From an uncultured Lachnospiraceae bacterium (lineage in GTDB: Bacteria; Bacillota; Clostridia; Lachnospirales; Lachnospiraceae), in NCBI GenBank assembly GCA_947570615.1, contig CANOVJ010000035.1, positions 1 through 40,643 of the forward strand: a stretch of DNA of 40,643 nucleotides. Reading direction: 5' to 3'. The first letter of the stretch is position 1, and every line of letters begins with the position of its first letter. Under the pieces are notes generated by a model that saw only the letters and a program-made list of their open reading frames with translations, did no database searches and was not told the DNA's origin. The position numbers were made by a program, and so were the translations under genes. Positions 1 to 40,643 of the stretch are shown here, piece after piece.

Positions 1-126
1 GCAAACGCTGTCTCCATTTGCAGGGCAGCTTACTGAATATAAATAATTATGCCCCTTCATTATATATCATACGCATACAGCTTTCTATATGTTTTTTATA
101 TAAATGGGCTTTTTAGCATACGGGAG

Positions 127-151
127 AAAAATACAGGAGCGGTACGCCTGT
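127..151 (-). terminator. Weak candidate terminator after the ABC pair
   Basis: On the minus strand a 5-bp stem (ACAGG/CCTGT, 9-nt loop) overlaps the stop codon of the ABC gene and is followed by A and five T. The stem is short, so this is only a candidate. Bases 1-126 beyond it hold nothing I recognise. Confidence 0.3.
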
Positions 152-1761
152 CAGTCAAACCGGATCGCTTCGTCCGCCAGCGCCACCATTTTTTCATCAT
201 GGGAGATAAAAAGCATCGTCCCCGTATAATCCCGTATAAATCCCTCCAGCCAGGAGAGGGCCCGCTCGTCCAGATTATTTCCCGGTTCATCCATCAGCAG
301 AATATCAGCCTTTCTCAGAAGCGCCCTTGCAATGGAAATCCTCTGACGCTCTCCGCCGGAGAGAACCTCCGGGTCATCGGCGATCTCTCTGCCTGCAAGC
401 TCCTCAAGCCCTGCCCTGCGGATCGCCTCCCACACTTCCTCCTCCTTTGCATCCAGCCTGCCCAGCCGGACGTTTTCCCACACAGAGCCCCGAAACAGAA
501 AGGGCGACTGCTCCACATACGCGCACTTTTTTCTCCAGCTTTCCATGGAAATTTCCCGCAGCTCGATCCCGTTGATCCGTATCTCCCCGGTGTATCCGGA
601 ATACAGGCCGCACAGAAGCTTAATCAGGGTAGATTTCCCGCTGCCGTTTCTGCCGCAGACCGCCGTCCTGGCGCCCATTTTCACTTCATACTGTAAATCT
701 GCAAACACCTTCTTTTCCCCGTAGGAAAACCCCGTCTTTTCAAAGGAAATGCTCTCCACCCGGGATATTTCGGTGCCCTCCGGATTCTCCGCATCCGTAT
801 AAAACAGCGAGATCCGCTTCATCAGATTTTTGCACAGCGGAAGATTCCTTATGATTTTCACCATATAATCCATCGCCGCATTATAAATATAGTAGTAACC
901 GCTCATGGCAATGATGGCTCCCAGGGACAGGCCGCCGAGGGATACGGCCGCCGCGCCGCTCACCAGAAGAAGCAACAGGCAGATGGTATCCATCTGCGAT
1001 GTGATCAGATCCACCCTGGTCTCACAGACCGCCTTCGGGTCAAAAACCTTTTTTCTGTAGCCCTTCATGGCTTCCTTAAGCTTTCGCAGGTATCTCTCCT
1101 GCATCCCATACAGGCAGATCTGTACCGGCTTCCCGGCCATCTCGCTCTCCAGGCTGCGGATCCCGGACTTATGCTCTCTCTCCTCCAGATCGTATTTCTC
1201 AAGGGTTTTTCCCATGGCAAGGGGAAGAAGCAGCTTCATCAGGCAGACGCCGAAAACCACGGCGGTGAACCAGCCCAGCGTCCGTATGGACCAGTATAAG
1301 AGATAAGCCGCCACAAAGGGCAGGGAGATCCCCCACATCATAAGGTTCACCCAGGTGATCCCAAGCTGAATCTGATCGTCCTCCAGACGGTACTGGGCCT
1401 CGCTCCCCCGGATGCCTGTCGCCGCCTCAAAGGTCTTTCCCAGGAATCGCTCCAGAATCACGCAGCCATGGGAAAGGGATGCTTTGAACATGGTCACCTC
1501 CCCCAGCAGGGAAAACAGCAGCGGCAGCGCCACCGACAGACCCACGCACACCAGGATTCTGCGCAGCTCAGCGATTCCTCCCTGAATATGGCCAGCCAGC
1601 GCGTAATCCGCAAATTCCCCCAGAACCGTGGCGGAATATGTGCGCAGCACCTCCCCCACAACGATCTGCGCAGTGTAAAACAGCACGGGAACCAGGTAGA
1701 TCGCCAGGCAGTCCCGGCAGATTTTTCTATAAATTTTTGTTGTCTTATCCAGCTTATTCAC
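151..1761 (-). CDS. ABC transporter, fused permease/ATPase half-transporter (second of a pair)
   Basis: A 536-residue half-transporter: an N-terminal membrane domain of about 330 residues with several hydrophobic segments, then a nucleotide-binding domain. The Walker A motif GRNGSGKST is near residue 370, the signature LSGGERQR near 467, Walker B ILLMDEP near 487 and an H-loop SHD near 520, so the ATPase site looks intact. I chose a GTG start at 1761: it overlaps the upstream stop by 8 bases and has GGAAGGA ten bases before it. Longer reading runs back into the upstream gene out of frame. With its neighbour it most likely forms a heterodimeric exporter. The sequence does not show the substrate; peptide, bacteriocin or drug export are all possible. 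Confidence 0.85.
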   Translation of the reverse strand: MNKLDKTTKIYRKICRDCLAIYLVPVLFYTAQIVVGEVLRTYSATVLGEFADYALAGHIQGGIAELRRILVCVGLSVALPLLFSLLGEVTMFKASLSHGCVILERFLGKTFEAATGIRGSEAQYRLEDDQIQLGITWVNLMMWGISLPFVAAYLLYWSIRTLGWFTAVVFGVCLMKLLLPLAMGKTLEKYDLEEREHKSGIRSLESEMAGKPVQICLYGMQERYLRKLKEAMKGYRKKVFDPKAVCETRVDLITSQMDTICLLLLLVSGAAAVSLGGLSLGAIIAMSGYYYIYNAAMDYMVKIIRNLPLCKNLMKRISLFYTDAENPEGTEISRVESISFEKTGFSYGEKKVFADLQYEVKMGARTAVCGRNGSGKSTLIKLLCGLYSGYTGEIRINGIELREISMESWRKKCAYVEQSPFLFRGSVWENVRLGRLDAKEEEVWEAIRRAGLEELAGREIADDPEVLSGGERQRISIARALLRKADILLMDEPGNNLDERALSWLEGFIRDYTGTMLFISHDEKMVALADEAIRFD

Positions 1762-3361
1762 AATACAGCCGTCCTTCCCCGATCCGCCACCGGCATCCCT
1801 CCAGCCGGTCAAAGATCCCGTCATGGGTGATAATAACCGCCCCTCCCCTGCGCTCCTGCAAAAGCTCCAGAAGGACTCTTTTTCCGGGCTCGTCCAGATG
1901 GTTGGTGGGCTCGTCCAGAAGCAGAAGCCGGGGCTCAAGGGCAAAGGCCAGGGCAAGAAAGACCTTCTTCCTCTCCCCCTGGGAAAGCTGACATATCTTC
2001 TTTTCCCGCAGCAGGATGTCGTCGATCCCCAGCCGCCCGGCATTGCGGCGCAGCCGTTCCATCTTAAGCGCCTGTCCGGCAGGGCTTTCCTTCACACTGT
2101 CATACAACTCCTCCGGGGTCATGTCAAAGGCCGGATCCTCCTGCAGCAGATAAAAAAAGCTCACCGGAAAGCACTCCTTCCCCAGCTCCTCCGGGCGTTT
2201 ATTTCCGACCAGAACGGTTCCATCCTCCGCTCTCTCCATGCCCGCCAGCAGCCGGAAAACCGTAGATTTCCCGATCCCGTTGGGGCCTCTTATGATGTTG
2301 ATTTTCCCCATATCCATTTCCGCCAGAGGAAAGGCAAGCAGGGAACCCTCGTAGGAAAAGCGGATGTTTTCCATCCGGATCCCGGTCCCCTCCCAGACTC
2401 CCTCCGGAGCGGTCGTCTGCCCATACCATTTGCGGATCCGCTCCTGCGCCTGATCCGCCACCGCAAAGGAGGGCAGTGTATCAAAGACCTTCTTCACCGC
2501 TCCGTAAACGCCGGCGGAAAGGGCGATGGCCTGAACCCCGGTTTCCACAGAGAGCAAACCACCCAGCAAAAGCAGTCCAATGATACAGTATGTACCGTAT
2601 TTCAGGATATTGTCCAGCAGAGAATACATGCCCGACTCCGAGCGGTTTGCCAGGACAGACTCGTTCCCGATCACCCAGTAGCGTCGGTATATTTCCCGCA
2701 GCTTCTCCAGCCACCAGTCCTGCAGCCGGTAAAGCTTAATCAGAAGAAAGCCCTGGAATGCGGTGAGAATAAAATTCGTGATCTCCCCCTCTATCTCGCG
2801 GCATTTGTCATAGTTTATCTTCAGATACTTCCTGACGACAAGCGGCGGAATCACCTGCAGGAGAGAAATTCCCAGGATGATGGTTCCGGCCAGCGGACTC
2901 AGCCACAGCAGATATGCGCCAAAGAGCAGCGTCTCTGCCGCCGCCGCGATCATATCCGGCCGCCCCTGCATCAGCCGCTCCGTGACAGTGGTAAGGTCAT
3001 TGCTGAAGTTCTCCAGATTTCCTCCCAGACTGGAGCGGTGTAAGAGCTGCAGAGGATTTGCGAAAAACTGCCGGTACAGCAGCAGCCTGCAGTGCTGCTG
3101 TGCCTTCAGCATCCTCCGCCTCTGCACGGTCTGCAGCCTGATCCGTAGCAGAAGGAAGATCGACAACAGCGATAACAGGGCCGTCGCAAAACCCAGAACC
3201 GGCTTCACCTCCCCTGCCATCGCATGGGCGACGACCCGGGAGATCAGGACGGGCAGAAGGATGCCCCAGGGGATATCAATGAGATTCACCCAAAGTGAAA
3301 ACCGTCCCACACTGCGCAGCTCCTCCTGATATATGTATGTTTTTCTTTTTCTGTCAAACAT
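1754..3361 (-). CDS. ABC transporter, fused permease/ATPase half-transporter (first of a pair)
   Basis: About 535 residues: a membrane domain, then an ATPase domain with Walker A GPNGIGKST (near residue 359), signature LSQGERKK (near 459) and Walker B LLLLDEPTNHLDE (near 480). The signature is degenerate (LSQGE rather than LSGGQ), as often happens in one half of heterodimeric exporters. It overlaps the next gene by 8 bases, so the two are translationally coupled and probably act together at the cytoplasmic membrane. The start is uncertain. ATG 3373 lies only one base after the AGGAG, and ATG 3361 lies 13 bases after it; I prefer 3361. The substrate is not known. Confidence 0.85.
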   Translation of the reverse strand: MFDRKRKTYIYQEELRSVGRFSLWVNLIDIPWGILLPVLISRVVAHAMAGEVKPVLGFATALLSLLSIFLLLRIRLQTVQRRRMLKAQQHCRLLLYRQFFANPLQLLHRSSLGGNLENFSNDLTTVTERLMQGRPDMIAAAAETLLFGAYLLWLSPLAGTIILGISLLQVIPPLVVRKYLKINYDKCREIEGEITNFILTAFQGFLLIKLYRLQDWWLEKLREIYRRYWVIGNESVLANRSESGMYSLLDNILKYGTYCIIGLLLLGGLLSVETGVQAIALSAGVYGAVKKVFDTLPSFAVADQAQERIRKWYGQTTAPEGVWEGTGIRMENIRFSYEGSLLAFPLAEMDMGKINIIRGPNGIGKSTVFRLLAGMERAEDGTVLVGNKRPEELGKECFPVSFFYLLQEDPAFDMTPEELYDSVKESPAGQALKMERLRRNAGRLGIDDILLREKKICQLSQGERKKVFLALAFALEPRLLLLDEPTNHLDEPGKRVLLELLQERRGGAVIITHDGIFDRLEGCRWRIGEGRLYCE

Positions 3362-3408
3362 AGTTATAGCCATGCTCCTGTCAGGTTATTTTTGCTGTCA
3401 TGCTTTCT

Positions 3409-3414
3409 ATTATA
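3409..3414 (-). promoter_or_regulatory. Candidate -10 box for the ABC pair
   Basis: A perfect TATAAT on the minus strand lies just after the aspS terminator and about 50 bases before the first ABC gene. No good -35 box is visible at 17 bases, where there is a T-rich tract. It suggests the ABC pair can be transcribed separately from aspS. Confidence 0.4.
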
Positions 3415-3427
3415 GCGTAAACCGCAG

Positions 3428-3468
3428 AAAAAAACAGGCCCCCCTGCAAAACTGCGCCGGAGGCCTGT
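3428..3468 (-). terminator. Rho-independent terminator of aspS
   Basis: On the minus strand ACAGGCC pairs with GGCCTGT across a loop of about 20 bases, followed directly by a T7 tract. It lies 14 bases after the aspS stop. Confidence 0.8.
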
Positions 3469-3481
3469 GTCTGTGATCTCT

Positions 3482-5230
3482 TTATCTTATTTTAATGTGA
3501 ACCTCCCGAAGCTGCTGCTCGGTCACCTCCCCCGGCGCGCCGCACATCAGATCCTGGGCCGTGCCGCTCATGGGGAAGGGGATGATCTCCCGGATGTTTT
3601 CTTCTCCCCGAAGGAGCATGATCATCCGGTCAATTCCGGGAGCCATGCCTGCGTGAGGGGGCGCGCCGAACTGGAAGGCGTTGTAGAGCGCACCGAATTT
3701 CTCCTTCAGAACCTCCTGATCATAGCCCGCGATCTCAAAGGCCTTCACCATCACATCCAGGCTGTGATTGCGGACCGCGCCGGAGGAGAGCTCCACGCCG
3801 TTACACACAATATCGTACTGGTACGCCAGGATCTCCAGGGGATCCTTCGTCTCCAGCGCCGCAAGGCCTCCCTGGGGCATGGAAAAGGGATTATGGGTAA
3901 ACCCGATCTGCCTGGTCTGAGGATCCCTCTCAAACATGGGAAAGTCGTTCACAAAGCAGAACCGGTACGCGTTCTTTTCGCAGATCTCCAGACGGCTGCC
4001 AAGCTCGCTCCTGATCTGTCCCGCCAGGACAGCCGCCCGCTCTTCCTTATCGGCGATGAAAAAGAGGGTGTCGTCCTTTTCCAGCCCGGCAAGGACGCGC
4101 AGCTCGGCCTTGAGCTCATTTGGGATAAACTTGTCGATCGGCCCTTTGTAGGAGAGATCCTCCTGCACCTCCAGGTAACCCAGACCGGCCATCCCGATGT
4201 CCATGGCAAATTTCAGCATTTTCTCATGGAAGCCTTTGGACTGCTGCCCGTGGATCCGGATGGCCCGGACAGTTTTGTTCTGGAAGGGCTTAAAGCTGCA
4301 GCGGCCAAAAAACTCCGACAGATCGATGATCCGCAGAGGATTGCGCAGATCCGGCTTATCCGTGCCGAACTCCAGCATGGCCTGCTTATAGGGGATCACC
4401 GGGAAGGGAGCCTTCGTCACCTCAAAGCCTTCCGGGGCAAATTTCTCAAAGGCCGCCGTCAGCACTTCCTCCCCGGCCCGGAACACATCCTCCTGGGCGG
4501 CGAAGCTCATCTCAAAATCCAGCTGATAGAATTCGCCGGGAGAGCGATCCGCTCTGGCGTCCTCGTCCCGAAAGCAGGGAGCGATCTGGAAATACTTATC
4601 CACGCCGGACACCATCAGAAGCTGCTTATACTGCTGAGGCGCCTGGGGCAGGGCGTAAAATTTCCCCTTGTGATGCCTGGAGGGCACGATATAATCCCTG
4701 GCCCCCTCCGGCGAGGAGGCGCACAGGATCGGCGTCTGCACCTCCATGAAGCCCATCTGCGTCATTTTTTCCCGAAGAAAGGCGATCACCTTTGAGCGGA
4801 AAATCATATTGTCCATAACCTTTCGGTTGCGCAGGTCGAGGAAGCGGTATTTCAGGCGCAGATCCTCTCTGGTCTCCCTGGATGTGGCGATCTCAAAGGG
4901 CAGAGGCTGATACACCTTTCCCAGGATCTCCACACTGTGGGCCTCAAGCTCGATGGTTCCCGTGGGGATTTTGGGATTGTAGGTTTCCTCGTCCCGCTTC
5001 TCCACTGCGCCCGTGATGCTGACGCAATCCTCCCTGCTGATTCCCTTTAACAGGGAAGTATCTCTCATGACAACCTGTAAAACGCCGTACATATCCCGCA
5101 GGTCGATGAAGGATACGCCGCCGTGGTCGCGGATATTTTCCACCCATCCTGCGACCTTCTTTTCCTTTCCGATATCGCTCTCGGAAATCTGATCCAGTGT
5201 ACATTCACGATACAGTGCTGATAATTCCAT
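3482..5230 (-). CDS. aspS: Aspartyl-tRNA synthetase, bacterial GAD-domain type
   Basis: This 582-residue class II synthetase charges tRNA with aspartate in the cytosol. The order is an N-terminal OB-fold anticodon domain (GWVENIRDHGGVSFIDLRD), then the catalytic core with motif 2 (FRDEDARADRSPGEF), the GAD insertion, and motif 3 near the C terminus (APGIDRMIMLL). The spelling RADRSPGEFYQLD, with an extra G after SP, is one I associate with a sub-branch of AspRS also seen in alphaproteobacteria. The start is ATG 5230; an in-frame ATG at 5242 lies only one base after AGGAG. The gene stands alone between its T-box leader and a terminator. The Asn-type specifier in the leader suggests a non-discriminating enzyme that also makes Asp-tRNA(Asn) for GatCAB; that is inference. 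Confidence 0.95.
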   Translation of the reverse strand: MELSALYRECTLDQISESDIGKEKKVAGWVENIRDHGGVSFIDLRDMYGVLQVVMRDTSLLKGISREDCVSITGAVEKRDEETYNPKIPTGTIELEAHSVEILGKVYQPLPFEIATSRETREDLRLKYRFLDLRNRKVMDNMIFRSKVIAFLREKMTQMGFMEVQTPILCASSPEGARDYIVPSRHHKGKFYALPQAPQQYKQLLMVSGVDKYFQIAPCFRDEDARADRSPGEFYQLDFEMSFAAQEDVFRAGEEVLTAAFEKFAPEGFEVTKAPFPVIPYKQAMLEFGTDKPDLRNPLRIIDLSEFFGRCSFKPFQNKTVRAIRIHGQQSKGFHEKMLKFAMDIGMAGLGYLEVQEDLSYKGPIDKFIPNELKAELRVLAGLEKDDTLFFIADKEERAAVLAGQIRSELGSRLEICEKNAYRFCFVNDFPMFERDPQTRQIGFTHNPFSMPQGGLAALETKDPLEILAYQYDIVCNGVELSSGAVRNHSLDVMVKAFEIAGYDQEVLKEKFGALYNAFQFGAPPHAGMAPGIDRMIMLLRGEENIREIIPFPMSGTAQDLMCGAPGEVTEQQLREVHIKIR

Positions 5231-5250
5231 AATTATAACCATGCTCCTTT

Positions 5251-5381
5251 CAAAGTCTCGGAGACTTTGTGCGTAGCACAAATCTCCAGATGGAAAATTT
5301 TAATTTTCAATCTTCTCCTTTTCCTTCCCGTTCCTGCTCGCCCCATGCGCCGCTTTAGCGGCATACTTCCTCTGCATGGGG
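5251..5381 (-). repeat. Three inverted repeats between the T-box terminator and aspS
   Basis: Three separate stems lie here. CAAAGTCTC/GAGACTTTG (5251-5269) is a 9-bp palindrome. TTTGTGC/GCACAAA (about 5266-5282) overlaps it. A long stem at 5341-5381 pairs CCCCATGC with GCATGGGG around an inner GCCGC/GCGGC hairpin. None is followed by a T tract, so they are not ordinary terminators. They would be transcribed only when the T-box reads through, and could affect stability or ribosome access; alternatively they are a dispersed repeat. Confidence 0.6.
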
Positions 5382-5389
5382 CTGCGCAT

Positions 5390-5660
5390 AAAAAAATCCT
5401 GAACTGACTTTGCAATCAATTCAGGACGAATCATACCAATCCGCGGTGCCACCTGATTTACCGCCCATCCTCCCATCCGAATATTTATGCCATTTCCGGA
5501 CATTAAGAGCAGTCACTTTCGAAGCGGAAAAATTTCCGCCTTTAAACGGACAGCTGGTAAAGCTGTTATTCATGTGGACTCATTCTGCCGGCTTTCCACC
5601 CTCCCGGCTCTCTGGAAGCGATCTTCCACACTACTTCGTCTTCGTCGTCGCTGTATATTG
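5390..5660 (-). promoter_or_regulatory. T-box riboswitch upstream of aspS, predicted Asn (AAC) specifier
   Basis: A complete T-box leader on the minus strand. The stem I base pairs ACAGC with GCTGT. The loop-E partner sequences AGTA and GAA flank the specifier loop, the helix above pairs GTGTGGA with TCCACAT, and the apical CAGAGAG and GGTGGAAAG motifs are present. The specifier region reads GAA-T-AAC-A, placing AAC (Asn) at 5565-5567. The antiterminator T-box sequence (AGGTGGCACCGCGG) is at 5441-5454. The competing terminator is a long stem at 5397-5426 followed by T7 (5390-5396). Uncharged tRNA should allow read-through into aspS. An Asp codon (GAC) would be the naive expectation, and I do not find it at the specifier position. 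Confidence 0.85.
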
Positions 5661-5664
5661 ATAT

Positions 5665-5693
5665 ATAATAATGTAGAATCTCTGTTTTGTCAA
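5665..5693 (-). promoter_or_regulatory. Sigma-A-type promoter for the aspS leader
   Basis: TTGACA (5688-5693) and TATTAT (5665-5670) are separated by exactly 17 bases on the minus strand, just before the first stem of the T-box. Confidence 0.8.
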
Positions 5694-5725
5694 TTTATTT
5701 TAATCCTTTATTCTTCCCAAAATAC

Positions 5726-5754
5726 TTGGAAAAATGCGTCGTCTCATGTATAAT
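5726..5754 (+). promoter_or_regulatory. Promoter for the MFS carrier
   Basis: TTGGAA (5726-5731), a 17-base spacer and a perfect TATAAT (5749-5754) lie 65 bases before the carrier start. It is divergent from the aspS promoter, with about 30 bases between the two -35 boxes. Confidence 0.7.
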
Positions 5755-5818
5755 ATGGGGTAAAGATTCGTGTTTTTCACAAATACACTATACTAAATTT
5801 AAGAAAGTGAGTTACATC

Positions 5819-7123
5819 ATGAAAAACCTGTCAAACAACAAATGGGTACGGGCTGCGATACCCGCGTTACTTCTTCACTGCAGCATCGGCACTGTCTACT
5901 GCTGGTCCATTTTCAGCCAGGAGATCGCCGACTACATCGGCTTTTCCAAGGGCGCTACGGAGTGGGCCTTCAGCTTCGCCATCTTCTTCCTTGGCATGTC
6001 CGCCGCTTTCCTGGGAAATATCGTGGAAAAGGACATCCATAAGTCTTCCCTGATCGCTGCCATCTGCTTTGCCTGTGGTATGGCGGGAACCGGATTCTTT
6101 ATCTGGTACGGCGGAGCCCATCCCGGAAGCATACTCTCCCTGCTGGGGATCTATGTGTGCTACGGCTTCATCATGGGAATCGGCCTGGGAACCGGCTATC
6201 TCTCCCCCGTTAAGACGCTCATGCTCTGGTTCGAGGACCGCAAGGGACTCGCCACCGGACTTGCCGTGGCAGGCTTCGGCGCGGCCAAGGCCATCGCCAG
6301 CCCCATCATGCAGGCGCTCTTAACTTCCCTGGGCGAGGGCGGCATCTACAAAATGTTCCTGATCCTGGCGGTGGTATACTTCGTGATGATGTTCGTGGGG
6401 CATCTTCTTCTTGCCAAGCCCGCCGGATGGCATGAGCCCGCCTCCACCGCGAAGGGCGCCCGCGCCATCGACGTGATTAAGGAAAAGCCCGTCACCTTTA
6501 TCGGCATCTGGCTCATGTTCTACTTAAACATCACCTGCGGACTTGCCCTGATCTCTCAGGAAAAGATGATCATCAAGTGTATTGGTCTGGTCGGCGCGGT
6601 GGGCGTGCTCTCCTCCGTCACCGCAGTTTTCAACGCGGGCGGTCGTCTTGGCTTCTCCGCCTGGGCTGACACCTTCAGGGACAGAAACACCATTTACAAG
6701 ATCATCTTCATTCTGTCCATCGTGGCCACGGGGCTGGTGATCCTGACGCAGGGCATCACCAACATGGGCGCAAATACGCTGTTCATGATTCTGGTTCTGA
6801 TTCTTCTCTTCGTGGTTAACGCCGGATATGGCGGCGGTTTCAGCAATGTGCCGACCCTGCTCTCCGACCACTACGGCATGAAAAATATCAGCGCCATCCA
6901 CGGCATCACCCTTTCCGCCTGGGCTTTCGCGGGCCTCACCGGAAACCAGATGGCCTCCTTTATCGTGAAGCGCTTCGGCACGGAGGTGCCCCTGGCCGAC
7001 GGAACAACCATGGTCAATCCCTCCGGCTACCAGATGGTGCTGTATGTGACCCTGGTGCTCTACATCGTGGCAGCAGTGATCTGCTTTACCATGGTGGGGA
7101 AGAAGTCGGAGAAGAAGAAATAA
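5819..7123 (+). CDS. MFS transporter, oxalate/formate antiporter (OFA) family
   Basis: A 434-residue protein with about twelve hydrophobic segments, the usual length for the major facilitator superfamily. The N-terminal part, with SIGTVYCWSIFS after helix 1 and a GLGTGYLSPV loop, is typical of OFA-type carriers related to OxlT. It should exchange small carboxylates across the cytoplasmic membrane; the actual substrate cannot be read from sequence. I start at ATG 5819, behind GAAAGTGAG, because the residues before it show no family character. It is monocistronic: it has its own promoter and a strong terminator, and no oxalate-degrading genes (oxalyl-CoA decarboxylase, formyl-CoA transferase) lie beside it, so oxalate itself is unproven. 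Confidence 0.85.
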   Translation: MKNLSNNKWVRAAIPALLLHCSIGTVYCWSIFSQEIADYIGFSKGATEWAFSFAIFFLGMSAAFLGNIVEKDIHKSSLIAAICFACGMAGTGFFIWYGGAHPGSILSLLGIYVCYGFIMGIGLGTGYLSPVKTLMLWFEDRKGLATGLAVAGFGAAKAIASPIMQALLTSLGEGGIYKMFLILAVVYFVMMFVGHLLLAKPAGWHEPASTAKGARAIDVIKEKPVTFIGIWLMFYLNITCGLALISQEKMIIKCIGLVGAVGVLSSVTAVFNAGGRLGFSAWADTFRDRNTIYKIIFILSIVATGLVILTQGITNMGANTLFMILVLILLFVVNAGYGGGFSNVPTLLSDHYGMKNISAIHGITLSAWAFAGLTGNQMASFIVKRFGTEVPLADGTTMVNPSGYQMVLYVTLVLYIVAAVICFTMVGKKSEKKK

Positions 7124-7155
7124 GACCGGCTTTTTGACAGAAATACAGGATTTAG

Positions 7156-7192
7156 AAACGCTTTCGGGGCAGCGCCCTCGAAAGCGTTTTTT
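7156..7192 (+). terminator. Terminator of the MFS gene
   Basis: AACGCTTTCG pairs with CGAAAGCGTT around a GC-rich loop, followed by TTTTTTA. A clear intrinsic terminator 33 bases after the stop. Confidence 0.85.
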
Positions 7193-7276
7193 ATACTGAT
7201 TTTGTTCTTCATTTCCCACTTTTCACGGCTTTAAAATCTCTCCTCCCGCATCATAAATTCCATCATATTGACATGC

Positions 7277-7490
7277 TTAATAGTTAAACTCCCTGTCGCG
7301 CAATATAAAATCACATTCCAGGCTCCCGATTCTGCCAACGCTGACGGCATAGTCCAGGCTTCGCGCATAAAAATAAATGATATTCTCGTCTTTTACTCCT
7401 CTGCTTCTGAGTTCATCCGCAATCATTTCCATAAGGCTTGACTTACCGCATCTCCGGATGCCGGAGATCACCTTAATCAGACCGCTTTAT
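7277..7490 (-). pseudogene. Remnant of an AAA ATPase with DUF4143 domain
   Basis: The fragment opens with LIKVISGIRRCGKSSL, the Walker A region typical of the N-terminal third of DUF4143-type AAA ATPases. It then jumps to LECDFILRDREFNY, which belongs near the C terminus of the same family. A stop codon lies two codons before the Walker A segment and another immediately after FNY. The family is usually around 400 residues, so most of the gene has been deleted. There is no sign of function. It is one of several decayed genes in the window. Confidence 0.7.
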
Positions 7491-7500
7491 AAAAAACCAC

Positions 7501-7549
7501 AGTTAACGTTACAGTCTTTGCGTTTTTATCAAAATCTGTAACGTTAACT
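7501..7549. repeat. Perfect 14-bp inverted repeat
   Basis: AGTTAACGTTACAG (7501-7514) and its exact reverse complement (7536-7549) flank a 21-base AT-rich loop; pairing continues outward imperfectly. It sits between the ATPase remnant and marR. Neither side has a T tract. It could be a miniature-element scar, a transcript-end hairpin for the lost gene, or a protein site. Confidence 0.75.
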
Positions 7550-7620
7550 ATGGGTAACCTGTATCCGGGAGCCGGCTGAAAGCAAACCGAAACGCCTGAG
7601 TCAGGTTGTCAATATTATAA

Positions 7621-7663
7621 TTCTATATAGAACCTTGACAAATAAAGTTCTATATAGTACCAT
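7621..7663 (+). promoter_or_regulatory. marR promoter with two candidate operators
   Basis: TTGACA (7635-7640), a 17-base spacer and TACCAT (7658-7663) form the promoter. A perfect palindrome TTCTATATAGAA (7621-7632) lies just before the -35 box. A near copy, TTCTATATAGTA (7648-7659), fills the spacer, 27 bases centre to centre. Placement over the core promoter suggests autorepression by the downstream MarR protein. Confidence 0.65.
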
Positions 7664-7711
7664 ATTGATATCCGGAAAGTAAATGGAAGATAATTTTGCA
7701 GGGGTACAGAA

Positions 7712-8182
7712 ATGATTCTGGAAACAAGAACAGGCTTCTTAATCTCACAAATCAAGCTGACACAGCGCAGAATATTTCAAAAATTGCTGCAGAACTGTGG
7801 TGTGGAGGGCTTCAATGGACCACAGGGAAACATCCTTTATGTGCTCTGGCAGAAGGACACCGTTCCCATCGTTGAGATTGCCGAAAAGACCGGACTTGCC
7901 AAAAACACACTGACAGTCATGCTTGACCGAATGGAAGAAAACGGGCTGATTTGTCGAAAACAAAGTGCCGATGACCGGCGTAAAACACTGATTTGTCTGA
8001 CGGAGAAAGCGCGCGGGTTCGAGAGGGATTACGAACGGGTATCCCGGCAGATGAATGATTTGTTTTTTCGGAATTTTTCTGAAAAGGAAGTCAGGGAACT
8101 GGAAAAATATCTTGACAGGATCATGGAAAACCTGCAGGAAGCTGAAAGAGAAAATCGAAACAGAAAGGAAGAAAGCAAATGA
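7712..8182 (+). CDS. MarR-family transcriptional regulator
   Basis: 156 residues, normal for MarR. A winged helix-turn-helix runs from about residue 40 to 110: IVEIAEKTGLAKNTLTVMLDRMEENGLI is the helix-turn-helix and the wing carries SADDRRKTLICLTEKA, the conserved D-R-R turn. The C-terminal helix, rich in E, K and R, would complete the dimer interface. The stop overlaps the start of the next gene (ATGA), so the two are co-translated and the oxidoreductase-like partner is the likely target. The ligand is unknown. Two palindromes in its own promoter suggest autoregulation. Confidence 0.9.
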   Translation: MILETRTGFLISQIKLTQRRIFQKLLQNCGVEGFNGPQGNILYVLWQKDTVPIVEIAEKTGLAKNTLTVMLDRMEENGLICRKQSADDRRKTLICLTEKARGFERDYERVSRQMNDLFFRNFSEKEVRELEKYLDRIMENLQEAERENRNRKEESK

Positions 8183-8652
8183 CACAGGAGGAAATGTATG
8201 CATTAATTTCCCGTTCCAAAGTGGCCTCCCTTGGCTATACCGATGAGGAGGGACGGCAGAATATTCGCATGGTGTTCTGCACATTTCACAGGGGGATCGG
8301 CGTTCACCTTATTTCAACCAATACCAGCTCCGCCCATGTGCAGAGCCTTCTGAAAAACGGGAATGCCTGCCTGTATTTTTCGGATGCTTCCGCATTTGAG
8401 GCACTTTGCCTGCACGGCAGAGCGGTGGTACACTTCGACCGGGAATACAGGGAACTGATCTGGCATCCGCAGGACGTTCAGTATTATCCGGGCGGTGTGG
8501 AGGATGAGGATTATTGTGTAATCGAGTTCATCGCTGACTCCGGTCGGTTTTACAGCGGCCATTCTGAAAACTATAAGGGCGATATGACAGGTCAGGAAAT
8601 CGAAGCCATGACTGCAGGCAGGACCCTCGCTGAACATTGCACAGAAGCCTGA
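8179..8652 (+). CDS. Pyridoxamine 5'-phosphate oxidase-like flavin-binding protein
   Basis: 157 residues with the layout of the small split-barrel family: an N-terminal helix (MTQEEMYALISRSKVASLGY), then strands carrying the DEEGRQNIRMVFC and HLISTNTSSAHVQSLLKN segments, the pattern that binds FMN or a related cofactor. The family includes pyridoxamine-phosphate oxidases, heme or F420-type reductases and many proteins of unknown function, so the reaction is not assignable. It is translationally coupled to marR by a 4-base overlap, a common pairing in which the regulator controls a redox enzyme. Confidence 0.8.
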   Translation: MTQEEMYALISRSKVASLGYTDEEGRQNIRMVFCTFHRGIGVHLISTNTSSAHVQSLLKNGNACLYFSDASAFEALCLHGRAVVHFDREYRELIWHPQDVQYYPGGVEDEDYCVIEFIADSGRFYSGHSENYKGDMTGQEIEAMTAGRTLAEHCTEA

Positions 8653-8684
8653 CTGATCCCGGCTTGTAAAATCAGGAGGTTTAA

Positions 8685-8990
8685 GGGAGCCGATCCGCTG
8701 AGAAAGATTTTTACGGCAAGGGCGAGCCGGTCTATCCGATTGAGAGGATGGCAGAGAGGACACGGTATCTGAAAGAAAACCCGAAAGGAGTGAATGAGAT
8801 GTGCCGCATCATGGAAGATATGAGAAATGAATCCCTGAAAGAGGGAATACAGGAAGGAAAAAAGATGACGGTATTTCGCACGTTAGAAGCCGGGAAGTAT
8901 TTGCTTGAGGAAATTGCGAATATTTCGGGACTTTCCCCTGAGGAAGTAAGCCAGCTAAAGGCAGACCGAAGCCTGAGTCGTCAATCTTAA
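8685..8990 (+). pseudogene. C-terminal remnant of an Rpn-family (PD-(D/E)XK) nuclease/transposase-like gene
   Basis: Reading in one frame from about 8703 gives KDFYGKGEPVYPIERMAER and then a charged helical tail with NEMCRIMEDMRNES and the closing segment ISGLSPEEVSQL. I recognise this as the C terminus of Rpn / putative-transposase proteins common in Lachnospiraceae. A plausible upstream segment (ADPLRKIF) is in another frame and a stop lies at 8682, so the nuclease domain is missing. An ATG at 8748 could give an 80-residue product, but no convincing ribosome site precedes it. Confidence 0.6.
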
Positions 8991-9006
8991 TGAAACGTCC
9001 GCCAAG

Positions 9007-9046
9007 GAGCCGGAAATCTGAAAAGCAGATTCCCGGCTCTGTTTTA
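9007..9046 (+). terminator. Intrinsic terminator after the Rpn remnant
   Basis: GAGCCGG and AATCTG on one arm pair with CAGATT and CCGGCTC on the other (one bulged position), followed by TGTTTTA on the plus strand. The minus strand lacks a T tract, so it probably does not stop the EamA transcript coming the other way. Confidence 0.7.
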
Positions 9047-9066
9047 ACGAACACATCTCCCCCATT

Positions 9067-9945
9067 TCAAAAGGCAAACAGTAAGGTCGCCAGAAAGCTC
9101 AGGGCGGTTCCCAGCAACGCCCTTTTGCTCTGCTTCTCCTGAAAGAACATACGGCCCGCAATTGCCGTCAGCACGATCGTGCCTCCGGTGACCACAGGAT
9201 AGAGCACCGTGGAGGAAAGATGGGCCGCGCTGACCAGCTGAAGAAAATAACTGCCGTTATCCAGAGCAGTGGAACAAAACAGCAGTCCGGCGCAGGGCAA
9301 CAGCCCATTGCTTTTCAACGCCGCAATCCCGCCCCGGAATTTTGCCATGCACCACCCGATGGTGGATACCGTACACAGGATAGCGGCTCTACAGATCAGA
9401 AAGCTGTTCGGTCCCAGCGTATGCGGATGATTACTGTAAATATAAGAACCGATACTGACCGATCCATTGATCAGAAATATGGCGCAGCAAAGGGTAATAA
9501 ATCCCCTGGACAGCTTTGAGCTGCCCTTCCGTTCGGGTGCAGCCGTAAGCGTGAGTGCAATGGTCATGAAAAGGATTCCGGCAATGCGGGGGGCGGTCAG
9601 GCGATCCCCCCGCAGCACCCCGTATAAAAACGGCAGAAGCATGCCGCCCTGCATCTGAAATACGGTAAAGAGCGAAATCTGTCCTTTCCCGTAAGCGGTA
9701 AAGCACACCGCCTCGCTCAGGATCCCGATGGCAGCCATGACTACAGCCATCAGAAGGGTAAAGCCGTTCAGCACGAGGGTAAAACCATTCAGGGTGAAAA
9801 ACAGCCAGAAGCTCAGAAACGAAGTAAACGCCAACTTCCCCGCCACGCTCCGTACCGTCCAGGGCATCCGGTCGCGGTAGAGCTTTCCGATGGAAAAGGT
9901 ACCCGTAATCCCCACATCGGCCAGTATTGCCAGTATATAATACAT
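9067..9945 (-). CDS. DMT-superfamily (EamA-like) membrane transporter
   Basis: 292 residues with about ten hydrophobic segments in two similar halves, matching the usual size of drug/metabolite transporter family proteins. The second half ends with an acidic/basic loop (FFQEKQSKRALLG) typical of EamA repeats. It starts 5 bases after the GH36 stop and closes the seven-gene operon, so it may move a product or a co-metabolite of the sugar pathway; substrate is unknown. EamA proteins often export amino acids or other small metabolites, which makes its place beside a glycosidase mildly unexpected. Confidence 0.8.
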   Translation of the reverse strand: MYYILAILADVGITGTFSIGKLYRDRMPWTVRSVAGKLAFTSFLSFWLFFTLNGFTLVLNGFTLLMAVVMAAIGILSEAVCFTAYGKGQISLFTVFQMQGGMLLPFLYGVLRGDRLTAPRIAGILFMTIALTLTAAPERKGSSKLSRGFITLCCAIFLINGSVSIGSYIYSNHPHTLGPNSFLICRAAILCTVSTIGWCMAKFRGGIAALKSNGLLPCAGLLFCSTALDNGSYFLQLVSAAHLSSTVLYPVVTGGTIVLTAIAGRMFFQEKQSKRALLGTALSFLATLLFAF

Positions 9946-9950
9946 ACGCC

Positions 9951-11882
9951 TTATCCCACCTTATTATAGAAGACCATACGGCAGCTGCGCCTCTCCAGAA
10001 TCTCAAACGGCCACCCCTGCGTCAGCTCCTTACCGCTTGCCTGTCCCAGCGGACCCGCATCCAGATCCTCCAGCTCGTACACAGCCTCCTCCTCCAGGCC
10101 CCGCAGACAGATGTCCATCAGACGGATCTGGCTCTCCTCACGCCGGTAGGACACGATGACTCCCCGGCCCTGGTCAGGCTGATTCAGCTGATAGGCCATC
10201 CAGTCCTGATCGCTGACAGAACAGCCGGTCAGAGGCCACATGTCCCCCGTCGTATAACTGCGCAGACGCTTTGCCTCCCTGACGGCCCGATTATACCAGC
10301 TCCACAGCTCATCCGGACTTTCTCCGGACGGCATGTCGGTACTTACTCCCGCCGCCAGCACACTGCGGAAACGATAGGTATCCATGGAAGCGGTGGTTAC
10401 GCTGGCAGAGTTCACCGGCGCAAAACGGCTCAGATACCAGGTATGTATCTGGGTGGCAGTGGGCTTATCCAAAAGTCCAAAGCAGTTGTAGTCCGTGCGG
10501 AACAGAGGGATGGAACGGCGCAGGGCCTCAAAATCCAGCCTGCGGCCTCCGCTGGCACAGTTGTCGATGATCAGGGACGGGAATCTCTCCAGCAGGTCGT
10601 CCCACATTCTGTAAAAGCCCGCCACATAGCGCAGCTCTGCAATCCCCTTCCGATCCTGAGCATCCTTATAATTCCAGAAGGGCAGCGGCCCGTAATTGAA
10701 ATCGATGCGCAGCACCTGCATATCATAGCGCTCGATGGCTGAGGACAGAATCCCCGTGATCCACTCGCGCGCCTCATCGTTCCCCAGATCCAGCATCACA
10801 TCGCCCTCATCGCTGCGCACGCCCACATACCAGTCGGGATGCTCCGCCACCCGCCGGGCGCAGGCGCGGCAGCGCTCCGGCTCGTACCACAGCAGGAAAC
10901 CGATATCCATGGCATGTACCGCATCCGCGATTTCCTCCATGCCCCGGGGATACAGAGACCTGGAGGGCTGCCAGTCCCCGATCCCTGCATTGCGGTACCA
11001 GCTTCCGTCGTTCTCAACGTTTCCCGCGGCAACATTCCCGTACCATCCCGCGTCGATCCAGTAGGTTTCGATTTCCAGCTGATGCTCCTTCACCAGCTCG
11101 ATCGTCTCCATATGCCGGGAAGCGGGATTCCCGCCCCATGTGCCCATGCAGATGGGGGCCTCTATGGGTTTCCCGTCCTTCTTCGGTATGATATGGGCAA
11201 AGGCAAAGCGGCGGTACGCGTTAAACAGCTCATATTCATCCCCCTGTGCATACAGGACCAGCATGTGGGGGAGCGTTACCTTTTCCCCGGGATGCAGCCG
11301 GAACGCGGCGTCCTCCATTCCCGCCGTAAAACGCACAAGTCCTTCATCATCCGGGCGCACCAGCTCCGCGCGCCACTGGCCGCTCCAGCCGATGGCAAAG
11401 GTATACCCGTAATCCTCCATGAGCAGATTGAAGTATGGCATAACCACAGAGGAGGAACGGCCGCCCTCGCAGCGCAGGGTGCGGCGGGCTCTGTGAAAGA
11501 GCTGGGTGCGCCGCTCCATGAAATCGCACATCTGCTCATTGGAACCGTTGTAATCCAGGAAGAAGGGGGAAGTATTTCCGTCAAAAAGCACCTGAAAACG
11601 GGCGATATCCACCTGCGATATCAGTTCCGAATCATATCCGGAGATATTTTCCATCTGCAGATACCACTCCAGACAGTCCGTATCCCGATAGCGGCGCAGA
11701 TACAACTCCAGCCGCAGGCTCTCACCCAGCGTTGTACTCCACCTCTCCAGATCGTATTCCGGCAGGCAGTCCCTGGATATGCTCCACTCCCTTCCGTCCA
11801 GTCCTGCATCCTTTTCTCCCAGGGTAAAGCCCATGGGAAACTGATCCTGAAACAATTCTCTGTACAATCTTTCTCCTTGCAT
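9951..11882 (-). CDS. Alpha-galactosidase-like glycoside hydrolase, family GH36
   Basis: 643 residues: an N-terminal beta-sandwich followed by a TIM barrel and short C-terminal sheet domain, the GH36 plan. Key segments are ETYWIDAGWYG (about 272-282), LWYEPERC (331-338), MLDLGNDEAREWI (363-375), LRIDFNYG with the expected nucleophile D394, and NCASGGRRLDFE with the expected acid/base D450. It has no signal peptide, so it acts in the cytosol on imported alpha-galactosides or related sugars such as alpha-N-acetylgalactosaminides. The start at 11882 is chosen for its GAAAGGA site ten bases upstream. It follows a binding-protein ABC importer and a two-component system in the same operon. Confidence 0.9.
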   Translation of the reverse strand: MQGERLYRELFQDQFPMGFTLGEKDAGLDGREWSISRDCLPEYDLERWSTTLGESLRLELYLRRYRDTDCLEWYLQMENISGYDSELISQVDIARFQVLFDGNTSPFFLDYNGSNEQMCDFMERRTQLFHRARRTLRCEGGRSSSVVMPYFNLLMEDYGYTFAIGWSGQWRAELVRPDDEGLVRFTAGMEDAAFRLHPGEKVTLPHMLVLYAQGDEYELFNAYRRFAFAHIIPKKDGKPIEAPICMGTWGGNPASRHMETIELVKEHQLEIETYWIDAGWYGNVAAGNVENDGSWYRNAGIGDWQPSRSLYPRGMEEIADAVHAMDIGFLLWYEPERCRACARRVAEHPDWYVGVRSDEGDVMLDLGNDEAREWITGILSSAIERYDMQVLRIDFNYGPLPFWNYKDAQDRKGIAELRYVAGFYRMWDDLLERFPSLIIDNCASGGRRLDFEALRRSIPLFRTDYNCFGLLDKPTATQIHTWYLSRFAPVNSASVTTASMDTYRFRSVLAAGVSTDMPSGESPDELWSWYNRAVREAKRLRSYTTGDMWPLTGCSVSDQDWMAYQLNQPDQGRGVIVSYRREESQIRLMDICLRGLEEEAVYELEDLDAGPLGQASGKELTQGWPFEILERRSCRMVFYNKVG

Positions 11883-11992
11883 ATTCCGCACATCCTTTCT
11901 TTTATTTATGACACGCGCCGCCCATCGGCGCATGCCGGTTTTCTGAATCGGGCAGGGGACAATTTTGCCCCTGCGCAGACGCCCCTTATTTC

Positions 11993-13537
11993 TCACCCGC
12001 TGTTGCGGTACTCTGTGGGGGTCATACCGGTATTTTTCTTAAACCATACAGAAAAATAATATTGATTGGGATATCCCACCATCTGACTGACCTCATAGAT
12101 CTTAAGCTCCGGATCCCTCAATAACTGTCTCGCCTTTTCCAGCCGTAAATGAGTCAGATGCTGACTGATACTTTTGCCTGTTTCCTGCTTAAACAGCATA
12201 CTCACATAGCTCGGACTCAGATAAACCTCACGGGCAATGCGCTCCAGTCCGGCGTCCTCATCGAAGCCCACCTTCTCGCTGGCCTCGTAAATGCGCTGGA
12301 TAATGCGGCTGTTCTCCCGGCTCATCCTGGAAAAGCGCATATCACGAAACTCTGTAAACAGACTGCACAACGCCTCCACTCCCTCCTGCTTCGTCCCCTC
12401 GATCAGCCGGACATATGTCTCCATACATCTTTTTCCCGCTACAGACAAATCAATATCCAGAATCCCTTTAAACAGCTCACGGGCATAAAGACTTAAGATA
12501 CTGCATGCCGCACACACAAACAGATCCTGCCGCTCCAGGCGCCCCAGCGCTGCGCGCAGCTCCTTAAGCTGCTCCTGCAGCCGCCCCTGCTCCACAGTAT
12601 AAAAAAGTCCTTCCCCGCAGGAAATGGCGTCCTCCACCGCCCGGTCCTTTGGGCAGACAGGCTCCGTAACGCCGGGATAAACGTATACCTCATCTCTGCC
12701 CAGCAGAAAACGCATATTCAGCGCACGTACCGCCTGCTGATAAAGGGCCGGCAGCGCTGCATATCCCTGAAGCGACTGACTGACGCCAACCGTCAGGTCT
12801 CTTCCACACTGCCTTTGCAGCTCCAGAATCCGGTTTGCCTGACGAAGCCATTCCCCTGTACGGGTCTGGTCCGGTTCACAGGTATCTGCGGAAACAGCGG
12901 CCAGAAGGCGATCGCTCATGATCACACAGAGCATATCCGGCATGGCCCGCTCCGCAAGAGCCCTGATTTCCCAGATTCCGATATCCGCCTCCTTTTGAAA
13001 CAGATCAAATACCATGCAGGTAAACCACATCTCCTCCTGCCATTCGGGCAGGATCCGGGTCAGCCTCTCCCGCTGTCCCTGCACGTCCCCCATCAGAAGC
13101 TCCATAACCACACGTTCCCGCATATACGGCAGAGAATCCTTTAACAGGGATTCCAGCTCTGTCTGGATCCTGCCATGGCTGTAGGCGGAAAGCACCGCTT
13201 CCACCAGCTTTTGATTGTCCACCGGTTTTGTAATATAGTCATAGACATTCAGCTTCAGTCCCGCAACGGCGTAATCGAATTCACTGTAGGCGCTCATAAA
13301 GATCACCTGTATCTGCGGAAAATTCTCTGTCGCATATCTGGTCAGTTCTATGCCATCCATTCGAGGCATTTTTACATCTGTTACCAGCACGTCAGTCCCC
13401 TCGTTCAGAAGATTTTTTGCTTCCTCCCCGTCATACGCATATCCGCAGACCTCCACGCCGTTTTCCTTCCACGGTATGGCGGTAGCCAGCGCCCGCACCA
13501 TTGCACGGTTATCATCCACCAGAAGAATCCTGATCAT
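11993..13537 (-). CDS. Response regulator, YesN type (REC + AraC helix-turn-helix)
   Basis: 514 residues. The receiver domain (1-120) has the acidic pair in LLVDDN, phosphoacceptor Asp in VLVTDVKMP, and the K of ITKPVD. A middle region of about 270 residues has no assigned motif, as in YesN relatives. The last 100 residues carry two AraC helix-turn-helix units, IAREVYLSPSYVSMLFKQ and VSQMVGYPNQYYFSVWFKK. The start overlaps the kinase stop by 26 bases and has AGGAGG nine bases upstream. It should activate this operon when phosphorylated by its partner kinase. That partner is interrupted, so how the regulator is switched here is open. Confidence 0.92.
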   Translation of the reverse strand: MIRILLVDDNRAMVRALATAIPWKENGVEVCGYAYDGEEAKNLLNEGTDVLVTDVKMPRMDGIELTRYATENFPQIQVIFMSAYSEFDYAVAGLKLNVYDYITKPVDNQKLVEAVLSAYSHGRIQTELESLLKDSLPYMRERVVMELLMGDVQGQRERLTRILPEWQEEMWFTCMVFDLFQKEADIGIWEIRALAERAMPDMLCVIMSDRLLAAVSADTCEPDQTRTGEWLRQANRILELQRQCGRDLTVGVSQSLQGYAALPALYQQAVRALNMRFLLGRDEVYVYPGVTEPVCPKDRAVEDAISCGEGLFYTVEQGRLQEQLKELRAALGRLERQDLFVCAACSILSLYARELFKGILDIDLSVAGKRCMETYVRLIEGTKQEGVEALCSLFTEFRDMRFSRMSRENSRIIQRIYEASEKVGFDEDAGLERIAREVYLSPSYVSMLFKQETGKSISQHLTHLRLEKARQLLRDPELKIYEVSQMVGYPNQYYFSVWFKKNTGMTPTEYRNSG

Positions 13538-15329
13538 AGGCCTGGGCCTCCTTTTGCGATATACCTCCGCAGGGCAGTTCGATCACAACACGCCCTCCTC
13601 CCTGCGGCAGATTTTCAAACCGCAGCCTGGCACGGGAGCCAAAATAAAGCTTAAGCCGCATTGCCACATTGTCCGTACCGATGCCCAGCCCCCGTCCCTT
13701 ATCCTGCCTGCCATCCAAAGTCCACGGCGTTTTCCCGCCAAAGCCCGGTCCGTTATCCTCCACACAGATACAGATCATATCATCCTGTTCAAAAGCGCAC
13801 AGAAAAATCCTTCCGCCCTCCCGTCTCTCTGTCACGCCATGGACAACAGCATTTTCCACAATGGGCTGTAACAGGAATTTGGGAATGAGCGTGCCGGCCA
13901 GGGGCCCGGGCACCTCGATCTGATAATCAAAGATCCCCTCATATACCAGCCTCTGGATATTCAGATAGGTCCTGACAATCTCGATCTCCTCCCGCAATGC
14001 AATACATACGCCGCCCTTATCCAGGGAGCGTTTGAAAAATTCCGCCAGCTCCATCAGCAGGGAGGAGGCCGTGGGAGCGTCATTCATCTCGATATAGCCC
14101 TTAATGGATGCAAGCGCATTGTATAAGAAATGAGAGTTAATCTGCAGGCGCAGCGCCTCCATCCGATATCGGCTTTCCCGCACAGCCATATGGGCATTCT
14201 CCGCGCTGAGCGTGCTGATTCTTTCCAGCATGTGGTTATAGGCGCGAATGAGCACCGCCGTTTCTGCGTGCTCCCCCTTCTCCTCCTGTATCCGAAAGCT
14301 CAATACATCGGGCAGTGTCGTGCGTATGCTGCTGTTTTCAATCGTCATGGTCAATGTCATAAGCCGGTTTGTGAGCACTCCTGATATGATAAAGACCGCC
14401 GTCATCCCGAAAATGCAGGCCAGCGCAATCATACCAAGCATAGTCGTCAGTATCGACCGTGTATTCTCCAGTCCCCAGGCGTCTGGCAGTTCCATGAACA
14501 ACAGCCAGTCCGAATGATCTACCGTCCTGCTGATATAACATGAAGAGCCTTCCTGCCACAAACGGTTTTCATACAGTGACAAAGCCAGCTCTGCAGGCAG
14601 CCTGGTATCAATCCGGGCTGCGTCGCCGCAGGAGAGCACTCTTCCGTCCCGGTTGATAAGAAACAGCGGCCCGGGCCCGTCGTCCTCCACTCCCCATTCT
14701 GCCAGCAGTACAGCGCTGTCCAGGTCCAGTGAAATAACCCCGTCCACATAGTTGTCAGGGCCGTTTACCAGAAAACGCACCACGGAAAGCATCCAGTATC
14801 CCTTCTCCGGACCAGGGGCAGCCGGATAATAATACGTGTCCACCAGATGAACCTGCTGGGTACGATCCTGAATTACATCGCTGACCGGAAGCTCCCTTTC
14901 CAGACTGTCATAACGGAAAAGGCGGATATTGTCCTAGGGCAGCGTGTCTCCGATCCCATGGGCAAAAATCCTCACCCGCGCATAGCCGAACTGCTGCTCC
15001 AGTACGCGCAGAAAGGTTATGATTGCCCGGTAGTCCTCCATCTGTATTTCCGGTCCTTCCCTTCTTTCTCCACCTAACAGTGTCTGGCGCACGGGCGTGA
15101 CATACAGAACCTGTTCCGTCACCTGTATGGCCCGATCCAGGATATCGCCCAGCTTTGCGGACTCCCGATCCAGAAGATTGCCGACAATATCCAGTTGATG
15201 CTCCCGGATGATCTTTCGTGTCCTGTAATAGCAATACAGACCTGTAATCATCAGGGTGATAACGATCACAGGTACAAACAGGAGGACCATCCGTGTGCGC
15301 AGTGAAGTAAATCTCTTTTTCCGATGCAT
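13512..15329 (-). pseudogene. Sensor histidine kinase (YesM type), interrupted by an in-frame TAG
   Basis: One frame of 606 codons with a single amber at 14934-14936. Before it are a cytoplasmic start (MHRKKRF), a membrane helix (residues 12-32) and half of an extracellular sensor region, ending IFAHGIGDTLP. After it the frame continues without shift into the rest of the sensor (DNIRLFRYDS), a second membrane helix, the His_kinase segment INSHFLYNALASIKGY with the phosphorylated His, and a HATPase with ENAVVHG and EDNGPGFG. Length and order fit YesM kinases. A start inside the second part (ATG 14843) has no good ribosome site. It is a recent nonsense mutation, a sequencing error or read-through; the first is my preference. 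Confidence 0.8.
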
Positions 15330-15350
15330 GACGGCTGTCTCCTATCCTGC

Positions 15351-15386
15351 CCGGACGGGAAAAGTGTCTGTCCCTTTCCCGTCCGG
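15351..15386 (-). repeat. Intercistronic hairpin between binding protein and kinase genes
   Basis: CCGGACGGGAAA (15351-15362) pairs perfectly with TTTCCCGTCCGG (15375-15386). It lies just after the binding-protein stop and before the kinase ribosome site. No T tract follows on the minus strand. Position and strength fit an mRNA-stabilising or attenuating stem that keeps binding-protein levels above kinase levels. Confidence 0.7.
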
Positions 15387-15397
15387 ACAATTCTCTT

Positions 15398-17083
15398 TTA
15401 CTTAATTCCCATGCCCTCACAATATTGTGCGTTCTTTTCGGCATAATAATCCGCATAGCCTGCCCTGTCCAGCTGCTCTGTCATTTTGTCCAGGCCATCC
15501 TCCAGTCCGACCTTTCCGGTGATAATGTTGACAATGGTCTCCCCGGCAATGGTTTCCATATCCGAGCGGGTGGTCGCGTCGGTCTCGTACTGGTAATTGA
15601 TGAAGCCGTCGCAGTTGGTCCAGGTGGCAGTGGTGGGACGTTCTGCAAATATCTTTTCCCACTCGTTTCCGTAAAAGGATTCTGTCAGCGGCACCCACCA
15701 GTCGGAGCGCAGATTTCCTTCCATACCTCCCAGGCCGCCGTTTACTACCCGGTTCCCGGAATCATCCGTGACAAACTCAACCTTCCCGTCCTGGGTGTAA
15801 TTCCAGTGCTCCCCCTCGACGCCCCAGCATGCCAGCGCGTAATTTTCGTTGGAGGCGCAGATCCAGTTGAGAATTTTCATAACCTCCTCCGGATATTTCG
15901 TAGTGGACACGATCCCTATAAACATGCCCGTCTCATAGCCATACTGCCATGTGGTGGCGCCGCCGTTGATCTCATTGGTCAGGCCTGTCAGGAACACCCA
16001 TTCCTGCTTTTTATCCTCATCCACCGGAAAATCCGGATCCAGACCGGCCTTACGGTCCGCCGTGGCCTGGAAGCCATAGCCCTCGCCCAGGCATACCACA
16101 CGGTCCGCCGCGACCAGCTGGTTGGCATGATCAAAGGTGGTGGTAAAGATTTCAGGATCCAGAATATCGGAAGCATACAGCTCCACACTCCGCTCCAGAG
16201 ATTTCCGGAAATCCTCCTCCTCCCAGAACACCGGCATGATTTCACTGTTGATCCATTTCGCCATGGCGTCTCCCGAGGCGCCTGTCAGGGTCTGATTCTT
16301 GTCCGCGTCCACCAGATGAAAATTCAGCGGCCCGGAATTGTAGATCCAGGAGATATGTCCGGCTGTCATCCCGATCAGATCCGGTTCGTTCCCGCACACC
16401 ACCTTAAGCCCTTCCACCAGCTCCTCCACCGTTTCGGGCACCTTCTCGATCCCGTACTTCCGGAACAGATCCATGCGCAGCCAGGTTCCGCAGTAGAAGG
16501 GTACCGGCGCCTGGATCGGGATCAGATAGAGCTTGCCGTCCGCTCCCCGGTAGGGATCCCACAGCTTCGGATCCACCTGCTCAAGCAGATCCTGCCCCTC
16601 CGCCTCCAGCATATCGTCCAGGGGCAGAAGCATTCCTTTTTCAATGAAGTTCTGCCATCCTGTCAGAGGCATGTTGCTGGATATGGCGTCCAGCTCGCCC
16701 GCCGCAATCTTCACCGCGATCTGGTCGTTGCTGAAGGAGTCGCTGGTAATCATATTGATCTTACAGTTGATGCCGAGATCGTTCCAGATGGCGTCCTCCA
16801 CCGCCGCCAGGGCCTCCTCCCCCTTCGCGGTGCTGTAATCGCCGTTTAAGGAAAAGAATTTCAGCTCGATGGGTTCTCCCCGCTCCGCCTCTGCGGCAGG
16901 CTCTGCCCCGCTCTGCTCTTTTCCGCTTTCCGTCTCCCCGCCGGCCGTCTCATTGCCGGTATCCTGGGCTGCCTCCGGGGTGGACGACACCTGCGGCTGA
17001 GACGATTCACCGCACCCCGCCAGCAGTGTCAGACAGATCGCAGATGTGACGATCGCCGCAACAGTTTTTTTGAACATACGCAA
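15398..17083 (-). CDS. Extracellular solute-binding lipoprotein (LplA-like, CUT1 ABC importer)
   Basis: 561 residues with a lipoprotein signal peptide: basic start MRMFKK, hydrophobic core and lipobox LLAGC with Cys24 as the lipid anchor. A linker rich in S, E, G and A (about 25-70) leads into the binding fold, which is the large type typical of LplA partners. It should capture the oligosaccharide outside the membrane and hand it to the two permeases encoded just upstream. The start has GGGAGG eight bases before it. No ATPase for the importer is in this operon; such systems usually share a MsmX-type ATPase from elsewhere. The ligand is unknown, but the GH36 gene points to an alpha-galactoside. 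Confidence 0.92.
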   Translation of the reverse strand: MRMFKKTVAAIVTSAICLTLLAGCGESSQPQVSSTPEAAQDTGNETAGGETESGKEQSGAEPAAEAERGEPIELKFFSLNGDYSTAKGEEALAAVEDAIWNDLGINCKINMITSDSFSNDQIAVKIAAGELDAISSNMPLTGWQNFIEKGMLLPLDDMLEAEGQDLLEQVDPKLWDPYRGADGKLYLIPIQAPVPFYCGTWLRMDLFRKYGIEKVPETVEELVEGLKVVCGNEPDLIGMTAGHISWIYNSGPLNFHLVDADKNQTLTGASGDAMAKWINSEIMPVFWEEEDFRKSLERSVELYASDILDPEIFTTTFDHANQLVAADRVVCLGEGYGFQATADRKAGLDPDFPVDEDKKQEWVFLTGLTNEINGGATTWQYGYETGMFIGIVSTTKYPEEVMKILNWICASNENYALACWGVEGEHWNYTQDGKVEFVTDDSGNRVVNGGLGGMEGNLRSDWWVPLTESFYGNEWEKIFAERPTTATWTNCDGFINYQYETDATTRSDMETIAGETIVNIITGKVGLEDGLDKMTEQLDRAGYADYYAEKNAQYCEGMGIK

Positions 17084-17192
17084 TACCTCCCTTTTTTATA
17101 TTTTGAGTGAGTTGTTTTATTCTATCGGCCGGCGGTTGCCTGTCGGCGTCCCGAAGCAGCCGGATAGCTTCGTCAGTTTTCCGATGTCAGCC

Positions 17193-18080
17193 TTATCCCT
17201 TTAAGGATCCGACCATGACTCCCTGAACAAAATATTTCTGCACAAAAGGATAAATCAGCAAAATGGGGCCCACACTGAATATGATTGCCGTCATTTTCAC
17301 GACGATGGAGGGCGGCATGCGGGTCTGCATGATACCGGACGCCATCTTCGTTGCGTCCAGGGCCGCCGCATTTGTGGTGATAATATCCCGCAGGGCCATC
17401 TGCAGAGGATACATTTTCGCATCATTGAGATAGAGCAGGGCCGCATACCATTCATTCCAGTACCCCACCGCATAAAACAGGCCGATGGTGGCAAAGGATG
17501 CTTTGGAGAGAGGAAACATGATTTTAAACGCAATACAGAAATCGCTGGCGCCGTCCAGAACGGCGGATTCCTCCAGCTCCACAGGCAGCTGTCTGAAAAA
17601 GGTGCGCATAAGCATGGTATTCCATACCGAGAGCGATCCCGGCAGAATCAGCGCCCAATAAGTGTTGAGCAGTCCCAGGGACTTGATAACCATATAAGTC
17701 GGAATCATCCCCCCGCCGAAAAACATGGTAAAGACCAGCAGGTTGTTGATCATCCTCTGCCCCGGCAAATCCTTCCGGGCAATCCCGTAAGCCAGCAGCG
17801 CCGTGACGGTCAGGGCTATGACCGTTCCCACAACAGTGATGAAAAAGGTCGCCGCATAGGCATCCTTAATTTTGGTTCCCCATTTGATAAACATGATGTA
17901 ATTTTCCAGCGTGGGACGGGACGGGATCACCAGTCCCCGGGACGTGAACTCCTGCTCCGATAAGAGAGAGAGTGCGACCACATAGAGGAAGGGCAACAGT
18001 GTGACAAGTCCCGCCGCCAGCAGGATGAGCCGGATCACCCAGTCAAAAAAGAGACGTTTTCCGCTTTTTTTCACTACCAT
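17193..18080 (-). CDS. CUT1 ABC sugar permease, LplC/YtcP type
   Basis: 295 residues and six predicted membrane helices, normal for MalG/LplC-like subunits. The cytoplasmic coupling loop is visible as EESAVLDGASDFCIAFKIMFPLSKAS, the EAA motif that contacts the ATPase. The C terminus ends FVQKYFVQGVMVGSLKG, a signature of this subfamily. It pairs with the LplB-like permease 40 bases upstream to form the transmembrane channel. A ribosome site AAAGGAG precedes the start by 11 bases. Confidence 0.93.
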   Translation of the reverse strand: MVVKKSGKRLFFDWVIRLILLAAGLVTLLPFLYVVALSLLSEQEFTSRGLVIPSRPTLENYIMFIKWGTKIKDAYAATFFITVVGTVIALTVTALLAYGIARKDLPGQRMINNLLVFTMFFGGGMIPTYMVIKSLGLLNTYWALILPGSLSVWNTMLMRTFFRQLPVELEESAVLDGASDFCIAFKIMFPLSKASFATIGLFYAVGYWNEWYAALLYLNDAKMYPLQMALRDIITTNAAALDATKMASGIMQTRMPPSIVVKMTAIIFSVGPILLIYPFVQKYFVQGVMVGSLKG

Positions 18081-18120
18081 ATTCAGCCATACTCCTTTCC
18101 AAATCCGGATATTATCCCCA

Positions 18121-19077
18121 TCAGAATAATCCGTCTTCTCCGGTTCGTTTCACAAGCCAGTTTGATCCTGCCAGAAGCACAAGAGCGATAACCCCCCTGA
18201 ACAAACCCACCGCCGCGCCAAAGCTTAACTGAAACTCAGTCAGACCCACACGATATACATAAGTATCAATCACATCCCCGATGGCATACAGACTGCTGTT
18301 CGTGCCAATATAGCAGAACATCTGCTGAAAATCACTGCTCAGCAGACCGCCGATGTTCAGCAGCAGCATCATGACGATCAGAGGACGGATGGTGGGAAGC
18401 GTGATATACCATGCCTGTTTCAGACGGCCGCACCCGTCGATCACGGCCGCCTCGTACATATCCGTATTGATACCGCTGATGGCTGCCAGATAGATGATGG
18501 AGGACCATCCGAATCCCTTCCAGATGGAACTGCCAACGATCATGGGATAAAAATACCGTTCCTCCCCCATAAAATAAATGCTGTCCAGCCCTCCCGCAAC
18601 GCGCAGGTTGTTGACCAGCCCCATCGTGGGGGAAAAGATGGCGTCCATCAGGGCGATCGTCACTACCCACGAGATAAAGTAGGGCATATAGCTGACCGTC
18701 TGAATCGTTTTCTTAAAATGCAGATTGCGTTCTTCATTCAGCAGCAGAGCAAAGACGACTGGCACCCAGAAGCCAAAGGCCAGCTTTGCCAGGTTGATGA
18801 GCAGCGTGTTCCTCATGATCCGCCCAAAATAAAAAGACTCAATAAATTTCTGAAACCATTTAAGGCCCACCCATTCGCTTTCCCAGAATCCCCTTATTCC
18901 CAGAATCGGATTAAAATCGTTAAAGCACATGGTCAGCCCCGCCATAGGCAGATAGGCGAAGAGCATCAGCAAAATCAGTCCGGGCAGCATCATAAGATAA
19001 ATTTGCCAGTGCCGTCTGACCTTCAGCCACGGAGATTTTTTGCGGGCTTTTGCGCTCTCCTGTACAGAATTTTGCAT
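18121..19077 (-). CDS. CUT1 ABC sugar permease, LplB type
   Basis: 318 residues with six membrane helices after a basic N terminus. The EAA-type coupling loop reads DMYEAAVIDGCGRLKQAWYITLPTIRP, and the segment DTYVYRVGL near the C terminus is characteristic of LplB. It is the first gene of the operon; AAAGGAG stands ten bases before the start. With the LplC-like protein and the lipoprotein it makes an oligosaccharide importer. The second, decayed Lpl locus at 34053 carries a clear paralogue of this subunit. Confidence 0.93.
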   Translation of the reverse strand: MQNSVQESAKARKKSPWLKVRRHWQIYLMMLPGLILLMLFAYLPMAGLTMCFNDFNPILGIRGFWESEWVGLKWFQKFIESFYFGRIMRNTLLINLAKLAFGFWVPVVFALLLNEERNLHFKKTIQTVSYMPYFISWVVTIALMDAIFSPTMGLVNNLRVAGGLDSIYFMGEERYFYPMIVGSSIWKGFGWSSIIYLAAISGINTDMYEAAVIDGCGRLKQAWYITLPTIRPLIVMMLLLNIGGLLSSDFQQMFCYIGTNSSLYAIGDVIDTYVYRVGLTEFQLSFGAAVGLFRGVIALVLLAGSNWLVKRTGEDGLF

Positions 19078-19106
19078 ATTCCATCATCTCCTTTCCGATT
19101 GAGTAC

Positions 19107-19135
19107 ATTCTAATATACGGGCATTATAGTATCAA
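19107..19135 (-). promoter_or_regulatory. Promoter of the GH36/ABC/two-component operon
   Basis: TTGATA (19130-19135), a 17-base spacer and TAGAAT (19107-19112) on the minus strand, 30 bases before the LplB-like start. The surrounding 100 bases are very AT-rich, with two further TATAAT-like boxes; a YesN-type activator would bind upstream. Confidence 0.55.
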
Positions 19136-19256
19136 TTTTGTTTCATTGTATTATACTTTGATTTCAGATTATTTTACATTTTATCTATAATTTCGCAGCT
19201 ACCGCCCTGCAGATTCCGACATATATGACAGAATTTTTTATATATGCACAACAAAT

Positions 19257-19294
19257 AACCGGCAGAAAATCCATTTAAGGATTTTCTGCCGGTT
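19257..19294 (-). terminator. Terminator of the URO-D-like gene pair
   Basis: A perfect 16-bp stem (AACCGGCAGAAAATCC and its complement) with a 6-base loop, 25 bases after the stop, followed by ATTTGTTG. The T tract is loose but the stem is very strong. Confidence 0.65.
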
Positions 19295-19319
19295 CGCATC
19301 ATTATATTTCATCATTCTT

Positions 19320-20585
19320 TTACTTCCAGTGGGTTTCGATCTCCTCCCTGATAATCTCCACATACCGCCTGGCCTTGGGAATATTGTGATGGATGGTGTA
19401 AACGTCTCTCTGGGTGATCTCCATCTTACATCCCCGGGCCGCCTTAAGGCTCTTTCTGATGTGCTGCCGGAATGCCTCCTCGTCCAATACCGGGTCCACT
19501 CCCAGGAAGTTGGGGCTGGGTTTTCGGTGATAGATCACGCTGCTGCCCTTAAGACGCTCCCCCATAAACTCCTCATTGCACCAGGGAGAAATGGATACCT
19601 TCCGCAGATTCTCCAGCTTACTGATACACTTATCCCAGATGGGATCCACCGGCTCGCAGCAACCGTAGGACAACAGGCCGTACTCTCCGGCGATCTTCCG
19701 ATAGCAGGGAAAGATAAATTCTTCGTACATGTCCGGCGAGATCCCCACCGTCTCCTGGGAATCCATAAAGCCCCATACATCCCTCGTGGTGAAGGGGCGC
19801 TTCTCCCACTCCTCCCATCCCGGGAGCTCCCTCGTAAAGCTCCAGGAGCCCTGCGCCACCCCCTCAAAGGATACCGTGGGCAGGATCAGCCTCTTTTCCT
19901 CCAGGAAACGGTAATACGCCAGCGTATCCTCCGCGATCCGGTCCATCATCTCCTTAAAGATCTCCGGCGCGTCATACATGGAAAGCATCATGTTCTCCAT
20001 GCTCATGATATGTACCAGCATCTGGGTGGGCACACTGTAGAGGCAGTCCATCTGCATCTTAACCGGAAGGATATCGCCGACGGCCTCCTGGATGCTCTCT
20101 CTTTTGCTCTCGCTGCTCTCCAGGTTCACCCCGAAGCTGGTGGGCTTCAATTTGGGATAGTCCTCCTCCAGATCCTCCAGCACGGACACGAAATGATGTC
20201 CCAGACTCTCCTTCCCGCTGGCGTCACGGGTGTGGGCCACCTCCACCGGGATATCGAACAGCTGAAAATATGTGTCATAATTCAGAGGAAAATAATCCGG
20301 CGTCACCCGATCGTCGTCGAAGAGCTCCTGATTAAGGAAATTACTGTAGATCCGCTCCTCCACCCATCTGGCAAACGCTCCCTCACATTTCAGCCTTTCC
20401 GGCAGAATCTCCTGTGCAAAGGTTCCCATCTCCAGATGGATCATGGGCTTCTCCCCCTTAAGGGCATTGTGGAGATACCACTTTTTTATTCTTTCCCGGT
20501 TGCTGTCCTGATTCGCCCATTCCAGCTGCCGCCTGGCCGCCTCCCGGAGAATCTCCCTGTCCTGACTGCTGATACTGTAATCCAT
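19320..20585 (-). CDS. URO-D-superfamily protein (methyltransferase-like)
   Basis: 421 residues of the uroporphyrinogen decarboxylase / MtbA-like TIM-barrel superfamily. The Cys pair in SYGCCEPVDP (C309, C310) sits where MtbA-type methyltransferases bind zinc. I see no sign of real heme synthesis: the N-terminal arginine loop of HemE is missing and no heme gene is near. Members of this branch often demethylate small compounds with a corrinoid partner, but no corrinoid-binding gene or its activator lies in the window. A related gene 125 bases upstream is probably co-transcribed, although a TATAAT at 20679-20684 could give a separate promoter. Function is unknown. Confidence 0.75.
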   Translation of the reverse strand: MDYSISSQDREILREAARRQLEWANQDSNRERIKKWYLHNALKGEKPMIHLEMGTFAQEILPERLKCEGAFARWVEERIYSNFLNQELFDDDRVTPDYFPLNYDTYFQLFDIPVEVAHTRDASGKESLGHHFVSVLEDLEEDYPKLKPTSFGVNLESSESKRESIQEAVGDILPVKMQMDCLYSVPTQMLVHIMSMENMMLSMYDAPEIFKEMMDRIAEDTLAYYRFLEEKRLILPTVSFEGVAQGSWSFTRELPGWEEWEKRPFTTRDVWGFMDSQETVGISPDMYEEFIFPCYRKIAGEYGLLSYGCCEPVDPIWDKCISKLENLRKVSISPWCNEEFMGERLKGSSVIYHRKPSPNFLGVDPVLDEEAFRQHIRKSLKAARGCKMEITQRDVYTIHHNIPKARRYVEIIREEIETHWK

Positions 20586-20710
20586 ATTGCTACCATACCT
20601 TTCCGCGCTCTCTCAACACTGCCGTACTTACATCCCGCCCCACGCTGTCAGCGGCGGCAGACATTCTACGATAAACCTATTATAGCCCCGCAGCCAGTTT
20701 ATTTTTGTAA

Positions 20711-21799
20711 TTATTTCACATTTATTGTACTTTTTCTGTCTCGTGCTTTCTCCGCCATTTTCAGAAGCTCCTCCCCCTCCTGCTGCGACCTGGCGCTGAT
20801 CATGTACATCAGTCCTTCGGGGCGCAGCTCTCTGAGCATGACCTCCAGCTCCCCAGGCTCCACCACGATCTGCACGCATTTTCCGGCCGCCTGAATCCTC
20901 TTAATTTCCGGGATCCAGTGGGAGGCCGTGGGATTTCCCGCCCCGTAGACCCACTGGATTCCCTTCAGGGACGGGATTCTCAGAAGTCTGTCCAGGTGCT
21001 TTAACGCGTCCGGACCGTCCAGATGATAGATACTGGCGTCCAGATAAGAAATTTCCTTCTCAATCTCCTCAATGAGCAGCTCCTCAAACATGTCCTCCGA
21101 TATCATACAGGAAAAATCGCAGCTTGTGGGATACCACCTGCCCGGATGCCAGATTCCCATCCAGCAGGTACTCCCCTTCTGATATTTCGTGGTGAGCCGG
21201 TAGAGCTCCTCATAGATTTTCTGAAAGCCCGGCAGAAGCGCCATCACACCCTTTTTGATAAATTCCGGATAATCCAGCGTATCGAAGCACATATTCTGAG
21301 GGCCGCGCATGGATACCAGACCGTCTCCCCCGGGGTGAAGGTCTGTGATGCCTACAAAATATTTCCCTTTTCCGTCCTCCACCGCCGCCCGGGTCAGCTC
21401 CAGCATTTTCTGACAGTACACGCTGTTTTCATCAAACCAAAAGCCGTCGAAGGCCTCCACGTCCTCATCGCTCATCCATGGACGCGCCCAGCTGGTGTTC
21501 TCGCCAAACTCCAGCTCTGTTCCGTAGCACGACGCAAAAAAATCGGGCCCCAGATCCGGATTGAGGGCCGGAAAGGCCTCCCCCAGATAGCAGGTGTTCT
21601 GCATCTCCCAGTTTGCCCGCTTCAATACAAATTCCGTATCCATCCACCGCTCCCGTAAGGATGCGTGCGCGCCGGCGGGCGGTTTCTGCGCGCCCTCCCG
21701 CGGCGCGGTGATACAGAGCAGGGGCCGGTCGTGATTCTCCCTGGCCCAGAATTCCAGATACCTCTTTTCTTTCTTTTCCCAGTCTTCGCAATAAAGCAT
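20711..21799 (-). CDS. URO-D/cobalamin-independent methionine synthase-like barrel protein
   Basis: 362 residues with an excellent ribosome site (AAAGGAGGG seven bases before ATG 21799). The conserved-looking stretch IYHLDGPDALKHLDRLL (258-274) followed by GIQWVYGAG matches proteins often annotated as URO-D-like or trimethylamine corrinoid protein 2 in gut Clostridia. The WHPGRWYPTSC segment lies in the middle. It is upstream of and parallel to another member of the same superfamily, and both may be parts of one methyl-transfer or small-molecule pathway. The reaction is not known and the existing database names are not reliable. Confidence 0.65.
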   Translation of the reverse strand: MLYCEDWEKKEKRYLEFWARENHDRPLLCITAPREGAQKPPAGAHASLRERWMDTEFVLKRANWEMQNTCYLGEAFPALNPDLGPDFFASCYGTELEFGENTSWARPWMSDEDVEAFDGFWFDENSVYCQKMLELTRAAVEDGKGKYFVGITDLHPGGDGLVSMRGPQNMCFDTLDYPEFIKKGVMALLPGFQKIYEELYRLTTKYQKGSTCWMGIWHPGRWYPTSCDFSCMISEDMFEELLIEEIEKEISYLDASIYHLDGPDALKHLDRLLRIPSLKGIQWVYGAGNPTASHWIPEIKRIQAAGKCVQIVVEPGELEVMLRELRPEGLMYMISARSQQEGEELLKMAEKARDRKSTINVK

Positions 21800-21912
21800 T
21801 GCTGAACCCTCCTTTTCCTTTCGTCCGTTCGATTCCCAAAAATAATATATACACAGTTTCTCACAAATTCCTTCTCCTGTGAAGCAGAAAAACAACGCTT
21901 TGCAAACATGCC

Positions 21913-21961
21913 AAAAACCCCCGCAGGTCCGGAAGATTTCTCGTTCCGTCCCTGCGGGGGT
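21913..21961 (-). terminator. Terminator of the glycyl-radical gene
   Basis: ACCCCCGCAGG pairs with CCTGCGGGGGT around an inner CGGAA/TTCCG stem, followed by a T5 tract on the minus strand. A strong intrinsic terminator 42 bases after the stop. Confidence 0.85.
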
Positions 21962-22002
21962 ACGCTTTTGTTTCTTATTCAGGATTTCAGGCGCTTCGTC
22001 CC

Positions 22003-22242
22003 TTAAATGGACTCATGGAATGTTCTGGAGATTACGTCCGCCTGCTGTTCCGGGGTCAGCTTGATGAAGTTCACCGCATAACCGGATACGCGGATGGTGA
22101 GCTGAGGATAATTCTCGGGATGCTTCTGGGCATCCAGCAGCATATCCCTGTTCAGAACGTTGACATTGAGATGATGTCCTCCCTTTGCTGCATATCCATC
22201 CAGAAGTCCTACCAGATTATCAACCTGCGCTGTGTTTGTCAT
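22003..22242 (-). CDS. grcA: Stand-alone glycyl-radical domain (GrcA-like)
   Basis: Only 79 residues, almost all of which match the C-terminal glycyl-radical domain of pyruvate formate-lyase: [18 protein letters not shown] and RVSGYAVNF, with the radical Gly at residue 54. In Escherichia coli the similar YfiD/GrcA (about 127 residues) replaces an oxygen-damaged radical domain of PflB. This protein lacks the longer N-terminal part but keeps everything needed to be activated and dock. The start has AAAGGAG eight bases upstream. It follows a Crp/Fnr gene and a symmetric site, so it is probably controlled by that regulator. An alternative is that it is a shortened remnant, but the codons, ribosome site and terminator are all intact. 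Confidence 0.85.
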
Positions 22243-22305
22243 AATATTCGCTCCTTTCCCAATACATATATACTCTTGTGATATTCATTTATTTCTCTCT
22301 GTGGG

Positions 22306-22350
22306 ATTATCATACGGCTTTCCCGCAAAAAAATCCGTAACATCAGTTAC
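22306..22350 (-). promoter_or_regulatory. Crp/Fnr-type site and promoter for the glycyl-radical gene
   Basis: GTAAC-N4-GTTAC (22337-22350) is a perfect 5-5 palindrome with Crp/Fnr spacing. A -10 box GATAAT lies at 22306-22311. The site centre is about 41-45 bases before the expected transcript start, the class II activator position. There is no good -35 box, which fits activator dependence. The same arm plus the T7 that follows could be read as a weak terminator for the regulator gene, but the stem has only five pairs. Confidence 0.6.
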
Positions 22351-22396
22351 AAAGTAGAAATTTTTCATGTATTTTTATAAGAACAGGGCGTATTTC

Positions 22397-23065
22397 TCAC
22401 CCGTACAGCATCTCCACCGCCGCCTTATCGCATACCCGGATGGTTCTGCGCTCCACCTCGATGAGCCCGTCCTTCTGCATCCGCATCAGCTCCCGGGACA
22501 GGGACGGCCGCGCCACTCCCAGGAAATCCGCGAGCTGCTCCCTGTTCATGTGCAGCTCCACCACCGCCTCCTCATTCATGGAATCGATCAGCCAGATGGC
22601 GATCCTCTCCCGCAGAGAGGAGGTGCTCACAATGTGGAGCTTTCTTGTGATCTTAAAATTGTTCTCGGACATGATTTCCAGCATGTTCTGGGTCAGCTGC
22701 TTATGATGGTCGCAGGCGTTGGAACAGAAGTGATAAAAAAAGTCCCAGGGCATTTCCAGCACCGTCACATCCGTCACCGCCACCGCGTCATACCAGTAAC
22801 GCTTTTTATCCCCAAACAGGAAAATCTCACCGAACACATTCCCCGCCTCCACCAGATACAGCACGTCCCTCTTTCCGGAGGTAAAGTCCTTACAGATCTG
22901 AACCTGCCCTTTCAGCAGAAGAAACAGCCTGGAGGGCGTTCCTCCCTGTTCAAAAATGTATGTTCCACCGGGATACTCCCTTTGCCCTGACCGGGAGCAT
23001 TTCAGGATCCGTTCCCTTTCCTTTTCCGTAATCATCTGAAATAATTTTGACGATGCAAGCTCCAT
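22397..23065 (-). CDS. Crp/Fnr-family transcriptional regulator
   Basis: 222 residues. The cyclic-nucleotide-binding beta-roll covers about 20-125 (GGTYIFEQGGTPSRLFLLLKG, GEIFLFGDKKRY), followed by the long dimer helix and a winged helix with NREQLADFLGVARPSLSRELMRMQ as the recognition unit. It lacks the N-terminal Cys cluster of true FNR. The Cys residues it has (FCSNACDHH) could still sense redox, but that is a guess. It lies 154 bases upstream of the glycyl-radical gene and is transcribed toward it. The palindrome in the gap makes that gene its likely target; it may respond to anaerobic or metabolic signals. Confidence 0.88.
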   Translation of the reverse strand: MELASSKLFQMITEKERERILKCSRSGQREYPGGTYIFEQGGTPSRLFLLLKGQVQICKDFTSGKRDVLYLVEAGNVFGEIFLFGDKKRYWYDAVAVTDVTVLEMPWDFFYHFCSNACDHHKQLTQNMLEIMSENNFKITRKLHIVSTSSLRERIAIWLIDSMNEEAVVELHMNREQLADFLGVARPSLSRELMRMQKDGLIEVERRTIRVCDKAAVEMLYG

Positions 23066-23104
23066 CCTTATCCCCTTACTCCTTCCAAAGCCCCGCCTTA
23101 CGCG

Positions 23105-23791
23105 TCACCGGTAAAAAGCCATCCTCTCCCGGGCCTGTCCCAGACGCTCATAAAACTGTCCGTAAAAGTCCGCCTCTTCCCCGTCGCCGCAGGCAGTCTC
23201 ATATGTCTTTACATAAAAAATATTCAGCAGATAAAGGTTGATATTTTTCACCATCCCGTCATTTTCCATCCCTCCGAGGATCCCCTGTACATCCTTTAAA
23301 AAATAATGCCACTTATTTATGTACGCCTCGTAGGCGGCAAGCCCGGGAATCCCCAGCCATTTTTTCAGCTTCACCTTGGTCTTACCCGGATACGGGCATT
23401 CATGCACCTGCAAAAAATACCGAAAGCCCCCGTCCTCATAGATCCTTCCGAGCGGAAACATCCGGCAGAACCCCGGCCGGAAATCGTGTATCCCACATCT
23501 GCCCTTTTCATCCAGAAACGCGCAGCAATCCTTCTCCTGCATTTTCAGATTGGGCAAAATAATACCGTCCACCACATTCAGCTCGATCCGGCCGGCCATC
23601 AGCTCCTCAAAGGAAACGCAAAGCCCCTTTTCCAGACTGTAAAGATCGTATGGATCCAGAATAATGGATTTTCCCATCCCCCGGCAGCACAAAGAACAGC
23701 CTGCGCACTCATTACAGCCTGTCTTTACCATATCATTGGCCGAATAAAGCCTTCCGTCCGATATTTCCTTTAAGTCGATCTCCCGCTCCAT
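23105..23791 (-). CDS. YkgJ-family cysteine-cluster protein
   Basis: 228 residues with the Cys pattern of zinc- or iron-binding YkgJ (CxxCxxxxCC) proteins: CNECAGCSLCCRGMG near residue 26, then CCAFLDEKGRCGIHDFRPGFCRMFP near 89-113 and a further C in HECPYPG. The order and spacing, with the RPGFCRMFPLG core, match the family, which may bind an Fe-S cluster or zinc; the biochemical role is unknown. A site AAGGA precedes the ATG by five bases. It ends 39 bases before the Crp/Fnr start on the same strand and may share its transcript. Confidence 0.85.
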   Translation of the reverse strand: MEREIDLKEISDGRLYSANDMVKTGCNECAGCSLCCRGMGKSIILDPYDLYSLEKGLCVSFEELMAGRIELNVVDGIILPNLKMQEKDCCAFLDEKGRCGIHDFRPGFCRMFPLGRIYEDGGFRYFLQVHECPYPGKTKVKLKKWLGIPGLAAYEAYINKWHYFLKDVQGILGGMENDGMVKNINLYLLNIFYVKTYETACGDGEEADFYGQFYERLGQARERMAFYR

Positions 23792-23900
23792 ATATTTCCT
23801 TATACTGCGCCATCACGCTCTCCGTGACAGCGTCTGTGGTCATTGTAATTTTTATCCCTCTGCATACCGCGGTCATTGTCCGTGGTACTGCACAGCAGAG

Positions 23901-23925
23901 AGTCTGGAAGGTTAACTTCCAGACT
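23901..23925 (-). repeat. 10-bp hairpin with a stop codon in its loop
   Basis: AGTCTGGAAG pairs perfectly with CTTCCAGACT; the TAA stop of the CD3324-family gene (23912-23914) is in the 5-base loop. No T tract follows, so it may act at mRNA level rather than as a terminator. Confidence 0.6.
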
Positions 23926-24190
23926 TTCTCTGCCGGTACACAATCCGCTGGATGCTCTTTTCGGAGAGGAAATATTTCTCCGCCAGCCCCGCCATGGACA
24001 TTCCCCGCATATGATCCTCATAGATCAGCGTATCCCTCCTCGCAAGCTCGCTCCTTATTCCTGTGCCTTCTCCCCATTTCCTCCTCCCCTCATCCTTTCG
24101 CGGGATGTAGAGGAAATCTCCGTCCACGTATTGTTGTATCAGCTCTATCAGTTCCTGCGGCAGAATCTTCTGCGCACTTCTATAGCTCAT
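23912..24190 (-). CDS. CD3324-family small protein
   Basis: 92 residues. The N-terminal QELIELIQQYVDGDFLYIPRK and central WGEGTGIRSELARRD segments match the CD3324 family of Clostridia. The C-terminal third (SMAGLAEKYFLSEKSIQRIV) forms a clear helix-turn-helix of the kind found in resolvase and transposase repressors, so DNA binding is likely. AGGAGGG lies five bases before the start. The family role is unknown; it is usually a solitary gene as here. The stop is enclosed in a hairpin loop. Confidence 0.85.
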   Translation of the reverse strand: MSYRSAQKILPQELIELIQQYVDGDFLYIPRKDEGRRKWGEGTGIRSELARRDTLIYEDHMRGMSMAGLAEKYFLSEKSIQRIVYRQRKSGS

Positions 24191-24264
24191 TGTTGCCCTC
24201 CTGCTTTACCGCTTTCCAGTTCATTCAGGATCAGCAAAGGCTATAGCAATCATTCACTTTCACA

Positions 24265-24286
24265 TTGCAAAGCCTTCGCTATGCAA
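24265..24286. repeat. Short imperfect palindrome upstream of the CD3324 gene
   Basis: TTGCAAAGC and GCTATGCAA flank a 4-base loop, with one mismatch in nine pairs. It lies 75 bases before the start and has no T tract. It could be an operator for the helix-turn-helix protein; no other evidence. Confidence 0.4.
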
Positions 24287-24355
24287 CACAATTGGGTTCG
24301 CACATAAAATCTTTCTCTCCTTTCTTTCCGTCCCATCCACACGCGCAGGGCACCC

Positions 24356-25219
24356 TCACAGGGCATTCTCATTCCTGCGCTCCATCATAAACTCCCTGAC
24401 CCGCCGGGCCTGTTCCCTGTCAGAAAAATATCCCAGCTTCCCGGCCACATACTCCGCAAGTTCCGCGAAATAATCATACATCGCAAAAAGCTTCTGCCAG
24501 ATCTGCTCATACTCCCCGTCCGGAAAGATGCCCTGAAACCGTTCCATCTCCTCCGGGGTGAGAAAACGCTTTAAGTATTTACTGCTGCTGCCCGTAGTCA
24601 CGGAAAAATCGTGATCCACCCCTACCTTCCAGTTGAGCATTTTGATAAACATGTCCGTCACAAGCTGGTAAGTATGTTTTGCATAATAAATCTCCCGGCG
24701 GCAAAGCCCCTTGGTGACATAAATGGAAACCCACCGGAACTCATTGCAGGTCTGCGCGTACTCCGTCTCCCCCGGCTTCTTAATATAATAGGCCGCCTCA
24801 CTGGAAACGGGTATCAGCTCCTTAAAATTGTCCTTATTCAGCAGAACGATCCTGGGCTCCACATTCTGCGCCACCCTGTCCATATTTCTGATATCCGTCA
24901 GCCCCAGGTCGATCCGGTTTCCGTCGGCGAACTGGATCAGCCACCCGAAATCCTCATGCCCCGCATAATCGTAAGGGTGATCGTACCAGTCGTCCGGACA
25001 CTGCATGATCAGGATTTCGCCAAAGCACTCCACCCAGTTGATATCCCTGGTGAAATCTCTGATATCCCGCACATAGTAGCTGATGTCAAAATCGCTGTAA
25101 GCATCATGCACCGCATTTGCATTGGCCCGGGAGCCCTCCATGGTCACCGCCCGGATCCGCTCATCGCTGCGGGCCTTTTCCAGAATCAGATCCATCATTT
25201 CATCGAAGCTTCGCCTCAC
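24356..25219 (-). CDS. Aminoglycoside 6-adenylyltransferase-like nucleotidyltransferase
   Basis: 287 residues. The nucleotidyltransferase signature is complete: MEGSRANAN (G29, S30, R31), then YSDFDISYYV with D43 and D45, and a third acidic residue in GNRIDLGLTDI. The distribution matches the AadE/ANT(6) family, which adenylylates streptomycin; many chromosomal members have no tested substrate, so resistance should not be assumed. I use a GTG start at 25219, seven bases after AAAAGGAG; a longer ATG start at 25315 would overlap the truncated DUF4317 gene and reads through low-similarity sequence. No other resistance or mobile gene sits next to it. Confidence 0.8.
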   Translation of the reverse strand: MRRSFDEMMDLILEKARSDERIRAVTMEGSRANANAVHDAYSDFDISYYVRDIRDFTRDINWVECFGEILIMQCPDDWYDHPYDYAGHEDFGWLIQFADGNRIDLGLTDIRNMDRVAQNVEPRIVLLNKDNFKELIPVSSEAAYYIKKPGETEYAQTCNEFRWVSIYVTKGLCRREIYYAKHTYQLVTDMFIKMLNWKVGVDHDFSVTTGSSSKYLKRFLTPEEMERFQGIFPDGEYEQIWQKLFAMYDYFAELAEYVAGKLGYFSDREQARRVREFMMERRNENAL

Positions 25220-25305
25220 GGCCGCACTCCTTTTCCTCCCGTTCAGAAAACACGCTTTCCCGCTGCTGCCTCCCGCCCTGTCCGCTGCCCGGACAGGCTC
25301 CGGCC

Positions 25306-25932
25306 TCAGACGCACTCCAGGATCTGCCTCTCCAGCTCCCCGTGAGGATGCGACGGATCCTCCTGAAACACAGCCACGTGATCAGGGCTTGCGCTTCTGT
25401 GCGAGAAGGAGGGAAACAAAAATCCACACACAGGCTTTCCCGGTTCATAGTCCCCCGCAAGAGGACAGATGGCGCAGATGATATAGGAAAAAACCTCCTC
25501 CGATTCCCCCAGCCGCTCCTTATCCGCCGCTTTCACCGGCACATCGTAGCTGTCATGAAACACAAACACCGCGTAATCCGATCCTGTCCTGTAATGCTCC
25601 CCCACCAGCTCATAAAAGGTCTCCATCAGCGCGTCGTTTTTCAGCCCGCAGTCCTTTATGGCCGAGAGAAGCTGCCACTTACTTCCCGCGCCCATGGCTT
25701 TGGAGGAAAACCGGTACTCCTTAAGCTGTACATTGGTTTTCGAAAAGGGGATGGTCTTCGCCAGAGAGAGATTTTTCTCCTTTTCCCCGTGGGACAGATT
25801 CAGAAAATTCGTATTAAAGGTTCCGTCGATCTCCCCCTGCGCGTCCATATAGCACCCTGCAATCCTGGTGAAGGAGGTGCGCCCGGGCGTCATCCGCCTG
25901 GTGAGCTCCAGCATATCCTCCCTGTTGATCAT
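25306..25932 (-). pseudogene. DUF4317 gene, C-terminal half missing
   Basis: 208 residues that match the N-terminal half of DUF4317 proteins: MTPGRTSFTRIAGCY at the start, then DSYDVPVKAADKERLG and VFSYIICAICPLAG, then GFLFPSFSHRSASPDHVAVF. Family members I know are nearly twice this length. The frame ends at ELERQILECV just before the adenylyltransferase gene, with nothing of the second half recoverable in 25220-25306. A deletion of the distal half that brought the adenylyltransferase close is the simplest reading. It may still be translated as a short protein. Function of the family is unknown. Confidence 0.65.
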
Positions 25933-26014
25933 ACCTTCCGCCCCTTTCAGATACTGTTTTATTATTTGCAGGAAACGGGGCAGGGTGGTCTGCCGCCTGC
26001 CTCAGAATATTTTC

Positions 26015-26408
26015 TCACATCTTCCAGTAGAAATCCACCTTTTTCTGCGCATACTCCCGGTCTTTTCCGGACGCCTCCATGATCTCCTTAAGGGCCTGCT
26101 CCTTCGATGCCTTCAATTTCTGACAGATTTTTACGATCGCTCTGATGGTATTCTCCTGCTCCTTTCGAACTTCTTCCTGTACCTGCGCCAGGGCTTCCCT
26201 GGCCTGCGCCGTGTTGCGGCGCTCCTGCTGTATATCCATCTTTTCCATGTTTTCAAATAAATAACCCATCCTGCGCTCCCTTGTTTTTAAGGCAGGGAAT
26301 TTCCACATTGTTTCTCAAAAACCGGGCATAGAGCACCGGATTTTTCAGAACCCTCTTGCTGCTGATATCGCGGTTCTTCCTCCTGGGCTGTCTGTTGTCT
26401 TCTTTCAT
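26015..26408 (-). pseudogene. Rpn-family (PD-(D/E)XK) nuclease gene with internal deletion
   Basis: Two pieces of one family lie in different frames. The first starts at ATG 26408 behind AGGAGG and reads RRKNRDISSKRVLKNPVLYA, the N terminus of Rpn / putative-transposase proteins. The second reads YLFENMEKMDIQQERRNTAQ and a charged coiled tail, their C terminus. The nuclease core between them, more than 200 residues, is gone and the frame shifts at about 26280. An ATG at 26269 could still produce 84 residues of coiled coil. A TTGTAG/TATAGT promoter stands upstream. Confidence 0.65.
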
Positions 26409-26720
26409 TCCATTTCCTCCTGTCTGTGATTGCTCTGCGGGGACAGGAGAAATGTCTTTTCGCCTGCCCACATTTGTCTGTTAAACTGGTCTGAATCAGT
26501 GGCGAAAAGCCAGAACGCAAGATAAGTAAAGAAACATGAGACACATCGTGGGATCCCGGAACGGTTTTATGTGCCTGTCTGGTTTATTGATAATATATTT
26601 ACTATAGCATATCCGGCGGGCGGCTACAAGATCATTTTATAGTCCGGAGCGCCGGTTTTTCCTCTGTGTACCCCTGCCTGTGTACATAAAAAGCGCCGCC
26701 CTTACGGCAGCGCCCTGATT
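26409..26720. other. Gene-free stretch between the Rpn remnant and the SOR-like gene
   Basis: It holds a minus-strand promoter for the Rpn remnant: TTGTAG (26624-26629), 17 bases, TATAGT (26601-26606). It also holds the SOR-like terminator at its right end. I see no further gene or RNA. Confidence 0.5.
26688..26714 (-). terminator. Terminator of the SOR-like gene
   Basis: GCGCTGCC pairs with GGCGGCGC (one wobble or mismatch) across a GTAAG loop and runs into T5 on the minus strand, just past the stop. Confidence 0.7.
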
Positions 26721-27101
26721 TTATCTGATATCCGTTTTCCAGAATCCGTGGAGATTACACCAGGCATAGGCCGCAATCGCCTCGTCGCCCTGTGCCAGCA
26801 CGAACTCTCCCACCGGCTGGTCGGAGGCGGAGAGCTTTACGAACTGTCCGCCCCGCCTGGTCTCCAGAAAGATCCAGCCGATGCTGTGCTCCTCTGTCAT
26901 GGGATGAAAAACGCTTCCCACCTTAACGGTTATCTTACTGCCGTCCTTCTCCACCACCGGAAGGTGCTTCTCCCCGGCCCCCTCCGCGGTGCTGCTGTCC
27001 AGAAAGCTGTAGCCCTCCTTCATGAGATTTTTCAGATTATCCTTCTTTCCCGTTACCAGGCATAAAATTTCTTCGCTGTTTTTCAAAAATATTGCTTCCA
27101 T
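26721..27101 (-). CDS. Desulfoferrodoxin/superoxide-reductase-family protein without Fe(Cys)4 centre
   Basis: 126 residues. The C-terminal 80 match superoxide reductase centre II, with all expected iron ligands: EKH (H46), HPMTEEH (H66, H72) and CNLHG (C115, H118). The first 40 residues align in length with the desulforedoxin domain, but its CxxC and CC ligands are lost; only one Cys (C14) remains. It should thus reduce superoxide to peroxide at a single mononuclear iron, in the cytosol, taking electrons from rubredoxin or another donor. GGAGG lies eight bases before the start. It follows the oxidoreductase operon by 58 bases, so it may share its transcript and protect these oxygen-sensitive enzymes. 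Confidence 0.85.
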   Translation of the reverse strand: MEAIFLKNSEEILCLVTGKKDNLKNLMKEGYSFLDSSTAEGAGEKHLPVVEKDGSKITVKVGSVFHPMTEEHSIGWIFLETRRGGQFVKLSASDQPVGEFVLAQGDEAIAAYAWCNLHGFWKTDIR

Positions 27102-27159
27102 ATAAATAACCTCCGTTTAAAGTTGCGCAGTCATCCTTTGGGATAACTGCCGTTTACAG

Positions 27160-29517
27160 TTACAGCACAGGGCTCTCGGCCCTGGCGCGCAGGCGCAGGA
27201 ATCTTCGGTCCACTTCCTTTTGCAGATCCTCCACCACCTTGGCATATTCCTTCTTTTGCAGGTGTTTTGTACGGCCCATCATGGACAGCCAGTCCAGCAC
27301 CGGCAGCTTTTTACCCATCTTTTCCGGATCATAGCTTAAGGTGGTTTTGCCCTGCTCTACCTCGTACAGCGGGAAATAGCAGCAGTCCACGGCAGCGGCG
27401 ATCACCCTGCGCTCTGTGGCGGGTTTGTCGTTCCAGTTTAAGGGGCAGGCCGAAAGAGCCTTCACGTAAGCCGTACCTTTGTTTTTCGCATAGTATGCCG
27501 CTTTTGCCGCCTTGGCCATAAAGTCCGTAGGGTTGGATTCCGCCATGGTGGCGATATAGGGAATGCCCGTGGCCGCCATCATCTGTGGCATATCCTTGTG
27601 GAAAAAGGTTTTTCCGTACTGGTTTTTCCCCACATGGGAGGTGGAGCTTCTCGCTCCCATGGGAGTGGAATAGGAGAGCTGGTAGCCGGTGTTCATATAG
27701 CCGCCGTTGTCATACTCAAACAGAATCAGCCGGTGTCCCCGAAGGGCCGTTCCCAGCGCAGAGCCCATACCGATGTCCAGCCCGCCGTCCCCGCTTACCA
27801 TAATAAAGATGATATCTCCCGGCGGGATCTCCCCCTTTTCCTGCTTCCGGTAGCAGATCTCCGCAAGACCGCTGAGCGTGGCCGCCCCGTTCTGAAACAG
27901 GTTGTGAAGATAAGGAACCTTAAAGCTGGTGCGGGGATATGGGGTGGTCACGATCATGCCGCAGCCTGTCTGGAAAAGCAGCACCACCGGATCCTCGATG
28001 GCCCGCAGCAGAAGGTTGATATTCACCGGTATACCGCAGCCGGGACAGGCCCCGTGTCCGGGCGCCAGCCGTTTGGGAAGGACGGCGGTGGCGTTTAAGC
28101 TGTTTCCGCTGACCTGAACCGTTCCCTCCTCCGTCTCCCTTGCCTGGATGATCCCCAGCCTGGTCCTTTCGGATGTGAGAGGCGCGAAGAAGGGATTCTC
28201 ATTGTGGCAGGCGGAACCTTCCTGCGCTCTCTGGCCGGGGCCTGCAACAATCCCTGCTCCACCCTTCCGATCCGAAGCGGAGCCGGACTCTTGTCCCTTC
28301 CCTGCGGCCGTCACGCCGTAATATTCAAAGTCCGGCGTCTGCGGGTCTTCGGCCCACTCGATCATTTTCACGGCGTCCTGGGCGAAGAAGTCCTTCCCGC
28401 CCAGCCCGTAGACCAGGCTCTTAATCCGCACTGTTCCGGAAAACCTCTGCATGGCGGCCCGCACCTCCAGAGAAAGGTTGCCGCCTCCGGCCCCGTAGCT
28501 GTCCTGTCTGTCGGCCACCAGCAGGGTGGAGGCATTTTTACAGTAAGAACAAAGCTCCTCCCCCGGGAAGGGCCGCAGGACCTGTACGGTGAGCACGCCC
28601 ACCTTTTTCCCCTGCGCGCGAAGCTGGTCGATGGCGTCCTGCGCCGTCTCGTAGGAGGATCCCAGCAGAATCAGAATAGTCTGTGCGTCCTCGCAGCAGT
28701 ATCCCTCCACGCCCTGATAGCGTCGGCCGGATATTTTTTCATACTCCTCAAACAGATCCGGCAGAAGCCTTCCCGCCTCCGTCATGGCCAGATGGAGCTG
28801 ATAGCGGTTGTTGATCAGATCCGGCTCGTTCATATAAGACCCCACCGTGATGGGATGCTCCAGATCCAGAAAGGGATACTCCTCCTTTTTCTCTCCCAGA
28901 AAATCCCTCACCACATCGTCATCCTCAAACCGCATACAGCGCCTTTTCTGGTGGCTGGTAAAAAAGCCGTCATATGCCACGATCACCGGAAGCCGCACCG
29001 CCTCCGCCAGCTTCAGGGCAATGATATTAAAGTCGTACACGGCCTGTACCCCGTGGGCAAAGAGGATGGGCCAGCCGGCGTTGAGCATGAACATGATGTC
29101 GCTGTGGTCTCCCTTGATGGAGAGAGGCCCCGATATGGTGCGGCACACCACGTTCATCACCATGGGATACCGGGTCCCGGACTGCACCGGGAACTGCTCG
29201 ATGGCGTAGAGCAGGCCGTTGGCGCTGGTGGCGTTGATGACCCGGCCTCCCCCCACGGCCGCGCCGTAGCAGATTCCGGCGGCGCTGTGCTCTCCCTCCG
29301 CGGCGATCATGATCAGGTCCGTCTCTCCGCTGGCCCGCATGGCGTCCAGCCCCTCGGCGATCTGGGTGGAGGGGGTGATGGGATAATACCCCATGAGATC
29401 GTAGCCAATCTGACGGATGGCCAGGGCCGCCATCTCATTTCCGCTGGCATACTGGACCACCTGCGCTTTCACTGCCTGTTCCTGCATATCCGGTTCTTTC
29501 TCCGTATGCTTTTCCAT
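27160..29517 (-). CDS. 2-oxoacid:ferredoxin oxidoreductase, fused alpha and beta subunits
   Basis: 785 residues joining two normally separate subunits. Residues 20-410 are the alpha part (GYYPITPSTQIAEGLD, TSANGLLYAIEQ). A linker of about 70 residues rich in G, S, Q and E follows. Residues 487-785 are the beta part, with GHGACPGCG (C491, C494), two further Cys (C519, C691) for a 4Fe-4S cluster, and the thiamine diphosphate motif from GDGG (576) to DNGGYMN (604-610). It decarboxylates pyruvate or another 2-oxoacid to an acyl-CoA while reducing ferredoxin. The start overlaps the gamma-delta stop by one base (TAATG). Substrate (pyruvate, branched-chain or indolepyruvate-like) is not certain. Confidence 0.88.
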   Translation of the reverse strand: MEKHTEKEPDMQEQAVKAQVVQYASGNEMAALAIRQIGYDLMGYYPITPSTQIAEGLDAMRASGETDLIMIAAEGEHSAAGICYGAAVGGGRVINATSANGLLYAIEQFPVQSGTRYPMVMNVVCRTISGPLSIKGDHSDIMFMLNAGWPILFAHGVQAVYDFNIIALKLAEAVRLPVIVAYDGFFTSHQKRRCMRFEDDDVVRDFLGEKKEEYPFLDLEHPITVGSYMNEPDLINNRYQLHLAMTEAGRLLPDLFEEYEKISGRRYQGVEGYCCEDAQTILILLGSSYETAQDAIDQLRAQGKKVGVLTVQVLRPFPGEELCSYCKNASTLLVADRQDSYGAGGGNLSLEVRAAMQRFSGTVRIKSLVYGLGGKDFFAQDAVKMIEWAEDPQTPDFEYYGVTAAGKGQESGSASDRKGGAGIVAGPGQRAQEGSACHNENPFFAPLTSERTRLGIIQARETEEGTVQVSGNSLNATAVLPKRLAPGHGACPGCGIPVNINLLLRAIEDPVVLLFQTGCGMIVTTPYPRTSFKVPYLHNLFQNGAATLSGLAEICYRKQEKGEIPPGDIIFIMVSGDGGLDIGMGSALGTALRGHRLILFEYDNGGYMNTGYQLSYSTPMGARSSTSHVGKNQYGKTFFHKDMPQMMAATGIPYIATMAESNPTDFMAKAAKAAYYAKNKGTAYVKALSACPLNWNDKPATERRVIAAAVDCCYFPLYEVEQGKTTLSYDPEKMGKKLPVLDWLSMMGRTKHLQKKEYAKVVEDLQKEVDRRFLRLRARAESPVL

Positions 29518-30746
29518 TACACTTCCCCTCCTTCCATTCTTTTCTCTGTAAAAAAGGATTCCGAGGTAATATAGCCGTCGGCCCCGGACTCCTCATAGTA
29601 ATCCGGCCTGCGCAGGAGATCCTGGTTGGGCAGGAAAAAGGGCTTTTGAGGATACTCCGCCTCCAGTCCCCGAACCAGCGCGTTCACCGGGCACACATCC
29701 ACACACCGCAGGCATCCTTTGCAGTGGTAATAATCCAGCCCCCGGTTGACCATCATCTCCCGGCCCTTGTACTCTCCCCTGGCAAACTGGAACACCATAT
29801 CCGGGCAGGTGGAATCGCACATCCCGCAGTTGATGCATCTTTCCTGCAAAAACACCGGGATATAGCCCTGTCTTGAGGGCGCAAGATCCGCCACCACCGT
29901 ATTCCCGAACCGGGGATTGACGCCGCCCATGGGCGCATCGTCATAGCCCCACTGTGAGGGCACGTCTCTTCCTGCGTCGGCGCACTCCCCCTGACCGGGG
30001 CGTGAGGAACGCTGCGGGTTCCGACATGCCGTTTCATCCTCCGCACACTTCTCCTGTGTGAGCTCCCGAATCTCCTCATAGCCCCGGCGTATCCCTTTGA
30101 GATTTCCCTCCAGGGCGTCGGGATACTTCCTGCCCAGCGTGTCCGCACAGATCCGGTTCATATCCTCCAGCCCTGCAAAGCCCATGGCCCGGGCCATGGC
30201 TCCCAGCATCACCACGTTGATCCGGGAATGGGTTTCCATGGCGATTTTCTGGGCGTCCACCCCCCAGAGCTTCTTCACCTTCACCGGAAGCAGTCCCTCC
30301 GGCGTCTCGAAGCCCCCGTCCAGCCCCACAATCACCTGTGTGTCCTCGTTGCACCCCGCCCACACGCTCTCATCCTTCAAAAGCGCCTGGTGGAACACCA
30401 CCAGAAGATCCGGCGTGAGGATAGGGGAATGGATCCGGATCTCCTTCTCCCCGGGGCAGTATCTGACAAACCCCTTCACCGGCGTCCCCGTTTTTTCCGA
30501 GCCGTAGCTTGAAAAGCTCACGCTGTTCAGACCAAGGTATTTAACTCCCAGCTCTCCCAGCATCTTTCCGCACAGATTGGCCCCCAGTCCGCCGATGCTC
30601 TCCAGCCTGATCTCATAATACTCGCCGCCTTCCCGCAGGGGCAGCTCTGTCCGGTTCGAAGCATGGGAGCCAGCGGAGCGCGGCGCCGTATCAGAAGCCT
30701 TATTCTGTTGTGTAACAAAAGGGTGTTCTTCCCGTTGTTTATCCAT
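29517..30746 (-). CDS. 2-oxoacid:ferredoxin oxidoreductase, fused gamma and delta subunits
   Basis: 409 residues. The gamma part (about 42-230) has the IRLESIGGLGANLCGKMLGE opening and KTGTPVKGFVRY. A linker of about 45 residues leads to the delta part with two 4Fe-4S motifs, CINCGMCDSTCP (304-315) and CKGCLRCVDVCP (342-353), which wire electrons to ferredoxin. About 40 polar residues precede the gamma part. It is first in a two-gene operon with the alpha-beta fusion, and the coupling suggests equal amounts. GAAGG lies seven bases before the start. Upstream are AT-rich tandem repeats but no convincing -35/-10 pair. Confidence 0.88.
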   Translation of the reverse strand: MDKQREEHPFVTQQNKASDTAPRSAGSHASNRTELPLREGGEYYEIRLESIGGLGANLCGKMLGELGVKYLGLNSVSFSSYGSEKTGTPVKGFVRYCPGEKEIRIHSPILTPDLLVVFHQALLKDESVWAGCNEDTQVIVGLDGGFETPEGLLPVKVKKLWGVDAQKIAMETHSRINVVMLGAMARAMGFAGLEDMNRICADTLGRKYPDALEGNLKGIRRGYEEIRELTQEKCAEDETACRNPQRSSRPGQGECADAGRDVPSQWGYDDAPMGGVNPRFGNTVVADLAPSRQGYIPVFLQERCINCGMCDSTCPDMVFQFARGEYKGREMMVNRGLDYYHCKGCLRCVDVCPVNALVRGLEAEYPQKPFFLPNQDLLRRPDYYEESGADGYITSESFFTEKRMEGGEV

Positions 30747-30871
30747 AAAAAAACCTTCATCCCTTCCACCTTATTGAATTCAGAATCAGTATGTTCCTTT
30801 CCAGATGAAATATGTATAACAAACGGAAAACATCTCATTATGTTAAATAAAAGAACGTTTTATGTGTTATT

Positions 30872-30933
30872 AGATTTGTTATCAGATTTGTTATCGGTTT
30901 TGGGCGATGCCCCGCAGACATCGCCCCGCAGAC
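30872..30933. repeat. Two adjacent short tandem repeats
   Basis: AGATTTGTTATC occurs twice head to tail (30872-30895), with a degenerate third unit before it. About 13 bases on, a 14-base GC-rich unit ending GCCCCGCAGAC is repeated (30906-30919 and 30920-30933). Both lie between the oxidoreductase operon and the ABC permease stop. They could be binding sites or simple slippage products. Confidence 0.7.
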
Positions 30934-30940
30934 GCTTTGT

Positions 30941-31741
30941 CTACGCCCCCAGATCTCTGCGGCGGTACACCACAAACGCCGCGGCGGCCGCCGCCCCTGT
31001 CGCCAGAGCGCCGATCCCCGCAGGGCCCGTCTCGATCCCTCCCGCGGTAAAGATATCCGTGGCGTTGGAAAAATAGTAAGGCGTCACATATTTCAGATTT
31101 TCCAGGTCGGGCACGATCCGGCACATGAGATCCATCACGTAGAGAAGGAGCGCAAACCCCAGCGCCGCCCCCACCTGTTTTTTTCTGCAGAGAGCGGACA
31201 GAAGAAAGCACAGGCTCCCCACCTCCAGGTGCATCAGAAGCTGGGCTGTGTGGAACAGCAGAAAGCGCCGGGCAAAATCCTCCGAAAAGCCATCCGTCCC
31301 GGCCAGGGCAAATCCGGCCATCTCCCAGAGGATGCACAGCAGGCTGAAAAAAAGGATCAGCGCCGCCATGGAAAAATATTTTTCCGCCACAATACGGCCT
31401 CTTCCAAAAGGAAGGGTGTTTAAAAATTCCGACGTATGCCCTTCCTCCTCCCGGGAGAGCATACATGCCCCCGTCATGGCCGCGAACATGGCTCCGCCGA
31501 TGGCAAAGACCAGCGCCACCTCCGTGGCAAAGAACCCCTCCATGGTGCTGACGCTGATCCTGTCAAGGCCCAGCGCCGTGGAAAACGCCCCCATCTGGCC
31601 ATAGGCCCGGGCCATCTGCTCCATGGAATCCCGCAGTCCCGCGAACAGCCAGATACAGCCGAAGCAGGTAAAGCCTGCGCAGAGCGACCAGATCAGCAGC
31701 GCCTTCCCGTTCAGCTTCAGTTCATGTATAAATAATGTCAT
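30941..31741 (-). CDS. ABC-2-type transporter permease
   Basis: 266 residues with six hydrophobic segments and a polar loop (LSREEEGHTSEFLNTLPFGRGRI) typical of ABC-2 permeases that accompany a CcmA-like ATPase. The start overlaps the ATPase stop by 4 bases (ATGA), so the subunits are translated together. It is the last gene in a four-gene overlapping set started by a LytTR regulator and a DUF3021 protein. Such sets commonly provide export of, or resistance to, an unknown compound, or control cell-envelope stress. The substrate is unknown. Confidence 0.85.
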   Translation of the reverse strand: MTLFIHELKLNGKALLIWSLCAGFTCFGCIWLFAGLRDSMEQMARAYGQMGAFSTALGLDRISVSTMEGFFATEVALVFAIGGAMFAAMTGACMLSREEEGHTSEFLNTLPFGRGRIVAEKYFSMAALILFFSLLCILWEMAGFALAGTDGFSEDFARRFLLFHTAQLLMHLEVGSLCFLLSALCRKKQVGAALGFALLLYVMDLMCRIVPDLENLKYVTPYYFSNATDIFTAGGIETGPAGIGALATGAAAAAAFVVYRRRDLGA

Positions 31742-32649
31742 TTCAGCTCACGCTCCTTTCCCTCATCTGCGTGTCCGCCATCCGCACTTTCGTCCTTCCT
31801 TTCACCGCTGTCCTTTTCATAATAATGGATAAACAGCTCCTCCAGGGACGGTTCTCCGATCAGCAGATCCTCCACGTTTCTTCCCGCCAGGGTATCGATG
31901 AGCTCCTTCATCCTTCCGCTCCAGGTAAATTCCTTTACCTCCCCGTCCTCGGTCAGCCTCACAAGGCGCAGATCTGACCGGGAGAGATTTTCCACCGTAT
32001 CCACCCGCAAAATACTGCCGTCCTTTATGATGGCGGCATTTTTGCAGTAAGTCTTCACCTCCGGAAGCACATGGGAGGAGAGAAAGCAGGTGGCCCCCTG
32101 TCGGTTATATTCCAGAAGCAGCTCGAAAAATACCTCCTGCATGAGGGGATCCAGCCCGGAGGTGGGCTCGTCCAGGATCAGAAGCCGCGGGCGGTGCTGC
32201 ATGGCGCACACAATACTGACCTTTTTGCGGTTTCCCAGGGACAGCTCCCCGATCCTGCGCTCTGCGTCCACCTTAAGAAGGCTGCAGAGCCGCTCCGCCT
32301 CCCCGGCGCAGTCCATCCCTCTTGCCCGGGCGGCAAACCGGATCACGTCCCCGGCCCTCATGGACGGGTAAAACATGGCCTCCGAGGGCATATATCCCGT
32401 CTGTCTGAGAATCTCCGTCTGTTGCTTTGGGGCTTCCATGCCCAGAAGCCTTACCTCCCCCGCCTGAAAGCGGATAAGCCCCAGCATACTCCTTATGGTA
32501 GTGGATTTTCCCGCGCCGTTGGGCCCCAAAAATCCAAAGATGTCCCCCTCCTTCACCTCCAGGGAAATATCCCTTACCCCTCTGTGCCTGCCATAGGATT
32601 TGGTCAGTCCTCTGATCTCGATCGCGTTTTTGGCGTTTCCCGCTGTCAT
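31738..32649 (-). CDS. ABC transporter ATP-binding protein (CcmA-like)
   Basis: 303 residues. Walker A LGPNGAGKST (41-50), signature LSLGNRKKVSIV in place of the canonical LSGGQ, and Walker B LLILDEPTSGLDP, with a His switch in LSSHVLPE. A C-terminal extension of about 80 residues after the ATPase core (KEFTWSGRMKELIDTLAGRN) is common in drug-resistance-type ATPases. It is coupled by 4-base overlaps to both neighbours. It should power the ABC-2 permease encoded next. Confidence 0.92.
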   Translation of the reverse strand: MTAGNAKNAIEIRGLTKSYGRHRGVRDISLEVKEGDIFGFLGPNGAGKSTTIRSMLGLIRFQAGEVRLLGMEAPKQQTEILRQTGYMPSEAMFYPSMRAGDVIRFAARARGMDCAGEAERLCSLLKVDAERRIGELSLGNRKKVSIVCAMQHRPRLLILDEPTSGLDPLMQEVFFELLLEYNRQGATCFLSSHVLPEVKTYCKNAAIIKDGSILRVDTVENLSRSDLRLVRLTEDGEVKEFTWSGRMKELIDTLAGRNVEDLLIGEPSLEELFIHYYEKDSGERKDESADGGHADEGKERELK

Positions 32650-33176
32650 TTATCCTCATCTCCTCTCTTAAGCGCCTGCGTCGGCCCCTTTTCCTGTCCG
32701 TTTCGCTCCTGCGTCTTTTCCTTCCCGCCCCCGCCTTTGAACTCGTTCAGCATCCTGTTCAGGTTCCGGGTGTCCACCGCCCGTTTAACCTTATTGAGCA
32801 GATAAACGCAGTAGTGGACAAAAAGCATATAGGCCAGAAACAGCGCCGTAGCCGCAGGACTTCTGTCGAACCACGCCAGACACCAGGAGGTTCCCCCATA
32901 TAAAAGGGTACAGAAAAGAATTCCCGCAACATCTGCTTTTTCCAGCCGCTCCGCCTCGTCGGAGTTGTGAAACAGGCAGACCTGCACATAACCCGCCGCG
33001 TAGGCCGCCAGTATCATCTCAAACATAAACAGAATCTGCGCCAGAAAGCTCCCCCGCCACAGCAGCCAGGCGAAGTAAAAAAATAAAATGCAGGCGAAAT
33101 ACAGACATGCCTTGTACTCGATCATGATCTCCCTGCTCAGAAATTCCTCAAACCGCTGCACTGCTCTACTCCTCAT
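32646..33176 (-). CDS. DUF3021-like four-helix membrane protein
   Basis: 176 residues with four hydrophobic segments (about 21-41, 47-67, 82-102, 107-127) and a highly charged C-terminal tail rich in K, E, G and N. Size, helix pattern and position between a LytTR regulator and an ABC transporter match DUF3021 proteins. In known examples they act with the adjacent LytTR protein as a membrane-bound regulatory pair. The start overlaps the LytTR stop by 11 bases and has AGGAGGG ten bases upstream. Family assignment rests on pattern and context more than on a sharp motif. Confidence 0.7.
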   Translation of the reverse strand: MRSRAVQRFEEFLSREIMIEYKACLYFACILFFYFAWLLWRGSFLAQILFMFEMILAAYAAGYVQVCLFHNSDEAERLEKADVAGILFCTLLYGGTSWCLAWFDRSPAATALFLAYMLFVHYCVYLLNKVKRAVDTRNLNRMLNEFKGGGGKEKTQERNGQEKGPTQALKRGDEDK

Positions 33177-33624
33177 CGTCCCGCATCCCTCCTTTCAGCC
33201 TCTGCCGCAGACTCCGTGCATATTTTCTGGAGATCATCACCTGTTCCCCGTTCTCCATGGTGGCAAGGATCCGGTTGCCCGGCTCGCTTTTTAAGCGGCT
33301 GATCCGGTAAATGTTAATCGCCATGGATTTCGAACAGCGCAGGAATCCTCTCTCCTCCAGGCAGGCCGCCGCCTCCCCCAGCCCCGCCCGTACCCGGCAG
33401 ACCTTCCCCGCCAGATAGGCCCATGTGGCTCCGTCCACACTCTCCAGATAAAGAATATCCTCCGGCAGCAGAAGGAGAATCTGTCCGTCGTCCCCCAAGG
33501 CGCTGAGCCTGGCCCCGGTCCCCTGCACCATCCCGGCGATGGCCTCAATCTGCCCGTTCATCCGGTGATACCTGATGATCACCTCGTCCTCCCCCTGGGA
33601 AATCCTGGTCATTGTCAGTTTCAT
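33166..33624 (-). CDS. LytTR-domain transcriptional regulator (no receiver domain)
   Basis: 152 residues. The LytTR DNA-binding domain fills the C-terminal 100: ILLLLPEDILYLESVDGATW and GFLRCSKSMAINIYRI, followed by ENGEQVMISRKYARSLRQRL. There is no receiver domain, so activity is likely set by its DUF3021 partner at the membrane. It is the first gene of the overlapping four-gene set. A candidate promoter is TTGCGT (33723-33728), 16 bases, TACAAT (33701-33706). It may control its own operon. Confidence 0.9.
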   Translation of the reverse strand: MKLTMTRISQGEDEVIIRYHRMNGQIEAIAGMVQGTGARLSALGDDGQILLLLPEDILYLESVDGATWAYLAGKVCRVRAGLGEAAACLEERGFLRCSKSMAINIYRISRLKSEPGNRILATMENGEQVMISRKYARSLRQRLKGGMRDDEE

Positions 33625-34052
33625 TCTGTCCTTTCCTTCCTGCCCTCCGGCCCGGACCTGTGCTTCTGTCCTGTCCCTGCCGGTCGGTTTGTATGACTGT
33701 ATTGTAACAGATTCCCGTAATCACGCAATGGCTCAGAGCGCAGGATGCCTTTTTGGGGACGTAAGTTGCCGGGGAAGGGGGCAGATAAGAAACAGCTCAC
33801 AGCATGCTCTGCGAGTTAACCTCTGTTGAACAGTATTACCATATTTGAAAGCGGCCGCAGACAAACAGCATTTCTTATAACCGATCCCGTCACACGCAGG
33901 AAAAACAGGATAAATAACACGATTCAAAATGTATCATAGCCGCTAAACAATGGTAATCTTGTACGGAATGCAGACCCGGAATAGAATTATTATGAAAAAT
34001 ATACACAGGGCATGCGCAGGTTGACGCATGAATAAGGAAGGGGAGGTGAGCA
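33625..34052. other. Divergent intergenic region, two promoters
   Basis: 428 bases between the LytTR set and the decayed Lpl locus. Leftward: TTGCGT (33723-33728), 16-base spacer, TACAAT (33701-33706). Rightward: TTGTAC (33959-33964), 17 bases, TAGAAT (33982-33987). ATTACCAT (33835-33842) recurs inverted as ATGGTAAT (33950-33957), directly before the rightward -35 box. I see no gene or structured RNA. Confidence 0.5.
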
Positions 34053-34757
34053 ATGTCTCATATTTTAAAATCCAGGGTGAGAAAAGGGCCGTCCGCCTCA
34101 AATGACAGACGGGATCTCTGGCGCAGGATGAAAAAGAATTATGTACTGTACCTGTTGCTGCTGCCTGCGGTCATTTATATCATCCTGTTCCATTATGCGC
34201 CCATGTATGGCGTCCAGATGGCGTTCCGGGACTATGTTCCCGCCAGGGGTATGTGGGGAAGCAAATGGGTGGGATGGAAGCATTTTCTGAATTTCTTCCA
34301 TTCCTACTATTTCGGAAGTCTGATGAAAAATACATTGCTGTTAAGCTTCTATCAGCTTGCAGCGGGGTTTCCGGTTCCCATCATTCTCGCCCTGGTATTC
34401 AATTATACGACGCTGAAAAAGCTGGGGAGGTTCGGACAGACGATCACGTTCATGCCGCATTTCATTTCGACGGTGGTTCTGGTGGGAATGCTGTATGTCT
34501 TTCTCGGGACCTCCGGTATTGTCAACCAGGTGATCCGGCTGCCGGGCGGCGCCGAGGTGGCGTTCTGGGGAGAATCATCCTTTTTCAGGCATATCTATGT
34601 CTGGTCTGACGTATGGCAGAACATGGGGTGGAATGCCGTCATTTACATTACGGCGCTGGCCGGCGTAAGCCAGGAGCTTCATGAGGCGGCGGTCATGGAC
34701 GGAGCAACAAAGCTGCAGAGAATCTTCCATGTGGACTTCCCGGCGCTGCTGCCCACC
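34053..34757 (+). pseudogene. LplB-type permease gene, 3' end lost by deletion
   Basis: The reading starts well (GGGAGGT five bases before ATG) and gives an LplB-type permease: five membrane helices and the EAA loop EAAVMDGATKLQRIFHVDFPALLPT. At that point, where LplB proteins continue for another 70-90 residues with the last helices and the TYVY-VGL end, the sequence switches to the middle of a binding-protein gene in a different frame. The breakpoint lies at 34746-34762. A stop arrives 26 codons later. The permease cannot be functional. The opposite-strand operon at 18121 shows what the intact gene should look like. Confidence 0.85.
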
Positions 34758-35823
34758 GGAGACGATCGACGGATTTTACGATGTCCTGGTGGCGTTTCGG
34801 GATCAGGATCCCAACGGCAACGGAGAGGCGGATGAAATCCCCCTGGGCATTTCCGCGGCGAACGACAGCAGCCATTTTGACAGCCTGTTCGGCTCCTTCG
34901 GCACGCTGGATAACAGCAGGCACATCCGGGTGGACGGCGATAAGGTGGTGTTCACGCCGGCGGAGGACGGATATTACGAAGGTCTGAAATGGTTTCACAG
35001 ACTCTATGAGGAGGGTCTGATGAACCGGGATTATTTCACGGAGCAGTTCCAGCAGTGGAAGGCAAAAGGAGACAGCGAGGTACCGGTGTACGGCGTGGTG
35101 AAGGACTGGTATATCGACAACATCATCAGCACCCAGAACACCCCTCAGTATGTGTGCCTGCCCGCCATCAAAGGGGAGGACGGCACGACCCTGTGGAACA
35201 GGAATCCCTCCCCGAACTGTACCCTGGACGGCTTCACCATCACGAAAAACTGCAAAAACCCCGAGGTTCTCGTCCGGTGGTATGATTACATCAACAGCGG
35301 GCTGGATATCCTGAATATGTGGAACTACGGACCGGTGGATACCGGCGCATGGCACTATCTGGAGGACGGAAGGTGGGAGGTCTTCAGCGACAATGTCCCG
35401 GAAGGCTCCTCCTCCTCAGAGCTTCGCCGGACGGCGGGAGTCGGGCCGAGCTCCGTATACGCATACTGGAAATACCGCGGAGAGGGCGTGGAAAAATATA
35501 ACGAACGCTTTGAGAAAAAGCTGGAAGCGGTCAATACCTATCTGACGGTAGCTCCTGAAAATGTCATTCCCATCGGTTATGACGACCTGGAATGGGAGGA
35601 TGAGCGCAATATTCTGCTTCTGGATATCGATACGTATTTAAAGAGCTTCGTGGCGGAGAGCGTCACGCAGGGGATTGACGATGAAAAATGGCAGGAGCAT
35701 CTCGATACCCTTGAATCGCTGGATGTGGCACGGTATACTGAGTTATATCAGGTATTTTACGACAGCAAAAAATTAAAAAAGGCCGGGTTTGTTGACGCAA
35801 TAAGCAAATTTTTCTGTAAATGA
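34758..35823 (+). pseudogene. LplA-type binding-protein gene, 5' part lost by deletion
   Basis: From the junction the frame reads PETIDGFYDVLVAFRDQDP and runs about 355 residues to a normal stop. It keeps the DPNGNGEADEIPLGIS calcium-like loop and the distal half of an LplA-like binding protein. The signal peptide, lipobox and about 180 N-terminal residues are gone, along with the whole LplC permease gene that normally stands between. Loss of roughly 1.7 kb is the expected size for this gene order, which matches the intact cluster at 17193-19077. No start or export signal remains for this part. Confidence 0.85.
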
Positions 35824-35836
35824 GGAGGAAAGCGCC

Positions 35837-36781
35837 ATGATAGAACAGATCGCGACCATGCTGCATCAGAGGGCACGCCACCGCCTGTGGCTGATATCCG
35901 ATTTGCAGCAGTCCATACCGGAAAATGCCACGCTTTGCATGCGGGCGGCGGCGGAAGACTTCGCCGCTCTCTCCCTGCCCTGCCAGTATATTTTTTATCT
36001 TGGAGACGCGGTGGAGGGGCATGACAGAGTATATATTGAAGAAATGACTCAGATGCAGTTTGAAAAGCTGGATCCGCTGGGTATTCCCGTTGTTTATGTG
36101 GTTGGAAATCATGATTTTGATTATTACAGGCATCACCGCCAGGAGCTCTCCAGGGTGGAGCTTCCCTTTTATGATGCGGTAAAGGGGCATGCGCTCTGGC
36201 GGACGGGAGCGTTGGAGGATTTTTATTTTGCGCTGGATATGGGGGAGTATGCCGTCGTATGCCTGCCCGACCACGCGGCGGCGGACGGAAGCTGGTTTAC
36301 CACCCATGGCGAGATCCACGGGGACGTGTCCGCCTATCCCTATGGGGAGGATGACTGGAAGGCTCTCTCCGAAAGGATAAAGAAATGGCAGAAACCGGTT
36401 TTTACCATGGGGCATTACTCCTTCCTGGGAGGAAACCGCGAGGCGCCCCTGCAAAGCAGGATGCTGCCCCTGCCCGATAACGTACGGATTCATTTTTACG
36501 GCCACGCCCATATCGGGGACGCCGTGTGGGCGGGAAAGGACTGCTACAGAAAGCTTTCCGCGGTGGACTGGCAGGATATTGTGCAGATCAACGTGGCCTC
36601 CCTGGAAAATTTCCGCGGAAGCGCGATCCGCTCCGCCTTTCTGGAAATCTACGAGGACGGGACATACGGAGTTTTGTTCCGCAACCATACGCAGAAAAAA
36701 TGGGAGGAAGCCTATCTGGTCGATACGAAACCTGTGTCACAGAAGACGGTGGGCGGCAATCTGAGCCTGTCTGAATCGTGA
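35837..36781 (+). CDS. Calcineurin-like metallophosphoesterase
   Basis: 314 residues with the whole metal-binding series: D22 in ISDLQQS, D57 in YLGDAVEG, N91-H92 in VVGNHDFD, H193 in MGHYSF, and H223/H225 in YGHAHIG. In the first motif the usual D-x-H is D-L-Q, a variation known in some cytosolic branches. No signal peptide. AGGAGG lies eight bases before the start. It is the only intact gene in the Lpl-type locus, between a fused permease/binding-protein pair and a frameshifted regulator. It may have trimmed a phosphorylated or phosphodiester-linked substrate brought in by that importer; this is inference. Confidence 0.85.
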   Translation: MIEQIATMLHQRARHRLWLISDLQQSIPENATLCMRAAAEDFAALSLPCQYIFYLGDAVEGHDRVYIEEMTQMQFEKLDPLGIPVVYVVGNHDFDYYRHHRQELSRVELPFYDAVKGHALWRTGALEDFYFALDMGEYAVVCLPDHAAADGSWFTTHGEIHGDVSAYPYGEDDWKALSERIKKWQKPVFTMGHYSFLGGNREAPLQSRMLPLPDNVRIHFYGHAHIGDAVWAGKDCYRKLSAVDWQDIVQINVASLENFRGSAIRSAFLEIYEDGTYGVLFRNHTQKKWEEAYLVDTKPVSQKTVGGNLSLSES

Positions 36782-36800
36782 CGGGGAAGAAAAGGGACAT

Positions 36801-39035
36801 ATGAAAAAAGAAAAAACATTTTGGGTATATCTGGTTTCCTACAGCGTCACGCTGATCGTTCCGATGCTGCTTCTTCTGACGGTGGTGTTCGAGCTGTTTG
36901 TGCGGCAGTATCGGGATAATATCATGGAGAACTATGAAAAGGACTTAAAGCGCGCGGTGGTCTTTTTTGACGCCTCGGTCAGCCGCCTCAAATCGGATAC
37001 AATCCAGATATCGGGTATGAAAGCCTTTTTTCCAGATACCTGTCGGAAAATTACTCCAGCATGTATGATGTGGCGGACACGCTGAAACGGATTAATTTTT
37101 CGGATGACTTTATCTGTAATTCCTTCTACTATAACCGGATCATGCAGAAGGTTTATGCCACAGATGCGGTGTATTCCGTGGAAGACTTCTTCCGGCATGG
37201 GCTCGGAGACCCGCAGGCGGACCGGAAGGCCATGCCGGAAAAATAAACGGGCAGAACAGCTATGGCTGGATACCGGAGATGCAGGTCAGCCCGGCAGGGG
37301 AACCGGAGCAGGTGGTGACATTTCTCGCGCCCGTGATCCGCTCCAGCGGCGCCTGCGATTCCGTCATGATTTACCAGATACACAGGGAACAGATCGACGC
37401 TCTCTTCGGCGATACCTGGCAGGGACAGGCCTGTTATCTTCTGGATGAGGCGGGGCAGATCGTGTGGAAAATGGGCGAGAACCCTGCCATGGACAGCTTT
37501 CTGGAGGCGGAGGGCGCACAGGCGCAGACCTGGGAGGATGCGCGGCGGATGAAGCTGAACGGCAAGCAGGTGCAGCTTCTGGTTCGCCATTCCGGGAACA
37601 TGCACCTGACCTGTATCAGCATTGTGCCGATCGGTACGCTGATGGCCCCTGTTTACCGCACTCTCTTTTGCTGCTTTTCGGGTCGCTCCTGATACTGGGC
37701 GTGGGCGGCGCGATCATCACCATGTGCATGCGCAGGATTTATATGCCCGTGCAGCAGCTCGGCCAGCCTGCGCGGGAAATACGTCCCATGCAGGAGGCGG
37801 CGCAGAGCGAGGTGGATCTGGCGCGTCAGGCGCTGACGCATCTTGCCAGCGTACAGAAGGCGGAGGCAGAACGAAACCGGGAGCTTTTGCGGGAAAAATG
37901 GCTGTTCCGGATGCTGATCGGAGAATTTGAGACAATACAGGACTTCAACCACATGCAGAGCGAATTGAATTTTCACCTGGAAGGGGAGAGCTTTCTGATC
38001 CTTGCCGTATACCTGGAGGAGGATGATGTGGAGGGAGCGGAGGCCTCCGTGCGCGGACAGGTCTACTTAAGCGATTCACAGAACGGTTTTATGCTGTATC
38101 CTCTGGAGCTGCCGCAGGAACAGCTGGAGCTGTTTCTCATCAGCGGGCCGAAGGACAGCCCGGTGGACTGGAACCGGCAGATAAAGCATCTGGCGCAGCA
38201 ACTTCAGAAAAGGCAGGAGGTTTCCTGCTTTGGCGTGGGAAACCGCTACGATTCCCTTGCGGAAATCGGGAAGTCCTGGCTGGAGGCAAAGGACGCCGTG
38301 GCATCGGCCAAAAAGCTGTCCCTGCCCGTCTGTTATTATGATCAGGTGGAAAAAAGACCGTATGCATTTCCCCAGGAAATGATTCTTTCCATGCACGATG
38401 CTCTGAAGTTTTCAGACTGCGTCCGAATCCGCTTCCTGTACGATTCCCTCTGCCTGTCCATGCGTCTTAAGGGAAATGTGCTCTACGCCGTGGGCCTGTT
38501 CGGCTGGTTTCTTCATATGCCCTGTCCTGACAGCCCGCAGCAGCTGGTGCTTCCGGACGCGCTGGTATCGAAATATATGAACCTTCTGTTGAATCTCTCC
38601 GAGGTGACACTGGAGGGCGTGATTGCCCTGACGGAGGAGATGGCGGCAGAGCTCACCGAAGGACTGAGCGGCATCGGCAGACAGGAGACGGATCAGATCC
38701 TGGAGGGTATTTTAACGTATATCCATGAAAATTATGCGGCGCCGGATTTCTGCGCCAGCGCGGTTGCGGAGCGGTTCGGAATGTCGGTGTCCAATTTAAG
38801 CCACTATTTTAAAAAGCATTCGGGAGAAACCATATCGGCTTATGTGAACGAGCTCAAATTCAGCAGAGCCAGGGAGCTGCTGCGCACAACCCGGCTGCCG
38901 GTGACGAAAATCGTCGCGGTCTGCGGCAACATGCAGGTTTCCAGCTTCCTGCGCAAATTTAAGCAGATGGAAGGGATGACTCCGACACAATACCGCAGGC
39001 TGCATCAGGGAGAGGCGACGTGGGAGACGCACTGA
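36801..39035 (+). pseudogene. AraC-type membrane regulator (LplR/YtdP type) with three frameshifts
   Basis: Pieces in three frames join into about 745 residues, a normal length for this family: a membrane helix (VYLVSYSVTLIVPMLLLLTVV), an extracellular sensor part, a second helix (LLLLFGSLLILGVGG), a long middle domain, and an AraC domain at the end (AVAERFGMSVSNLSHYFKK, TKIVAVCGNMQVSSFLRKF). The frame breaks near 37026-37034 (T6 run), near 37238-37247 (A run) and between 37650 and 37675. Each is a single-base kind of shift. It would have controlled the Lpl genes. Sequencing error in homopolymers is possible but three in one gene, next to a deletion, favours decay. Confidence 0.85.
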
Positions 39036-39109
39036 CAGGCAGAAGGCCTCCCGCTCTGCCCGCCCGGGCCTGACAGATATCCTGCCCCATCCCCATACTG
39101 ACAGAAACA

Positions 39110-39163
39110 GCCCGGGAATCCTCCCGGGCCATCTCACCGACCCGCGCTGACGCGCGGGCCTTT
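39110..39163 (+). terminator. Candidate terminators between convergent genes
   Basis: Two hairpins: GCCCGGGA/TCCCGGGC with a 4-base loop (39110-39129), and CCCGCG/CGCGGG (39141-39158) followed by CCTTT on the plus strand. They lie between the regulator pseudogene and the convergent gene at 39197. T tracts are short. Confidence 0.4.
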
Positions 39164-39196
39164 CACATCTATACTGAAAACACATCTTTACAGCCG

Positions 39197-39931
39197 TCAG
39201 CTTTTATTATTATATTTGCTTCCGTTCAGCAGCATATCGAAGATATCGCTCCCGTACTGGTTATAGGTATAGCTCCCTGCGTACTGACTTTTGTTCAGAA
39301 CCGCAAGGTTCGTATCCGCGTTGGAGATGATGCTGGCAGTCTTTTTGTTCACGTCGTCCACAAAGGAGCCTGCGCTGCACAGGGCCTTCTGGATCTTCGC
39401 CGCATCCGCCGTCAGAAACTTTTCCTTATCCATGGAAAGGGTTCCGTCCTCCTGCTGCGTGATCCCCAGCTCCTCCAGCGCGCCTTTTGCGTTCTTAAAG
39501 CATTCCTTCAGCTGGCTTAAATAAATCCTGTTGACCTGCCCGCTCTCGTCGGTCATGCTCTTAATCATGGCGTTGTACTCGCTGACCAGGCCCGCCGCCT
39601 GAGAGGCCGCCTCCTCCTTATACGCGGCAAGCTCCTCCTGGGTCATGCTCTCCCACTCTTTTTCCGTCCAGGCCAGGAGCTTTTTGGTGCGCTCCTGCAA
39701 GCTCTCCGCGGCCTTCTTCATGGCGGCGTAATTTTCCTTTGACTGCGCATCCGCCTTGCTGAAGCCTTTCTGGGTGTTCTTATTCTTAATCGCGTCGAGC
39801 ATGGCGCTTTTGCCGCTCTCAGAGCTTCCATTCATGATACTCCCCAGGGAACCGCTCTGGGAACGCGTCCTTGATCTTGCCTGACTTAAAAGCCTGTTGC
39901 TGAGGATCAGCGAATTGATTTTTGCACTCAT
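39197..39931 (-). CDS. Unrecognised helical protein of 244 residues
   Basis: I do not recognise this family. The product is mostly charged and helical, starts MSAKINSLILSNRLLSQ, and has no signal peptide or membrane helix. An S- and R-rich N-terminal segment (about 17-45) is followed by helices up to residue 140. A segment LGITQQEDGTLSMDKEKFLTAD (about 154-175) resembles the D-box-like turn of the flagellar cap protein FliD, but the overlap is short and no flagellar gene is near. The end (NQYGSDIFDMLLNG) is polar. GGAGA lies six bases before the start. It is downstream of a LytTR response regulator in the same direction and could be its target. Confidence 0.75.
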   Translation of the reverse strand: MSAKINSLILSNRLLSQARSRTRSQSGSLGSIMNGSSESGKSAMLDAIKNKNTQKGFSKADAQSKENYAAMKKAAESLQERTKKLLAWTEKEWESMTQEELAAYKEEAASQAAGLVSEYNAMIKSMTDESGQVNRIYLSQLKECFKNAKGALEELGITQQEDGTLSMDKEKFLTADAAKIQKALCSAGSFVDDVNKKTASIISNADTNLAVLNKSQYAGSYTYNQYGSDIFDMLLNGSKYNNKS

Positions 39932-39977
39932 TACCGTTCTCCTTCCTTTCCTGTAGCGAACTGTTTATAACAGTCTG

Positions 39978-40643
39978 TCATTTTCTGCGCAGATACTCCA
40001 TGTAAGCGGAGACAAACGCGCTGTATTTCTGTTTGGCCATCAGAATGGTTTCCCCGTTCCGAAGCTGGATACTGCCCGTGTCATACCCCTTCACGGCGCT
40101 GAAATTCACCAGATAGCCCCTGTGGCACCGGAAAAAATGCTCTCCCAGTATCTCCTCGAGCTCGCTCATCCTGGCATAATAGGAAATCTGCTCCTCCTTT
40201 AAATGGAGCACCACCTTCCTGGCCTCGTTCTCCGCATAGAGGATATTCTCTCTGGGTACGTTCCTGTAGATCCCCTTTACCCTGATCACCAGCGGCTCCG
40301 CCTCCTTATTCGGGCGGCACTCCGCTATGGCGCCGTCCAGCGCCCGGAAAAATTTTTCTTCATCGATGGGCTTGAGCAGATACTGGAACGCATGCACGTC
40401 GAACGCGTCAAATGCATATTCCTTCAGGGCCGTCACAAACACGATCACGGCCTCGCTCTCCCGCCGCAGGCTCCTTGCCATCTCAATCCCGCTCATATCC
40501 TTCAGATCAATATCCAGAAAAAAGATATCAAAATCACTTCCGTGTCTCAGCAATTCTGCGCCCGATGAAAAAACCTCCACCCCGTAGTCCTTCTCATCTG
40601 CAAGCCTTTGTTCTATCAACCGTTTCAGATAGTCGCCCATGCT
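39978..40643 (-). CDS. LytTR response regulator (AgrA/YpdB type), N terminus off the window
   Basis: The 221 residues visible lack roughly the first 15, which would hold the acidic pair; the gene continues past 40643. The receiver domain shows the phosphoacceptor Asp in FFLDIDLKDMSG, a Thr in FVTALKEYA and the K in LLKPIDEE. A LytTR domain covers the last 100 residues (YRNVPRENILYAENEARKV, FFRCHRGYLVN, GETILMAKQKYSAF). It should act with a membrane sensor kinase encoded outside the window. The unrecognised protein at 39197 lies downstream on the same strand, 46 bases from its stop. Confidence 0.9.
   Translation of the reverse strand, partial: SMGDYLKRLIEQRLADEKDYGVEVFSSGAELLRHGSDFDIFFLDIDLKDMSGIEMARSLRRESEAVIVFVTALKEYAFDAFDVHAFQYLLKPIDEEKFFRALDGAIAECRPNKEAEPLVIRVKGIYRNVPRENILYAENEARKVVLHLKEEQISYYARMSELEEILGEHFFRCHRGYLVNFSAVKGYDTGSIQLRNGETILMAKQKYSAFVSAYMEYLRRK

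Follow-up and report, generated by a model that had tools for sequence, protein, structure and literature searches.

Why should a gene for an aspartyl-tRNA synthetase be preceded by a leader that reads a codon for asparagine? The question is raised by a 40,643-nucleotide contig of an uncultured Lachnospiraceae gut bacterium (CANOVJ010000035.1, assembly GCA_947570615.1), hereafter the window, where the gene aspS (here aspS1, encoding AspRS1) lies behind a T-box leader. An initial annotation, made from the sequence alone, had read the specifier of this leader as an Asn codon and proposed that the gene answers to asparagine supply. We propose, with a probability of roughly 77%, that the leader is a tRNA(Asn)-sensing transcriptional T-box driving AspRS1, and that this enzyme makes Asp-tRNA(Asn) for the amidotransferase GatCAB in a cell that also possesses AsnRS.

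The leader is matched by the T-box covariance model RF00230 over its whole length (1-219 of 219), with 71.3 bits and an E-value of 1.8e-15 for the 601 bases searched, or 2.8e-15 for the whole genome (Table 1). The gathering score of the family is 93 bits. Consequently, a scan of the whole window at Rfam gathering thresholds returned no entry, and the leader emerged with a permissive scan; 8 of the 13 T-boxes in the host genome also fall below the gathering score. We assign the leader to RF00230 despite its score because the functional features of a T-box are present. The specifier loop is an internal loop of a conserved stem I, and a UGGN bulge lies within an antiterminator that is mutually exclusive with a terminator, the two competing for one common strand at the energies given in Table 1. 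The initial annotation had called the T-box complete, which overstates the case, stem II and the IIA/B pseudoknot being gapped (shortened or absent) in the alignment. These elements are also absent from accepted T-boxes such as glyQS, and therefore are not strictly defining. Stem I folded freely on its own did not adopt the T-box shape (z -0.59 against shuffles) and the antiterminator on its own scored no better than shuffles (z -0.12), so the structure of the leader rests on comparison. Downstream, the aspS reading frame (5281-3482) scores 728 bits against NF001750, and starts at 5242 or 5281 are possible alternatives to the one listed. A palindromic hairpin at 5287-5251 (minus strand), whose core is single-copy in the window, directly precedes the aspS start and adjoins the ribosome-binding region.

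Table 1. Features of the aspS1 leader and gene in the window, with the basis of each assignment.
Feature	Position	Strand	Basis
Sigma-70-like promoter, TTGACA-17-TATTAT (11/12)	5665..5693	-	consensus match only
T-box leader RF00230, 71.3 bits, below gathering score	5419..5657	-	covariance model
Stem I	5553..5653	-	masked-specifier profile match and covariation
AGUA, 5' side of specifier loop, loop E partner	5632..5635	-	sequence and RF00230 register
AGAGAG, distal stem I loop region	5608..5613	-	sequence and RF00230 alignment
GAA, 3' side of loop E	5569..5571	-	sequence and RF00230 alignment
Spacer U between GAA and AAC	5568	-	RF00230 register
Specifier AAC (Asn codon), 1-base spacer before, A after	5565..5567	-	RF00230 register; 63/63 masked-profile leaders
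UGGC bulge, complementary to GCCA-3' of G73 tRNA	5448..5451	-	sequence
Antiterminator, -9.8 kcal/mol, z -0.12 (not above shuffles)	5421..5456	-	folding and RF00230 alignment
Intrinsic terminator of 14 base pairs with T run, -18.6 kcal/mol, far above shuffles (z -6.91)	5396..5427	-	folding
Dispersed-repeat copy after terminator T run, outside switch, without second hairpin	5340..5394	-	repeat comparison
aspS (AspRS1), 582 aa	3482..5230	-	start from comparison with relatives

A separate observation concerns the sequence just beyond the switch. A modular repeat starts exactly at the terminator T run, with TTTTTATGCRCAG followed by one or two hairpins (the window copy listed in Table 1, and loci L276-L304). 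The host genome holds 29 such repeat/terminator junctions against 0 for the reversed pattern, and by eye the module is present, in part at some, at 27 of the 29. The repeat follows 8 of the 13 T-box terminators of the genome, and a scan of 20 further loci placed a SAM and an FMN riboswitch directly ahead of a junction and a lysine riboswitch behind one. It looks like an element that inserts at terminators, including those of riboswitch leaders; a literature search on a terminator-linked repeat found nothing.

In the RF00230 register the specifier site reads GAA-U-AAC-A with AGUA opposite, just as the initial annotation had arranged the loop E partners and the codon. The length of the spacer decides the reading, since a spacer of 0 would give UAA, a stop, in the aspS leader and a spacer of 1 gives AAC, and both lengths are present among the T-boxes of the host genome. 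Twelve of the 13 T-boxes precede genes other than aspS. Eleven of these can be read (nine in the RF00230 register, Ile and Pro by eye), the pheS leader being unreadable, and all 11 specifiers match the amino acid of their own gene, in keeping with the rule that the initial annotation had invoked. They comprise Ala GCA, Val GTG, Tyr TAC, Leu CTG, one Trp TGG and Pro CCC with spacer 0, and Thr ACC, Cys TGC, Met ATG, Ile ATC and the other Trp TGG with spacer 1; the tyrS gene was identified by eye because its score missed the chosen E-value limit. The aspS leader is the sole mismatch between specifier and gene among the readable T-boxes of this genome.

An earlier regular expression had itself required AAC, and for this reason the specifier columns were masked in a profile of 44 stems of type A (GAA-N-AAC), which was run against the window and 179 loci. 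The masked profile misses most leaders of type B (GGGAAC); its hits were the window, 33 of the 80 best relatives (out of at least 583), 28 of the 42 AspRS1 loci fetched, and 1 of the 57 others. All 63 matched leaders carry AAC followed by A, the spacer being T in 46, A in 14 and G in 3; 44 training stems recur among these 63, and some loci come from one organism. GAC, which the initial annotation had named as the triplet that would speak against its reading, occupies the specifier register in 0 of the 63. The Asn codon is thereby upheld by both the covariance-model register and the masked leaders.

The sequences show the leader, its codon, the conservation of both and the accompanying genes; the tRNA binding, enzyme specificity and physiological switch that we infer would operate as follows. 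When Asn-tRNA(Asn) is low, the GUU anticodon of uncharged tRNA(Asn) would pair with the AAC of stem I and the GCCA terminus of this tRNA with the UGGC bulge, allowing the antiterminator to form and aspS1 to be transcribed. AspRS1, either non-discriminating or leaning towards Asn, would load Asp onto tRNA(Asn), and GatCAB, encoded elsewhere in the genome, would amidate the resulting Asp-tRNA(Asn) to Asn-tRNA(Asn). AsnRS would use free Asn, and a shortage of free Asn would, through the switch, bring tRNA-dependent Asn synthesis into play. The second AspRS, which has no T-box, would serve tRNA(Asp).

The enzyme itself looks, from its sequence, like the transamidation type. From a set of 98 genomes, 99 aspS copies of the genus and family were taken (fragments in G015, G026 and G059 excluded), and together with the window's protein these form three groups, namely AspRS1 (43, including the window's), AspRS2 (39, including one row of uncertain label) and D-type (18). 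AspRS1 unites a set of 39 (SH-aLRT 99) and a set of 4 (100), both on long branches, with a support of 90 only, and the tree program flags this join as potentially false. At the place of H31 in Pseudomonas aeruginosa AspRS, which when occupied by His we take to be typical of non-discriminating enzymes, all 43 AspRS1 proteins have His, all 39 AspRS2 proteins have Ser, and all 18 D-type proteins have K, L, M or T. The second specificity place, which we assume to be Gly81 of P. aeruginosa AspRS, is Glu in 42 of the 43 AspRS1 proteins, including the window's, and Asp in one; it is never Gly, the residue found there in P. aeruginosa and mycobacterial chains (the offset giving His31 puts this Gly at 82 in the P. 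aeruginosa chain). Glu at the second place argues against a plain copy of the non-discriminating pattern as we understand it. Further, 43 of the 80 relatives (the best of at least 583) carry a co-directional gatA frame at a distance of 358-1458 bases behind aspS1, and 40 of the 80 also show gatB; of the 37 relatives from this best 80 that lack gatA behind aspS1, the contig ends early in 3.

AspRS2, which sits on a long branch and has a modified loop in its anticodon domain, is seen in 35 of the 37 genus genomes, and the usual D-type of the family in none of them, locus L120 apart. L120 (G007:C57, a 6-kb contig) has an AAC stem I before a divergent AspRS that falls outside AspRS1 and has Met at the H31 place; it lies on a long branch, and this contig is perhaps foreign to G007.

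AspRS1 might even be a dedicated Asp-tRNA(Asn) synthetase that largely leaves tRNA(Asp) to the AspRS2 or D-type enzymes, a tentative reading that we regard as rather unlikely. Such a division of labour would be comparable to that of Helicobacter, where GluRS2 is specific for tRNA(Gln). It would fit the co-occurrence of AspRS1 with an AspRS2 or D-type copy in 42 of 43 genomes (the exception, G031, is 78% complete), the control by an Asn codon alone, and Glu where the P. aeruginosa and mycobacterial chains have Gly, yet a non-discriminating enzyme accounts equally for the same facts. Similarly doubtful is the fuller version of this idea, in which a stand-alone Asn T-box on a dedicated AspRS1 would switch the cell from AsnRS and free Asn to Asn made on tRNA.

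The genome that hosts this switch, 4.05 Mb in size and 94.8% complete, overturns one premise of the initial annotation. Its account of an AspRS and GatCAB route agrees with the His at the H31 place, the gatA behind aspS1 in relatives and the U1-A72 pair of tRNA(Asn) described below, and parts from the data where it implied that AsnRS is missing. A search for asnS, gatA and gatB, along the lines that it had recommended, finds an intact asnS (L017, 463 aa, scoring 634 bits against TIGR00457). A single gatB, accompanied by gatA, lies on another contig than aspS1, which stands alone in the window with no gatCAB operon. The synthetases of interest are AspRS1, the second AspRS (AspRS2, L107, without a T-box), AsnRS and, identified by eye, LysRS. 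The presence of asnS excludes its loss as the cause of the Asn codon in the host genome. The initial annotation had said that an intact asnS together with tRNA(Asp) binding would speak against its reading; asnS is indeed intact, whereas tRNA(Asp) binding is unlikely given the codon. No asnA was found there, and two proteins above the TIGR01536 asparagine synthase cut-off are adjacent on contig C10; with AsnRS and these two asparagine synthase-like proteins present, the cell may not have to rely on the indirect route to Asn-tRNA(Asn).

The 51 genus and family genomes with a completeness of 85% or more comprise 40 that encode AspRS1, 29 of them without asnS, and 11 that do not, 2 of them without asnS (p 0.0018, uncorrected for kinship); the association weakens to p 0.038 at 90% completeness, gives p 0.0035 with all 60 genomes, again uncorrected for kinship, and is absent within the genus alone (p 0.52 at 85% completeness), where asnS is above cut-off in 11 of 37 genomes. 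Neither asnS nor AspRS1 is present in G015, which has aspS fragments that may be AspRS1, or in G057, which has a weak asnS match containing a stop (134.8 bits). An asnA above cut-off was always accompanied by asnS (18 of 18 genus or family genomes), a co-occurrence that PMC4206432 gives as a general statement. The window also encodes a MarR-like regulator (7712-8182, plus strand) that matches TIGR04472, a radical SAM mobile pair system family, at 164 bits, below the cut-off of 240.

The presence of asnS, the solitary position of aspS1 with gatAB on a different contig, and the Glu at the second specificity place would all be expected if the leader senses tRNA(Asn) while tRNA(Asp) is the sole substrate of AspRS1 and the Asn codon survives by inertia as a relic of an ancestral indirect route. 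We consider this improbable. Nine genus genomes possess both asnS and AspRS1, and AAC is retained in all eight of their visible leaders, including the window's (the leader of the ninth, in G036, is out of view at a contig end); His is retained at the H31 place; and a second AspRS is available for tRNA(Asp). These features favour instead an AspRS1 that would still supply GatCAB with Asp-tRNA(Asn) and do so beside AsnRS.

A T-box motif lies upstream of 40 of the 43 AspRS1 copies and of 0 of the 57 other aspS copies. One of the three AspRS1 copies without the motif is at a contig end, and the upstream stretches of the AspRS1 loci L177 and L199 contain no T-box; the leader of L194 (G049) has motif and terminator with an unreadable stem I. 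The 80 relatives, nearly all labelled Lachnospiraceae or other Clostridia, were the best of at least 583 returned by a protein search. Adding these to the 43 copies gives 123 AspRS1 leaders, apparently with at least five organisms in both sets, of which 113 have the motif by regular expression: 64 of type A, 31 of type B, and 18 others, where inspection by eye found AAC at the same place in 15 and no readable specifier in 3 (L186 is counted as type A by the expression and as type B by eye).

Covariation further supports stem I. Over 44 aligned sequences, 95.1% of the cells in the proposed helices can pair, compared with 82.1% after shuffling. Two-sided changes occur at 12 of 18 pairs, matched by 7 of 500 shuffles, and at 7 of 7 pairs of the helix beside the specifier loop; the window row was the source of the tested structure, a choice somewhat in its favour, and slid versions of it pair in 33-47% of cells.

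In type B leaders GAA and AAC overlap by a one-base shift, and in the type B leader L028 the specifier assigned by RF00230 is again AAC. Among the 80 relatives (the best of at least 583, with leader type set by hand in 12 rows), gat genes accompany 31 of 32 type B leaders, the remaining one being at a contig end, and one uncertain type B leader, compared with 5 of 37 type A leaders; of 10 unclassed leaders, 6 have gat, 2 do not and 2 are at contig ends. Strong by count, this tie between leader type and gat operon is not significant once kinship is considered: on the tree, leader type changes only 3 times and operon state 5 times, and the independent pairs are 2 for, 0 against and 2 without difference.

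The overlapping GAA and AAC of these type B relatives invite the idea that the window's leader, too, senses two tRNAs, in the manner of tRNA(Asn) and tRNA(Glu) on the overlapping codons of Clostridium acetobutylicum. We consider this very improbable, since the window triplet one base before AAC is a stop, and the base before AAC varies (T, A or G) over the 63 masked-profile leaders with AAC constant. A single tRNA(Asn) as effector of the aspS1 leader agrees better with this pattern.

No gene for tRNA(Asn) or tRNA(Asp) was recognised in the host assembly among 27 called tRNAs or by pattern searches. Among 8 loci of relatives, 5 yielded a called tRNA(Asn), with anticodon GUU; four of the five have U1-A72 and G73, and the fifth has a foreign 5' end. 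Bacterial GatCAB requires U1-A72, according to PMC4206432. The one tRNA(Asp) read in relatives has G1-C72 and G73, and the UGGC bulge is compatible with the G73 of both tRNAs. That the leader answers to tRNA(Asp) after all, through mispairing or another register, has on its side this shared G73 and the gene's name, aspartate--tRNA ligase, and is nevertheless extremely unlikely given the mismatch of GUC with AAC at the first codon base and the lack of any GAC in register among the 63 leaders.

The principle at work has precedents. A tRNA(Asn)-dependent T-box on the transamidation operon of C. acetobutylicum was reportedly described by Saad in 2012 (JBC) and 2013 (PNAS), and we presume that this operon begins with an aspS. 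Published papers add that its specifier loop contains overlapping Asn and Glu codons (PMC4052509), that C. acetobutylicum has three AspRSs (PMC4206432), and that one of its three aspS genes carries a T-box (PMC2494555). The statement of the initial annotation that Asn-responsive T-boxes are known for transamidation genes is correct and the principle is not new, since a tRNA(Asn)-sensing T-box on a transamidation operon has already been published. A literature search returned no Lachnospiraceae case of an Asn T-box on a stand-alone aspS, a weak negative because most subscription papers lay outside the search; the TBDB paper draws a table from 23,535 T-boxes. The aspS1 leader is thus a well-supported new example of a known principle. 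What differs here is the solitary aspS, the single non-overlapping Asn codon, and the wide conservation in Lachnospiraceae. If our reading is true, the specifier codon identifies the tRNA that an enzyme annotated simply as AspRS really serves, and it could mark transamidation-type AspRSs in many gut genomes where annotation merges both kinds.

Compared with known systems, the leader resembles RF00230 in its stem I with the AGUA/GAA loop, distal AGAGAG, UGGN bulge, antiterminator and terminator, and departs from the full family in its sub-gathering score and its shortened or missing stem II and IIA/B. In its gene content the host is like Bdellovibrio, Deinococcus and Thermus, which, according to the partial text of PMC4206432, where T-boxes feature in reference titles only, have AsnRS beside a tRNA(Asn)-fit AspRS and GatCAB; the same text counts four Clostridiaceae in which GatCAB and AsnRS occur with an additional AspRS. 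The extra AspRS is there described as archaeal in type in Deinococcus and Thermus, whereas the window's matches the bacterial model (NF001750). The nearest parallel is C. acetobutylicum, which, like the window's genome, has several aspS genes and an Asn-codon T-box before one or more genes belonging to the transamidation route. There, however, one operon is under control and the Asn and Glu codons overlap, whereas the window has a solitary aspS and GAA-U-AAC, with no overlapping Glu codon. Our reading, if true, also points to a natural, testable contrast between leaders with overlapping Glu and Asn codons, mostly before aspS-gat operons, and leaders with Asn alone, mostly before a solitary aspS.
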